Shown here piece after piece: positions 1 through 47,985 of a DNA stretch of 47,985 nucleotides. Source of the DNA: a virus; IMG/VR virus record IMGVR_UViG_3300036859_000187, positions 1 through 47,985 of that record; one strand, written 5' to 3'. The position numbers and the translations under genes were made by a program. The notes under the pieces were generated by a model. That model searched no databases. It was not told the DNA's origin and saw only the letters and a list, made by a program, of their open reading frames with translations. How positions within the stretch are numbered: position 1 is the first letter of the stretch; the number at the start of each line of letters is the position of its first letter.

Positions 1-127
1 TCGAGATGTTGAGCTGGATGCCGATGAGACCGCGAAGCGAGACTGGCTGCTCCAGGAGCTGCCGAACGAGAACCGCGTCTTCTTCGTCTAGGACTTGCTC
101 CGGAGATCCCGCTACCTCGGCCGGCGG
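1..127. repeat. Terminal direct repeat, copy 1 (circular-contig overlap)
   Basis: Bases 1-127 are identical to 47859-47985. The repeat lies inside the portal reading frame and the frame stays open when the two ends are joined, so the contig is a circular or circularly permuted genome of about 47,858 bp. A length of 127 matches a common assembler k-mer, so I infer an assembly overlap rather than a biological terminal repeat. Confidence 0.95.
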
Positions 128-1687
128 GAGAGAGTAGACCTGCCAAAGCTCGGTTATCTGATGCGCCTGCTCGGTCAGCGCCATGCGGATCTGCGTGGCG
201 TTGAGATCGAATCTCCGCGCACCTTCCTGCATGAGCGCCATGATGGTCGTGGCCGCGGCTCTGCCTGCCGGCGACGAGAGGCGACTCATGTCGATATCGG
301 ATTGGCCTACCAGCTCGGCGCCCATTCGGCGGACGTAATCCTCCTCCTGGATGTCCATCATGACGTTCGAGGACGGGTTGAAGGGCTTCAGCTTGTCCGG
401 ACCGCCAAGGACCTTCAGCACTTTCCCCGAACTCGGCCGGATGGTCTCGGAGATCGTCGATCCGCCCGCCGCGTCCGTCACGTACATGACGATGTTCGCC
501 AGGTGGGCGCGGTCGCGACGCTGGTTATGGATGGTCGATTCCTCTTCCTGTAGCTGCTCGAGGCGCTCGGGGATGCCTATGCCGTCGAACTCGCCCCCTA
601 CCCGGATGAACTGGCTCGAGAAGTACGGCCGGGTTCCGGTCGGCGACGGATTCGAGACGAGCCGGAGAATCGTCCGGGTCTCCGTGTGAAGTAGCATGAC
701 GTACTCTTCCGGCCAGCCGTCTTGATCGAGGTCGCGCCGGAACCAGACGTACCAGGGCGCCCAGAGGCCGAAGCGATCGTCCGCAGAGGAAGAAGAGACT
801 GTCTGATCTCGGTTCTTCTTCCGAGCTTCTTTTACGCTGTCCTCTTCGTCCGAGTGGCCTTCCAGCTCTACCAGATTCTCGATGAGGTCCTGATGCGCCA
901 GACGCTCGAGAGCGGCCCAACTGAACCATGGGCGATGCGCTACAAACGGAGATTCTTGAATGTCGCTGAACCCGTTCGGCATCAGAAAATCTTCGCGCGC
1001 ACACCAGCGAGGATAGGGGCCGATACGATCCCCTACTTTGACGGTACGCTTCTGCTGATCGTCGTAGCGGTAGAGACTCTTGACTTGCCAGTCGTTGTAG
1101 CCAACGCCTGTGCCGAGCTTCACGGTATCCTGAACGAAGTCGTAGACCATGGACCACTGGTTCCAGGCGTTTTGCCGGTTCCAATCTAGGTAGCGTTCGT
1201 AGGGCTTACAGTGCTCGGCGAACTTCTTGTTTAGCTCGCTCACGACCCAATGGGGTTGCGGGTTGAAGGTCGATTGCATGAGCCTGGCGACTACCTGGTC
1301 AGCATGGTTCGCGGCCATGGCGATGGTGATATCGCTGGCGCTCTCTATCGGGTACGTCTTGGTTCCCCACCGGGGACGTGGCCGATAGACTTCGAGGTAA
1401 CGCGCTAGATCGCTTCGGAAGGACTCTTGACCGGCGTACTGGTACTCGATCTCGCCCGCGAACTCGTCCGCTAGGGCCTTCAGCTCTACCTCGGTAAGTT
1501 GCACCTCGATCGGCGGGCGCGGAGTTCCGTCGCCGGGCTTGAGCCGGTCTTTCCCTTTCGGGATCTCGCGCTCGGGGTCGGTATCGGGCTGACCCGGGGA
1601 ATCGGAGAAGCCTCGAGCGGCGGCTTCGAGGCGTGCGTCTATCTCACTGTCAGCAGTTGCCGCTCTCAGTCTTCGACTACGCGCCAC
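1..1687 (-). CDS. Portal protein, N-terminal part (continues at the other end of the window)
   Basis: This is the dodecameric ring at the capsid vertex through which DNA is packaged and ejected. The minus frame is open from a GTG at 1687 to base 1 and continues from 47858 down to a stop at 47455, giving 696 aa joined. That is close to the size of P22 gp1-type portals (about 725 aa). Visible hallmarks are the segment FDGIGIPERLEQLQEEEST followed by HNQRRDRAHLAN, typical of the helical stem region of P22-like portals, and a Pro/Gly/Ala-rich C terminus. No Shine-Dalgarno precedes the GTG; a TTGACG-type promoter ends 8 nt upstream, so the message may be leaderless. The other frames here are shadows. 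Confidence 0.9.
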   Translation of the reverse strand, partial: MARSRRLRAATADSEIDARLEAAARGFSDSPGQPDTDPEREIPKGKDRLKPGDGTPRPPIEVQLTEVELKALADEFAGEIEYQYAGQESFRSDLARYLEVYRPRPRWGTKTYPIESASDITIAMAANHADQVVARLMQSTFNPQPHWVVSELNKKFAEHCKPYERYLDWNRQNAWNQWSMVYDFVQDTVKLGTGVGYNDWQVKSLYRYDDQQKRTVKVGDRIGPYPRWCAREDFLMPNGFSDIQESPFVAHRPWFSWAALERLAHQDLIENLVELEGHSDEEDSVKEARKKNRDQTVSSSSADDRFGLWAPWYVWFRRDLDQDGWPEEYVMLLHTETRTILRLVSNPSPTGTRPYFSSQFIRVGGEFDGIGIPERLEQLQEEESTIHNQRRDRAHLANIVMYVTDAAGGSTISETIRPSSGKVLKVLGGPDKLKPFNPSSNVMMDIQEEDYVRRMGAELVGQSDIDMSRLSSPAGRAAATTIMALMQEGARRFDLNATQIRMALTEQAHQITELWQVYSLPPAEVAGSPEQVLDEEDAVLVRQLLEQPVSLRGLIGIQLNIS

Positions 1688-1694
1688 GGGCGCG

Positions 1695-1724
1695 AGGGTA
1701 AATGTCGCTACCCGGCAACGTCAA
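1695..1724 (-). promoter_or_regulatory. Candidate leftward promoter before the portal gene
   Basis: On the minus strand TTGACG (1724-1719) is followed by TTGCCGGG and, 18 bp on, TACCCT (1700-1695). The portal GTG is 37 nt from the first T. The same TTGACGTT-S-CCGGG block lies before the scaffold gene (46232-46245). Directly upstream are a CGAGAC-GA-GTCTCG palindrome (1731-1744) and CTAGTAGTCGCC (1746-1757), also shared with the scaffold site. Confidence 0.5.
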
Positions 1725-1745
1725 TGGGGACGAGACGAGTCTCGG

Positions 1746-2120
1746 CTAGTAGTCGCCACTGGAACCGCCTCCGCCGAAGTCTCCACCGCCACCCGAGAAG
1801 TCCGGTGTATCTACCGTTGGAGAACTCGAAGGCGCATCGAACATACCTACACCGACCGCTACAGCAAGCGCGGCCAGAGACGACCACGCAGACGGATCAC
1901 TGTCGGATTCTCGTCTCTGCTCCACCGGCTTTTGGACGGGCGCGACAGGCTGCGGAATCGCTGTCGGCACGATTCCCAAGACAGCCTGTAGCTGACTCAC
2001 GATCTCGCGCCGCAGCGCTATTTGCTCTTTCAGTTGCGCCTCAAGAGAGAGCAGCGCCTGGAGAACTCCGAGTTGCTGATGATAGCATTCTTCTCTCGCG
2101 TCCATTTCCACCTCCATCAA
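1746..2120 (-). CDS. Small coiled-coil protein with Gly-rich tail
   Basis: 124 aa, start overlapping the large-terminase stop by ATGA. Residues about 1-50 are helical and heptad-like (repeated Leu/Gln/Glu), followed by a Pro/Gln-rich linker and a C terminus of GGGGDFGGGGSSGDY. Its position between terminase and portal, with a coupled start, suggests a head-assembly or packaging accessory protein. I do not recognise the family. Its last codons plus stop form the 12-mer GGCGACTACTAG, which reappears in the spacer before the scaffold gene. Confidence 0.7.
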   Translation of the reverse strand: MMEVEMDAREECYHQQLGVLQALLSLEAQLKEQIALRREIVSQLQAVLGIVPTAIPQPVAPVQKPVEQRRESDSDPSAWSSLAALAVAVGVGMFDAPSSSPTVDTPDFSGGGGDFGGGGSSGDY

Positions 2121-3670
2121 TATCCGGTGAGTTGCGAGCGCCCTTCGTTCTGTCCCGGACCGACGAAATCGGCGTCGTCGAGATTATCAGCTAGGTCGAA
2201 TTCCGTCACGCCGGGCGGGAGTTTCCGCTTCTCCTTGGCTAGCTGAGGAGCTACCCAGATCGTCGGCATGTAGCCGGCGGCGTCTAAGAGATCCACCGTC
2301 GGGCCGTTGTCGTAGCTGACCAGCTCGTCCACCATGTCGGTGTGCGTCCGGTGGATGTAGACCCTGCCTTGGCTCGGGTAGCTTCCCCAAAAGGCGATGA
2401 TGCGCTTGTGCTTGGCCCCCCTGGAGAAGTTCTTCTCTAGCTGCCGGATACGCATTTCCGGGTACGTGGCGGCTATCCAGTGGAAGAACGCCTCGTGGCC
2501 GCCGAACGTCTCTATCCCGGCGAACATCGGATTCCATTTCCGGTAAGTTTCGTGCGCCTCGGTCACCACCTCGTAAGGCGTAGACTTCGTGGCCTTGGCC
2601 TCGACGATGATTATGTCGAACGGCTCGGTCAGCGTGGGTGGCGTAATTGCAGCCACTACGTTCGCCGTCCTCGCGTTCTTGGACTCAGGCGACAGGCCCG
2701 CATCTATCACCTGAAAGAAATGGCAGTCCTCGAACTTGACGCGCTTCGAGCCCTGCGGCGTCTCCAAGACGAACGCCGTCTTCCCCTCGTGGTCGGTCGT
2801 CGTATCCCAGTAGCGGAGGAGCGCCGGGTCGAACTTCGATGCTCCGCCCCCGACGACTCTGTTCCGGTACTGGAGCATGAACATCTCGGTCTTCTGCTCT
2901 TCGTGCAGTTGCGTGATGATCTCGGTCGGGTAGCGGGCCGGCCAAGTCGGCCTGCCCTCCTCGTCCTGGATGTCCATGAAGAAGCGATCGACGTTCTTCA
3001 CGTTCTTTATCACCCAGTCGATGACGTCATGCGTGCCCCAGCGCGTCCCGTAGTCGTCGATCTCGGACTTCGACGCATCCACGAGAAGAGACCAGCAGAG
3101 CTTACGCTGGTCGATCGCCTTCTCCATCACGAGCGGAGACTCCCTGGCTTCCTTCCCCACCAGGTCATCGTTCGCGATCCGGTCGTAGTGATTGGAAGTC
3201 GATGCACCGCCGACGCCGATACCCTCGATCGTCGGCTCCGGCCACTTGGCCTCCCGCCGGAGCTCCAACTGCTTCGTGTTCCACCGGACCTTCAGAGGAT
3301 CGGGCACTCGATCAGGATAAAGCGCCCGGTACGTCGGCGAGAGGATGATCTGCTGCATGAGCAGAATCCACTTCGCCGTGTTCCCCTCGATCTCGTTTGC
3401 CAGCAACACCCTCAGATTCGGGTCTGCCGTCACGCGCCGTAAATTCCCGGCGATCGTCCAGCAAGACGTCTTCAGAAAGCCGCGCGGCGCCTGCCCGAGC
3501 TTGAACCTCGACGGCCGCTCCTCGAACTCCGCCATCTTCGCATGCACCTCAGGATCGAAATCGTGAAACCCACAAACGAACTTCCCGAACGCATACGTGC
3601 TCCGGAGACACAGCTCCCTGATCGGAGCCAGGTCTTCCCCGCGTAGCTCGTTCGTCCGCTTCTCAGCCAC
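2117..3670 (-). CDS. terL: Terminase large subunit
   Basis: ATP-driven packaging motor and headful/cos nuclease. 517 aa from a GTG start that overlaps the upstream small gene. The ATPase half shows a Walker A variant APRGFLKTS (residues 61-69) and a Walker B-like segment IANDDLVGKE (165-174). The nuclease half has RNase H-fold acidic positions: D323 in FFQVIDAGLS, E387 in FAGIETFGG and D460/D463 in TVDLLDAAGY. This spacing fits the T7/P22-type two-domain terminase. It lies in an operon with small terminase, HNH and portal. Confidence 0.93.
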   Translation of the reverse strand: MAEKRTNELRGEDLAPIRELCLRSTYAFGKFVCGFHDFDPEVHAKMAEFEERPSRFKLGQAPRGFLKTSCWTIAGNLRRVTADPNLRVLLANEIEGNTAKWILLMQQIILSPTYRALYPDRVPDPLKVRWNTKQLELRREAKWPEPTIEGIGVGGASTSNHYDRIANDDLVGKEARESPLVMEKAIDQRKLCWSLLVDASKSEIDDYGTRWGTHDVIDWVIKNVKNVDRFFMDIQDEEGRPTWPARYPTEIITQLHEEQKTEMFMLQYRNRVVGGGASKFDPALLRYWDTTTDHEGKTAFVLETPQGSKRVKFEDCHFFQVIDAGLSPESKNARTANVVAAITPPTLTEPFDIIIVEAKATKSTPYEVVTEAHETYRKWNPMFAGIETFGGHEAFFHWIAATYPEMRIRQLEKNFSRGAKHKRIIAFWGSYPSQGRVYIHRTHTDMVDELVSYDNGPTVDLLDAAGYMPTIWVAPQLAKEKRKLPPGVTEFDLADNLDDADFVGPGQNEGRSQLTGY

Positions 3671-3821
3671 TCCTAGCCTCTTCGCGGCGACGGCGCTTAC
3701 GCTCTTTCTTGGCTGCGGCCATCAGTTTCCCGTGCTCGCTTTTCTGCTCCTCGCTCTTGCCGCGCCAGCGCAGTTTTCCGAGTGTCCGAAAGAACTCGCG
3801 AGGGATCGTCTCCTCGGCCAC
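3663..3821 (-). CDS. 52-aa highly basic protein
   Basis: GTG start at 3821 with a strong GGGAGG Shine-Dalgarno 8-13 nt upstream. The stop (3663-3665) lies inside the first codons of terL, and the start overlaps the HNH stop, so it is translationally coupled on both sides. Sequence features: a LRWRGKSEEQKSEHGKLMAA helix followed by a KKERKRRRRE basic run. The RW-x-GK...H-x-x-MAA pattern resembles the 61-aa protein at 13622-13807, so the two may be paralogous small DNA-binding proteins. Function unknown; possibly a terminase or HNH partner. Confidence 0.75.
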   Translation of the reverse strand: MAEETIPREFFRTLGKLRWRGKSEEQKSEHGKLMAAAKKERKRRRREEARSG

Positions 3822-4567
3822 TAACTAACCTCCCGAAGTGAGAATAGCCCTTGCGGGTTAGAGAGTGGTAGAGCGTCCGAACCATAACGGCGAAGATGAT
3901 CGCCATCGCGGTGCGTCTTCCGACGATGGCAATTAGCACACCGGACGTCGCACTTGGCGATCTCCTCGGCCAGAGTCTCTAGACTCACCATCGTCTTCAA
4001 CCGCGAAATCTCGCCCCGCTTCACGCCTCGCACATGATCGAACTCAAGAACGATTGGATCGGACTCTCCGCAATCCACGCAAGGATGGCCGGCGAAGTAG
4101 TCCGCAAGAAAGCGTCGTCGCCGCTCAGCGCGAACTCGAGCTTGCTTAGCAACATCGCCCTTTCTCTTCATCTGCTCCTCGATCGTTAACGGCGTTTTAG
4201 GAGACCGACGACATAGGCTAGGATGATCCCTCCGAGCCTTCAGCATGGCGCAGCGGCGACCACAGAATCGACGAGTGGCCGCGTATTCTGCCCCGCAGTT
4301 CTCGCAAGCCCTAAGCGGGATGACTCGTGCGGGCTTGCGCCTACCTCGCGGGCCTACCGCATGTGGGCGACACTTGAGGCCGCAATAACGTTGGCCGGAG
4401 CGCCCCCTGAAATCACGCCCACACTTCAAGCATGAACGCGGCGGTTTCTGCCTCCGCTCCCCCGAACACAAATACGAGCAGAATTGTTGAGTCGGCTTGA
4501 CAAAAATGAATTCCTTGCCGCATTGCACACACGGCTTACAGTGCTCCTCCCATACCCAGCGCTTCAC
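3821..4567 (-). CDS. HNH endonuclease with several zinc-knuckle modules
   Basis: 248 aa, GTG start with AGGAAG just upstream. The N-terminal half holds successive Cys pairs (CVQC, FCSYLC, CLKC, YCGLKC, CENC, FCGRRC) that look like three zinc ribbons. The C-terminal half is an HNH domain: HPCVDCGESDP, then EFDHVRG carrying the D-H of the betabetaalpha-metal core, then CANCHRRKTH. It sits between small and large terminase. In other phages HNH proteins beside terminase assist cos cleavage; a free-standing homing nuclease is the alternative, and the zinc-ribbon front end suits either. Confidence 0.88.
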   Translation of the reverse strand: MKRWVWEEHCKPCVQCGKEFIFVKPTQQFCSYLCSGERRQKPPRSCLKCGRDFRGRSGQRYCGLKCRPHAVGPRGRRKPARVIPLRACENCGAEYAATRRFCGRRCAMLKARRDHPSLCRRSPKTPLTIEEQMKRKGDVAKQARVRAERRRRFLADYFAGHPCVDCGESDPIVLEFDHVRGVKRGEISRLKTMVSLETLAEEIAKCDVRCANCHRRKTHRDGDHLRRYGSDALPLSNPQGLFSLREVS

Positions 4568-4728
4568 ACTTCCTAATTGCCAGTCAACTAGCGGCTAGGT
4601 CAATGGGATATGGTGCGGATTTTTCCGCAGGTCTACCGTGCAGCGGGGAAGGTGCCCCTGGGGGGACCGACCCTACCTCGGAGAGCCGAGAAGCGTCACT
4701 CGGGGCAGTGGTGATGCGAACTGACATT
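4568..4728. promoter_or_regulatory. Spacer with candidate leftward promoter and operator-like palindrome
   Basis: Noncoding gap between small terminase and HNH. On the minus strand TTGACC (4603-4598) begins TTGACCTAGCC, 36 nt before the HNH GTG, matching the leftward motif TTGACNTDNCC. It overlaps the palindrome CTAG-CGG-CTAG (plus strand). A short CTCGG-AGAG-CCGAG hairpin lies near the middle of the spacer. No obvious -10 box is seen (CAATTA at best). Confidence 0.4.
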
Positions 4729-5277
4729 CTAGTCAGTGCTTTCATTGGTGTTCTCAGTGCTCGCAGTAGTTTCGATCTGCTTTGCGTTACCGAGCTTCAT
4801 CAGCTCGAGCAGGATCTCCTGCTGCTTGTCCCCGAGTACCAATGTGACGTTTACACCTTGATTCTGCTTGTCATCTCTACCCCAGCGTTCTCTGTACCTA
4901 CGCTCAAGCACGAATGCGCCAGCTCGCCAGTCCTCGTCTGTTTTCTCCTCTACTTTCCTAGCTAATTCGATCTCATGAGATGCACGCGCGCGATGTAGGC
5001 GCATCCAGAAACGAGAGAAAATCGTATCTAGACCAGCTTCATTGTCAGCCGCACCTCTCCGAGTCCATTCCTCGAGGCTCTTGGATGCGATACCTACGGA
5101 TTCGCAGGCTACGTTGAGAAATGCGCCACTGGCGATCTTCGCTAGCAGCAGGTCTGCGAGTTCATCGGTGAGTTTGGTCGGTCTACCGATGGTTTTGTAC
5201 TCGGGGATGTTACGAGCTCGTTCGAGAGCTAATTCGCGTGGGAGTGGAGGATCTGGAGCGGCTTCGATTGAGTCCAC
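4729..5277 (-). CDS. terS: Terminase small subunit-like protein
   Basis: 182 aa, GTG start. Residues about 30-75 form a helix-turn-helix: IGRPTKLTDELADLLLAKI, then a segment ending VACESVGIASKSLEEW, which is the DNA-recognition fold of small terminases and homeodomain-like packaging proteins. Downstream is a long charged helix containing RARASHEIELARKVEEK and a Glu/Thr-rich tail. Position upstream of HNH and terL supports the call. No Shine-Dalgarno is visible before the GTG. Confidence 0.75.
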   Translation of the reverse strand: MDSIEAAPDPPLPRELALERARNIPEYKTIGRPTKLTDELADLLLAKIASGAFLNVACESVGIASKSLEEWTRRGAADNEAGLDTIFSRFWMRLHRARASHEIELARKVEEKTDEDWRAGAFVLERRYRERWGRDDKQNQGVNVTLVLGDKQQEILLELMKLGNAKQIETTASTENTNESTD

Positions 5278-5408
5278 GGTGCTTTGAGTAGCATAGAGCG
5301 TAGGTGATGGAACAGCGGCTTCGTGAGTGGATCACTTTGCCGCATGGTGCTCCCCCTTTCCCCCTCATTGTTGGGGGGCGTTGATAGTCTGAGCGAAGGG
5401 CGGGAGAT

Positions 5409-5494
5409 AGCTGGTCAGAGTTCGGGCGCTCGGGTCGTATTCGCGGAGGTGTGGCCGCGATCCTCCCTCCGAGCGGGAGCCGAGGTAACCAGCT
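5409..5494. other. Nested long stem-loop
   Basis: Three nested perfect stems: AGCTGGT (5409-5415) with ACCAGCT (5488-5494); CGCTCGG (5427-5433) with CCGAGCG (5469-5475); TCGCGG (5441-5446) with CCGCGA (5455-5460), leaving an 8-nt loop. All stems nest without crossing, which is suggestive of a folded RNA or a protein-binding DNA structure. High GC makes chance stems more likely, so confidence is limited. Confidence 0.4.
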
Positions 5495-5639
5495 TGCCAT
5501 CGCAGGCCGCCGTGCTCCTATGAGCGACGGGGCGAGCCGTGCCAGCTAGGGCCGGGTATGCATCAGCGCTAGGCTGTCCAGGGGTGGAGCGGTAGACAGC
5601 CGAAGGCGATGTCTCTACGCTCCCTTGCAGACTTTGCAC
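5415..5639 (-). CDS. Candidate 74-aa leader protein of the late operon
   Basis: GTG start at 5639, stop at 5415. The protein is Ala/Ser/Thr/Pro-rich, without a recognisable domain, and on content alone I would discard it. In its favour, its GTG lies exactly 37 nt downstream of the TTGACC at 5676-5671, the same spacing as at the portal (37), HNH (36) and scaffold (38) genes. If that motif is a leaderless promoter, this is the first ORF of the leftward transcript. It overlaps the nested stems at 5409-5494, so a purely structural role for the DNA is the alternative. Confidence 0.35.
   Translation of the reverse strand: MQSLQGSVETSPSAVYRSTPGQPSADAYPALAGTARPVAHRSTAACDGKLVTSAPARREDRGHTSANTTRAPEL
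5572..5601. other. Hairpin
   Basis: GGCTGTC (5572-5578) pairs perfectly with GACAGCC (5595-5601) around a 16-nt purine-rich loop. There is no T-run on either side, so it does not look like an intrinsic terminator. Confidence 0.35.
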
Positions 5640-5646
5640 GAGGCGA

Positions 5647-5684
5647 GAGATACCGTTGACAACCGGGTCAGGTCAATAGTACAG
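5647..5684. promoter_or_regulatory. Overlapping, convergently oriented promoter-like elements
   Basis: Plus strand: TTGACA (5656-5661) with a weak -10 (GTACAG at 17 bp). Minus strand: TTGACC (5676-5671), the motif TTGACCTGACC, with TATCTC (5652-5647) at 18 bp. The two -35-like boxes face each other as a TTGAC/GTCAA inverted repeat, so one bound protein could affect both directions. Confidence 0.4.
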
Positions 5685-5759
5685 AACAATCTCCCTGGCA
5701 GACCTCACGCACTGACGCCTCAGTGGGAAAAATCCATTGGGGCGTTCGTGCTTCTGCAA

Positions 5760-5788
5760 TTGACAATCCGCTAGACCGGGAGTAGTTC
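5760..5788 (+). promoter_or_regulatory. Candidate rightward promoter
   Basis: TTGACA (5760-5765), a 17-bp spacer and TAGTTC (5783-5788). The only rightward gene nearby is the ORF that may start at TTG 5800, about where transcription would begin. Confidence 0.4.
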
Positions 5789-5799
5789 GCAGTCTCAAG

Positions 5800-6132
5800 T
5801 TGACCCTCTTCTCCCCGCTCGCCGAGATACCGGGTGCATATCGTAGCCGTGGTTCGCTTGGCGTGCGCCGGCTCTGGGCCGCGGTGCTGCAGGACGGGAT
5901 CAACGTCCTGCTCGGGAAAACTCCCGTCCTTCAATCAGACAGGAAAGCCACGGAGCTTTGGTTCAGCGACGCCGAGCACTCGGACGAAGTGCCGGCATTC
6001 GATGGAGTCTGTATCGCTGTCGGGCTCGAGCCGGAGGCTGTCAGGAGGATGGTCGCGGCGTCGTTAGCGGAGCGCCCGACGTCTCGCCGTACCCACTGGC
6101 TCTCCCACACGTCCAAGTACGGGAAGTTCTAG
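5800..6132 (+). CDS. Conserved-type hypothetical protein (phage W-x-AVL family-like)
   Basis: Up to 110 aa from TTG 5800, or 89 aa from GTG 5863; neither start has a good Shine-Dalgarno. The pattern RLWAAVLQDGINVLL ... ATELWFSD ... GVCIAVGLEPEAVRRMV resembles a small family often seen in phages and prophages of Proteobacteria: W-x-AVL helix, W-F-S-D, then a C-x-x-x-GLxPexvR helix that looks HTH-like. This is recall of the pattern, not a search. It is an isolated rightward gene converging on 6134-6574, next to the immunity region, so a regulatory role is possible. Confidence 0.65.
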   Translation: MTLFSPLAEIPGAYRSRGSLGVRRLWAAVLQDGINVLLGKTPVLQSDRKATELWFSDAEHSDEVPAFDGVCIAVGLEPEAVRRMVAASLAERPTSRRTHWLSHTSKYGKF

Positions 6133-6133
6133 C

Positions 6134-6574
6134 TCACCATTCGAGGCAGTCGAAGCCGCCCATCATATCGGGCGTGCAACTCGTGTAACCCATCGTCCGT
6201 GGTTGTTGTAACCGTTGGATAGCTTCCAGGGTTTGGAGCGTCCGTAGTTGCTGTGCTCGCTGCTCTTGCTGCTCCATCAGCTCGAACTGCCGTAGCTGAA
6301 TCACTCCCTGGCGTTCTTCCGGCGTCAGGCGTTGCCAGGCTTCCCGGACCCGGAGTTGTTCTGCTTCGCGTTTACCTTGCTGCTCGGGTAGCTCTCCTCC
6401 CAGAAGCAGATAGACGACACCGAGAGGCAACCAGACGGGCGCGGTGGCAACCCAAGCGAAGGTTTGAAATCCGCTACATTCCTTCTGACCGCTCGCGAAT
6501 ATGTTGCAATTTCCCGCCAAGGCTTGACTGCAAAAGATCGTCATCAGAACGATAGCTACAGCTAGAATTCTCAT
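6134..6574 (-). CDS. Exported or membrane protein with coiled coil; possible superinfection-exclusion factor
   Basis: 146 aa. The upstream in-frame start is rejected because ATG 6574 has GGAGG nearby and opens a textbook signal peptide (MRILAVAIVLMTIFCSQALA, ALA cleavage site at residue 20). A second hydrophobic stretch follows (FAWVATAPVWLPLGVVYLLL, about residues 40-60), then a Gln/Glu/Arg-rich coiled coil and a C-terminal CTPDMMGGFDC loop. It lies downstream of the repressor-like gene on the same strand, so it could be made in the lysogen. Envelope proteins in that position are often exclusion or conversion genes; that role is inferred. Confidence 0.75.
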   Translation of the reverse strand: MRILAVAIVLMTIFCSQALAGNCNIFASGQKECSGFQTFAWVATAPVWLPLGVVYLLLGGELPEQQGKREAEQLRVREAWQRLTPEERQGVIQLRQFELMEQQEQRAQQLRTLQTLEAIQRLQQPRTMGYTSCTPDMMGGFDCLEW

Positions 6575-6639
6575 TTTCGTCCTCCCCGAATCACTCGCCA
6601 GCCCTTTTGGCGCGCAGCCTTCACACGGCGAAGCCTTAG

Positions 6640-6996
6640 TCACCCGGAATGGCGCCGACCTCCACCACCATCTACATCTACCATCTCGAGCATTCTTAAC
6701 TGCACCGATTCCGGTAGCTGCGAGAAGCGGTCGTTGAAAACAAGCCCTCGCGCGACGTAACCCGCTGGCTCAATCTTGCGACCGGACATTTGGTCTAGAC
6801 CGACCGGACCAAGAGCAAGCCATACTTTCGAGGGAACACTCCGCGGCTTATACATCCATTTCCGAACCGCTAGCTCGGAAATTGTCTCCCCCATCAACTC
6901 GGATAGTTTCGCCGCAATATTTTTCGGCGCCGTAAGTCCTAGATGCGACATGAGTTTTACCCATGAGTCGGAGAAATTCTGGGGTGGTTGAGACAT
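6640..6996 (-). CDS. Putative phage repressor (HTH), CI/Cro-like
   Basis: 118 aa. Residues about 24-62 (KNIAAKLSELMG, ISELAVRKWMY, VPSKVWLALG) read as the helices of a lambda-type HTH, with VRKW as recognition-helix-like and a positively charged tail to the domain. The C-terminal half has no recognisable peptidase or dimerisation motif. It is divergent from the gp16-like HTH gene across 37 bp that contains a promoter and a palindrome, the arrangement of a lysogeny switch. The repressor role is inferred from context plus fold. Confidence 0.6.
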   Translation of the reverse strand: MSQPPQNFSDSWVKLMSHLGLTAPKNIAAKLSELMGETISELAVRKWMYKPRSVPSKVWLALGPVGLDQMSGRKIEPAGYVARGLVFNDRFSQLPESVQLRMLEMVDVDGGGGRRHSG

Positions 6997-7002
6997 TTTC
7001 TC

Positions 7003-7033
7003 TTGACAAGTCTACCCGTTTTGTCCTAAACGG
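7003..7033 (+). promoter_or_regulatory. Rightward early promoter with operator-like palindrome
   Basis: TTGACA (7003-7008), 17-bp spacer, CTAAAC (7026-7031, weak -10). Overlapping it is CCGTTT-N6-AAACGG (7016-7033), a perfect 6+6 bp inverted repeat covering the spacer and -10. A regulator bound there would block the rightward transcript. TAGACT on the minus strand (7014-7009) could be a -10 for the repressor gene but lacks a good -35. Confidence 0.6.
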
Positions 7034-7042
7034 ATGGTCACC

Positions 7043-7309
7043 ATGAGAACAAGCGTTGCACGCCGTCGGACAGTAACACCAGGTCCGGAGATTTCAAGCA
7101 GAATCTCTGGAGCCGGCCGTGAGCTGCTTCGCCGAGTGATGGCGGGGCTCAGAGCCAAGCACGATCTCACTCTCGCCGAATGGTGTCGCCACCACGGCCA
7201 CGGTGTCTGGAGGGTACGCGCCGCACTGCTCGGCGGGAGCAAGGCCCCCGAAGGTGTCGCTGGAGCACAGGGCGCCATCCGCGCCGCTGGCTTGGAGGAA
7301 GAACGATGA
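7043..7309 (+). CDS. BcepMu gp16-like HTH DNA-binding protein
   Basis: 88 aa from ATG 7043, or 91 aa from ATG 7034. I prefer 7043, since 7034 is only 3 nt beyond the -10 box; the gene may be leaderless. The stretch LTLAEWCRHHGHGVWRVRAA followed by a LLGGSKAPEGVAG loop matches the gp16 family pattern (W-x-R-x-H-G...V-x-x-V-L-x-G...G). That family comprises short HTH proteins encoded beside phage repressors. First gene of the rightward operon, so a Cro-like early regulator is likely. Confidence 0.7.
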   Translation: MRTSVARRRTVTPGPEISSRISGAGRELLRRVMAGLRAKHDLTLAEWCRHHGHGVWRVRAALLGGSKAPEGVAGAQGAIRAAGLEEER

Positions 7310-7470
7310 CCCGCGAGACCATCATCCTCGAACGCATCGTGGAGCGCGCTATCCACATCGTCGAGCAAACCGACGAGCACGGGCCGCCCCCGATCCTCAC
7401 CCAGCCCCTACTCCCCGAGCGGCTTCCCCCCAAACGCATCGTCGTCAGACGGGAAAGGCGGGCGGCTTGA
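7306..7470 (+). CDS. 54-aa protein of unknown function
   Basis: ATG 7306 overlaps the previous stop (ATGA), with GGAGGAAG as Shine-Dalgarno. The N-terminal half is a charged helix (ETIILERIVERAIHIVEQ), followed by a Pro-rich linker and an Arg-rich end. Not recognised. Confidence 0.7.
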   Translation: MTRETIILERIVERAIHIVEQTDEHGPPPILTQPLLPERLPPKRIVVRRERRAA

Positions 7471-7739
7471 TGGCTCTCAAGGCTCTCACCAGCGGAAAGC
7501 GCTTTCCGACGATTCACCGGCCGCAGTCTGAGATCCCATGGCTCAGGGGAGATCCGAACAAGAAGTGGAGTCCAGTCGAGACTCCAAGACGGTCGCACGA
7601 TCCCCTCTACACGATGACAGCCGTAGAGATCGTCGGCCTCGTGATGATCGTCGCAACCTTGGCCTTCGCAATCGGCGTTTTCACGGGACACCTGAGCGCG
7701 ACCCGGGGAACCGAGCGGCAAGAGGTGGTGAGCCAGTGA
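7470..7739 (+). CDS. 89-aa single-span membrane protein
   Basis: ATG 7470 overlaps the previous stop (TGATG). The first ~48 residues are polar and basic; a transmembrane helix (IVGLVMIVATLAFAIGVFTG) spans about residues 54-73, then a short charged tail. Function unknown; an early membrane protein in a coupled array of small genes. Confidence 0.7.
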   Translation: MALKALTSGKRFPTIHRPQSEIPWLRGDPNKKWSPVETPRRSHDPLYTMTAVEIVGLVMIVATLAFAIGVFTGHLSATRGTERQEVVSQ

Positions 7740-7918
7740 GCGAGTGGACCTGTCTCGTACCGAAGTGCGGCTTCGAGACCGAGAGCACCGAGACGCTGAT
7801 CGAACATCTCTTGAGCCACAAGCCCGCAACCGCGCTCGACGATGATCTACGAGTGATCGAGACCCGCCTCGCCGACATCACCTCACGCATCCAAGAACTG
7901 CGGAGCCACCTAGCATGA
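7736..7918 (+). CDS. C2H2 zinc-finger mini-protein
   Basis: 60 aa, GTG start overlapping the previous stop. Residues 5-26 give C-x4-C-x12-H-x3-H, a full Cys2His2 finger (CLVPKCGF ... HLLSH). A heptad-like helix (DLRVIETRLADITSRIQELR) follows and may dimerise. Such a compact finger plus coiled coil is likely a DNA-binding regulator; the target is unknown. Confidence 0.75.
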   Translation: MSEWTCLVPKCGFETESTETLIEHLLSHKPATALDDDLRVIETRLADITSRIQELRSHLA

Positions 7919-8085
7919 CAAATAGCCTTTTCTTGGTGGCCTACGTGCTGTGGTGTTTCGTATGCGGCTTTTTGGCGGACCAGGCCGAACAGCGCTGGTC
8001 CGGGCGATCCACCGGGGTACTGAGTATCCCGGTGATAATTCTGAATTGTCTCGGGGGCAGCTACCTCGCTGATTACTTCACATGA
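7915..8085 (+). CDS. 56-aa membrane peptide
   Basis: ATG 7915 overlaps the previous stop (ATGA). It has two hydrophobic segments (FLVAYVLWCFVCGFLA and VLSIPVIILNCLGGSYLA) joined by a charged loop containing DQAEQRWSGR. Function unknown. Confidence 0.65.
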   Translation: MTNSLFLVAYVLWCFVCGFLADQAEQRWSGRSTGVLSIPVIILNCLGGSYLADYFT

Positions 8086-8321
8086 CCCTCTTTCGCTGGT
8101 GCCCGGACTGCAACCGGAACTTCCCCTGCACCGCCGTCGATTACAGCGGCGAGTCTCTCGCCTGCGAGGATTTTGACGGAGATCCGAAGGACGAATGCAC
8201 TGGCTACCAGAAACGCCTCGCCGAGCAGGAACCCAACTACGACAATTACAGCGGCCCGCGTGGCCGGGACGCCGAGCACGAAGCCGCGCACCGGATGGAG
8301 CAAGCACGGAGGCTACGATGA
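8082..8321 (+). CDS. 79-aa Cys-containing acidic protein
   Basis: ATGA overlap with the gene before. CPDC near the N terminus plus C16 and further Cys at about residues 28 and 39 could bind one metal. The rest is acidic and polar with a C-terminal helix (EAAHRMEQARRLR). Not recognised. Confidence 0.65.
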   Translation: MTLFRWCPDCNRNFPCTAVDYSGESLACEDFDGDPKDECTGYQKRLAEQEPNYDNYSGPRGRDAEHEAAHRMEQARRLR

Positions 8322-8524
8322 GCGAAGCAATGCGACGAGAGTTTCACGAGCCGGAAGAGGAAGCACCGCGACCCGACGAAATGGCCCGCTGGCAACTGGT
8401 CTCCGCGGCCAAGGATCTCTTGGTCTCTCCCGTGCCGCTGACTCCTCGCGAGCGCGTCACGCTCGATCTGGTGGTCAGCGTCTTCGACTGGGTGGCTCCC
8501 GTTACGAGTGACGCACCGTTCTGA
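8318..8524 (+). CDS. 68-aa hypothetical protein
   Basis: ATG 8318 overlaps the preceding stop. Acidic N terminus, then two helices with pattern WQLVSAAKDLLV and LTPRERVTLDLVVSVFDWV. No domain recognised; last of the coupled array before the recombination genes. Confidence 0.65.
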   Translation: MSEAMRREFHEPEEEAPRPDEMARWQLVSAAKDLLVSPVPLTPRERVTLDLVVSVFDWVAPVTSDAPF

Positions 8525-8536
8525 GGGGAGGAAACG

Positions 8537-9157
8537 ATGGGGCGATTTGCTCGCGAACCTACCGGCGGCGAAATCGAGCAGGCTCCCGCCGGCACTCACT
8601 TGGGAATCTGCTTCCGAGTGATCGACCTCGGGACTCAGCACAGCGAATGGGAAGGTGAAGCAAAGATTTCCAATCAAGTGCTGATCTCCTGGGAGTTACC
8701 GGGCGAGACGATGGAAGATGGGCGCCCCTTCGCGGCTTCCCGCTTCTACACGAACTCGCTCCACGAGAAGGCCGCTCTCCGGAAGGACCTCGCTTCGTGG
8801 CGCGGCCGGGACTTCACCGAAGTGGAGCTCGCCGGCTTCGATCTCGGAACGATCGTCGGGAAGCCCTGTCTCCTCTCGATCGTCCATAACAAGAAGGGCA
8901 AGGCGAAGGTCGCCGCAGTGCTCGCGGTGCCCAAAGGCACTACGGCTCCGACATTGGTCAACGACACGCTCGCCTTCTTCCTCGACGACTGGGACGAGGA
9001 CGCTTGGGAGAAGCTCCCGAAGGGGATCAAGGCGATCATCCAGAAGAGCGACGAGTACCACGCGATGAAGAACGGGGACGCCCCGGACGACGACGCGCAG
9101 CCCGCAGCCGTCGACGAAGAAGAAATTCCCGTCGAGAAAGAAGAGATTCCCTTCTAG
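8537..9157 (+). CDS. Single-stranded DNA-binding-like protein
   Basis: 206 aa with GGGGAGGAAA as Shine-Dalgarno. The N-terminal ~140 residues look all-beta (IEQAPAGTHLGICFRVIDLG, KISNQVLISWELPG, KPCLLSIVHNKKGKAKV), consistent with an OB fold. The C terminus is strongly acidic and ends VEKEEIPF, matching the DDDIPF-type tip by which SSBs recruit partners. It is followed by a recombination exonuclease. SSB function is inferred from fold pattern, tail and context; the same family is sometimes labelled DUF669-like. Confidence 0.7.
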   Translation: MGRFAREPTGGEIEQAPAGTHLGICFRVIDLGTQHSEWEGEAKISNQVLISWELPGETMEDGRPFAASRFYTNSLHEKAALRKDLASWRGRDFTEVELAGFDLGTIVGKPCLLSIVHNKKGKAKVAAVLAVPKGTTAPTLVNDTLAFFLDDWDEDAWEKLPKGIKAIIQKSDEYHAMKNGDAPDDDAQPAAVDEEEIPVEKEEIPF

Positions 9158-9159
9158 CC

Positions 9160-9903
9160 ATGCCTACCCAAGTCTACCGAACCCACGACGGCCAGCGTGT
9201 CCCCTCGGTGACGACGATCTGCAACCGCTTCAAGGAAAGCGGGGGCCTCATCCACTGGTCGAACAGAATCGCCTATGAGCCGCTCATGCAGGCCCGAGCG
9301 CTCCTGAAGCTCTGGCAGGCCGGTGAGACGTTCGACGGGCCGGCTAAAGCCTTCCTTGAGATCCCCGACTCCACATTCGATTACAGCCAAGCTCGCGACC
9401 GGGCGGCGGACGCCGGGACGATCGCGCACGATATGGTCGACTCGTACATTCACGGCCGACCGTTCGACGTTGCGAAGTACGCGCGTGACTTGGTGGCGAT
9501 GGCCGAGCCCGCCTTCTTCGCGTTCCGGGAATGGGCCGATCAGTCAAAGCTCCAGGTGGTCGAGACGGAGAAACCACTCGTCTCCGAGGAATACCGATTC
9601 GGAGGCACGCGAGACTCAATCCTTCTGAACGGCCGGCGCGCACTTGGGGACTGGAAATCCTCCAACTCGATCTATGCCGAGTACCTGCTCCAGCTCGCCG
9701 CATATGGGATCCTCGACGAGGAGCACGGGGAGACGATCGACGGCGGCTATCATCTCTGCCGCTTCTCGAAACAGGAAAAGCCCACGGACCCCGTACAGTT
9801 CACGCATCACTACTGGTCTCATTTGGACACGGCAAAGCGCGGGTTTGTGCTTCTCCGCGAAGCCTACGACGTCATGAAGGACCTCGAAAAACTTGTGAAG
9901 TGA
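9160..9903 (+). CDS. PD-(D/E)XK exonuclease, RecB/Cas4-like
   Basis: 247 aa from ATG 9160, preferred over the upstream extension that would overlap the SSB-like gene. Nuclease signature: FGGTRDSILLNG, GDWKSSN with D164 and K166 as the D-x-K pair, and the downstream QLAAYG motif typical of RecB-family nucleases. It presumably resects double-strand ends for phage recombination or genome circularisation together with the SSB-like protein encoded just upstream. No separate annealase is obvious. Confidence 0.85.
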   Translation: MPTQVYRTHDGQRVPSVTTICNRFKESGGLIHWSNRIAYEPLMQARALLKLWQAGETFDGPAKAFLEIPDSTFDYSQARDRAADAGTIAHDMVDSYIHGRPFDVAKYARDLVAMAEPAFFAFREWADQSKLQVVETEKPLVSEEYRFGGTRDSILLNGRRALGDWKSSNSIYAEYLLQLAAYGILDEEHGETIDGGYHLCRFSKQEKPTDPVQFTHHYWSHLDTAKRGFVLLREAYDVMKDLEKLVK

Positions 9904-10076
9904 TGGAAGCAATTTTCACTTCTCTCGTCGGAGTCACGGGAAAACCCGGGCACACTGGGGCGAGAGGGAACACAAACCTGGCTACCAGAAACGAAGCCGG
10001 GAAAGGTGGTCGAGGGCGAGCCTTGGGGGTGGGAATGACACTATCCCTCGAAACTTGGCCCATTCAGAGCAAGTGA
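9903..10076 (+). CDS. 57-aa Gly-rich ORF (weak)
   Basis: ATG 9903 overlaps the exonuclease stop (TGATG). Gly/Thr-rich with a basic middle; no domain. The start overlap is the only real support. The following 148 nt (10077-10224) show no ORF or clear signal; replication origins can lie in such gaps but I see no iterons. Confidence 0.35.
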   Translation: MEAIFTSLVGVTGKPGHTGARGNTNLATRNEAGKGGRGRALGVGMTLSLETWPIQSK

Positions 10077-10224
10077 TCTGTCTCTGGAGCCCATGAAGCG
10101 GGGCGCGGCGGTCGGGCGATAGCTCGGACGTTACTGAAAACCTGCGGGGGCAAAGGGCGAGCAACCGGAGAACCGGGGGTTATTCTCGTCCTCTGCCAAT
10201 CAACGGAACACGGACAATCAGGCG

Positions 10225-10668
10225 ATGGCTGAAGATGAGAAGAAGAGAGAAAAGTCAGAACGCCCCGAGCGCAAAAAACCCGACTACGCCGCTGAGTTCG
10301 ACATGGCCTGGAAACTCTACCCGTCGAGGGGAAACAACCCAAATCCGAAGAAGCTGGCCTTCAAGGCATGGCTCGCGAGGATCAAGGAAGGCATTTCTCC
10401 GGCGACTCTCATCGAATGCGTCAAGAACTACGATCAGTATGTTCGCCGAGTAGGCAAGTTCGGCACTGAGGCGACTATGCACGCGGCAACCTTTTTTGGC
10501 CCGAACGAACGATGGGCGGATTTCGAGCCGCGACCTGACCCGATGCCTACAGCGAAAGCCGCTGCCAAGAACGGCGCCGACGAAGAGCGACCGGACCCAG
10601 AGACGGGAAAAGCGTTCATCAAGGCGATTCTCGAAAGTCTCAAGTCGAAGGGGATATCGTCGCGGTGA
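10225..10668 (+). CDS. Replication protein, helicase-loader/O-like C-terminal domain
   Basis: 147 aa. After a lysine/glutamate-rich start, residues about 25-100 show W-x-x-YP-x-R-G-x-NPK-x-x-A...W-x-x-RI-x-x-G...Y-x-x-x-V-x-x-x-GK-x-GTE...AATFFG-x-x-x-RWADF. This is the pattern of the C-terminal domain of many phage replisome-organiser proteins. Here it stands alone, without the usual N-terminal winged helix. No phage helicase or polymerase is seen nearby, so it would recruit host machinery. Confidence 0.65.
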   Translation: MAEDEKKREKSERPERKKPDYAAEFDMAWKLYPSRGNNPNPKKLAFKAWLARIKEGISPATLIECVKNYDQYVRRVGKFGTEATMHAATFFGPNERWADFEPRPDPMPTAKAAAKNGADEERPDPETGKAFIKAILESLKSKGISSR

Positions 10669-11105
10669 GACGACGCAACAAATTCGGCGCGAGGCGTACC
10701 GCGTATGCCGGCCAGATGTACGACAGTGCCGGCGAGGCTGCGTATGCTCGCCACCTCGATCTCTTGAAGCGCACTGGAAAAATTCTGCGATGGGACCGAG
10801 GCCAATCTCAGATCGTGTTCCACGGCGGCGCTCTGGAGCGGCTGATTCGATTCAAGCCAGACTTCATCGTCACGGAACTCGACGGATCTTCCCACGCGGA
10901 CGACTTCAAGGGTCTGGTGAGACTGAAGCCGAAGATCGGCAAGAGCGGAAAGCTGGGACTTGGCAAGTTGGAGCTCCCAGAAGCATTTCGTCTGCGAGTC
11001 ATCCTCTGGGAAGCCAAGTTTCCAAACCTTCCTGTGCGCGTCGTGGACCAGTACGGCAACGTGAAGTGGACGCTAGATGAAAAACGGAGGGGGGTAGCAG
11101 CATGA
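10665..11105 (+). CDS. DUF1064-family endonuclease (PD-(D/E)XK)
   Basis: 146 aa, GTG start overlapping the preceding stop. NKFGARRT at the N terminus, SAGEAAYARHL with a conserved Glu, RFKPDFIVTELDG and HADDFKG reproduce the DUF1064 pattern: FGA, E, PDF, D-x-K-G. The family is a RecU/T7 endonuclease I-like nuclease thought to resolve recombination intermediates. It fits with the adjacent exonuclease and SSB-like genes as a recombination set. Confidence 0.8.
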   Translation: MRRRNKFGARRTAYAGQMYDSAGEAAYARHLDLLKRTGKILRWDRGQSQIVFHGGALERLIRFKPDFIVTELDGSSHADDFKGLVRLKPKIGKSGKLGLGKLELPEAFRLRVILWEAKFPNLPVRVVDQYGNVKWTLDEKRRGVAA

Positions 11106-12241
11106 CAACTAAGCAGATCAGGGTACACTTCGGCGAGCTCGTTGCGCAGCATGGCCCGTGTCGCTGCGGGTCATGGCGCGATTTGCAAGTCGAGCAACTG
11201 CCCGAGAACACGGAACACTGGTCGCCGGCAAGGTTCGCCGAGGCGCTAGCCGGGAAGCCTCTCCGGTGTGCCGATTGCCGGGGCGTGGTGCGGGTCGCGC
11301 CCGTCGAAGCACCGGCGGTGATCGTGAATCGCCCCGACGCTTCTCCCGTGGTCGCCTATCTGGCGTCTCTGGCGAAGACTTCTCGCCGGGCGATGGCCGA
11401 TGCCCTCGAGATCATCGCGGGCGTGCTCGGACGGCCGAGTGCGCTCGAGGTCGAGTGGCACCGGCTGACCTACCTCGAGACCTCGGCGATCCAGGCGAAG
11501 CTACTCGCGTCGGGGCGCAGTCCCGACTACACGAAGAAGATCATGTGCGCGCTTCGGGGCGTGCTCAGAGCGGCACGGAAGCTCCGGCTGATCTCCCACG
11601 AGCAGTACGCAGCGGCAACCGAGCTCGAGAAGATCCGAGGCTCGAGGCTCCGGAAGATCAAGAACCTGAAGCCTGGCGAACTCGAGTCGCTTCTCGCCGC
11701 CACACGCGACGACGCGAAGCCCATGCGGGCTCTGCGCGACCGGGCTCTTCTGGCAGTGCTTGCCGGCGGGGGCTTCCGGCGATCCGAGGCGGCATCCCTC
11801 TCGACGGATTCATTCGACCGTGAGCGCCGGACGATCACGGTAATCGGCAAGGGCGACAAGGAGCGGGTCGTCCCACTTCCCGAGTGGGCCGCTCGAGCGA
11901 TCATCGAGTTTCTCGATGCCCGTGGGTTCAAAGACGGGCCGCTTCTCTGTCCCGTGTCTCAACCCGGAGTGGCGCTCAGGGAGCCGCTGCACGGCGGGCA
12001 AGCAATTTACATCGTGCTCCGGCGGCTCGGTTGGCGCTCGGGGATCGAGGGCCTCGCGCCTCCGCACGCCTTCCGACGGAGCTACTGCACGCGGCTCCTG
12101 GAGAACGGCGCGGACGTGTTCGCGACTCAGAAACTTCTTGGTCACAGTAGCCCCGATACGACTTTCAAGATGTACGACGAGAGAGGCGTGGATGCTTTGC
12201 AGAAGGCGGCTGATCTTCTGCCGGACCCGGAGAAGGCATGA
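11102..12241 (+). CDS. Tyrosine recombinase 1, XerC/D-like, with N-terminal Cys cluster
   Basis: 379 aa, ATGA overlap upstream. The N terminus has CRCG (about residue 20) and CADC (about 58), a likely zinc ribbon that is unusual for this family. A SAM-like core-binding domain follows (about 80-190). The catalytic domain has a full set: Arg in GGGFRRSEA (about 225), Lys in IGKGDKER (about 250), H-x-x-R in PHAFRRS (about 322), His in LLGHSSPD (about 348) and Tyr in KMYDER (about 358). It sits in the replication/recombination block far from the attP-like site, so dimer resolution or a second integration system are options. Confidence 0.88.
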   Translation: MTTKQIRVHFGELVAQHGPCRCGSWRDLQVEQLPENTEHWSPARFAEALAGKPLRCADCRGVVRVAPVEAPAVIVNRPDASPVVAYLASLAKTSRRAMADALEIIAGVLGRPSALEVEWHRLTYLETSAIQAKLLASGRSPDYTKKIMCALRGVLRAARKLRLISHEQYAAATELEKIRGSRLRKIKNLKPGELESLLAATRDDAKPMRALRDRALLAVLAGGGFRRSEAASLSTDSFDRERRTITVIGKGDKERVVPLPEWAARAIIEFLDARGFKDGPLLCPVSQPGVALREPLHGGQAIYIVLRRLGWRSGIEGLAPPHAFRRSYCTRLLENGADVFATQKLLGHSSPDTTFKMYDERGVDALQKAADLLPDPEKA

Positions 12242-12273
12242 AGCTCGGCCTACTCATTAGCGGTTTACGATGA
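12238..12273 (+). CDS. 11-codon leader ORF
   Basis: ATG 12238 overlaps the recombinase stop (ATGA) and its own TGA overlaps the ATG of the next gene (ATGA). The peptide MKLGLLISGLR has no features; the likely purpose is translational relay to the downstream gene. Confidence 0.3.
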   Translation: MKLGLLISGLR

Positions 12274-12959
12274 GGAGATCCGTGGATCTTACCGATAGCG
12301 AATTGGTCATCCTGGATGGCCGGTGCTCACCCGAGACGCAATCCCTCGTCGAGGCAGCGAAGGAACGGCTGGCGATGGTGGATAGCCTCCCCGGTGAGCC
12401 TGCCATCGCGGGCTTTGTTGCCGACGCCGTCCGTGCCGCGCGCGAGGATGGTCGGCTCAGGTACGAGACTACCTCGCTATCGCACTGCAAAATCTGCGGT
12501 CGAGACGCCGGTTACGCGAAGTACAAGCGGAGCGGTCGTTACCACGAGAAGGGCGCGACCCGCTACGATCGCCCGCTCTACATCGGGGGCGTGGAACTCC
12601 GGGGCGGTTTCATCCGGGTCCAAGGCTGCGCCCGGCTCGGTTGCTGTCATGAGTGCTTTGCAAAGGCGAAGCCGCATCTCAAAACGGCGCTGGCCGCGGT
12701 CAGGGCGGAGATTTCGGTCTACATCACGGGCGAGCAGCCGAAGTTCCGCCGCTACGACAACTGCGAGTGTACGGCGTGCGGCTGGAGCGGGCACGACGGC
12801 GAACTCGGTCTCTTGCCGGCCATCTTGCGCGGCTCGTATCCCGGCCAGTGTCCGAAGTGCGGCGCGAAGAACATGGCCTTCGGCCCGAATATCATCAAGG
12901 CGACGGAGGGATTCGTGGTGGTCGAAGCGGTGAAACAAGCCGAGGCGGTCAACGGGTAA
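12270..12959 (+). CDS. Multi-zinc-ribbon protein, unknown function
   Basis: 229 aa. An N-terminal helical region (about 1-70) is followed by metal sites: CKICGRDAGY (about 72), CARLGCCHEC (about 115), CECTACGWSGHDGE (about 165) and CPKCGAKN (about 195). The last pair resembles zinc ribbons of nucleic-acid-binding proteins. No catalytic motif seen. It is the last gene before the regulated promoter at 13019-13062. Function unknown. Confidence 0.75.
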   Translation: MRRSVDLTDSELVILDGRCSPETQSLVEAAKERLAMVDSLPGEPAIAGFVADAVRAAREDGRLRYETTSLSHCKICGRDAGYAKYKRSGRYHEKGATRYDRPLYIGGVELRGGFIRVQGCARLGCCHECFAKAKPHLKTALAAVRAEISVYITGEQPKFRRYDNCECTACGWSGHDGELGLLPAILRGSYPGQCPKCGAKNMAFGPNIIKATEGFVVVEAVKQAEAVNG

Positions 12960-13018
12960 TGCTTAGAGGTGGGAGCATTACTGCTTTGAATATGCCGGGA
13001 ATGGTGCCAGGAAACCCC

Positions 13019-13062
13019 GTAGTATCAAGGGGCTTGACATACTACCGCCACTATGATACGCT
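13019..13062 (+). promoter_or_regulatory. Regulated promoter for the small-gene operon
   Basis: TTGACA (13034-13039) with TACGCT (13057-13062) at 17 bp, or TATGAT (13052-13057) as a closer AT-rich box. Inverted repeat GTAGTAT (13019-13025) / ATACTAC (13039-13045) flanks and overlaps the -35, and GATA-CGC-TATC overlaps the -10, so binding of a regulator would occlude polymerase. The next gene starts at 13104 after AAGGAG. Confidence 0.55.
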
Positions 13063-13103
13063 ATCTGTCAAATGGATGCCCTACGGGGCGAAAGGAGACA
13101 GAT

Positions 13104-13625
13104 ATGCAACCCATGAGTGGAGTCGAACTACAGGCGGCGAGGCGTGCCGCAGCCGAGCGGTTCTTGGGGATCGCCGCGAAGTACACCCCGGCGGGCTGCG
13201 TGGTGGAGTACCGAAAGAGCCTGTCCGGTCGGGCCTGCGTGCGCCAAGTGCAACGCTGGTATCAGGTCGGCGAGCCAGTCGAGTTCGAGCGGTGGATCTC
13301 CGCTCCGAAGCCGGTCACCCGCCGGTCGCTCGCGATCTTCCTTCACGAGTGCGCGCACCACTTCCTCGGACATTGCCACGGGGGGAGATCGGCCAACCGC
13401 ACGCTGATTCACGAGCAGCTCGGGATCGTGCCCCGCAACATCCCGGCTCACGTCCGGGAACTGGAAGCGGAGAAGCAGGCGTTTGTCTGGATGCGCGCGG
13501 AGGGCGTGGCCGTGCCCCGCAAGAGTGCAGCCTCGGCCAAGGGCTACATCCGTCGCAAGATTCGTCAGGCGAGAGCGGCCGGCGCGAAGACGATCGACGC
13601 CGAGGCGCGGAGGTTCGCACGATGA
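13104..13625 (+). CDS. ImmA/IrrE-like zinc metalloprotease
   Basis: 173 aa from ATG 13104, which has AAGGAGACA upstream; a longer start at 13053 lies inside the promoter and is rejected. FLHECAHHFLGH holds HExxH (H81, E82, H85), and RELEAEKQAF (about 120-130) supplies the downstream glutamate, the ImmA/IrrE layout. In ICEBs1, ImmA cleaves the repressor ImmR to trigger excision. Here the substrate could be the HTH protein at 6640-6996; that link is inference. The C terminus is basic and helical. Confidence 0.75.
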   Translation: MQPMSGVELQAARRAAAERFLGIAAKYTPAGCVVEYRKSLSGRACVRQVQRWYQVGEPVEFERWISAPKPVTRRSLAIFLHECAHHFLGHCHGGRSANRTLIHEQLGIVPRNIPAHVRELEAEKQAFVWMRAEGVAVPRKSAASAKGYIRRKIRQARAAGAKTIDAEARRFAR

Positions 13626-13807
13626 CCCGCCGCCGGAAGAACCCCGCCGCTGTCGCCCTCGGGCAGCGGCGGTGGAAGGGCAAGACACAGAAGGAGAAGG
13701 GCAACCACATGGCCGCGATGGTCAAGGTCCGATGGGATGCCAAGACGCCGGAGGAGCGGAGCGCGCACATGAAGAAGGTGCGGGCCGGAAAGCCGGTGAA
13801 GCGATGA
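13622..13807 (+). CDS. 61-aa basic protein, similar to the one before terL
   Basis: ATGA overlap upstream. Repeated pattern RRWKGKTQKEKGNHMAAMVK and VRWDAKTPEERSAHMKKV: two copies of a basic RW-x-x-KT...H-M helix, reminiscent of NUMOD3-type nuclease DNA-binding repeats. The 52-aa protein at 3663-3821 has one such unit. Probably binds DNA; function unknown. Confidence 0.7.
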   Translation: MTRRRKNPAAVALGQRRWKGKTQKEKGNHMAAMVKVRWDAKTPEERSAHMKKVRAGKPVKR

Positions 13808-14001
13808 GACGAGCACAGCTCCTCGCCGAGTCGGTTGCGGTCTGCTGTCCCTCATGCGGCGAGGCGCAACCGAACCGAAATGATGGCAGCGAGCAGTGGC
13901 TGACGGAAGATTTCCAGCGCCTCACCGATACCCGGGCTACGTGCGTCTCTTGCGAAGCGAAGTTTCTGATCTTCTCGGATTCCAAGGTGATGTTCCGGTG
14001 A
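13804..14001 (+). CDS. 65-aa zinc-ribbon protein
   Basis: ATGA overlap with the preceding gene. CPSCGEAQPN and CVSCEAKF, about 35 residues apart, form a classic two-knuckle zinc ribbon. Unknown role. Confidence 0.7.
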   Translation: MRRAQLLAESVAVCCPSCGEAQPNRNDGSEQWLTEDFQRLTDTRATCVSCEAKFLIFSDSKVMFR

Positions 14002-14029
14002 TGAAAACGCGCAGGAAAGGGGATCGGTA

Positions 14030-14323
14030 ATGCCTATCGACGAAAAACTTCGCGCCGCGGCTCAACGGAACTTCGAGCAGATCAGCAAGAGCGACACATT
14101 CTGCGTGCTCTTCAACGAGAAGATGGTCGAGGACGTCATCCCGCTGATTCAGATGGGCCTCGCGATGTACCTCGACAAGCCCATCCTGCTCCTCGTGCCG
14201 CGCGGGGCGACCGTGCCAATCAACCTCTCACGGATCGCGGGCGGCATCGAGGAGTTCGATCCAGAGAGCCCCGAATCCTTGGAGGTCGCGAGCAGGAGAC
14301 TGTTCGCGAAGATCAACCAGTGA
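14030..14323 (+). CDS. Rossmann-like small protein (nucleoside deoxyribosyltransferase-like fold?)
   Basis: 97 aa with AGGAAAGGGG upstream. Alternating strands and helices: DTFCVLFNEKM, VIPLIQMGLAMYLDKPILLL, VPINLSRIAGGIEEF. The QxGLAxxLDKPIxLL segment resembles nucleoside 2-deoxyribosyltransferase-like Rossmann folds and a recurrent phage hypothetical family. I see no convincing catalytic Glu, so an enzymatic role is unproven. Confidence 0.6.
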   Translation: MPIDEKLRAAAQRNFEQISKSDTFCVLFNEKMVEDVIPLIQMGLAMYLDKPILLLVPRGATVPINLSRIAGGIEEFDPESPESLEVASRRLFAKINQ

Positions 14324-14529
14324 CCACGCCGCGCAAAAAAATCACAGGAATTGCGGTGTCGATCATCGCTGCGCCGTTTGTGATCGCGGTGGTGCTGGCA
14401 CTCTTGATCGGACTCGTACTCATCCCGTTTGATGTCTGGCGATGGATCTTGATCGTCGGCGGCGGCGTGGTCGTGTGGAGTAGCCTGAGCATAGCGATCT
14501 ACCACGTCTTCTTCGACGAGGAACGGTAA
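14320..14529 (+). CDS. 69-aa two-span membrane protein
   Basis: GTG start overlapping the previous stop. Hydrophobic helices at about residues 9-34 and 41-62 (WILIVGGGVVVWSSLSIAIY), basic start, acidic end. Unknown function. Confidence 0.65.
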   Translation: MTTPRKKITGIAVSIIAAPFVIAVVLALLIGLVLIPFDVWRWILIVGGGVVVWSSLSIAIYHVFFDEER

Positions 14530-14720
14530 TGAAAAGCGAGAAAAAGATGATCGACACTACAGCCAAGGATATCTCCATCTTCATCTGCGGCGGCGAGGCT
14601 GACCACGACTTCTCAGGCCCCGCGCAGGAATTCCGCGACACGTCAGGCGTCACGATGACGGCGGTCTGCAAGAAATGCGGGCTCCGCGAAATCGACTACG
14701 ACCTACTGAGGTTGCCATGA
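14529..14720 (+). CDS. 63-aa Cys-containing protein
   Basis: Start overlaps the previous TAA by one base (TAATG). An ICGGEADHDFSG segment, then CKKCGLRE. The C-x-x-C plus upstream Cys/His may form a zinc site. Unknown. Confidence 0.6.
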   Translation: MKSEKKMIDTTAKDISIFICGGEADHDFSGPAQEFRDTSGVTMTAVCKKCGLREIDYDLLRLP

Positions 14721-14947
14721 CCATCGCCGAAATCGTCGATCATCGGTGCCACGCCGAAGGGTGCGAGCGCCAGGTGCCTCCAGCGATGTTTATGTGCAAG
14801 CCCCACTGGTTCGCGGTTCCAAAGCCGATGCGTGACGACATCTGGCGGCTCTACCGCGTCGGCCAAGAGAACGACCTGAAGCCGAGCAGCGAGTACCTAC
14901 GTGCGGCGGCGGAGGCCATCCGGGCCGTAGCCGCGAAGGAGGGATGA
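14717..14947 (+). CDS. 76-aa metal-binding phage protein
   Basis: ATGA overlap. CHAEGCERQVPPAMFMCKPHW followed in the next helix by an IWRLYRVGQE segment: a C-H-x3-C...C-x-x-H-W cluster plus YRxGQE and a Tyr-Leu-Arg-Ala-Ala helix. This is a widespread phage hypothetical pattern that I recognise but cannot assign a function. Confidence 0.7.
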   Translation: MTIAEIVDHRCHAEGCERQVPPAMFMCKPHWFAVPKPMRDDIWRLYRVGQENDLKPSSEYLRAAAEAIRAVAAKEG

Positions 14948-15189
14948 TGAACGAGACGTGGTACTACGACCCGACGTGCGGCGAGATCCGCGCGGTCGGC
15001 ACCGAGCGGCGCGTGGCTTATATCGCAGTGTTGAACTTCTCGGAACGCAACGGAGAGCTACTCGCCGCCGCCCCAGACCTGTTCGCCTCGCTGCAAGAGA
15101 TCGTCGCCGAGTGGGGCACCCCGAACACGCCGAAGTGGCATCGCGCCCGAGCGGCCCTTGCCAAGGCGAAGAACGGAAACGCAGCATGA
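14944..15189 (+). CDS. 81-aa hypothetical protein
   Basis: ATGATG start overlapping the upstream stop. Contains RNGELLAAAPDLFASLQEI, the frequently seen phage N-x-x-L-hhAAP-x-h-x-x-x-L motif found in many small early proteins of unknown role, then a helical basic C terminus. Confidence 0.65.
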   Translation: MMNETWYYDPTCGEIRAVGTERRVAYIAVLNFSERNGELLAAAPDLFASLQEIVAEWGTPNTPKWHRARAALAKAKNGNAA

Positions 15190-15227
15190 AATCCGTAGTG
15201 AGAAGGTCCGGTTTGGAGGGGCGATGA
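15186..15227 (+). CDS. 13-codon coupling ORF
   Basis: ATG overlaps the previous stop and its TGA overlaps the next ATG. The GGAGGGGCG just before its end is the Shine-Dalgarno for the next gene. Probably a translation relay rather than a functional peptide. Confidence 0.25.
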   Translation: MKSVVRRSGLEGR

Positions 15228-15454
15228 TCAAGCGACTGGAAATGACCGACCCGCAGAGCTGCATGAGTCGGGCTGGCGAAGACGAGATGACGTTCGTCTT
15301 GCTCGCCCGCGACATCTGCGCGCCGGATACCATCCGTGATTGGGTCGCCAATCGGCTCGGAGCGGGCAAGAACAAGTTCTCGGATCCGCAGATCCAAGAC
15401 GCCTTAGAGTGCGCCCGCGAGATGGAGCGCCAGTACGCGGCGATGAAGCGATGA
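15224..15454 (+). CDS. 76-aa hypothetical helical protein
   Basis: ATG 15224 has GGAGG at good spacing and overlaps the relay ORF stop. Predicted helices: EDEMTFVLLARDICAPDTIR, VANRLGAG, DALECAREMERQYAAMKR. Pattern resembles small phage early proteins; no function known. Confidence 0.6.
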   Translation: MIKRLEMTDPQSCMSRAGEDEMTFVLLARDICAPDTIRDWVANRLGAGKNKFSDPQIQDALECAREMERQYAAMKR

Positions 15455-15840
15455 TGAATTTAGCTGAGAAGATAGGCGGTTGGCCGCCGAAGCTGACCGT
15501 GACGGCGGACGGAGTGGCCCTGCTCTTTCTCCGCTCGCGTTGTCCGGGGTCCAGCGAGGAAGACCTGCGGCTCCTCACCGGCCTGTTCGAGGATGCTGTT
15601 CGGAGCGCAAGGGAAGCTGGAGCCAAGGTAGCCCGCTTCTGGCTCGCCATCGAGACGATGGACGAGTGCGCGAGGTTGGTGTGCCGGGACTGCGAAGTCT
15701 GCGTGCCGTTCGGCGAGTGGTTTGGGATTCTCTGGTACAGGCGCATCGTCCATGAGATCACTGAAAATCATCGGAGGCCGTGCGCCGCTGAGCAAATCCG
15801 CCGCGCCCAGCTCCGGCGGTGGGCCGAGATGGAGGGATGA
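15451..15840 (+). CDS. 129-aa hypothetical protein with Cys pair
   Basis: ATGATG start overlapping the stop before. Mixed alpha/beta start (PPKLTVTADGVALLFLR), a helix (EEDLRLLTGLFEDAVRSAR), then CARLVCRDCEVC with four closely spaced Cys that may bind metal, and a Trp/Arg-rich C-terminal helix. Not recognised. Confidence 0.6.
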   Translation: MMNLAEKIGGWPPKLTVTADGVALLFLRSRCPGSSEEDLRLLTGLFEDAVRSAREAGAKVARFWLAIETMDECARLVCRDCEVCVPFGEWFGILWYRRIVHEITENHRRPCAAEQIRRAQLRRWAEMEG

Positions 15841-16010
15841 GCGCGGTGAAGAGATACGTCTGCGATCGTTGCCGCGAGGAGTTGCATCCGAACGACATGG
15901 TGACGATTCGGCTGCGCTTCACCCGGCAGTCGTGGCCCGATGGCGTTCGACATCTTCACTACTGCGTGCGTTGTTGGAACGAGATGACGAGGCTGAGAGA
16001 GAACCGATGA
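15837..16010 (+). CDS. 57-aa zinc-finger protein
   Basis: ATGA overlap. CDRCREELHPND and YCVRCWNEM, about 30 residues apart, form a two-CxxC treble-clef or ribbon. Unknown role. Confidence 0.7.
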   Translation: MSAVKRYVCDRCREELHPNDMVTIRLRFTRQSWPDGVRHLHYCVRCWNEMTRLRENR

Positions 16011-16035
16011 GTAGAGTAACCGGGAGCATTACACG

Positions 16036-16593
16036 ATGAGCGACCTCACGGACGCACAGGCTGATTACGCCAATCTTCTCGCCGATCGCGATCAGCTTCG
16101 CGCGGAACTCGCCGCCTCCCGCCAGGCCGAGGAGACGGCGCGGCTCCGGCTGTCCGAACAGGTAGATCAGACCATCAAGGAAATGCGTCGTGCCGAGCAG
16201 GCCGCAGCCGAGGTCGCGCGGCTGCGGGAGGAATTGGACCGCGAATCCAGTGGCGCATGGACGGAGGCTGAGCGGAAGTCCGCGCGTCTTGAGGATCAGC
16301 TTCGCCGTACTCAGGGCTACGAAGCGGGAATGGTAGGGGAGGTCGCCGACCTGAAGCGGCGGCTGGCGGGGCTGCGGGAGAAGGTCGCGAAAGTGCCACA
16401 CCGCGATGTTGCGGATCGACAAGCAAGCGCTGATGATCTGGAAACCATCTACCACCGAACTTACAAATGCAGGGAACTCGGCGGTGCCTGTCTGTTCGCC
16501 GCCACAAAAGAAGAGGGCTCCACGTCACCGCAGAGCCCTCAACGTCCTTCCGGCATTACTGCCGAAGTGGGGACGCCACCGAGGAGAGGATAG
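16036..16593 (+). CDS. 185-aa coiled-coil protein
   Basis: Residues about 5-125 are almost continuous heptads (Ala/Leu/Glu/Arg), for example LREELDRESSGAWTEAERKS and VADLKRRLAGLREKV. The last ~40 residues (after about 145) turn Ser/Pro/Thr-rich and coincide with two perfect hairpins (16513-16540, 16551-16564), so the natural C terminus may be shaped by a nucleic-acid element. Function unknown. Confidence 0.6.
   Translation: MSDLTDAQADYANLLADRDQLRAELAASRQAEETARLRLSEQVDQTIKEMRRAEQAAAEVARLREELDRESSGAWTEAERKSARLEDQLRRTQGYEAGMVGEVADLKRRLAGLREKVAKVPHRDVADRQASADDLETIYHRTYKCRELGGACLFAATKEEGSTSPQSPQRPSGITAEVGTPPRRG
16513..16564. other. Two adjacent hairpins inside the coiled-coil gene
   Basis: GAGGGCTC (16513-16520) pairs with GAGCCCTC (16533-16540), 8 bp around 12 nt. 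Then CGGCA (16551-16555) pairs with TGCCG (16560-16564), 5 bp around 4 nt. No T-run follows, so not a simple terminator. Confidence 0.4.
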
Positions 16594-16610
16594 CTGAACG
16601 AGTCACCAAA

Positions 16611-16751
16611 ATGGTAACTTTCATACCTGGTGAGACGCAACGGATCGCCGGCTTGCTGGCCTACCTATGCGCCCTCGCGCACGAGGCCGGGCAAGTCATG
16701 TCGTACTGGGACATCTACGAAGCTGTCCGCTTTGCGAGGGGCAGCCGATGA
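16611..16751 (+). CDS. 46-aa helical protein
   Basis: ATG 16611; the frame is open further up, but the extension overlaps the hairpins and looks noncoding. Two helices, TQRIAGLLAYLCALAHEAGQ and MSYWDIYEAVRFAR, the second resembling a winged-helix recognition turn (vs-x-x-x-I-x-x-x-V). No good Shine-Dalgarno. The next gene overlaps by ATGA. Confidence 0.45.
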   Translation: MVTFIPGETQRIAGLLAYLCALAHEAGQVMSYWDIYEAVRFARGSR

Positions 16752-16828
16752 CCGCTGACGCCGCGTTTGTGGTGCTCTACGCCATAGTGCTGTGCGGCGT
16801 TTTCTACACGATCTGGAGATGCTCATGA
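16748..16828 (+). CDS. 26-aa single-span membrane peptide
   Basis: ATGA overlaps on both sides. Nearly the entire peptide is one hydrophobic helix (AAFVVLYAIVLCGVFYTIW). Too short for domain assignment. Confidence 0.4.
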   Translation: MTADAAFVVLYAIVLCGVFYTIWRCS

Positions 16829-17094
16829 TGCCTGACGCCGAGAAGAAACTCGCAGAGTTGACCGCCGGTCGCTATCTCTGCAACTGCGACGCCCGCGATA
16901 TGCCGGGGCGTAACCATCTGTCGATGTGCGGCAGTGTCCTTGGCGTGGGTGACGCGGTTAAGCTGGCCCGCGAGTTTGCCGCTTGGGCGCTGAGAATGAT
17001 CGAGGAACGTGCCGAGGAGCTTCGCAACGAGCATTGCGACGTACTCCTCGAAGATATCCGCGCCCTCGCCCGCGAGATCGGAGGCAAGCCATGA
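16825..17094 (+). CDS. 89-aa Cys-containing protein
   Basis: ATGATG start overlapping the membrane peptide. YLCNCDARDMPGRNHLSMCG offers C-x-C, H and C as a possible metal site. A long C-terminal helix includes MIEERAEELRNEH. Unknown. Confidence 0.6.
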   Translation: MMPDAEKKLAELTAGRYLCNCDARDMPGRNHLSMCGSVLGVGDAVKLAREFAAWALRMIEERAEELRNEHCDVLLEDIRALAREIGGKP

Positions 17095-17324
17095 GCGAGA
17101 AGCTCGTTACGCGCGAGGAAGCGGAGAAATGGGCCACCGAGGGGTACGGTCACGGATGGACCAAGGCCCTCGCCCGCTCCTACCTTGCCGCGCTGGACGC
17201 ACTGAAGCCCTTTGCGAAGTTGGCCGAAGCCTTCAACCCTTCGCTCGGAGATGACTATCAAGGAACCTCAGTCGTGACTCTTCGTGATTGTCGTCGCGCC
17301 CGCGAGATCGGGGGCGGGAAGTGA
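17091..17324 (+). CDS. 77-aa hypothetical protein
   Basis: ATGA overlap. Helical, with an EEAEKWATEGYGHGWTKAL segment; the region ARSYLAALDALKPFAKLAE resembles the L-x-A-L-x-P-F-A motif of many small phage early proteins. The last residues (REIGGGK) repeat those of the gene before (REIGGKP), suggesting local duplication of the gene junction. Confidence 0.6.
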   Translation: MSEKLVTREEAEKWATEGYGHGWTKALARSYLAALDALKPFAKLAEAFNPSLGDDYQGTSVVTLRDCRRAREIGGGK

Positions 17325-17509
17325 ATAAATCGCGGAGGGATGGGCTGATGCTGTTAGTCGCTGGCACGGCTGGGCTTTTGTGGATCTGGGGCCTGCCATC
17401 GCTAGCAGACGTGACGACTGTCTTTGTCGTGGTCTCCATCGTGGCCGTAGTAACCGGCGTCATGAATCTGGTGCTCGGATTCTGCCCGTGGCGCAAGGAA
17501 GATTTGTGA
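17321..17509 (+). CDS. 62-aa two-span membrane protein
   Basis: GTG start overlapping the stop upstream (GTGA). Helices at about 8-22 (MLLVAGTAGLLWIWG) and 28-51 (TTVFVVVSIVAVVTGVMNLV), then CPWRKEDL. Unknown. Confidence 0.6.
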   Translation: MNKSRRDGLMLLVAGTAGLLWIWGLPSLADVTTVFVVVSIVAVVTGVMNLVLGFCPWRKEDL

Positions 17510-17898
17510 AAGCGATGTTTGGAATACGACGAAAGGCGACCACTAGGCTCGAGCGCCGCCCCGTGGTGCTGGCGTATTTCGATGGCCCGCGTCGCCTCGA
17601 CGGCTACGTGTTCCCAGTGCGCGGCTTCGAGCGGTGGGAGTTTGTAGTCTGCAAGTACGACGACGGAGCGTGGCACACCTCGGAAGTCTCCACCGGCCAC
17701 CTGATTCCCGGCACCGGGGCGCCCACGCGCGAGGCGAGTATGGCTGATGCGCGGAGTCAGCTCCAAAAGAAGGGCGTCGCGGGCTTTGCGAAGTCCTACG
17801 CGGCGGCACGACGATACTTGGAGAAAAGAGTTCGGCATATCCGAGATCACGGCCAACCACGCCCCGAAGGAAGGTTCCGATGGGTGAGAAACCGGTGA
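17506..17898 (+). CDS. 130-aa hypothetical basic protein
   Basis: GTG 17506 overlaps the previous stop (GTGA); ATG 17515 is an alternative. Beta-rich first half (PVVLAYFDGPRRLDGYVF, WEFVVCKYDDGAW) then Arg/Lys-rich helices at the C terminus. Not recognised. Confidence 0.6.
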   Translation: MKAMFGIRRKATTRLERRPVVLAYFDGPRRLDGYVFPVRGFERWEFVVCKYDDGAWHTSEVSTGHLIPGTGAPTREASMADARSQLQKKGVAGFAKSYAAARRYLEKRVRHIRDHGQPRPEGRFRWVRNR

Positions 17899-18047
17899 TG
17901 AAAAAAAGACGCTCACTAGGAATCTCTGCGGCTTGCTCGACCGGCCATCATCGCATGTGCGGGGGTCGGTGCATTCGCGTCGCTGCGAAAACAGGCCGGA
18001 TACGCCACGAAAATTGTGGGTGTGACTGCCACAAGGAAAAGCGGTGA
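17898..18047 (+). CDS. 49-aa His/Cys-rich metal-binding protein
   Basis: Start overlaps the previous TGA. CSTGHHRMCGGRC then CGCDCH near the end: a dense Cys/His cluster of a type seen in small phage proteins (C-x-x-x-H-x-x-C...C-x-C-x-C-H). Probably zinc-bound. A 17-codon ORF (18047-18100) overlaps its end. Confidence 0.6.
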   Translation: MKKRRSLGISAACSTGHHRMCGGRCIRVAAKTGRIRHENCGCDCHKEKR

Positions 18048-18089
18048 TGAAAGACGGGAGAATGATGAGCGGATGGAGGAGTAAAGCAC

Positions 18090-18476
18090 ATGCCATGTGA
18101 GATATCCGCAGCCGAGCAAGCTGCATGGGCGAACCGGTGCCTCGCCGTCAGGATCTTCAACTATATAGCCGAGGCCGTTGGTTCCTCGGAGCGAGTGAAC
18201 GAGCGGCAAACGAATCTTCGAACCGAGCACGTCTACGACCGAATTTGTCCCATGCTCAAGGCGCTCGATCCCAAACGCCGCGACGAAATCATCTACGATG
18301 CGCGGCATAGTACGGCCCGGAAACTAGCCGATTGGTGGGAATACCATCAAGAACAAGACCAGCGACGCGAAGCCGAAAAACAGCGCGAGGCCGAACGGCG
18401 TGAACTCCGACGCGCCGCTGCAAGAAAGCTCACGCGAGCGGAACGCCTGGCGGCTGGTCTCAACGAGGACGAATGA
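18090..18476 (+). CDS. 128-aa helical protein with charged C terminus
   Basis: ATG 18090 after GGAGGAGTAAAGCAC. The N-terminal half is helical with a Trp/Cys-containing start. Residues about 85-125 are a Glu/Arg-rich single helix (EAEKQREAERRELRRAAARK). Unknown function. Confidence 0.65.
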   Translation: MPCEISAAEQAAWANRCLAVRIFNYIAEAVGSSERVNERQTNLRTEHVYDRICPMLKALDPKRRDEIIYDARHSTARKLADWWEYHQEQDQRREAEKQREAERRELRRAAARKLTRAERLAAGLNEDE

Positions 18477-18643
18477 CGACCTGCGTCTACTGCAAGAAGC
18501 CCGTCGAAAAGGCTCCCGATGGATTCGCAGGCAAAGTGAACCCACAAGCCGGCGCCCATTGGGACTGCTGGTCAAATGGACTTGCCGAACTAGCGCGTAA
18601 AGTGCTCCCGGAGGTGAAGGATGACCCCAAGCAAACGCCGTAA
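18473..18643 (+). CDS. 56-aa zinc-knuckle protein
   Basis: ATGA overlap. CVYCKKPVEKAP, then HWDCW: C-x-x-C...H-x-x-C, one zinc knuckle. The 3' end overlaps the next gene by 23 nt. Unknown. Confidence 0.6.
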   Translation: MTTCVYCKKPVEKAPDGFAGKVNPQAGAHWDCWSNGLAELARKVLPEVKDDPKQTP

Positions 18644-18770
18644 GGCAATGACCCTCGCCAAGAAGGCCGTTGCTCGCCTACGCGAGGAGATCCGGATGAG
18701 CAGCGCTTACCTCACCCGGCTCAAGCTCGAACAGAAGAATTTCCGGAAGATGCTGCGGGAGATCATCTGA
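18621..18770 (+). CDS. 49-aa basic helical protein
   Basis: ATG 18621 with GGAGGTGAAGG as a strong Shine-Dalgarno. Lys/Arg-rich throughout, probably one long helix (KKAVARLREEIRMSS). It lies just upstream of the excisionase-like gene and could be an accessory DNA-bending factor; that is speculative. Confidence 0.6.
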   Translation: MTPSKRRKAMTLAKKAVARLREEIRMSSAYLTRLKLEQKNFRKMLREII

Positions 18771-18793
18771 AACTCGTTGTCGTCAAGGAAGCC

Positions 18794-19039
18794 GTGCGCT
18801 CCGGCATGTTCGAGTCGGAAGCGTCGATCCGCTGCATGATCGCCCGCGGCGAGCTCCGGAAGGGCATCCACTACTTCCAAGAGAAGCACCGTGGACGTAT
18901 CCGGCTAGATCTCGACGCCATCGTTGAGATGTTCACCCAACCCAAGGTAGAAACCCTCGACCGAATCCCGGTCATTCGTGGGGGCTTCATCCGTGACGCA
19001 GAGAAGGCGGGCGCAGTACGTGGGCTGTACCGTAGCTGA
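18794..19039 (+). CDS. xis: Excisionase-like / small HTH regulator before the integrase
   Basis: 81 aa from GTG 18794. The frame is open upstream to a CTG at 18767 overlapping the previous stop, which would add KLVVVKEAV; homologous-looking proteins begin about there. SGMFESEASIRCMIARGELR plus GIHYFQEKHRGRIRLDL form a wHTH-like recognition helix and beta wing. The gene overlaps the integrase start by 62 nt. Arrangement upstream of int is the main ground for an excisionase role. Confidence 0.6.
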   Translation: MRSGMFESEASIRCMIARGELRKGIHYFQEKHRGRIRLDLDAIVEMFTQPKVETLDRIPVIRGGFIRDAEKAGAVRGLYRS

Positions 19040-20195
19040 GACCTCGAGCGGGAAGCTAGCGCTCCGCTTCCGGTGGACCTACCCGGATGGACGCCAGCAC
19101 CGGCCTTCCGTGACGACCCCACTCGACGCCACGCCGGATAACCGACGACAACTATTGTCGCGGGCGTCTGTCATCGGCTCCGAGATCCGCGCCGGCATGT
19201 TCGACCCGACGCGACACTTCGATATCAAGCCCCGCTTCGGGGCGGCTTCTCTCCCCGAGGCTTCCCTCTCCGTCCGGATGCGCTCTTGGATCGAAGAGAA
19301 GCGCGTCCGGAAGGTAAGGCCGTCGAGGCTTACCGACTACACGAAGCATCTCCGGAACTACTTCGAGCGGGCTCCTCTTGGTCTCCGCGATCCCTACCGG
19401 CTTACTCGAGAGGATCTGGCCGCGTTCCAGCTCTGGCTCGTGAGCCAAGCAGGCAAGAGCGGCACGGGCATCTCGGAGAAGACGGCATCGAACGTCATCC
19501 GAAGCACCCTCGCCGCGTTCCTTAGGGACATCGACGCAGGAGATGCGTTCGTTGCCCTCGGGAGGCTACGCTGGGAACGCTACGAGCCGTCGAGAGAGCA
19601 GGACCCGTTCACGGCAACCGACCGAGAGCGAATTCTCGGATGGTTTCACGGGAAACGTCCCTTTGCCGAGTGGGTATCCATGCGGCTTAGGTTCGAAGGA
19701 ATAACCCCCTCCGAGGTCCGCGGCCTCAACGTCGGAGACCTCGACCGGGGAACGGGTACGATCCGGATACAGCGCTCCCGAAGTGAGAATCTGAAGCACG
19801 TCGCGGCGACCAAGACAAAGCGGCGTATCCGCTCGGTCCGGCTCGCCCCAGACCTAGTAGCCGACGTGGGCGAGCTCTGCGGGATACGAGACCCGAGAGA
19901 GCCCCTGGTGCACGTCTACGAATCCAGCTTCACGAAGACCTTCAAGCGGGCGCAGATCGCTCTCGGAATCCGGTTCCGGTCGGTCTACCAGGCGAAGCAC
20001 ACCTACGCGACGCTGACGCTGATCGGTGGTGAGAGCCCTTCCGTGGTCGCTAACCATCTCGGAATCGGTCTCGGGACGCTCGACAAGCACTACGCCGCCG
20101 CGCTCCAAAAGGGGCGGATTTCGAGCCGGTTGGACCACGATTTGGACCAAACAGCGGAAAACCCTAGGAAAGATAATGGAGGCGGGGGGAATTGA
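18978..20195 (+). CDS. int: Tyrosine recombinase 2 (integrase), divergent catalytic residues
   Basis: 405 aa from GTG 18978 (GTG 18993 is possible). Arm-binding-like N terminus (SSGKLALRFRWTYPDGRQHR), SAM-like core domain (about 100-200), catalytic domain from about 210. Expected residues are unusual: the first Arg box reads EGITPSEVRGL (Thr where Arg is usual), the H-x-x-R box reads VYQAKHTYAT (Y-x-x-K), and LGH reads LGIGL. The nucleophile Tyr in DKHYAAAL is kept, as is TKTKRR. Some phage integrases of this subgroup share parts of this pattern. The stop codon lies in the attP-like core. Likely the integrase of this phage. Confidence 0.8.
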   Translation: MGASSVTQRRRAQYVGCTVAETSSGKLALRFRWTYPDGRQHRPSVTTPLDATPDNRRQLLSRASVIGSEIRAGMFDPTRHFDIKPRFGAASLPEASLSVRMRSWIEEKRVRKVRPSRLTDYTKHLRNYFERAPLGLRDPYRLTREDLAAFQLWLVSQAGKSGTGISEKTASNVIRSTLAAFLRDIDAGDAFVALGRLRWERYEPSREQDPFTATDRERILGWFHGKRPFAEWVSMRLRFEGITPSEVRGLNVGDLDRGTGTIRIQRSRSENLKHVAATKTKRRIRSVRLAPDLVADVGELCGIRDPREPLVHVYESSFTKTFKRAQIALGIRFRSVYQAKHTYATLTLIGGESPSVVANHLGIGLGTLDKHYAAALQKGRISSRLDHDLDQTAENPRKDNGGGGN

Positions 20196-20286
20196 ACCCG
20201 CACCCCGCTACGGATTACCTAGAGTTTTCCTGGGTCAATCCCCCTCGAAACGCCGGGATTTATCACCCATTGGACCAATTGGGCCA
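20130..20286. other. attP: Candidate attP: tRNA/tmRNA 3'-end core with arm repeats
   Basis: On the minus strand 20206-20177 reads like a tRNA-Ala or tmRNA 3' end: GCGGG-TTCAATT-CCCCC T-arm (one C-C mismatch), then CGCCTCC and discriminator A. The U70-equivalent position fits a G3-U70 acceptor. Flanks: GGAAAACCCTAGG (20156-20168) and its inverted copy CCTAGAGTTTTCC (20218-20230), 12/13 identical. TTGGACCA boxes lie at 20130, 20142 and 20270, with TTGGGCCA at 20279. Adjacent to int, this is a plausible attP with core and arm sites. Confidence 0.65.
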
Positions 20287-20363
20287 TTCGGCCTCGCCTA
20301 CCTCTTTCTCACCAAAACGGCTCCTGGGGCTTCCTACGCTCAAAGCGGGCCATTCCTGAAGCC

Positions 20364-20606
20364 ATGACAGACACCATACTGAAGCTCATCAACAGGGAGT
20401 TCGCGTGCATCGGGGCTCCCTACTGCGAGAACGACGGGCGTACCCTGGTACATAGCCGGGGCTGCCCGGCGGCTTTCCGGCTACGGGCTACCCAGCTTGC
20501 CCGGAAGGTGCTCTTGGAAGTCATCAAAGATCGCCACGGGGGAAACGGAAATGGACGAGTACGAAGCGGTGATAGCCGATCTCAAGGCGCAGAGGAACGA
20601 GATTGA
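20364..20606 (+). CDS. 80-aa hypothetical protein
   Basis: ATG 20364 follows the attP-like region; 20287-20363 shows nothing definite. Contains two Cys near the N terminus (FACIGAPYC), RGCPAAFRLRATQLARKV and a Gly/Asn/Arg-rich end that overlaps the next gene by 56 nt. Unknown. Confidence 0.5.
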   Translation: MTDTILKLINREFACIGAPYCENDGRTLVHSRGCPAAFRLRATQLARKVLLEVIKDRHGGNGNGRVRSGDSRSQGAEERD

Positions 20607-20829
20607 CGCGGTGATTGCGATTCTTCGCCGGCAAGCCAGGAAGACGACGGGTGAGACTCGGCCAGCGCCGGAGCCTCCTCCTCGAGTAGCGATTCCGCCG
20701 GCCGCTCCTAGCCCAGAGGAAGGCGACGAGAATCAGGAGCCACTACCGGCTGCGGCTGCGATGGGGAGACCGGGCCTAGCGGCCCGTACCAAAAGAGGTC
20801 CCGGACGTCCTCCGATCCCCAGAAGTTGA
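20551..20829 (+). CDS. 92-aa protein with coiled coil and AT-hook-like end
   Basis: ATG 20551 after GGGGGAAACGGAA. Residues 1-30 form a coiled-coil helix (YEAVIADLKAQRNEIDAVIA), then a Pro/Ala-rich linker, ending in KRGPGRPPIP, an AT-hook core (R-G-x-G-R-P). Likely a DNA minor-groove binder, maybe acting at the nearby attP-like site. Confidence 0.6.
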   Translation: MDEYEAVIADLKAQRNEIDAVIAILRRQARKTTGETRPAPEPPPRVAIPPAAPSPEEGDENQEPLPAAAAMGRPGLAARTKRGPGRPPIPRS

Positions 20830-20839
20830 AAACGGGTTC

Positions 20840-20941
20840 GTGCTGTGCGAATCCTGCGGGCAGGAGATCCCCGAGAACGCCTACCGGCTACACCGCCGGA
20901 ACTGCCTGATGGCGCGGCAGGGCTATTTTAGGGAGAGATGA
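20840..20941 (+). CDS. 33-aa zinc-finger mini-protein
   Basis: GTG start, weak ribosome site. CESCGQEIPEN ... HRRNC gives C-x-x-C...H-x4-C, ending ARQGYFRER. The next gene ends with the same nine residues, so the two look like a tandem duplication. Confidence 0.5.
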   Translation: MLCESCGQEIPENAYRLHRRNCLMARQGYFRER

Positions 20942-21123
20942 TGGACAAGAAACCGTTTCGGCAAACCAGATGGTACGCGCGGCTCGTTAAGAAGCTCCTG
21001 AAATACACAGACAACAGCCACGGGATCTGCCTGAATTGTCGTCAGGTCGTGTGCACGCCGCACAAGTGCCCGTTGCGAATGCGACCGCATTTAGCGCGGC
21101 AGGGGTACTTCAGGGAGAGATAG
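20938..21123 (+). CDS. 61-aa zinc-finger protein, tandem relative of the previous gene
   Basis: ATGATG start overlapping the previous stop. A basic N terminus, then CLNCRQVVCTPHKC and the shared end ARQGYFRER. The DNA of the shared end is also close, with silent differences, showing the duplication is old enough to have diverged at synonymous sites. Confidence 0.65.
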   Translation: MMDKKPFRQTRWYARLVKKLLKYTDNSHGICLNCRQVVCTPHKCPLRMRPHLARQGYFRER

Positions 21124-21149
21124 TACCGAGGCGGTAAGAGGAGAAAAAC

Positions 21150-21467
21150 ATGCCGCACCCGAACCACTGGAAGAGTGAGCCTTTCGACGAACGACGCCTA
21201 GAGTACATGACCTGCCCGAAATGCGGCCATGGCGGGAAGCCTAGAGTCGAATACGGAGATGCCAGGGTTGAAAGGGTTTATTCAGCCTGTGATCTCTACT
21301 ATCCAGAACGGATCGCCCTATTCTGCTCCCAATGCGGTCACGAAGAATGGATGCGTCCGAAAGACTACGTGTACCGCGCCTACGTGCCGCCCGAGCCGTG
21401 GTTGAGACCGCTGATCGACCGCCTGCGAAAGAAGATTCTCGACAATACCGTGTTCGGGAGAACCTAG
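21150..21467 (+). CDS. 105-aa zinc-ribbon protein
   Basis: ATG 21150 after GGAGAAAAAC. CPKCGHGGKP and CSQCGHEEW, about 38 residues apart, form a zinc ribbon; further Tyr/Pro-rich and basic C terminus. Last rightward gene; its TAG abuts the stop of the convergent structural gene with no intervening base. Confidence 0.7.
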   Translation: MPHPNHWKSEPFDERRLEYMTCPKCGHGGKPRVEYGDARVERVYSACDLYYPERIALFCSQCGHEEWMRPKDYVYRAYVPPEPWLRPLIDRLRKKILDNTVFGRT

Positions 21468-22895
21468 CTACTCCTCTTCCTCGGCCCGAAGGGTGTTGGG
21501 ACGCTGCCCAACGCTCCGCTTGAGTAGCTGCATCACTTGGCTACCACCGAACGGCGAAAGGCCAGCAGGGTCAACGCCGGTAAAGATCGGGAGTTCTTTC
21601 AGCTTCGGAAGTATGCCGCTGGAGTGACGGAGACCAAGTAGTCTCCCCATGATTCCCAAATTACCTGGAGCTCCCGGCGTATCCTCCGCCAAAGAACCGG
21701 AACCCCTGAAGAGGGCGTTCTCGAGATCGGCCGCATCAGCAGCCATTTGATAGCTCTGACCGACCGAGTAGCCTTTCGACTTTATCCGCTCTTGCAGTTT
21801 CGGAATGTTGAGCATCCCGTCAGGCTTCAGGAGCTTCGGATCATTCAAGAAACTGATGAGCCGTTTTCCGCGAGCATACATCTCGTTCACGGCCTTGTAT
21901 TTTGCGGCGACATCCGGCGGGAGGGATTGCATGAGCTCGGTCTCTAGGTCCTCCGCGAATTGCCGGTGGTCCTTACCCTTGAGACCGCGGGCCGCCTCGT
22001 CGGCGTTCCAGCCGACTGTTCGAAGCCGCTGAATAGTCTCCGCCACATCGTCGAAACTGTACATCGCCGGTTTGCCGCCATAGCCGAGCGCCTGAGCCGC
22101 CGGCATCCCACGCACTCCGGGAGACATAGATATGGGGGACGCCACCAGCGCGGGATTTCCCCGGAGCTCTTTCATCATCACGCTCGGAATCGGCGTCTGT
22201 CCGATTGCGGCAGATACCTCGCTGAGACCCGTGCGGAAAGAATCCGAGATCGCCGTTTGAGCCGCGCTCTTCTTGAACGCTAGATGGAAGTCTTTCGGAG
22301 AGCGGAGCTTCCCGAGGCCGGGGATGATCTGCGAAACCACCTTGCCGAGCGTTTCCGGATCGGATTGAGCTAGCGCCTTGGCTTGTGTGTTCGCACTGGC
22401 AAACTGCGTCAGCTTGGTTATTCCCTCGCCGCCGAGTTGGGTCGTAAGCCCTTCCCGAGCCCCCTCAAGAGGATCTTGTCCCATCAGACCACTGACGGCC
22501 GCGCCAATTCCCCCCATGCCGAGCACCCTTCGAAACCCGCTCGTGCCGATGTTTTTCGCGATTGGCACGATCTTGCTCCCGACTTTCCCCATGATCGGCT
22601 TCACGAGTGGTCCGCCTGGAAGAAGCGTCGATGCCAGGAACAGGCCGATGCCTAGAGGATCTTGCGGGACGAAGGTGTCGGCTACCTGCTTTCCGATGGG
22701 CTTTAGGAGCTCGTCAACTATCGACGGTCCTTCGATCGGTTTTCTCGGCCCCATTACTTCCCGGAACATCGACCCGACGTTTTTCTGGATAACGTCGGGT
22801 GACGACGGCGAGGATTCAGGTAGACCAGCGAGGTCCGCTTCGTCTCCGTATCGCCAACCGCTAGGAAGGGTCGGCCACTTGATTCCATTCGGCAT
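21468..22895 (-). CDS. Large late protein, probable internal/ejection protein
   Basis: 475 aa. A membrane-active looking region (GIGLFLASTLLPGGPLVKPI and GMGGIGAAVSGLMG, about 80-140) precedes long amphipathic helices. Last gene of the leftward virion block, in the place where P22/T7-type phages encode ejection proteins. No peptidoglycan-hydrolase motif seen. Function inferred from position and composition. Confidence 0.7.
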   Translation of the reverse strand: MPNGIKWPTLPSGWRYGDEADLAGLPESSPSSPDVIQKNVGSMFREVMGPRKPIEGPSIVDELLKPIGKQVADTFVPQDPLGIGLFLASTLLPGGPLVKPIMGKVGSKIVPIAKNIGTSGFRRVLGMGGIGAAVSGLMGQDPLEGAREGLTTQLGGEGITKLTQFASANTQAKALAQSDPETLGKVVSQIIPGLGKLRSPKDFHLAFKKSAAQTAISDSFRTGLSEVSAAIGQTPIPSVMMKELRGNPALVASPISMSPGVRGMPAAQALGYGGKPAMYSFDDVAETIQRLRTVGWNADEAARGLKGKDHRQFAEDLETELMQSLPPDVAAKYKAVNEMYARGKRLISFLNDPKLLKPDGMLNIPKLQERIKSKGYSVGQSYQMAADAADLENALFRGSGSLAEDTPGAPGNLGIMGRLLGLRHSSGILPKLKELPIFTGVDPAGLSPFGGSQVMQLLKRSVGQRPNTLRAEEEE

Positions 22896-22898
22896 GGT

Positions 22899-24098
22899 CT
22901 ATTCCAGCGGCGGGGCTTGACCTGGGTCGAGAAGCAGGCTCTCGCCGGATTGCTCATTCAGCCAAAGGCGCTTTTCGTTTCCATTCTTGTCGAAAATCGG
23001 ACGGCCTACCCAGCCCATCTCGGCCTCTCCGCCGGGCGTTGCTTCGGCGGTGGCCGCCGTGCGCTCGATGGATTTCAGGTGGTTCTCGATTGACCGGCTG
23101 ACCACGCTCTTGTTGTTGCGGAGCGCTTTGGTTTTTCCGAGTACGGCACTCAGATTGTCGGCGAAACCGGGGAAGTGTTTCCGGAGGTAGTCGATCGTCC
23201 GGATACCGCCGCGCATGCCGCTCAGATTAAAGCTCGTGAGCGCCGCTTCTACCTGTCCAACGTAGTTGAAGTAGTCATCGAGACGAGGATCAGTGTCTGC
23301 GGTAACCATGCCGCCGGTATAGCCCTTCAGCACGTTTGCCAGCGCGGGGTGTTCCGACCGCATCTGATATTTGGCCGCCTCGCGAGAGAGCTGGCTATCC
23401 GAAATGTCCTTCGGGATGCTGGCGATCTTCGCCTCGGCGTCGTTCAGCAACTCGAGAAGGGTCCTGCCGGAAGTCACGGCTTCCTTGGCTCGCTCTCCCA
23501 TCGCGGGCGGCAGGGAACGCTTGAATACTTCGAGCCGTTTGGCTCGATCTTCTTGCATCTTCGAGCTACCCTCAGTTTTCGCCCCGTAAATGCGCATTTG
23601 CTGTGCTTCTTCTTCGGGGCTGAGCAGTCGCCCTCGCCCGATTTGCAGTCCCTCGACACCATAACCGGTTACCTCCATCCCTTCGGGCATAGCCCCGCCA
23701 GCCATGTCGATCAGCTTCTTTTTCCAGGCGGCTTCCTGCTCGGCTTTAGATGCCTGAGCTTCCTTCGTGCGGCGTTCAAGTGGCCGATCTTCCGCTTTGG
23801 CTCTCATCTCGGCGAGCTGCAGCAGAATCGGGAGCGCCCCCTTCATGCTCTCCATGCGCGCCTGCCTGGCAGCGATCGGAGCGACCACGAGAGGAAGGAG
23901 CGCATTCGCGATAGCGCCGATCGGCGTAGCTGTCCGCTGAAGACCTGCCTTCTGCGTCTGCTGGATGGCTTGTATGAGTGAGAGGTTCCGCGCGTCGGAT
24001 TCCGAGAGCCCGCCAAGCGACTCCATGAATCCGCCGCCTTCGTCGCCGGCACCTCCGCCGAGGCCGCCCCCGAATAGTTCCGCCATCAAGTCGGGCAT
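22899..24098 (-). CDS. Internal virion protein candidate, helical
   Basis: 399 aa. Gly-rich start (GGGLGGGAGDEGGG), then long helices rich in Gln/Glu/Ala/Arg, including RTATPIGAIANALLPLVVAP (about 55-75, hydrophobic) and a Lys/Glu coiled coil near 105-130. The C terminus (VGRPIFDKNGNEKRLWLNE) is beta-like. Follows the gene at 24102 with a 3-bp gap. Probable ejection or tail-internal protein. Confidence 0.65.
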   Translation of the reverse strand: MPDLMAELFGGGLGGGAGDEGGGFMESLGGLSESDARNLSLIQAIQQTQKAGLQRTATPIGAIANALLPLVVAPIAARQARMESMKGALPILLQLAEMRAKAEDRPLERRTKEAQASKAEQEAAWKKKLIDMAGGAMPEGMEVTGYGVEGLQIGRGRLLSPEEEAQQMRIYGAKTEGSSKMQEDRAKRLEVFKRSLPPAMGERAKEAVTSGRTLLELLNDAEAKIASIPKDISDSQLSREAAKYQMRSEHPALANVLKGYTGGMVTADTDPRLDDYFNYVGQVEAALTSFNLSGMRGGIRTIDYLRKHFPGFADNLSAVLGKTKALRNNKSVVSRSIENHLKSIERTAATAEATPGGEAEMGWVGRPIFDKNGNEKRLWLNEQSGESLLLDPGQAPPLE

Positions 24099-24101
24099 CG
24101 C

Positions 24102-25007
24102 CTAGCCTGCCGCCCCTTGTTGAAGCAGATACGGCAAGAGAGCCAAGAGCGGGTTTTGCGTGCCGAGGAATTCCTCCAACGCCCGGTTGAGATCGTTCTG
24201 GCCGCCTTGGAATTCGAGCCCGCCAGTGAATCTACCGAGCCCGAGAATCTGCCCGATAGCCGATAGCTGCTGCTCCCGGCCGCCGAGTTGCGCTTGCGTC
24301 CCGGCCCGGCCGATGCCGAATAGCTGATTCATCGCGTTCAACTGCTGCTCGAGCGCGGCCCGGCTCATCGCTCCCGCAGCCGCTCCCGCCTCGTCCGTGC
24401 CGAATCTGGCTCCCCGGTAACTCTCCGCCACCTGCGCGTTGATCCGGGAAGCAATCTCGGGCGGAAGGATTCCGCTCGCCAAGTTGAAGAGGCTCCCTGC
24501 AAGCGGACTCGCTCCGGCTCCACCCGCCGCTCCGGTTACCCCGAGCGCCCGGTCCTTCGCCGGGCTCCCCGTGCTCGTGCCGCCTTGTCCCGCCGCTCCG
24601 CCCCCGAACAGGGCCGACATGAAGAAATCCATGAGCGGGTTCGGAGCCCCCTCGCCGGATGCGTGTCCCCAGAGAAGCCCCGCCAGCGGAGAGGAGCCAG
24701 CGCCCGCGCCACCGAGGAGCGTCATGAAGAGATCGTTCAAAGCCCCCTGCTGCGGTCCGATCGGGGCGCTCACTGTGCCGCCTTCCATACCCCCCATCGA
24801 GAATAGATCGCCGAGCTCGCTGAGTGGCGTTACGGAAGCCGGTCCAGCACCGCCGCCGCCCATGAAATCCGGGCCGCCGTAGAAGCCGCCGCCTTGCTTG
24901 ATCTTCTTCTTGAGGCCGGCCTGCTCGCCACCAGGCACGAACGGCCAATCACCCTCCCCCATCCACTGGAGAGTTCCATCGGGACCGATTTGCCAACCTG
25001 CTGCCAT
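24102..25007 (-). CDS. Gly/Ala-rich virion protein candidate
   Basis: 301 aa. Composition is dominated by Gly, Ala, Leu and Ser. Short Gly-rich loops (GGAGAGSSPLAGLLWG, GGGAAGQGG) alternate with hydrophobic helices. The C-terminal third is helical with QLNAMNQLFGIGRAGTQAQL and repeated QL..IG units. Such low-complexity, membrane-loving proteins are typical of ejection components. Not recognised by family. Confidence 0.6.
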   Translation of the reverse strand: MAAGWQIGPDGTLQWMGEGDWPFVPGGEQAGLKKKIKQGGGFYGGPDFMGGGGAGPASVTPLSELGDLFSMGGMEGGTVSAPIGPQQGALNDLFMTLLGGAGAGSSPLAGLLWGHASGEGAPNPLMDFFMSALFGGGAAGQGGTSTGSPAKDRALGVTGAAGGAGASPLAGSLFNLASGILPPEIASRINAQVAESYRGARFGTDEAGAAAGAMSRAALEQQLNAMNQLFGIGRAGTQAQLGGREQQLSAIGQILGLGRFTGGLEFQGGQNDLNRALEEFLGTQNPLLALLPYLLQQGAAG

Positions 25008-25021
25008 TGTAAGCTCCTATA

Positions 25022-25927
25022 TCACGCGGCCAATCTCTGGCGGTAGTAGTCGAGAATCGACTGGATCTGTGGACCGGGAAGGCTCTGCAAGAAGATATTC
25101 GCCGCTTGTAGGCCATAGGCTTCCGGCTTGTTCTTCCGTCCTGCGGTGAGAAGCGTGCCGAGCTCTTTTGCCGCCGCGACATGCTTCGGGTCGAAGCTCT
25201 CGTATCCGCCTGCCGGAGCGTTGTACTTGCTGTAGTCGAGCTTCAAGCCCGTGCCACTGAGACCTTGCTGGAGGCCCTTTCGGAATTGCGTTCCCTCAGT
25301 CGGTTTGTGCTCCCCGATGCCGAGCGCGCCGAAGATCGCCCCGCTCACCGGGTCAAGTGTTCCGACGACGGAGCGGAAGGGATTCTCACCGAATCGCCGC
25401 GCGGCGTGTTTGATCGCTCCTTTTGGACTGCGATCTCCCCCAAGTACATCAAGTAGGGCTTCCACAGGGAGGGCGGGCGAAGAAGCTCCCTTCGCTGCAC
25501 CGCTGATCTGTGGGCTACTGGATCTGGCGAGAGCCTGATTGAGTGCTTTCCCAGCAACGCCGAGTGCTCCAAAGGGTGGGGCCACGTAGAGCGAAGTCAG
25601 GAGATCGGCGAGTGATAGCGCCGCATGACCGCCCTTTTGAGCCGTCGAGAGCCTCGGATTGGTGGCCGTCTGGTAGACGTCGTATCCGGTGCCAGCTAGA
25701 CCGAGCGCCGTGCCGACGTTCTTACCGAGTGTCGCCAGTCCTGGGTAACCGCCGAGCCCGCCTGCGACGCGAAGGCCCGTGCCACCGAGCCGCGCTCCGG
25801 CGAAAGCCTTCGAGATCGTGGACCCGGACGGATCGAGCAGCCGGAGAAGCGAGAGCGCCGTCCCCAGGCCGAATCTCTCGACCAAGGCTCCGAAGAGTTT
25901 ACCTGGATCTGTCGTCGCGTCAGGCAT
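25022..25927 (-). CDS. Gly/Ala-rich late protein, unknown
   Basis: 301 aa. Hydrophobic Gly-rich N-terminal half (GTGLRVAGGLGGYPGLATLG, GTALGLAGTGYDVYQ), an Ala/Leu segment (AALSLADLLTSLYV), and a charged C-terminal half ending in a helix containing LQSLPGPQIQSILDYYRQ. The 5' end overlaps the upstream gene stop by one base. Likely a virion-internal protein. Confidence 0.6.
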   Translation of the reverse strand: MPDATTDPGKLFGALVERFGLGTALSLLRLLDPSGSTISKAFAGARLGGTGLRVAGGLGGYPGLATLGKNVGTALGLAGTGYDVYQTATNPRLSTAQKGGHAALSLADLLTSLYVAPPFGALGVAGKALNQALARSSSPQISGAAKGASSPALPVEALLDVLGGDRSPKGAIKHAARRFGENPFRSVVGTLDPVSGAIFGALGIGEHKPTEGTQFRKGLQQGLSGTGLKLDYSKYNAPAGGYESFDPKHVAAAKELGTLLTAGRKNKPEAYGLQAANIFLQSLPGPQIQSILDYYRQRLAA

Positions 25928-26451
25928 CAGCTAAAGAGATCGTAAAGACTCCAATCCTGCGTGCTCGCCGGCCCGCCCGCACTTTCAAGATTCATGGCAT
26001 TTGGGTCCGAGAGCAGATTAAGTAGCGCCGGGTCGTTCAAGAAAGCATCGGCTCCGACATCACCGCCGCCCGCTGTTCCCGCGAGAAGATCCCAGAGGCT
26101 CTTGGCTCCGCCGATGCCCTTCTCGACGCTGCCGAGTGCACCGCCTCGACTTCCGCCCAGAAGCGCAAGCAACCCGAGCACGGAAGCGATATCCGAGATG
26201 GCACCCGGAGCGGAAGGCCGTTGCGAGATCGTCTTGGTCGAACGGAAAGCGTTCGGGCCGAGGCCGCGAAGCATGGTTCCGAGCCCGGGTGGAATCTGCG
26301 GCATCCGAGCGCCGCCGACGAATCCCTTGAAAGTTGGTTTCGGCTGAGCGCCTGCGGCGTCCAGAATCGCCGTCAGAAGCGCGATGATGGCCTGCGACGG
26401 ACCGCCCTGAATCGTTCCCTTGGCATCACTTGGCTGAAATAGATTCGGCAT
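25927..26451 (-). CDS. Late protein of unknown function
   Basis: 174 aa. Starts with LFQPSDAKGTIQGGPSQAI, followed by Ala/Gly/Leu helices (ISDIASVLGLLALLGGSRGG). The Asp/Leu-rich C terminus is DLFS. Overlaps both neighbours slightly, so part of a coupled late operon. Confidence 0.6.
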   Translation of the reverse strand: MPNLFQPSDAKGTIQGGPSQAIIALLTAILDAAGAQPKPTFKGFVGGARMPQIPPGLGTMLRGLGPNAFRSTKTISQRPSAPGAISDIASVLGLLALLGGSRGGALGSVEKGIGGAKSLWDLLAGTAGGGDVGADAFLNDPALLNLLSDPNAMNLESAGGPASTQDWSLYDLFS

Positions 26452-26836
26452 TCGCTGCCTCCTGAGACTCGGCCGGCTCGCTCACTTCGTACCGGACTTC
26501 CGAGTCGAGAATGCTGTACCCGACGAGATCCTTGAGTTCCGGCCCGGCACCACGCCGCACACCTTCCCGTTGGAATCCCGCACAGACGTAAATCTCCTCC
26601 ATGAACGGGTCCGCGAGAAACTCCGCCGACACGACCTTCAACCCAAGCTCCGGCATGGTGTCCTTGAGTAGCTTCCAGACGCGCCCACCGAAGATCGGCG
26701 CAGTAGTGCCGTTGAACGTCCCGGCGTGAATCTCGCCCCGTCCCTCGCCGTCGATGGTGAGATCCACCCAGCCGTCCGTTGCTTCGAAGCGGAGGCCGTC
26801 TACGATCCGTTTCACGTGAAACCTGGCGTCACTCAT
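26426..26836 (-). CDS. Late protein of unknown function, beta-rich
   Basis: 136 aa. First ~100 residues alternate strands (RFHVKRIVDGLRFEAT, GWVDLTIDGEGRGEIHAG, PELGLKVVSAEFL), with EEIYVCAGFQREGVRRG in the middle; acidic C terminus. The layout resembles GNAT-like folds (a strand followed by FQREG) but no acetyl-CoA loop is evident. Unknown. Confidence 0.55.
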   Translation of the reverse strand: MSDARFHVKRIVDGLRFEATDGWVDLTIDGEGRGEIHAGTFNGTTAPIFGGRVWKLLKDTMPELGLKVVSAEFLADPFMEEIYVCAGFQREGVRRGAGPELKDLVGYSILDSEVRYEVSEPAESQEAANAESISAK

Positions 26837-27260
26837 GGAGAACTCCGAGCAGCTGATACAAGCTCTTCAGTACATCCTCTTTCGACGAAGGCAGATATCC
26901 GCGTTCTAGCCCGATGTGGCGACGGCGCTCATAATTCTTCGCCTCATCCAGCGTGCGAAATGTCGGCACCTCCGAAGCGCGCCCTTTCGCGTAGTGGAGA
27001 ATGATTGCTAGCTGCTCCGGGGTCAGCTTGCTTTTTCCGCCTAGGATAGACTCGATACCACGTTGCCCCGGAACGAGAGTCGGAAGCAGACGGTAAGGCT
27101 CGTCGCCACCGCCGAAGATCATGTTGAGTTCCGTGGACACATCTCCACCGGGTTGTTCGAAGCTGATCCCCGTGGGGTTGTAGAGACCAGGAAGAACCCG
27201 CTGCGCTGGCATGAGGGCTTGAAGTAACGCCACAAGATCATCCTGTAATTTGCCCGGCAT
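26829..27260 (-). CDS. Late protein of unknown function
   Basis: 143 aa. Helical start (LQDDLVALLQALMPAQRVL), a middle segment containing SILGGKSKLTPEQLAIILHY, and EAKNYERRRHIGLERGYLPS near the end, which could be a short structured domain. Overlaps the next gene by 8 nt. Not recognised. Confidence 0.55.
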   Translation of the reverse strand: MPGKLQDDLVALLQALMPAQRVLPGLYNPTGISFEQPGGDVSTELNMIFGGGDEPYRLLPTLVPGQRGIESILGGKSKLTPEQLAIILHYAKGRASEVPTFRTLDEAKNYERRRHIGLERGYLPSSKEDVLKSLYQLLGVLHE

Positions 27261-27263
27261 ACT

Positions 27264-27950
27264 TCACGGATGCATTGTGTTCAGCGCGTCGAAGCCAATC
27301 GGTCTGATCGCGAGATCCTGGTCCCACTGCGCCTCGAATTGGTCGCGGTCCATGGGGTTCTGGACTATGAACTGTGTGATCGCCGGCATGGCCCGATAGA
27401 CCACCTGCGACTTGTCGAATTGTTGGAGAGCCTTCCAGCCGATGAACTCCGCCATGTCGAGTAGCGTCTCTTGGTAGCGGTTCGGCACTTCTATGACGCC
27501 CAAAGCCGGCTCACGGCGGTAATCAATCAGGATCGTGTTCACGGCGTCCGGTTGCGGGTCGAAAGCGACGAAGTTTCCCCACCTAGCCCAGCGGAGCGGC
27601 GGCCCGGATGCTTGCTGATTCAGTGACCGAAATTCCTGCCAGGGGAACTTCCGCAGCCGGTTCCCGCTCGTGTTGTTCCGCATGGACATGATGCCGAGAA
27701 TGTCGGTGAGCGATGTGGGGGCAGCGGTCAGATTATAGACTGCCGTACCGGCAACCGTCGCCAGTGTGGCCCCACTCACGTCCAATGTCTCCATCGCCAT
27801 GGGTGATGTGGCGAGAAGGAGCTGGGCGGTATTCAGGAAGTTGGCTATACGCCCCGAGCCGCTCGGCACTGTGGGGCCGAGATCAGTCCGGTTCCCGAGT
27901 CGAAGCACCAACTCGGTCACTATCTGCTGAGCTGTATAGATTGAGGGCAT
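27264..27950 (-). CDS. Head-tail adaptor-like protein
   Basis: 228 aa. Helical N terminus (AQQIVTELVLRLGNR, RIANFLNTAQLLLAT), a beta-rich middle and a PLRWARWGNFVAFDPQPD segment, with a C-terminal helical end (TLLDMAEFIGWKALQQFDKS). This two-helix plus beta arrangement resembles the adaptor below the portal (T7 gp11/P22 gp4 type and the phage adaptor families). The neighbouring nozzle gene supports it; exact family uncertain. Confidence 0.6.
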   Translation of the reverse strand: MPSIYTAQQIVTELVLRLGNRTDLGPTVPSGSGRIANFLNTAQLLLATSPMAMETLDVSGATLATVAGTAVYNLTAAPTSLTDILGIMSMRNNTSGNRLRKFPWQEFRSLNQQASGPPLRWARWGNFVAFDPQPDAVNTILIDYRREPALGVIEVPNRYQETLLDMAEFIGWKALQQFDKSQVVYRAMPAITQFIVQNPMDRDQFEAQWDQDLAIRPIGFDALNTMHP

Positions 27951-27966
27951 TGCTATCAGCGTTTCG

Positions 27967-28299
27967 CTAGGACTGCGCGACCGGGGGCGTGAACCCTCCT
28001 TGCCTCTTGGCGTCCCGGAGTTGCCGGACCATCTGGTGTAGTCCCGTGCCGGCGAGCCCGAGAAGCGTACTGAGGCCCGTACACGCTGCCGCAGTCATAT
28101 CCGCCGGGCAGGGAGCGCCGGACATCGCCTGTACCTGATCTACCGTTGCCCCGAGCGCCGCGGCGAAGATCGGGAGAAGCTCGCTCGGCACCATGACTCC
28201 GATCTTGTCGGCCGCTTTCACGGCGAAGTAGAGAAGCAGCGGCGTCACGAAGGCGATAATGAGTTTCGAGCCGAGAACGGCTGCGATTCCGCTGAACAT
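27967..28299 (-). CDS. Membrane protein, holin candidate
   Basis: 110 aa. First hydrophobic helix at about residues 12-30 (LIIAFVTPLLLYFAVKAAD), second weaker segment at about 38-55 (SELLPIFAAALGATVDQV) and a third near LSTLLGLAGTGL; basic C terminus (RQLRDAKRQGG). Size and topology suit a holin, but it is 3 kb from the endolysin, so a virion membrane protein is an alternative. AGGAGA precedes the start. Confidence 0.45.
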   Translation of the reverse strand: MFSGIAAVLGSKLIIAFVTPLLLYFAVKAADKIGVMVPSELLPIFAAALGATVDQVQAMSGAPCPADMTAAACTGLSTLLGLAGTGLHQMVRQLRDAKRQGGFTPPVAQS

Positions 28300-28390
28300 G
28301 GCAGGTCTCCTATCTAGTGACTACTAGGACTAGGGGCGTCATGTGTTCCATATACTATCCGTGGTATGGCGATGAAAAGGTCTCAGTCGC

Positions 28391-29929
28391 TCACGTCGTC
28401 CGGGCTCCGATCTCCTCGTAACCAACCTCGATCACGTTCTGAATGCCCCAGAAATCCGTGGTGTTGTTCTCGAACTTGAGCATCAGCGAATCGGCAAACG
28501 CGATCTGGAACCACGCCGTTCTCTGCACGTTGCCGCTCCCGGCGATCGGGCTAAGCGTCTGGCTGTTCGGGAAGGTCGCTCCGCCGTCAGTCGATACGCT
28601 GACGATGGTCGTGTAGGCGGCCAGCGTCTGGAACCGGACCACCAGAAGCTCGTTCACCCACTCCAGGCTCTCGGTGGGAGGCTGGAACGCCTGGCGAGAC
28701 TGCCGGCGCGGGATGCGCTCCTTGATCGTGACGTAGCAGTTGTGGATACCGTCGAGGTAGCTCCCGACGTTCGGATCGGCGAGCATCACCCGGACATTCG
28801 AGCCGGACCGATCGGCGTAGATCAGGTATTGCTTCCGGAGAGTGGAAACGCCCGTGCCGGATAGCGTGCCGCTGCCGATCGAGTCGGTGTTGGTCGCCGT
28901 GTCGATGAACCAGCGGTCCCGCTTGTAGTCGTAGATGTACTCGAGCTGCGCGTTCGGAAAAAGAATATGATACTCGGATAGCTCGTTGTAGACCTGCCCC
29001 TGGATATCGTCGATCGAATTCGCACCATCGTTCCCGGAATCGTTCGCGGACTGTGCGATCAGCGGTGCGATCTGGTGGAATACCTTGTCGCCCACCGGGG
29101 AGAGATTCGCTCCGTCGTACATGTAGACGTTATCCGCGCCTACCCAGAACGTGAATTGATCTCCCGTCGAGACCGAGTAGCCCGCCGCAATGCCTGTTCC
29201 CTTGACCCGGGAGACCGCGACGAACGGCTCGTCGATGTTGCCCGTCGAGACGAGCTCGAGGATCTCGTAATATTTCCCGAGATAGCAGCGGTCGTTCAGA
29301 ACGAACCCGCCTTGCAGGGGAGCCATGCTGGTTTCCTGGATGGCAAGTACGCCCGAGCCGTCTCCCGCCCAGTCGTGCGGATTGCCATTCACGGACCAGC
29401 GGATCTCCACGTAGTGGTCGAGATTGTCGTAGTAGGGCCTAAGCGAGATGATCCGATTTGCGAAGCCGAGCAGCCATTTCGCAGCGTGATTCTGGCCGGA
29501 CGTGATGAGGTCGCTCGCGGTCACGCCGTCGTAACCCTGGATGTTCAGTTCCCGGCCTTCCGAATAGGCTACCACGCCGAGCGTGTTGGCGATTCCGAAT
29601 CTCCGCGTCGTACTGGAATTGGCGAAGTTCTGAACCGTCGAATAGACGCCCGTCAGCGGATCTTCGATCACGAAGAAATTGTTCGACCAGACGCCGACGC
29701 GCCGCAGGTTCGGCGACGTGAGGCCCATGTCGTACTGGAAGATGTTTCGGACCTTCTGGCCGGCGGCGAGCAGGATGCCGTTTCCGAGGACCGTCCTGCC
29801 CGGTGCCTTGGCGACGAAGTTCCGGAAGGTGCGGACGTTCCGGAGTCCCGGTGTTGCGTTCTGAGCAATCGTGAAAGCGTCCCGGCCATCGTAGCCGCCG
29901 ATCGGTACAGGTAGGCGCTCGGTAATCAT
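28391..29929 (-). CDS. Tail nozzle / DNA-stabilisation protein (T7 gp12 or P22 gp10-like)
   Basis: 512 aa from ATG 29929, which overlaps the previous stop by ATGA; the longer upstream frame is a shadow. Opens LPVPIGGYDGRDAFT, then repeated beta-strand blades with conserved W/Y/G (FGIANTLGVVAYSEGRELN, WSVNGNPHDWAGDG, GADNVYMYDG, YIYDYKRDRWFID). This propeller-like layout and length match the nozzle and hub proteins of short-tailed phages. With the P22-like portal it defines a podovirus tail. Confidence 0.7.
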   Translation of the reverse strand: MITERLPVPIGGYDGRDAFTIAQNATPGLRNVRTFRNFVAKAPGRTVLGNGILLAAGQKVRNIFQYDMGLTSPNLRRVGVWSNNFFVIEDPLTGVYSTVQNFANSSTTRRFGIANTLGVVAYSEGRELNIQGYDGVTASDLITSGQNHAAKWLLGFANRIISLRPYYDNLDHYVEIRWSVNGNPHDWAGDGSGVLAIQETSMAPLQGGFVLNDRCYLGKYYEILELVSTGNIDEPFVAVSRVKGTGIAAGYSVSTGDQFTFWVGADNVYMYDGANLSPVGDKVFHQIAPLIAQSANDSGNDGANSIDDIQGQVYNELSEYHILFPNAQLEYIYDYKRDRWFIDTATNTDSIGSGTLSGTGVSTLRKQYLIYADRSGSNVRVMLADPNVGSYLDGIHNCYVTIKERIPRRQSRQAFQPPTESLEWVNELLVVRFQTLAAYTTIVSVSTDGGATFPNSQTLSPIAGSGNVQRTAWFQIAFADSLMLKFENNTTDFWGIQNVIEVGYEEIGARTT

Positions 29930-30522
29930 GGGAAGCCAGAGAGGCGGGTCAAGCCGAAGATCGGGGCCTGCGACGACGGCATGAGTTGTAGAATCGCCCC
30001 GGAATTCTGAAAGACACGGCAACGCACGTAGTCGCCCGCGACCATGACGAGATGCCGAGAGGCGACACAACTCGTGAAGGGAAACGAGAGCGGCGGATTC
30101 GGTTGGCAGGGCGGCCCTTCGGCAATGACGAGAGCAGTATTCGCCGCATTCTCGATTATCTGCAAGCTCCGTGTGCCCGCCGCGCCGAATTCCCATTCGA
30201 CGGAAGCATAGACATGATAGAGGCCGTTCTCCGGAGCGATCAGCCGATCGGACAGCGCCGGGTTGAACATGGTCGTCCCGCCGTTGTTGTAGTCGGTGAT
30301 CTCCCAAGAAAGATCGGTAGGAACACCTGACTGGACAAAACTAGCGTTCTTCCGGAGTCCCACGGCCGTCATCACGTTCGCCGCCGACACCGCTTCCTCG
30401 ATGATCTGCGGGAGCTGGAGGACGAGATCCCGCCGCCAGTTCTCGAAGTGCCGGCCGACGATGGGATCAGCAATCGCGCCCGGTACTTTCGTGAGGCTCA
30501 GTTGTCGCCGATCGGTTCCCAT
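29926..30522 (-). CDS. C1q/TNF-like jelly-roll virion protein
   Basis: 198 aa. N-terminal ~60 residues are helical (FENWRRDLVLQLPQIIEEAV). The C-terminal domain has the C1q-like run ENGLYHVYASVEWEF, TRSLQII, and GDYVRCRVFQNSG, typical of trimeric phage fibre heads and structural knobs. Probably a small fibre or tail knob attached near the nozzle, whose gene it overlaps. Confidence 0.65.
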   Translation of the reverse strand: MGTDRRQLSLTKVPGAIADPIVGRHFENWRRDLVLQLPQIIEEAVSAANVMTAVGLRKNASFVQSGVPTDLSWEITDYNNGGTTMFNPALSDRLIAPENGLYHVYASVEWEFGAAGTRSLQIIENAANTALVIAEGPPCQPNPPLSFPFTSCVASRHLVMVAGDYVRCRVFQNSGAILQLMPSSQAPIFGLTRLSGFP

Positions 30523-30530
30523 GTGAGCAT

Positions 30531-30635
30531 TTACTTGTCCTTTTTTCTGAACAGTCGCTTCAAGACTTGCCAGAGCTTTCCGAGGTTCACTCGTACTATC
30601 GACGGTTGCTTGGCGTATGGCCCTCGGTCACTCAT
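30531..30635 (-). CDS. 34-aa basic peptide
   Basis: ATG 30635 overlaps the end of the lipoprotein gene. Tail KLWQVLKRLFRKKDK is a cationic amphipathic helix. The longer version in this frame overlaps the lipoprotein and is rejected. Possibly membrane-active; function unknown. Confidence 0.4.
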   Translation of the reverse strand: MSDRGPYAKQPSIVRVNLGKLWQVLKRLFRKKDK

Positions 30636-31008
30636 CTCCAGCGGGAGGACTTTCCGTCGTCGAGTTGTCCTCGCTGTTGTCCTGGTTCGACCCTTGATTG
30701 CCGCCAGAACCGCCGCCACCGGAGCCGTCGCCGCCGAAGAAGAAGTTGCACTCGCCGCCGTCGCCGCCGTTGGCAGTCGAGCCATTGTCGGCGTTGGCGT
30801 CGCCGCCGTTGGCCTCGCACGAAGCATCCGGCTTCCCGTCGCCGTCGAAGTCTACCGCATCGGCTTTCCCGTCGCCGTTCGTATCCATCGCGCGGGGTTT
30901 ACCATCTCCACCTCCGCCTCCGCCGCACCCCGGCAGCATCGCCGCGATTGCCAAGAATGCCAGTACGAACACTACCGCGGACCAGAACCGACTGCGCTTC
31001 GTTTCCAT
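30628..31008 (-). CDS. Lipoprotein with Ca-binding DxNGDG repeats
   Basis: 126 aa from ATG 31008 with AAGGAG upstream. Signal peptide MET-KRSRFW-SAVVFVLAFLAI ending in the lipobox LPGC (about residue 30), then a Gly run, DTNGDGKADAVDFDGDGKPD (two EF-hand/thrombospondin-type loops) and a Gly/Asn/Ser low-complexity tail. Predicted to be an outer-membrane-anchored lipoprotein. It lies downstream of the endolysin, so it could act in lysis (second spanin) or as an envelope modifier. Function unknown. Confidence 0.7.
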   Translation of the reverse strand: METKRSRFWSAVVFVLAFLAIAAMLPGCGGGGGGDGKPRAMDTNGDGKADAVDFDGDGKPDASCEANGGDANADNGSTANGGDGGECNFFFGGDGSGGGGSGGNQGSNQDNSEDNSTTESPPAGDE

Positions 31009-31019
31009 GTACGTCTCCT

Positions 31020-31439
31020 TTAGGCGAACACCAGTTTCACCAAGTCCACCGAACGTTTTTCGAGCCCGTAGAGATCGCGACGAACGATCCGCGACTTCGC
31101 GGCCCGCTCGACGTAGTGCGCCATGCGGAGAAGAAGGAAGTGATGGGGGTTCTTTGCGAGTGTGCGGAACCTCTGAGCGTGGCCAACGCCAGGGTTCACA
31201 CAACACTCGAAATAGAGCACGTTCATGGGAAACTCGAGATCGTCGCAGCCGGTCGCTTGCCAGTACTTCCGCCGATAGATTTCGATAGCCTTCGCGCGCG
31301 TGAGGTTCTTGATGTCCACCTCGGGGTTGTAGCGCTTGGAGATTCCGAAGTTCGTCTCGCCGCCAGGGTCGAGTGGATCTTTGTGATAACCGCCTTCCTT
31401 TTGGAGAGTGAAGTTCACGGCGATCTCGAAGTCAGTCAT
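31020..31439 (-). CDS. Endolysin, GH108-type muramidase
   Basis: 139 aa from ATG 31439; the longer upstream frame is low-complexity shadow. LQKEGGYHKDPLDPGGETNF carries the E-G-G-Y...D-P-x-D-x-G-G-x-T-x-x-G-I motif with the catalytic Glu. YRRKYW and the VNPGVGHAQRF helix follow. GH108 lysozymes degrade peptidoglycan from the cytoplasmic side after a holin opens the membrane. Sits immediately after the spanin pair. Confidence 0.88.
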   Translation of the reverse strand: MTDFEIAVNFTLQKEGGYHKDPLDPGGETNFGISKRYNPEVDIKNLTRAKAIEIYRRKYWQATGCDDLEFPMNVLYFECCVNPGVGHAQRFRTLAKNPHHFLLLRMAHYVERAAKSRIVRRDLYGLEKRSVDLVKLVFA

Positions 31440-31686
31440 CCTGTGTTTCCTTGCCAGCAGATTTCTCGGCCGCGTCCTTGATCTGATCGACCTGCTCCTT
31501 CGCCTTACTGACCTCCTTCTGGAGCTGCCGGACCGCCTCTTTCTTGAGGACCTTGTTTTCCTTCGCCACCGCACCCTCGATCCGGGCCTCTGGTAGCGGA
31601 CAGCAGCAGGGGGCGACGATGATCCTCTGTCCCGGCGGGATACAGCCGCAGGCGAGAAGCGAGAAGACAAGCACTACGCGACTCAT
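31432..31686 (-). CDS. Outer-membrane spanin (o-spanin) lipoprotein
   Basis: 84 aa from ATG 31686. Very short signal peptide (MSRVVLVFSLLACGC) with the lipobox Cys at about residue 13, then a Pro/Cys-rich loop and a Lys/Glu coiled coil (KKEAVRQLQKEVSKAKEQV). Overlaps both the i-spanin gene (ATGA) and the endolysin. Lipoprotein plus coiled coil next to an i-spanin and a lysozyme is the two-component spanin arrangement. Confidence 0.8.
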   Translation of the reverse strand: MSRVVLVFSLLACGCIPPGQRIIVAPCCCPLPEARIEGAVAKENKVLKKEAVRQLQKEVSKAKEQVDQIKDAAEKSAGKETQDD

Positions 31687-32039
31687 CGCGCTCTCCGGTC
31701 CGTCGCGAGCGCCTTCACCCCGGCGTCGATCGTATTCAGCTGCCGTTGAAATTCTTCGAGTCTCTGCGAGATCAGGTCTACGCTCGCCTTCGAGGCGTAG
31801 GTTTCGCGCTGGTAGCTGATCTCCCTCGATAGCCATTCCTTGGTAACGATCGACGATTCGAGTGCCCCGACCCGCGCGGAGAGTCCGGTAACATCCCTAC
31901 GATCCGCGTCTCTCGACGCCTCCAGGCTCGTCATTCGCCCAGACGTCGCCCAGATGATGCCGACGACCGTGATCGCCAGCATCACCGAGGCGGGAGAGAA
32001 CCACGACTGCCACCAGCGACTATTGTTGAAACTGTCCAT
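31683..32039 (-). CDS. Inner-membrane spanin (i-spanin)
   Basis: 118 aa. One N-terminal transmembrane helix (ASVMLAITVVGIIWATS, about residues 16-33), then a periplasmic helix with heptads (VGALESSIVTKEWLSREISY, LISQRLEEFQRQLNT). Ends overlapping the o-spanin start. Rz-like function: it bridges to the o-spanin and disrupts the outer membrane after peptidoglycan is cut. Confidence 0.75.
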   Translation of the reverse strand: MDSFNNSRWWQSWFSPASVMLAITVVGIIWATSGRMTSLEASRDADRRDVTGLSARVGALESSIVTKEWLSREISYQRETYASKASVDLISQRLEEFQRQLNTIDAGVKALATDRRAR

Positions 32040-32047
32040 CTACGCAC

Positions 32048-32293
32048 TCATACTGTGTGACTCACCCAGAACGCCGCATCGTAGCCGTTCTTCTCGATGA
32101 CGTAGACGATCTTCTGTTGCGCGTCGTTGATCTCCCTCGTCGCCGGCTCGCCTTTGAACGGAGAAGCGTTCTGCTCAGCCCACGTCTTGGCCGCTGCGTA
32201 TTCGACAGCATCGCCGCAAATGATTTCGACCGTCCACCTCACCATGGTTTTGCCTTTACGAGGCCTGGGTATGCGTATCAGCGGTTCGATCAT
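32048..32293 (-). CDS. 81-aa hypothetical protein
   Basis: ATG 32293 overlaps the preceding stop; an internal ATG gives a 65-aa form. Contains RWTVEIICGDAVEYAAAKTW and IVYVIEKNGYDAAFW, looking like a small alpha/beta fold. Unknown; between tail accessory and lysis genes. Confidence 0.5.
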   Translation of the reverse strand: MIEPLIRIPRPRKGKTMVRWTVEIICGDAVEYAAAKTWAEQNASPFKGEPATREINDAQQKIVYVIEKNGYDAAFWVSHTV

Positions 32294-32925
32294 ACCGCCG
32301 CTGCGGTTACCTGCACCTGAAGGACCGCGGTGAAGTTCCCGACCGTTTGAAAGTCGATCGTGAACGGCTTGTTATATGGCGACACGCCAGCGCCGCCGAT
32401 GATGTCTTGGATGTTTCCCGCCACGTCCGTTGCGCCGATCGAGATTCCGATCTTCCGGACAGAGAATGTCGCGGGACCGGGAGAGTCCGCCTGCGTCCAG
32501 CTCGCACCGCTCGTGGTTGTCTGGTTTGAGCGAGTGGTCGCGGGAGAGATCGCCTTGGCGCTGATCGTCCCGCCCATCGTCGTCGTGGACGCGGTGACGG
32601 CGGTGTTATCGGAGGAAAGCATGATGTGAGTCCAGCCCGCACCACCAATGGCCGCTGCCCGGTCAAGCAGGTTGTTGAGACCCTGATTGACGAAGGCGTT
32701 TCGCCGGAAGCCCCGGATGAGCTTCCCGCGCACGGGTCGATCGAAGACATAGCCTTGCTTCTCGAAGGACTTGAGGAGCTTCCGTGCGTCTCGTGCACCG
32801 GGAAGTTCGAGATAGTCGAGGCCGAGCACGACCGCATTTTCGGGCTTCTCGACCCATGCGTGTATCAAGAGCCGACCGGAAACGTGGATAGCGTCGGAGA
32901 AAGAGAGGGGAATACTTTGCATCAC
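32290..32925 (-). CDS. Appendage-associated protein, beta-rich C terminus
   Basis: 211 aa. Helical/alpha-beta first half with KLLKSFEKQGYVFDRPVRGK. The second half is Thr/Ser/Ala/Gly-rich beta (SSDNTAVTASTTTMGGTISA, GNFTAVLQVQVT), like fibre tips. Overlaps the neighbouring repeat-protein gene. Probably part of the adhesion apparatus. Confidence 0.55.
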   Translation of the reverse strand: MMQSIPLSFSDAIHVSGRLLIHAWVEKPENAVVLGLDYLELPGARDARKLLKSFEKQGYVFDRPVRGKLIRGFRRNAFVNQGLNNLLDRAAAIGGAGWTHIMLSSDNTAVTASTTTMGGTISAKAISPATTRSNQTTTSGASWTQADSPGPATFSVRKIGISIGATDVAGNIQDIIGGAGVSPYNKPFTIDFQTVGNFTAVLQVQVTAAAV

Positions 32926-33905
32926 GGGTCTCTCCTGATGTTCAAGTTGATCTTCGGTCTGTTAGCTGCTGTTGCGTCTTCCTGAGATTTAATGGTGAAC
33001 GTGGTCAGATTGATTGCCCCGCCGTCGTTGTCGAGACGAGCGACCAACCACTGACCGAGAAAGTTGTTCCAATCCGTAGAAGTGAGTGCAGCACCGAAAA
33101 GATACTCGGCGAAGCCGCCGCCAGCAGCGATAGATTTAGTTTCCGTTTGCATCACCGTGCCGTCTGCCTGATTGTTCCAAGTTTGGGCTGCCTCATCGAA
33201 AGGGTCAGCGGCAGAGCGTTGCAAGCGCACAGTGAGCGTCTGTGCGGCTAATGCGTCGCTACTCGCGATTTGCAGGCGGATAAAGTTGAGTCCCGGTACG
33301 CCCGTGTTCGGCTCGAAATCCCCGAGATCTACCGTCCGCCACTTGATCCATCCTCGACGCTTGTTGTTGTTCACCGCGTCCGTGTCTTCTTTCACGAGTA
33401 GCGTCGCATCGGTTCCGTGATTCGTGTTCGGATCGAGAGCATCCGTCCAATTGTCGCCGGAGCACTCCATGTTTGTGACTTGCGCAAAGAGCCGGTCACT
33501 CATGTTCACGCTCTCGGGCAACGTGATCGTCTCGCTCCCGAGTTGATCGCTCAGATTCACCGTTTCGGGAAACTTGAGCGTGTGGGGGCCGTAGAAGTCG
33601 CTAAACTCGACTTGCTCGATCAGCGTGAGTGGGTTCAGTGCGAGCGCGTCGCGGGCCTCGATCTGTTCCGCAAAGACGGGCGACAGTTCAGCCAGGAGAG
33701 CATCGCTCATGTTCGCTTGCTCGCCGAACGCAAGCGTCGCGGGACCGAAGCCGTCTGAGAAGTCAAGCTGCTCGGGAAGCGTGATCGTCGGAGCCGGCTT
33801 ATCGCTCATCTCGACCGTATCGGGACCGAAGATGGCCGTTGGCGGGCAATCCCCCGGCGGGCTGGTGCCTCCGCTACCGCCGATCGTCTGTATTCGCGTA
33901 GGCAT
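32922..33905 (-). CDS. Appendage protein with seven ~17-18-aa repeats and a DNRLRE-like end
   Basis: 327 aa. Residues about 30-145 contain seven degenerate repeats with a SD...LxF/LPExV unit (for example MSDKPAPTITLPEQL, NLSDQLGSETITLPESV). The C-terminal ~170 residues resemble DNRLRE-type surface domains: NTNHGTDATLLVKEDT followed by a beta-rich segment with RGWIKWRTVDLGDFEP. Likely an extended fibre or spike component; repeat number may vary between relatives. Confidence 0.65.
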   Translation of the reverse strand: MPTRIQTIGGSGGTSPPGDCPPTAIFGPDTVEMSDKPAPTITLPEQLDFSDGFGPATLAFGEQANMSDALLAELSPVFAEQIEARDALALNPLTLIEQVEFSDFYGPHTLKFPETVNLSDQLGSETITLPESVNMSDRLFAQVTNMECSGDNWTDALDPNTNHGTDATLLVKEDTDAVNNNKRRGWIKWRTVDLGDFEPNTGVPGLNFIRLQIASSDALAAQTLTVRLQRSAADPFDEAAQTWNNQADGTVMQTETKSIAAGGGFAEYLFGAALTSTDWNNFLGQWLVARLDNDGGAINLTTFTIKSQEDATAANRPKINLNIRRDP

Positions 33906-33906
33906 C

Positions 33907-34212
33907 TCAAGCCGTGGGCGTCACGTAGAGCACGATCACGTCGATCGTTCCGGAGAGCCACGTGATCGTGACGTTCTGAAGCCGGTAGCCGAAATTGAGA
34001 TCCGCTCCTGTGCCGCTCCGGAGCTGGATCGTATCGCCGGAGAGAGCCGCCTGGAGATCCCCCGAGAGATGACAAGTCGCGTCCGCTCCCGAGGCGAACA
34101 GGCGAATGGACTTGATGAGTCCGGTAACGGCGAGCGACCCGCTCGTGAGCGTGGTCGAGCGATACTTCGCGTTCGGCGTCCCCGCGTAGATGTCTGGCAG
34201 GTACTGGCCCAC
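33907..34212 (-). CDS. Small beta-rich appendage protein
   Basis: 101 aa. Alternating strands (STTLTSGSLAVTGLIKSIRL, TIQLRSGTGADLNFGYRL, VTITWLSGTIDVIVLYV). One of a set of three small beta-sandwich-like proteins (33907, 34214, 37945) flanking the tailspike. Unknown role. Confidence 0.55.
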   Translation of the reverse strand: MGQYLPDIYAGTPNAKYRSTTLTSGSLAVTGLIKSIRLFASGADATCHLSGDLQAALSGDTIQLRSGTGADLNFGYRLQNVTITWLSGTIDVIVLYVTPTA

Positions 34213-34213
34213 A

Positions 34214-34525
34214 CTAGATGATTCCTACTGCCATGAAGTACACGTCGGCCGTTCCGCTCGTGTGCTGCCCGACCGCCCGCACGTTCTGCACTGGCATCAG
34301 GATGTCGAGATCGCCACCGCCCGGTCCGATCGACCCGAGCGTGATCCAGCGACCGGCAGACTTCTGCGGGAGCCCAGCGTCCGGGGAGTGCTGGATGAGA
34401 ATCGGGCCGCCTGTGTAGTCTCCGACCGCCGAGAACTTGTAGGGCGGGTACTCCGTCCGGATGAGCCTTGCAGGGCCGGTTTCTCCGGCCACGAGCCCGA
34501 GCGCCACCGGGTGAGAGGCGGCCAT
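34214..34525 (-). CDS. Small beta-rich protein, paralogue of 37945-38301
   Basis: 103 aa. YTGGPILIQHSPDAGLPQ corresponds to TGTVAIQHSAST in the protein at 37945-38301, and VRAVGQHTSGTADVYFM to VRVNGTGILTGTPNVYML. Both are about 105-118 aa, on either side of the tailspike. Probably paralogous structural adaptors of the appendage. Confidence 0.6.
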   Translation of the reverse strand: MAASHPVALGLVAGETGPARLIRTEYPPYKFSAVGDYTGGPILIQHSPDAGLPQKSAGRWITLGSIGPGGGDLDILMPVQNVRAVGQHTSGTADVYFMAVGII

Positions 34526-34526
34526 G

Positions 34527-34889
34527 CTACTCCTCGTCTCCCATCGCGGCGATGGATTGCCGGCGCTGGATTTCGCTGACGAGCTTTCCCGAGAGAGCCT
34601 TTCGGCGCTTGCTCCTGAGCTTCCGCTTCTTCTTCCTGACCATCGCCGAGAGCATCGCGGCGTGGCTGCCGAGGCCCTTCTCTCGAACTTGCTCGGCGGC
34701 TTCGTCGCCGGGAGATTCGGCGTGGTCGTGAAGCGTGTTCTTGGCCGCCCGCATCATCTCCTTGGCGACCCGGCGGGCTTCCTTCTGGAACTTCGGCGAG
34801 CTCCGGACGATCTCCTCCGCCGCATACTCGACATTCGGCATGGCGTCCTTGATCGTTCGCTTCGGAGGCTTCGGGTAGGATTCGATCAT
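34527..34889 (-). CDS. Basic helical protein near the tailspike
   Basis: 120 aa from ATG 34889; the longer frame start is rejected because it overlaps the tailspike. Lys/Arg-rich helices (KFQKEARRVAKEMMRAAKN, VRKKKRKLRSKRRKALSGK). The next gene follows after one base. Not recognised; could bind DNA or act as a spike assembly factor. Confidence 0.5.
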   Translation of the reverse strand: MIESYPKPPKRTIKDAMPNVEYAAEEIVRSSPKFQKEARRVAKEMMRAAKNTLHDHAESPGDEAAEQVREKGLGSHAAMLSAMVRKKKRKLRSKRRKALSGKLVSEIQRRQSIAAMGDEE

Positions 34890-34897
34890 CGCTCGTC

Positions 34898-37800
34898 CTA
34901 GCTGTTCGACATGACGGCGCCCATCTGCCGCCAGACGACCCCATCGGAGCCGACGGGAACGCAATCATCGGCATCCGTCAGCACCACGTCCACGCCGCCG
35001 CTCGTCTTGAAGTTGGCATTGGCATCGAGCGTGATCGCGTTCGCGGCCGTGTTGCAGACTCGCATGACGCATCCAGCGTTAGCCGCCGCCGGAGCCGTGA
35101 AGGTGTTGGTTGTATCCGTCGTGACGGCCCCAGCCGATGAGACCCGCTTCACGCCCCCGCAGCCGTCTGCCGTGACTGTGTTCCCCGCCGCGATGGTCTG
35201 TCCCGTGGGCACTCCACCGACAGAACCAATGGAGGACAGTGTTGCTCCTGGACTCACCACCGAAGTTCCAAAATAGCCCGTGCGGGGACGGGTTGCGCCG
35301 GAAGCACCAATGTCATTGGTGTTATCTGCTCCGAATAGAAGATCCTCTTTGAAGCTCGTGACACTCTCGTCGCTCAAGCGCATCAGGCCGCTGCCGCCGC
35401 CGCTATCTGTAAATGTGCCGCCATAGGTATTACGCGAAAAGAAGCAGCGCGGTGCGAAGGTTACCAACGACACATTCCCTGTAAAGCGATTCTCTACTGC
35501 CCACACACGACCGCTGCCATTGTTTGGTGTGTCGATTACTACAGTATCTGCCGAAGTGTTGAAGTTTGACCGAAAGAGAACCGTTCCTGCAACAACGGTC
35601 GATCCTGTCGTAGCGTCTATCTTGAATGCAGGAAGAGTGGCGCTTCCGTTCTCAAACCAGAAGTGTTCAAAAGCATTGTAACTCCCGTTTTGGATGAGAA
35701 CACCGCCTCCAGTGTTATTCTGAACTAGGCCACCCAAAAAGGAATTCATGCTCGCATCAGTACCAGCGGATGATGTACCTATTTGGATTGCCTGAGCGGT
35801 CGTGATTCCCGTGTAGAGGCCCACGAAAACATTCTGGTTTGTGGACCCTAAGAGCTTTAGCCCTGTTGCACCTTCCTGAACTCGAAGAGAGTAGAAAGAC
35901 GAGTCTTGGACATTCGTGAGCACTACTTGAGTTCCAAAGCGACCCACAAATACGTCCGCCCAATAAGCGCTTGTGACAAACGTCGTTGCCGACCCCATAG
36001 CGATGCCGGTAGCGGTACCGCTATTAGGACCTACAATCGCCAAGTGACTAATGGATGATTTATGAGCACTCGTGCCTGTAGTCAAAATTGTGATTGCCGT
36101 TCCGGATGTAGCGGTGCTTTGCAGAATCGTCCCCACTATCGCTGGATCGTTCTGCCATCCCTCACCGAGTAGATGCACCGCCTTGGTCACTGTCAACGTC
36201 GCCAACTTATAGGTGCCTCGCGGGAAGAACACCGTACTTCCCTCTGCGGCGCTCGCCAATGCATTACTAATCGGCGAGGTATCATCGGTGATGCCATCCC
36301 CCGTGGCGCCATAGTCCTTTACGTTGATAAATAGACTGTTCCCAGCGGGTGAACAATTCCAGGAGCCGTTGATACGAAACGCCATGGCTCCATTACCGCC
36401 ACTCGCGCAGGGATTGACCGGAAGACAATCACTGCAAAACCGCTGCTCGCCATTGTCGGCAGATCCAAGACTCGCGAACGTGGTCGCCGTGATGCCGAAC
36501 TTCCCCGAGTCTACGTTGACGATATCATTGGCATTCACAGATAAGTCACAGCCGGACGCCAGATCGCCACTGGAATTGCGGCAGACCTTGTAGGCAATCG
36601 TTCCGGAATTGCGGATGCCGGTAGCGAAGTTGTTAGAACTAAGACCGCCGAACTTATACCGGGAGTACATATCCCCGCCCAGGCTGCCGCCATTTATCAT
36701 CTCGAAGACGGCATCGCTGCCTGCGGTGTTGGAAGTATTTTCCGCCCGGTTGAGCACGGAATTTCCACTACGTGAGGCGGAGAATTTGGCCCCAGTGCCA
36801 TCGAGCGTGAACTTCTGCACACCCGAGCCCGACCACGCCTCACCGCCGCTTCCCAAGCTGAACCAACCCGTATTCGTATCGCTGAGCCAACTTCGGCTCG
36901 GCGTTCCCGCGCTACCCGTGGCTGCTCGCTGCGCTCCTCCGCTAGTCATACGGAAGATCGGGGATCCGAACGGAGTCGCACTCGCCCCGATGGTCAGCGG
37001 AAGACCGCTCGTGCCTCCGTCGATTCCGATCGAGTAGGCGTTGCCTCCTGCGTTGGCCGTGTATACGTTCGCAGCCAGTCCCGCCGCCCGGTCCGAGGCC
37101 ACGACCACCTTCGCATCGCTCGCCGCTGCCGCGTTCGTGTTCTCGACGGTGATCGAGTTCGTAACGCCGGAATTTGAGCCGCCGACGTTCAGGGCCTGGA
37201 GCGTCTTGTCCCAAGTGATGTTGGCATCGTTCCCGTTCACTACGGAAGCATCATTGAAAAGCAGGGCCTTGTCGGTGCCTCCGGTGATCGCGGTCGTGCC
37301 GCTCGCGACAGAGCCCGCTCCTGAGCCGCCGTCGATCAGATTGCCGTTGATATCTGCCTTCACGAAGTTGCCGTTCGTGAGGCTCCCCGAGACGGTAGCC
37401 GCCTTGGTCGTGTTGCCCGAGAGCGACGCGATGGCAATTCCGTCGTCCACGAGATTCCCCGAAGCGTCGTACTTGGCGAGATTGCCGCTCGTCAGCGCTC
37501 CGGCGGTCATGGCGACCGTACCGTTTCGGTCAGGGAACGTGGCGGTCCGAGTCGTGCCGGTGCCGATCGTTCCGGCGTCGAGGATGAGCTGCTTCGTCGG
37601 ATCGGCGGAATCCTTCACCAGAGCCGTGTTGTCGGCAAAAGGCGGGAGTCCGGAACCGGAGCCGACCGACGCGCACACCCACGCTCCACCAGCTCTGACC
37701 GCGAACGCTCCCGAACCGCCGCCGCTGCATGGATTCGATCCGAGCACGCAATCCGAGCAGTAGTTGATCGTTCCGTTGGTCGCGGTCGCCGAGAGCTGCG

Positions 37801-37948
37801 CCAGCGTGAGCGAGCCGGCGATAGCCGCGAGGAAAGTCTTCTTTCCCCCGACCGTCTGATCGTTCGTGTCGTCGATCAACTTCACGGCCAGCGCCGAGCC
37901 GACCAGCGTCAGGATGAGTAGCCAGACTAGGAGCGGGATTCTTTTCAT
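34898..37948 (-). CDS. Tailspike/fibre with pectate-lyase-like beta-helix
   Basis: 1016 aa. Begins with a hydrophobic signal-like stretch (RIPLLVWLLILTLVGSALA, residues 3-21), odd for a cytoplasmically assembled tail protein. Two copies of a Cys module CSDC...NPC...W-x-C (residues 63-92 and about 500-534). GNLxKxDxSGNLxD repeats, typical of trimeric fibres, occur between about 155 and 210. From about 540, VKDYGATGDGITDD opens a right-handed beta-helix (pectate-lyase superfamily), followed by GTYKLATLTVTKAVHLLGEG and beta-rich rungs. Likely receptor-binding and polysaccharide-degrading spike. Confidence 0.8.
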   Translation of the reverse strand: MKRIPLLVWLLILTLVGSALAVKLIDDTNDQTVGGKKTFLAAIAGSLTLAQLSATATNGTINYCSDCVLGSNPCSGGGSGAFAVRAGGAWVCASVGSGSGLPPFADNTALVKDSADPTKQLILDAGTIGTGTTRTATFPDRNGTVAMTAGALTSGNLAKYDASGNLVDDGIAIASLSGNTTKAATVSGSLTNGNFVKADINGNLIDGGSGAGSVASGTTAITGGTDKALLFNDASVVNGNDANITWDKTLQALNVGGSNSGVTNSITVENTNAAAASDAKVVVASDRAAGLAANVYTANAGGNAYSIGIDGGTSGLPLTIGASATPFGSPIFRMTSGGAQRAATGSAGTPSRSWLSDTNTGWFSLGSGGEAWSGSGVQKFTLDGTGAKFSASRSGNSVLNRAENTSNTAGSDAVFEMINGGSLGGDMYSRYKFGGLSSNNFATGIRNSGTIAYKVCRNSSGDLASGCDLSVNANDIVNVDSGKFGITATTFASLGSADNGEQRFCSDCLPVNPCASGGNGAMAFRINGSWNCSPAGNSLFINVKDYGATGDGITDDTSPISNALASAAEGSTVFFPRGTYKLATLTVTKAVHLLGEGWQNDPAIVGTILQSTATSGTAITILTTGTSAHKSSISHLAIVGPNSGTATGIAMGSATTFVTSAYWADVFVGRFGTQVVLTNVQDSSFYSLRVQEGATGLKLLGSTNQNVFVGLYTGITTAQAIQIGTSSAGTDASMNSFLGGLVQNNTGGGVLIQNGSYNAFEHFWFENGSATLPAFKIDATTGSTVVAGTVLFRSNFNTSADTVVIDTPNNGSGRVWAVENRFTGNVSLVTFAPRCFFSRNTYGGTFTDSGGGSGLMRLSDESVTSFKEDLLFGADNTNDIGASGATRPRTGYFGTSVVSPGATLSSIGSVGGVPTGQTIAAGNTVTADGCGGVKRVSSAGAVTTDTTNTFTAPAAANAGCVMRVCNTAANAITLDANANFKTSGGVDVVLTDADDCVPVGSDGVVWRQMGAVMSNS

Positions 37949-38301
37949 CGGTCCTTCTTCTTCGTCCGGCGGATGTTCTCCAGCATGTACACGTTCGGCG
38001 TGCCGGTCAGGATGCCCGTGCCGTTGACGCGCACGCGATAGAGCGGACTCGGCCAGTCCGCCTCATCGGACGGGTTCAGAGTTACGATCGTGTCCCAATC
38101 CGCATCCGCGTCCGATACGCCGTCTCCCTGCCCGGACTGCGCTGGGGGCGGAAACGTGCTGGCGGAGTGCTGGATTGCCACCGTGCCGGTCCAGCCGGAA
38201 TTGGTGACGAAGAGGAACGGCGGGTCCGCTATCCGGACGTGCTTGGACGCTCCGTTGGCTCCTGCGGCAAGGCTCTTGGCGAGAGGGATTCTAGCGGCCA
38301 T
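37945..38301 (-). CDS. Small beta-rich protein, paralogue of 34214-34525
   Basis: 118 aa, overlapping the tailspike start by ATGA. Contains SGWTGTVAIQHSASTFPP, then YRVRVNGTGILTGTPNVYML and a basic tail (RRTKKKDR). Similar to the 34214-34525 product. Predicted appendage assembly component. Confidence 0.6.
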   Translation of the reverse strand: MAARIPLAKSLAAGANGASKHVRIADPPFLFVTNSGWTGTVAIQHSASTFPPPAQSGQGDGVSDADADWDTIVTLNPSDEADWPSPLYRVRVNGTGILTGTPNVYMLENIRRTKKKDR

Positions 38302-38310
38302 TCTTTACTC

Positions 38311-38835
38311 CTATGGGGGGATCACCGGAGCGACGAATTGCTCGTAATTGAGTTGCCCGTCCGAGATCCAGAGCGCATCGGGCTTCGTCCAGTTGGCGAG
38401 ATTCGCAAACGCAAGGTTCTGATCGAATTGCATCTGCCCGTCTTGAATGTAGATCACCCAGCCGCCCGAGATGATGAGGCCGTTCAGAGACGGGTTGCCG
38501 CTCGTGGACGGCGTGTTGAACTCGATGAACGCGCCGAAGGTGAGATCGTAGAGCGTTCCGGTCGCTCGGTCGCGGAGCGTCAGCACGGCATCAGTGGACG
38601 AGAGCCCTTCCGTAGCCGTATTGGTGAGCGGCGCGGGAGTCTTCCGGGTGCCTTCGTAGGGAAAGATCGGCTGCATGTACTCGTCGCGTTGCGGCCCCGC
38701 ATCCCAGCATTTGAAACATTGCCACCCGAACCGGGGATGGAGCCACACGAGGCTCGCCGGGCGGTTCTGGCCGCAAGTCTGACAGCGCGCCCACGCCTCG
38801 CCCGCAACAGGCCACTTATTCCGATACCAGCTCAC
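38311..38835 (-). CDS. Zinc-knuckle containing appendage protein
   Basis: 174 aa. N-terminal CQTCGQNRP then WQCFKCWDAG form a zinc ribbon. The C-terminal part is beta-rich with paired DGQMQFDQ / DGQLNYEQ repeats. The CxxC-containing part resembles short phage linkers that attach fibres; function not certain. Confidence 0.55.
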   Translation of the reverse strand: MSWYRNKWPVAGEAWARCQTCGQNRPASLVWLHPRFGWQCFKCWDAGPQRDEYMQPIFPYEGTRKTPAPLTNTATEGLSSTDAVLTLRDRATGTLYDLTFGAFIEFNTPSTSGNPSLNGLIISGGWVIYIQDGQMQFDQNLAFANLANWTKPDALWISDGQLNYEQFVAPVIPP

Positions 38836-38990
38836 TTCTTCCGTTTGCCTCTGCGCTTATGTCGCGCCTTCGATGCCCTTCCGAATTTCCCCTTGTTGAT
38901 CGACGCATAGAAGACCGACTTGCCTTTTTTGGCCCCATACGATTTTTTCATGCTGCGGAGGATCTTACGTTCCTTCATCGTGAACGGCAT
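38832..38990 (-). CDS. 52-aa very basic protein
   Basis: ATG 38990 with GGGAG upstream; the longer frame overlaps the glycosyltransferase and is rejected. MPFTMKERKILRSMKKSYG then AKKGKSVFYASINKGKFGR: the KxxKILRxMKxxYGxKKGxxVFYASxNKG pattern is a common small phage protein of unknown function. Overlaps the zinc-knuckle gene by ATGA. Confidence 0.65.
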   Translation of the reverse strand: MPFTMKERKILRSMKKSYGAKKGKSVFYASINKGKFGRASKARHKRRGKRKK

Positions 38991-39933
38991 CTTCCGCTCC
39001 CTTCCCATTCGACTTGACGATCTCCCTCTCGCAGCGCCGGAGAAACGCCTTCGCCACGGGCCACACGTCATCCACAGGTAGCCAACTCATCGCCACGTAG
39101 CGCTCGTCCTCGAGCATCTTCGGCGGAGCCCAGGCCGTCGAGAGCTCTTTCTGGTCGCAACGGGGATTGCAGGGCCAGAGCGCCATTGCGGGCTTGTTGT
39201 GCACGCAGCGAATGACGTTCATTCCGGACGAGAAGCCGATGTACGAATCGAGAAGCGCCATCTGCTCGATCATCTGCGGGACGCTCGTCTTCCCGACCGT
39301 GTAGGGAAGGTCGAGATCACACGCGACGGAGTACGTGAGATCGTCCCAGCCGCCGCCGACCATGAGCGGCCGCCAACCGATCGCCATGACGCGCTTCAAG
39401 AAGTCCACCCATTGTTCCCGCCGCCAGGTATCCCAGGCATCCGCGCCCTTGTAGGAAGCGCACGAGATGCCGACCACAGGACCATCCTCCATCGGGTGGC
39501 CCTTCGAGCGCGCATCGCCGCAGATGGCTTTCACCGTCACCTCGGCGGCTCGGTAATGGTCCTCGTCCGAGATGATGTAGTCGTGGTGATACTGCGGCTC
39601 GGGAAGATCAGGGAGCCATTCGGCGAGCGGCCGGCCGTGCTCGAGGTGCTGGTTCGCCTCCAGAAGAACGTAGTCCGTCCCGAGCGACTTGATACGCTCC
39701 CAGGTGGGTTCGGATTTCCAGTCGATCCTCTGCGCGTGCTCGAACGTCAGGAGGAGCTGGTACTGGTCGATCTCGGAATAGTAGCCCTTGAGCCCGAGAG
39801 CTTCGACATAGGGCACGGTGCGCCGAGGTGCGCCGTCTATGATGCCTACGGATTCGATCTCATCGAGAACGGACCACAGGCGCGCGATCACCCATTCGAC
39901 GTCGCCAATGCCGGCCGGGAGGATCAGTTTCAT
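38965..39933 (-). CDS. GT-B fold glycosyltransferase, GT9-like
   Basis: 322 aa from ATG 39933 with GGAGG upstream. Begins MKLILPAGIGDVEWVIARLW, the G-x-G-D N-terminal loop of GT9 heptosyltransferases. The second half has VVGISCASYK, RPLMVGGGWDD and LLDSYIGFSSGMNVIRCVHN, matching the donor-binding GT9 pattern (hGGxxD...SGxxHhA). Likely transfers a sugar onto a phage or cell-surface glycan. Overlaps the GT-A gene by ATGA. Confidence 0.75.
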   Translation of the reverse strand: MKLILPAGIGDVEWVIARLWSVLDEIESVGIIDGAPRRTVPYVEALGLKGYYSEIDQYQLLLTFEHAQRIDWKSEPTWERIKSLGTDYVLLEANQHLEHGRPLAEWLPDLPEPQYHHDYIISDEDHYRAAEVTVKAICGDARSKGHPMEDGPVVGISCASYKGADAWDTWRREQWVDFLKRVMAIGWRPLMVGGGWDDLTYSVACDLDLPYTVGKTSVPQMIEQMALLDSYIGFSSGMNVIRCVHNKPAMALWPCNPRCDQKELSTAWAPPKMLEDERYVAMSWLPVDDVWPVAKAFLRRCEREIVKSNGKGAEDAVHDEGT

Positions 39934-40904
39934 ACGGCCTCCGTCCCGCCGAGCCGCAGAAACACGGACCCGAGCCGTTCCTTCCATCGGTAGATGGACT
40001 CCACCTGGAGCTTCCCGCTCTCTTCCGCCGTCATACCTGTCGCGTCCTTGAATTCGCCGATGTACTTCGGCGTCTCCCCGAAGTGATTCGACTGAGCGCC
40101 GAGGTGCAAATAGCCTCGCCCCGGATACGCGGCGTTCACGTACTTACCGGAGAGCCAGACTTTGTGGTTCCACACGTCGTCCTGAGCCCAATAGCGCGGG
40201 TCGAATCCGCCGAGATCGTCGTAGGCGTCTCGCATGATGAGCATCGCCGCCCCGAACGGGTTCTTGTAGAGGCAGGGAGCTTTCAAGAACGCCGGATTCG
40301 GAGGCACCGCCTCGAAGCGCCACGGCTCGTCGAGACACTGTTGCCACGACTCGAAGCCCCACTGAGGATGCTCGCGGTACGTCTCCCAGCCGGGAATCGC
40401 GAGAGAAGCCAGCGGGATTCCCGCCACACGATAGATGTACGCCCAGCGGAGAGCGTCTATCGTCGTCTCGGGCGCGAGCCACACGTCGTCATTCAGAAAG
40501 AGCGTGTACGCCCAGTTCGTGCAGGCCATGCAGTGAATGGCATTCCCGGCTCGCCCGCTCCACGGGGTCGAATGCGAGAAATCTGCCCCGTGAAACTCCG
40601 CGACTGTCCGATCGAGTACGACTTCGTTCTCATCGATCGCGTCGGACGACACGACCACGGGGAGATTCTCCGGAAGCGACGACAGAAGTACCGAGAGCCG
40701 CCCATTCGAGTGTCCGTTGTGCGACATGATGACTGCGCCGTAGCTGAGTCCCTGGAGAGCGCGCGGGAGCTCCACGGCGGGGCGCCGCTTCGGGAGGTCG
40801 ATCCGGATTACCGGCCCGGAAAGGTTCCACACGCGCTGTCGGCTGCGGACGTGCGAAGGCGCGGATGGGTCTTCCCAGGGATATGAGGAAGTCACAAGAT
40901 CCAT
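39930..40904 (-). CDS. GT-A fold glycosyltransferase (family 2-like)
   Basis: 324 aa from ATG 40904, which overlaps the upstream stop by ATGA. AVIMSHNGHSNGRLSVLLSS opens the nucleotide-sugar domain; YTLFLNDDVWLAPET holds the D-x-D-like metal site; FDPRYWAQDDVWN matches the acceptor ED motif. Predicted to move a sugar from an NDP donor to a glycan or protein. Part of a five-gene sugar cassette. Confidence 0.8.
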   Translation of the reverse strand: MDLVTSSYPWEDPSAPSHVRSRQRVWNLSGPVIRIDLPKRRPAVELPRALQGLSYGAVIMSHNGHSNGRLSVLLSSLPENLPVVVSSDAIDENEVVLDRTVAEFHGADFSHSTPWSGRAGNAIHCMACTNWAYTLFLNDDVWLAPETTIDALRWAYIYRVAGIPLASLAIPGWETYREHPQWGFESWQQCLDEPWRFEAVPPNPAFLKAPCLYKNPFGAAMLIMRDAYDDLGGFDPRYWAQDDVWNHKVWLSGKYVNAAYPGRGYLHLGAQSNHFGETPKYIGEFKDATGMTAEESGKLQVESIYRWKERLGSVFLRLGGTEAV

Positions 40905-41338
40905 CAGACCAGTCCTCGACGCTCCCATATCCACGAATTCGTGGGCATCTCGTAACGTCTGATCGGTTCACCGAGGAAATCCACTGCTGCCCGCGCGATC
41001 TTCGGCACCCAGCAGTCATCCACGCCGATCAACCGGGACGATACGGCCAGAGCGAGCTTCACCTGCTGCTCGGTGATCTCGTAGAGGATAGGCGAATCCA
41101 CTCCATCGTGCGCATCGCAGTAGACGAGATCCCAAGGTCCCGGCGGCAGCTCGCTTGGCCGGAGCGAGAACACGTCCCGCTCGATCACTTCGCCAGCGTG
41201 AGGCAGCCATCGCGGAGCGATATCGACACCGAAGTAACGCTTCGGATGGAGCACCTTGTGCGTGACACCCTCGCCGCTTCCGAACTCCATGATGGACTCA
41301 GGGGCATAGTCTTGCCGGATGGCATCCAGATGGGTCAT
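40904..41338 (-). CDS. Class I SAM-dependent methyltransferase (small)
   Basis: 144 aa from ATG 41338; the longer frame overlaps the neighbour and is rejected. IMEFGSGEGVTHKVL is the SAM-binding E/D-x-G-x-G-x-G loop, FGVDIAP is the acidic loop after beta2, and WDLVYCDAHDGVDS is motif IV. Probably methylates a sugar or glycan intermediate. Overlaps both neighbours by ATGA. Confidence 0.75.
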   Translation of the reverse strand: MTHLDAIRQDYAPESIMEFGSGEGVTHKVLHPKRYFGVDIAPRWLPHAGEVIERDVFSLRPSELPPGPWDLVYCDAHDGVDSPILYEITEQQVKLALAVSSRLIGVDDCWVPKIARAAVDFLGEPIRRYEMPTNSWIWERRGLV

Positions 41339-41946
41339 CGCCGATATCCCCAAAGAGCGACGCCGAACGTGTAACCGAAATGATGAGGCGCAGTCGTGAG
41401 TCCGTCTGTGTACTCGGGCATCTCGCGGAGAAGTCGCCAGCCGACTTCGCCGTAATCGCCACACATGTACGCGCCGTCACGGACGCTCTCCCGATCCCAG
41501 TCGTCCAAGACGAGCACCGCTTCCTTCGCGAGAAACGGCAAGATGAAGTTCATGAAGTGATGCGTCTCGCCCGCAGAATGGTCGCCGTCGTAAAATAAGA
41601 CTCCAACCGAGAACGTAAAATCCTCGCGGCGGAGGTCCTGCCAGCGCTTCGCCATGAAATGCACGTTCGGAAAGAACGCATCGGGGTGCGTGTCGTATTT
41701 CAGGCACGGGTCCACGCCGACGAGCCGCTTCGTCGGGTTCTCGACTGAGGCGCTATCGAGCGTGCGCCCCTCGAGCGTGCCGATCTCGAGGTAGCACTCG
41801 TCTGCCGGCATCTCGCGAACGAGGCCGTTTAGCAGGTGTTCCACCCGCGACGACGAGAAGCCTCTACGCGAGGACAACGCCGGCAGATAGAGCCGTGTAT
41901 CGCGTCTCAGCCTCTCTACGACCAAGTTCGCGGCTGACCATTTCAT
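41335..41946 (-). CDS. Class I SAM-dependent methyltransferase (Methyltransf_24-like)
   Basis: 203 aa. ECYLEIGTLEGRTLDSASVE (E-x-G-x-x-x-G) is motif I, LVGVDPCLKY is the acidic loop, GVLFYDGDHSAGETHHF is motif IV/V (D-G-D-H-S) and AVLVLDDWDRE closes the core; the D-G-D-H-S signature fits sugar O-methyltransferases. Its 5' end overlaps the epimerase by 83 nt, so start choice is not settled; a later start would shorten the overlap. Confidence 0.75.
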   Translation of the reverse strand: MKWSAANLVVERLRRDTRLYLPALSSRRGFSSSRVEHLLNGLVREMPADECYLEIGTLEGRTLDSASVENPTKRLVGVDPCLKYDTHPDAFFPNVHFMAKRWQDLRREDFTFSVGVLFYDGDHSAGETHHFMNFILPFLAKEAVLVLDDWDRESVRDGAYMCGDYGEVGWRLLREMPEYTDGLTTAPHHFGYTFGVALWGYRR

Positions 41947-42931
41947 CTATGACACTCCAGACGCTCTTTCGCGTCCATCCGGGATAGTCACGCTCGAATG
42001 CGCGCGTGTCAGTGACCCACCATGCATGATCTCCGAGCCTCGCTAGCCCGCTCCAATCCACTTCGAAGTCGAAGCCCTTCTGCCGGAGATAGGCCACTGC
42101 TTCACGGATGCTGACCGCGTTCTCCGGGCCGCCTCCCAGGTTGTAGACCGCGCCCTTCGGCTCTGCGGCGTACCGAAGAATGGCGTCAGCTACGTCCTCG
42201 GCCGCGATATTGTCGCGTACCTGGTAGCCCTCGTGTCCGTAGACCATGTAAGTCTTCCCGGAGACGGCGCACTTCACGAGATACCCGAGGAAGCCTTGCA
42301 GCTCGACCGGCGTGCCGGACTTGCCCGTCAAGCAGCCACAGCGGAAGCTCACCGTCGTCATGCCGAACGTCCGGCGGTACTCCTGCACCATGAGATCGGC
42401 CGAGAGCTTCGACACTCCGAATGGCGTATGGAGTGACTGGTCGATATCGAACGACTCGCCGAGGCCGTGTTCGTAGACATCGGCAGCCGTCGGAACGATC
42501 CGCTCGCCCTGAATTGTGAACTCGGCGCTATTGATCGCGTCTCCGTAGACCTTGTTGGTCGAGAGAAAGACGAAAATCGCCTTCGGAGAGAGCTTCCGGG
42601 TGGCTTCCAGCAGCTCGACCGTTCCCATGTAGTTGACTTCGCTGTCCTGGATGACGTGCGAGCGGCTGTAGTCGTGGGAGGGCTGCGAGGCGCAGTGGAC
42701 GATCAAGTCTCTGCCCTGAACGGCAGACAGCCGGATGCGGAAATCATCGCGGAGGACCGTGATGCCCTGCTCGCCGAGCTCCCGGATTCTCCAGTGCACG
42801 CTCCCCTGATGCCCGAACCAACGGCCGCGCTGATCCGAATCTATCCCGACGACGTGGTGCCCGCGCTCGTGTGCCATCTCGGCGAACGTCGAGCCGATGA
42901 GACCTCCCGCTCCGGTGACGAGAATCTTCAT
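41864..42931 (-). CDS. NAD-dependent nucleotide-sugar epimerase (SDR), CDP-tyvelose epimerase-like
   Basis: 355 aa. GAGGLIGSTFAEMA is the Rossmann G-x-x-G-x-x-G loop; VFLSTNKVYGD holds the S-T-N motif. The usual Y-x-x-x-K reads TPFGVSKLSADL, with Phe in place of Tyr. SFRCGCLTGKSG matches the CDP-paratose/tyvelose epimerase-like subgroup, and the Phe may be natural there (recall, not checked). It presumably makes an activated sugar for the adjacent transferases. Promoter not visible in the 57-bp gap upstream (42932-42988). Confidence 0.82.
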   Translation of the reverse strand: MKILVTGAGGLIGSTFAEMAHERGHHVVGIDSDQRGRWFGHQGSVHWRIRELGEQGITVLRDDFRIRLSAVQGRDLIVHCASQPSHDYSRSHVIQDSEVNYMGTVELLEATRKLSPKAIFVFLSTNKVYGDAINSAEFTIQGERIVPTAADVYEHGLGESFDIDQSLHTPFGVSKLSADLMVQEYRRTFGMTTVSFRCGCLTGKSGTPVELQGFLGYLVKCAVSGKTYMVYGHEGYQVRDNIAAEDVADAILRYAAEPKGAVYNLGGGPENAVSIREAVAYLRQKGFDFEVDWSGLARLGDHAWWVTDTRAFERDYPGWTRKSVWSVIDEMVSRELGRREAETRYTALSAGVVLA

Positions 42932-42988
42932 CGGCGACCCTTCATCGCGAGACCGACTGCCGGGCGTCCGTCAGTCATGTCGGGTTGC

Positions 42989-43240
42989 CTAGACGGCCGT
43001 CCCGTCTGTTTCGGTATCGGTCGGGTAAGTGGAGGCGCGGCGGAGAACGCCGGCTGCGGTGACGAAGAAATACCAGGTGGTCGTAGCGCCTGCAGCGCTG
43101 ATGCCATCGAGGGCGAGCACGGAGCCCTTACCTGCCGCGCCCTTGGATGCCTGATAGAGAGTTCCTTGCACGCCAGGAGCCTGCGAGCCGAACCGGGTCT
43201 CGCCATCGCTCGGGGTGGTCAATGCATCACGATCGGGCAT
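42989..43240 (-). CDS. Small capsid-accessory protein candidate
   Basis: 83 aa. Gly/Ala/Thr-rich with TTTWYFFVTAAGVLRRAST, a short beta hairpin pattern often seen in small virion proteins encoded beside the major capsid gene. Acidic C terminus. Decoration or head-completion role inferred from position. Confidence 0.55.
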   Translation of the reverse strand: MPDRDALTTPSDGETRFGSQAPGVQGTLYQASKGAAGKGSVLALDGISAAGATTTWYFFVTAAGVLRRASTYPTDTETDGTAV

Positions 43241-43243
43241 GGT

Positions 43244-43348
43244 TCAGTTCCTTCGCTTCTTCGGCTTCGGTCGCTTCTTCGGCTTTCCGTAGCGGCGCAT
43301 CTTCTTCACCTCGTCCCGGAGAGCTTCGGCTGCGCGTTGGTCGATCAC
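43244..43348 (-). CDS. 34-aa Lys/Arg-rich peptide
   Basis: GTG 43348 overlaps the capsid stop (GTGA). A helix (AAEALRDEVKKMRRYG) followed by KPKKRPKPKKRRN, an arginine/lysine-proline tail as in DNA-condensing peptides. Could bind packaged DNA; speculative. A longer ORF in this frame overlapping the capsid gene is a shadow. Confidence 0.45.
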   Translation of the reverse strand: MIDQRAAEALRDEVKKMRRYGKPKKRPKPKKRRN

Positions 43349-44283
43349 GCGCCCAAAGACCCAAATGTTCCGCGCCAATCCCCGTGTCCGACCGCCATTC
43401 GGAAGACGCCCTTCATCTTGAGGTCGCCCGTGTCGAAGTCGGAATCGAATTCCACGTCGATCGGCTTCCGCATCCAGGCGTTGATGTCGTGCCGGTCCTT
43501 CTCGGCGAGCAGGTACCAAGAATCGGAGTCGGTCAGGTAGTGGTCGATGAAGTAGGTGAACGTGCCCTTGACCGGGTTGATCTCGTTGTTGGCCGTGTAC
43601 GGCTTGAGCTGCGATTCGGCGATCTCCTTGGCCGTCCAGACCTGCGCCGGGTTGACAATCAGGACCGCCGGAGAGCGGGGAGCGGGCATGTTCGACTCGT
43701 TCGGAGTCGTCTCGAAGAGATCGGTGGCGATCTCGATTGCCGTGACGGATAGATCGGCGTCCGTGGTCGCCCGATTGGCCGCCGTGCCGCCGCGCTTCAG
43801 CGTATGAGCCGTCGAGAAGAGAGCCAGCGTATCGAACCCGGCGGCGGTGAATCCGGTTCCTCCCGTGGTGCCGAAGCCGGAATTGAAGGGCCGGTGTCCT
43901 TGTACTTCCGCCTGGTGCGCGCCCGCCGCGCCTAGTTCTTTCGAGAGCTTCGCCATGACGCCGTAGAGCTCGTCGTCCATCGCCTCCATCGTGACGCGGC
44001 AACCGAGGCCGAATGTGAATGGGGTATACCGGACGCTCCCCACCTGCTGGATGCGGTCGTACTGGATCGCGTCGCCCTCGGGCTTCGGGACGAAGGTCGA
44101 GAGGGAAGCCACCTGCTCGTCATCGAAGTAGTTCCGGCCGGCCTGCCCGCCTGGGTTCGCTCCGTTGATGACGTTCAGGAACTGGCGGAACTCTTTCGGG
44201 ATGTCCGCGACCGCCGAGAAGTAGACCTTGCGCAGTCCCGGCGCGTAAAGTGCCGGGTTTGTGGTGGTAAGGAGTCTTGCCAT
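43345..44283 (-). CDS. Major capsid protein (HK97-like)
   Basis: 312 aa with AGGAG before the ATG. Pattern includes GLRKVYFSAVADIPKEFRQF, then YFDDEQVASLSTFVPKPEGD and FGLGCRVTMEAMDDEL (E-loop/spine-helix like), a VLIVNPAQVW strand in the A-domain region and a WMRKPIDVEFDSDFDT segment. Overall it matches Mu gpT-like/HK97-fold coat proteins. Placement after scaffold and accessory genes is the usual head module order. Confidence 0.85.
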   Translation of the reverse strand: MARLLTTTNPALYAPGLRKVYFSAVADIPKEFRQFLNVINGANPGGQAGRNYFDDEQVASLSTFVPKPEGDAIQYDRIQQVGSVRYTPFTFGLGCRVTMEAMDDELYGVMAKLSKELGAAGAHQAEVQGHRPFNSGFGTTGGTGFTAAGFDTLALFSTAHTLKRGGTAANRATTDADLSVTAIEIATDLFETTPNESNMPAPRSPAVLIVNPAQVWTAKEIAESQLKPYTANNEINPVKGTFTYFIDHYLTDSDSWYLLAEKDRHDINAWMRKPIDVEFDSDFDTGDLKMKGVFRMAVGHGDWRGTFGSLGA

Positions 44284-44316
44284 GTTTTTCTCCTAAGTGT
44301 CTTCTTCCCTCGCGGT

Positions 44317-44823
44317 CTAGCTGGTGGACTGCATCTGCGTGAACTTCGGGTGGAAGATGAAAAGCAGTCGCGCGTTCGTGTCGCCGAGCGCGGACGCCTG
44401 TCCGATCCGGAGCGTCAGTACGCGGCTGTTCGCGTTCTTGACGCTGGCATTCAGGTACGTCCGGGAATTCGGGGTATCCCGCTGGATTCCCATGAACGTG
44501 CCGATGTCGGCTTGCACCAGAACATGATCGCCGAGAGTCGTCTGGAGACAGTTCGCCTCGAAGATGTTGACCCCGTTCGCGAGCGCCACTTGGACGGTGC
44601 TCGTGCCGGCGACGGTATCGTTGTGGGCGTCCTGCTCGGCGAGGCCCATGATCGTAGTCGGCGTGTCGCCTGCGATCTCGTAAACGAACCCGTCCGCGTC
44701 CACGAAGACCAGCTCGCCTTTCTTGAAGGTCTGGCTGGCCGCTTCCTTGAAGTCGATGGTGGTAGGCGACGCATCCGCCTGCGACCGAATCCAGAGCATC
44801 AGGTCTTTGCCGACTGTTGCCAT
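44317..44823 (-). CDS. Capsid decoration/head fibre-like protein
   Basis: 168 aa. Beta-rich with QTFKKGELVFVDADGFVYEI, TSTVQVALANGVNIFEA, TLGDHVLVQADIGTFMGI. The all-beta build and placement next to the major capsid gene suggest a trimeric decoration protein. Not recognised in detail. Confidence 0.6.
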   Translation of the reverse strand: MATVGKDLMLWIRSQADASPTTIDFKEAASQTFKKGELVFVDADGFVYEIAGDTPTTIMGLAEQDAHNDTVAGTSTVQVALANGVNIFEANCLQTTLGDHVLVQADIGTFMGIQRDTPNSRTYLNASVKNANSRVLTLRIGQASALGDTNARLLFIFHPKFTQMQSTS

Positions 44824-44832
44824 GTCTCTCTC

Positions 44833-45318
44833 CTAGCGTTCGCCTGAATCGTCGAATGTGGCGTCTTTGTGAGCGGGCGCGTGTCCGGAGTCCCGGAGCA
44901 TCTTGTTCATGTTCTCCCGTGCGGTCTCCCGCTCGACTCCGAGCCGGGCGTCGTGGAGCCGCATCTTCCGGCTGCGGCGCTTCTCGTAATTCGCCCGGTC
45001 GGTCTCCATGAGGATCAAATCGCCGTGCACCTGCCCGCCGTCTTGCTTCGCTCCATAGAGAAGCTGCGCCGGGTCGTTCTCGGGCGTCACTTTGTAGCCG
45101 TGGCCCTTGAGCACCTGTATGCGTGCCCCGGATTGCGTCGCCCGGTTGACCAGGTGGTAGGCTTTGCCCTTCTGGGGATTGACGATCGCCGTCCGGTCGA
45201 GTTGGAGACTCTCGAAGGCTTCGCCGGCATTCGGATTCTCGCAGAGGATCTCTTCCCGCTGCTTCCGGACGGATGCGGCTCTCTTGTCTGCCTCGTCCTG
45301 TGTAACGTCGATCGCCAT
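44833..45318 (-). CDS. Head-module protein of unknown function
   Basis: 161 aa. Helical N terminus (EADKRAASVRKQREEILCEN), GKAYHLVNRATQSGARIQVL in the middle and a long charged C-terminal helix (RKMRLHDARLGVERETAREN). It lies between scaffold and decoration genes; a capsid assembly role is inferred. Confidence 0.6.
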   Translation of the reverse strand: MAIDVTQDEADKRAASVRKQREEILCENPNAGEAFESLQLDRTAIVNPQKGKAYHLVNRATQSGARIQVLKGHGYKVTPENDPAQLLYGAKQDGGQVHGDLILMETDRANYEKRRSRKMRLHDARLGVERETARENMNKMLRDSGHAPAHKDATFDDSGER

Positions 45319-45319
45319 C

Positions 45320-46207
45320 TCAGATCCGTTCCTTGCCGGCGAAGCCGTAGATGTCGGGACGCCACTTCGGATCGGAGTATCTCCGGAACTCCTCCGGCGA
45401 CGTGATGCCGAATAGGCCAGCAGCGGTCTTCTCGTCCCGGTCCCGCCATTGCGCGGCAGCTTCTCTCGTCCGGTTGTTGCTCCGCGTCACGGAGGCGTCT
45501 CCGCTCGGGGCCGCTCCGGGCCGCGCGGGAGCTTTCGAAGGAGCGCCACTCAAGCCAGGCTCGAATTCCGCCTCGGCGCGCTCGGCCGCTTCCTCGTTGA
45601 TCTCGTCCCGGGTCCAGCCGCGCTCGCGGAACTCGTCTTCGATTTGCTTTCGAATCTCCGCCTCGCGCTCTGCCAGGAGCTCCGTCTGGTGCTGCGAGAC
45701 GACCAAGTTGTAGACGTTCTGGATGGTCTCCGGAGAAGCGGCTTGCCTCGGGTCCACCTTGTCGAGTAGCCCGTCGATCTCCTTCTCGAAGCGGGCGAAA
45801 TGCGGGAGCTTCGGCCGGAGGATCTCCTTCTGAGCTTGCCGTATCTGCTTCGACGATTGGCCTGTGGTCTCGACCAGGACGCCCGCGAGGTTCTTTTTCA
45901 AATCCTCGAAGTGGCGCTTCAGTTCCTTCCGGTCGATGAGCGCTGAATCGTCACCTTCCTCGGGTGCACCATCGGGGGGCTTTCCACCGCCTCCGACGCG
46001 GGCCGCAAGCGCCTTGATCGTCTCCGGATCTTGGAGGGCGGCACTGATCTGGCCCATGTCGTCGGCGTACTTCTTCTCTGCCGCAGCAATGCGCTCATTC
46101 GCCTGTCTGAGTTGTTCGTCGCGCGGGTCCGGAGCGACTGGAGCAGTGTCAGTGCGAGGGGCGGGCTTCCGTTCGGCGGTGACCGTGGAGACTGCTTCGT
46201 CTGCCAT
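45320..46207 (-). CDS. Scaffold-like protein
   Basis: 295 aa from ATG 46207; the longer in-frame start at 46231 lies inside the promoter and is less likely. Charged, Ala/Glu/Lys/Gln-rich coiled-coil helices: QANERIAAAEKKYADDM, KELKRHFEDLKKNLAG, EREAEIRKQIEDEFRER. The C terminus is helical with a GFAGKERI end. Composition and position just upstream of the capsid genes fit scaffold. A TTGACGTT-type promoter precedes it, with no Shine-Dalgarno. Confidence 0.72.
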   Translation of the reverse strand: MADEAVSTVTAERKPAPRTDTAPVAPDPRDEQLRQANERIAAAEKKYADDMGQISAALQDPETIKALAARVGGGGKPPDGAPEEGDDSALIDRKELKRHFEDLKKNLAGVLVETTGQSSKQIRQAQKEILRPKLPHFARFEKEIDGLLDKVDPRQAASPETIQNVYNLVVSQHQTELLAEREAEIRKQIEDEFRERGWTRDEINEEAAERAEAEFEPGLSGAPSKAPARPGAAPSGDASVTRSNNRTREAAAQWRDRDEKTAAGLFGITSPEEFRRYSDPKWRPDIYGFAGKERI

Positions 46208-46215
46208 GGAACGCG

Positions 46216-46245
46216 AAACTACGCGCGGCACCCCGGGAACGTCAA
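46216..46245 (-). promoter_or_regulatory. Candidate leftward promoter before scaffold
   Basis: On the minus strand TTGACG (46245-46240) is followed by TTCCCGGGG and, at 18 bp, TAGTTT (46221-46216). The scaffold ATG is 38 nt from the first T. The block TTGACGTT-S-CCGGG is shared with the portal site. A hairpin GTGTCA/TGACAC (46255-46272) and CTAGTAGTCGCC (46280-46291) lie upstream, as at the portal site. Confidence 0.5.
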
Positions 46246-46293
46246 TAGGGGGTGGTGTCAGATTTTTGACACACCATATCTAGTAGTCGCCGA

Positions 46294-47262
46294 CTACCGG
46301 CCGGTCAGTGCTCTTCCGACTGCTTCCTGTGCGGCTCGGACGACTGGCGGCAAGTCGCTGCTCGCCATAACGGGAGGGCCGAAAACGTTCGGCCAGATGA
46401 ACACTGCGGCGGCGCTGATTTCCTTGTGCGCCATGGCGAAGCGCCCATAGCTGGTCGCCACTGCTGCCATACCATCCGGACTGATACCGGCCTTTCCGTG
46501 AACATCCGGCGACCACCACCCGTCTACGATCAGGAGCACCATCTGGTCGGGGCGCGAGCGCTTGGAGAGGAGCGTCTGATATGCCGCATTCCACGCCGGG
46601 TCGGTGTTGATATCCGGGGAGCCGTAGTACTGGAGGCCGAGCCAATCGATATCCGCGGGGACTACCAAGTCAGACAAATTGAACCTGCTTTCTGTCATCG
46701 CTTGTGTCGTCGTCGGGAAGGTACGGCGGACCGTCGCTGCGACCATGGAAAGCGTCTGCGGAGAGACGTTCGTCCGCGTCGGCTCATCGCAGATGAAGAA
46801 GGCGTTCACCTGGCGAATGAGGGGCTGTAGCTCGGTCACGAGAGCATCCCACCGAGCAAGGTAATCGCGACGAAGCGTCTTCGGGCCGTGCGGGGCGGCT
46901 TCGAAGAATACTCCCGTGAGAATCACCAGCGAGTCGAGGCCGAGCCCCGCCGCTGTCGAGACGCGAGACACACATGCACCCGGCCCTAGAGCCATGCACT
47001 CGCCAGCGTCTACTGTGCCGAAGCTGGAGTACGGACTAGTGGCTATCGCGGCTGCTTCGCTATCGGCGCCTGCTACGTAGCCGAATTCTACTGTACGGTG
47101 AGATTGGCCGGAGCCGCAGGCTAGTACCAGAAACACGAAAGCCCCCAGGAGAGTCGGATTCCATGAGGGCCTTCGCGCTGGAGTGGAACGATGCGACTCA
47201 TCGGCTAACTGACGCGCCCCGGCTATGTCAAGATGCGCGCTTCTCGGTCCTCGCTTGGTCAA
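46294..47262 (-). CDS. Putative lipoprotein with TIM-barrel hydrolase-like domain
   Basis: 322 aa if TTG 47262 is the start. A hydrophobic stretch ending in a lipobox (LLGAFVFLVLACG, Cys at about residue 49) precedes a barrel-like domain: VNAFFICDEPTRTN (candidate acidic pair), DIDWLGLQYYGSPD, QMVLLIVDGWWSPD and AAAVFIWPNVFGPP, which read as strands of a GH-type TIM barrel. The N terminus before the lipobox is long and the start is uncertain; an out-of-frame ATG at 47201 would give a normal signal length only with a frameshift. Unusual in a virion operon. Confidence 0.6.
   Translation of the reverse strand: MTKRGPRSAHLDIAGARQLADESHRSTPARRPSWNPTLLGAFVFLVLACGSGQSHRTVEFGYVAGADSEAAAIATSPYSSFGTVDAGECMALGPGACVSRVSTAAGLGLDSLVILTGVFFEAAPHGPKTLRRDYLARWDALVTELQPLIRQVNAFFICDEPTRTNVSPQTLSMVAATVRRTFPTTTQAMTESRFNLSDLVVPADIDWLGLQYYGSPDINTDPAWNAAYQTLLSKRSRPDQMVLLIVDGWWSPDVHGKAGISPDGMAAVATSYGRFAMAHKEISAAAVFIWPNVFGPPVMASSDLPPVVRAAQEAVGRALTGR
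47202..47231 (-). promoter_or_regulatory. Candidate leftward promoter-like motif inside the lipoprotein 5' region
   Basis: On the minus strand TTGACA (47231-47226) starts TTGACATAGCCGGGG; TAGCCG (47207-47202) lies 18 bp on. It matches TTGACNTDNCC. An ATG (47201) lies 30 nt from the first T but opens only a 26-aa ORF in another frame. If transcription starts here, the TTG start at 47262 would be upstream of it. Confidence 0.35.
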
Positions 47263-47458
47263 GCAATTGATCCATCTCCGACTCGACCACGTTCATTGCC
47301 GCGTAAGCGCCTTGGTGCTTCCTGATCTCCGTCTCGTCTCGCTCGCTCGCTGCCTTCTCGGCATAGTCGCGGCGTAGATCGTTCAGCCGACGCTTGAGCC
47401 CATTCCATAGCGCCCCGTAGTCGGTCGGCTGGTCTAGCCGGTGAACCGGGTTTATCAT
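47228..47458 (-). CDS. 76-aa helical protein after the portal gene
   Basis: ATG overlaps the portal stop by ATGA. Predicted helices: LWNGLKRRLNDLRRDYAEKA and AAMNVVESEMDQLLDQARTE. A small acidic/basic helical protein in the usual place of head-assembly helpers. Not recognised. Confidence 0.6.
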   Translation of the reverse strand: MINPVHRLDQPTDYGALWNGLKRRLNDLRRDYAEKAASERDETEIRKHQGAYAAMNVVESEMDQLLDQARTEKRAS

Positions 47459-47985
47459 CGCCGCGCTCCCGCTCCCCCGCCGAGCATTGCTAGAAGAGGA
47501 CTGTTGCCACTCTTCGAACCTGCCGGCGGCCCTGGGGCGGGGGGACCGCCACCGGCTCCGGCTACTCCAGGCGGCAGTCCCATCATCGGCATTGGCTGAG
47601 GCATGCGTGCCATCTCGGCAAGCGTGTCGCCGAGTAGGGTGGACTCGAGATCGAAGGCGTTATGCGCCTGGTAAATCTTGGATAGGAGCTTGTCCTCGTC
47701 CTGCACGCCCTTGACCATGAGATCCTTCAGCGGCTGCGGAATGTCGGGCCGCATGATCATCGGGGCGATTTGGCCGACCACCATCTGCATGTACTGGTTG
47801 TGAATCTGGTAGAGCTGGATGTTCGACTGTTTCTCGACCTCGCGGTTGACGGCCGCCGTCGAGATGTTGAGCTGGATGCCGATGAGACCGCGAAGCGAGA
47901 CTGGCTGCTCCAGGAGCTGCCGAACGAGAACCGCGTCTTCTTCGTCTAGGACTTGCTCCGGAGATCCCGCTACCTCGGCCGGCGG
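47455..47985 (-). CDS. Portal protein, C-terminal part
   Basis: Continuation of the portal gene from 1-1687. The frame is open from the window end to a TGA at 47455-47457. The visible C-terminal part (QMVVGQIAPMIMRPDIPQPL ... LLGDTLAEMARMPQP) ends in a Pro/Gly/Ala tail, as in P22-type portals. The ATGA overlap with the next gene fixes the 3' end. Bases 47859-47985 repeat bases 1-127. Confidence 0.88.
   Translation of the reverse strand, partial: PPAEVAGSPEQVLDEEDAVLVRQLLEQPVSLRGLIGIQLNISTAAVNREVEKQSNIQLYQIHNQYMQMVVGQIAPMIMRPDIPQPLKDLMVKGVQDEDKLLSKIYQAHNAFDLESTLLGDTLAEMARMPQPMPMMGLPPGVAGAGGGPPAPGPPAGSKSGNSPLLAMLGGGAGARR
47859..47985. repeat. Terminal direct repeat, copy 2 (circular-contig overlap)
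   Basis: Identical to 1-127. Counting both copies would double a piece of the portal gene; remove one copy to obtain the circular genome. Confidence 0.95.

Follow-up and report, generated by a model that had tools for sequence, protein, structure and literature searches.

A five-gene cassette between the head and tailspike genes

On the minus strand of the window (the whole stretch of DNA analysed, which is the entire IMG/VR record IMGVR_UViG_3300036859_000187, positions 1 to 47,985), five open reading frames were found at 42931-38965 in the order Epi, MT1, MT2, GT-A and GT-B, with overlapping starts and stops. The first-pass annotation had described a five-gene overlapping cassette between capsid and tailspike genes, and all five frames were indeed present, head to tail, with the capsid and small-decoration genes on one side and a pectate-lyase-fold spike gene on the other. 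Epi and MT1 overlapped by 83 bp, and the other junctions were CGATGA (MT1/MT2), TGATG (MT2/GT-A) and GTATGA (GT-A/GT-B).

Upstream of the cassette, g83, a short basic open reading frame, the capsid gene and further head genes were found. The major capsid protein (43345..44283, minus strand, 312 aa) was of the Phage_capsid_4 type (PF25209, E 3.7e-9; PHROG 4523, head), and g83 (42989..43240, minus strand) was an 83-aa small head/decoration-like gene conserved right after the capsid gene, whose product is a possible glycan acceptor. Genes at the equivalent place in two relatives, L103 and L100, aligned with g83 (their HMM scores are not independent, as both genes were used to build the HMM), and the counterpart in a third relative, L213, lay at 2351-2602. 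Downstream of the cassette, a small Lys/Arg-rich open reading frame of about 52 aa (MPFTMKERKILRSMKKSYG...; 38832..38990, minus strand) overlapped the end of GT-B, followed by the zinc-ribbon-like g174 (38311..38835, minus strand), g118 and then the spike gene. A basic open reading frame also came after GT-B in L006, a contig of relative G002 (5728-5895). Moreover, g174 was also found after the cassette in relatives G001, G002 and L097, with 41-44% identity. The tailspike gene (34898..37948, minus strand) matched PF12708 (Pect-lyase_RHGA_epim, E 3e-13), and the N-terminus of its product had a Sec-signal-like segment.

The first 127 bp of the record recurred at its end as a terminal repeat, and a terminase-like open reading frame (2117-3670) and a portal-like reading frame lay near the junction in a layout matching that of relatives; for these reasons, the record is probably a complete genome of ~47.9 kb. 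Since the capsid neighbours in annotated relatives were terminase, portal or head-to-tail connector, GroES, capsid, tail adaptor and tail spike, the phage is assigned to the podovirus type from its gene neighbourhood. Furthermore, it may be temperate, as suggested by an integrase gene at 11102-12241.

Predicted functions of the cassette proteins

Epi (41864..42931, minus strand) matched PF01370 (E 1.4e-33), and its profile matched two CDP-tyvelose/paratose 2-epimerase structures over the whole length (9rl0, E 6e-48; 1orr, E 1e-43). In TaTyvE, the catalytic triad is Thr124/Tyr164/Lys168, while Asn125 orients the substrate within the TNK segment (PMC13098431). At the sequence level, Epi had the extended SDR fold, the NAD motif, T-N-K at 125-127 and the catalytic Lys at 175. 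However, the catalytic Tyr of YxxxK (Tyr164 in TyvE) was replaced by Phe171 in Epi, with Phe in all five aligned phage copies and in 79 of the 80 bacterial homologues (37-48% identical). Thus, the name of NAD epimerase given at first stands as regards the TyvE-like extended SDR family, but not as regards the catalytic Tyr. No CDP-sugar pathway was recognised in the phage. The neighbours of the bacterial homologues, identified by eye from the sequences rather than by profile scan, included glycosyltransferases, methyltransferases, a second SDR of the Tyr type, a Wzm-like exporter and a WecG/TagA-like protein; these glycan-type neighbours point to a role of the bacterial family in surface-glycan synthesis.

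Regarding the methyltransferases, MT1 (41335..41946, minus strand) was a class I SAM methyltransferase of the Methyltransf_24 family (PF13578, E 4.2e-8, above the cut-off) and is probably a sugar O-methyltransferase. It was about 57-61% identical across four relatives, and its only matches among cultured phages were in Synechococcus phages (33%). MT2 (40904..41338, minus strand, 144 aa) was classified as a small class I SAM methyltransferase from its motifs (EFGSGEG and CDAH) and from sub-threshold Pfam matches (PF08241, E 0.19; PF08242, E 0.08 for the copy in L002, the contig of G001, to which it was 40% identical). Its true start is likely the ATG in CG-ATGA and not the GTG of a 186-aa open reading frame. 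Among the cassette-bearing phages, MT2 was found in the window and G001, and not in G002, L097 or L213, which marks it as an optional cassette member by sequence comparison.

GT-A (39930..40904, minus strand, 324 aa, start TG-ATG) was annotated as a GT2-like glycosyltransferase with a DD(V) motif. It had no direct Pfam match, and the assignment is suggested by its homologue in L103 (about 28-29% identical), which matched PF00535 with an E-value of 0.001, below the curated cut-off, together with DD 139-140, D242 and H267, which were invariant in five phages. Its identity in five other phages was 76, 75, 64, 55 and 29%. GT-B (38965..39933, minus strand, 322 aa, start GT-ATGA) resembled the GT9 (heptosyltransferase) family in its C-terminal donor domain (hhalign against PF01075, 89% over 131 columns) and in its N-terminal GIGD, whereas the L097 copy matched PF01075 with an E-value of 0.19, below the cut-off. 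The GIGD and GFSSG motifs were invariant, and homologues were found in L097, L100 and L213. In contrast to GT9 enzymes, with a donor-site motif of the DSGPMH type, GT-B had FSSGMN and lay outside any LPS operon. In G002, an HNH gene interrupted GT-B close to the beginning of the gene, and no intron was recognised at this insertion with Rfam.

Wider searches yielded no tblastn match for GT-A or GT-B in 50,697 phage genomes, nothing convincing for GT-A in GTDB genomes or in ten bacterial genomes (one match in the latter, E 0.06) and no credible PDB match for the profiles of GT-A, MT1 or GT-B; thus, neither a host nor a donor is named from the GT-A and GT-B searches. The AlphaFold models of GT-A and GT-B had mean pLDDT values of 33 and 37, respectively, which is attributed to too few relatives.

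Conservation of the cassette with the capsid lineage

The genes Epi-MT1-GT-A-GT-B, in this order, adjoined the capsid gene in four other IMG/VR phages (G001, G002, L097 and L213), whose capsid proteins were 38-70% identical to that of the window. G001 (L002) and G002 (L003/L006) were retrieved by the capsid search, L097 and L100 by the GT-B search and L213 by the GT-A search. For G001 and G002, the identity with the window was 66-67% for the capsid, 73-76% for GT-A, 60% for GT-B, 57-58% for MT1 and 55% for Epi. For L097, it was 70% for the capsid, 63% for Epi, 59% for MT1, 64% for GT-A and 63% for GT-B, the capsid being 66-70% identical in these three phages. The more distant L213 (capsid 38%, Epi 47%, MT1 58%, GT-A 55%, GT-B 34%) kept the gene order directly behind a g83-like gene. 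L097 had an extra 422-aa gene before Epi, ATP-grasp-like by eye and matching neither Pfam nor PHROG.

At the post-capsid site, deeper relatives carried an incomplete or different set of glycan genes, namely a methyltransferase with a GT2, GT-B alone or a Wzy_C ligase. In L103 (capsid 40%), the capsid gene was followed by a g83-like gene, a Methyltransf_11 methyltransferase and the GT-A homologue, while in the fragment L100 (capsid 37%) GT-B lay right behind the capsid and g83-like genes. L111 and L113 had a Wzy_C O-antigen-ligase-like gene, beside a putative version of the decoration protein with a signal peptide. One set of 13 rows in the capsid tree (support 99/99) took in the cassette-bearing phages together with L100 and L103, with an uncertain placement of L213 owing to its long branch, and L111 and L113 joined at 90/76. 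No such glycan genes were found in L104 and L107, which belong to the same 13-row set, so the trait is patchy and dispensable for this capsid type.

On the other hand, the spike was unrelated in G001 and G002, and largely so in L097, while the cassette persisted: the window tailspike had no match in G001 or G002, and otherwise only local matches of 62 and 110 aa. With regard to co-occurrence with particular capsid or spike types, a survey suggested by the first-pass annotation, the cassette followed the capsid lineage while the spike varied, and hence it goes with the head and not with receptor binding.

Selection, expression and localisation

Between G001 and G002, the dN/dS values (Nei-Gojobori) were 0.09 for Epi, 0.16 for MT1, 0.03 for GT-A, 0.04 for part of GT-B and 0.01 for the capsid, so the cassette is under purifying selection. 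This, together with the identical gene order in five phages, argues that the cassette is not a chance arrangement. Its GC and GC3 were near the head-gene values. Neither a minus-strand promoter (in a scan for the sigma-70-like type only) nor a terminator was found between the head genes and the cassette, and the sole minus-strand terminator-like site fell within the spike gene. Moreover, none of the five proteins had a hydrophobic segment of transmembrane length, and all of the enzymes are accordingly predicted to be soluble.

Putative role of the cassette

With moderate confidence, we propose that the cassette glycosylates and methylates a head-shell protein during assembly. Epi, with host enzymes, would act on a nucleotide-sugar of the host, converting it probably at C-2; the glycosyltransferases GT-A and GT-B would then assemble a short glycan in the cytoplasm, on the capsid or the small decoration protein, as the particle is built, and MT1, joined by MT2 in some phages, would O-methylate the sugar or sugars. 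The cassette would be expressed late, and the likely benefit would be particle shielding or surface adaptation. The earlier suggestion that virion proteins are decorated is the best-supported reading because the cassette tracks the capsid lineage and not the spike, the enzymes appear soluble, no promoter or terminator isolates the genes and a Corndog-type precedent exists. In particular, that the cassette stays with the capsid across phages with different spikes is circumstantial evidence for a target in the head shell and against receptor-linked conversion, and the post-capsid glycan genes of L100 and L103 at the equivalent site count in the same direction. Against it stand the typical service of Epi and GT9-like families in bacterial surface glycans, the Wzy_C genes at the equivalent site in L111 and L113, the lack of such genes in L104 and L107 and the interrupted GT-B of G002.

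Some of these observations keep alive a host-surface alternative, also raised at the outset, in which a lipid-linked or finished surface glycan (O-antigen or capsule) is remodelled, blocking superinfection or self-adsorption of progeny. The occurrence of the bacterial Epi family in surface-polysaccharide clusters, the LPS heptosyltransferase fold suggested for the GT9-like GT-B, the Wzy_C gene of L111 and L113 and the integrase encoded in the window agree with it. We nevertheless consider it unlikely, as the window cassette has no membrane glycosyltransferase, flippase or polymerase, sits in the head operon with no promoter of its own found and does not vary together with the spike, which would be expected of receptor-linked conversion.

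An acceptor in the tailspike or another tail protein, instead of the head shell, appears improbable. The spike gene lies only about 1 kb downstream of the cassette, and the tail tube of cluster O phages is also reported as modified (PMC11600133); however, the cassette is retained next to unrelated spikes in G001, G002 and, largely, L097, and in L100, L103 and L213 the glycan genes lie directly behind the capsid and small-gene pair. Head-shell decoration could also be extended, as a long shot, to an exchangeable 'shell-coating' locus at the post-capsid site of one podovirus capsid clade, where some members would attach a methylated unusual sugar in the cytoplasm, using a Tyr-less TyvE-type enzyme, and L111 and L113 would rely on periplasmic glycosylation by a phage-encoded oligosaccharyltransferase.

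It is very doubtful that Epi is a non-catalytic pseudo-enzyme and that the cassette merely transfers and methylates ordinary host sugars, as might be thought from the loss of the Tyr equivalent to Tyr164 of TyvE (PMC13098431) in all phage copies. The Phe shared by 79 of 80 bacterial homologues and the retention of TNK and Lys in the phage copies indicate a maintained subfamily and not decay, and the dN/dS of Epi also speaks against it. Hypermodification of DNA or nucleotides through glycosyl- or methyl-transfer is extremely unlikely and was set aside, as was host-DNA alteration at the outset. Some phage glycosyltransferases do act on modified bases, but the genes flanking the cassette included no recognisable base hydroxymethylase or hypermodification gene, both Epi and MT1 belong to sugar-type families and the cassette sits in the head operon.

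Comparison with known systems

Gtr serotype-conversion cassettes are glycan modification genes of temperate phages. The window likewise has phage-borne glycan modification genes, but it lacks a GtrA-like flippase, a GtrB-like bactoprenol transferase and a membrane Gtr, and its cassette sits in the head operon; the membrane flippase and bactoprenol glycosyltransferase that define gtr seroconversion have no counterpart among the five proteins, in which no transmembrane window was found.

A closer likeness, one of gene architecture, is found with Corndog (gp35-38; cluster O) and Che8 (cluster F1), which have a tandem O-methyltransferase and glycosyltransferases in the virion operon, adjoining the head genes. 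In cluster O mycobacteriophages, genes for an O-methyltransferase and for three glycosyltransferases lie between those for the portal and the capsid protease (PMC4351075). According to PMC11600133 and PMC11256854, which cite Freeman et al. 2023, such enzymes modify the capsid and the tail tube and weaken antibody recognition; these sources and PMC4351075 report virion glycosylation and describe the enzymes as present in infected cells and absent from virions. The window also has tandem glycosyltransferases and an O-methyltransferase in the virion operon, the glycosyltransferases being assigned by distant homology. However, the reported phages are actinobacterial siphoviruses, the Corndog genes lie between the portal and the capsid protease, and no SDR is named there. 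In the first 20 kb of Che8, no glycosyltransferase was found beside the capsid gene, and glycosyltransferases near the 3′ end have been described in an F1 phage (PMC11256854).

A phage-made methylated virion glycan, put forward initially as novel, would thus be new for this lineage but not as a kind, given the precedent in cluster O mycobacteriophages (PMC4351075, PMC11600133). If the proposal is true, such glycans, described from actinobacterial siphoviruses, would also be made in a podovirus-like capsid clade of uncultured phages, by an enzyme set that differs from the mycobacteriophage one by including a nucleotide-sugar SDR; the cassette itself rides with the capsid over deep divergence. 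Whether sugar tailoring of the shell is more general among phages becomes testable, and the widespread Tyr-less TyvE-like family, found in bacterial surface-glycan clusters, gains a defined test of activity. Judged by its architecture, the cassette is best called a variant of the reported kind of virion glycosylation that occurs in an unrelated lineage of phages and has an SDR in addition.

Epi homologues in other genomes

Homologues of Epi, the TyvE-like SDR of the cassette whose catalytic Tyr is replaced by Phe, were found in another phage and in bacteria. In the phage locus (L008:6966-12564), the homologue (41%) adjoins genes for a UDP-xylose-synthase-like SDR and glycosyltransferase-like products; this region lies near the terminase, apparently intein-bearing. 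Bacterial Phe-type TyvE-like SDRs form a large family (genome_contigs loci L017-L096), adjoined in some of these loci by a Tyr-type paralogue, and no characterised family member was found among them in this analysis.

Cassette-site and virion-region genes in related phages

In the cassette-bearing relative G002, at L006:4097-4760, GT-B, the GT9-like glycosyltransferase gene, is split after about 13 codons by an HNH endonuclease gene, with a diverged second copy of the GT-B start located 3′ of it. An Rfam search for an intron at this insertion gave no match. In two deeper capsid relatives, the capsid gene is followed by a gene resembling g83, the small head/decoration-like gene of the window, and next by a gene for an O-antigen ligase/polymerase-like membrane protein, whose Wzy_C match exceeds the Pfam cutoff (L111:8832-10423 and L113:8824-10409).

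The product of this g83-like gene starts with a Sec-signal-like segment. Sec-signal-peptide-like N-termini, such as MKRIPLLVWLLILTLVGSALA, were also observed on spike-position and other virion-region proteins (window 34898-37948, L097:12156, L106:1290, L213:7595, and virion genes of L111 and L113), which is odd for virion parts, whose assembly is cytoplasmic.

Genome ends and portal region of the window

A 127-bp terminal direct repeat (window 1-127 and 47859-47985) indicates that the genome is complete. Between the portal and scaffold-like genes, a lipoprotein-like protein with the lipobox LVLACGS is encoded (window 46294-47262), and by eye its sequence looks like a glycosidase-type barrel. 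At this position, the cassette-bearing relative L097 differs in having only an 83-aa gene.
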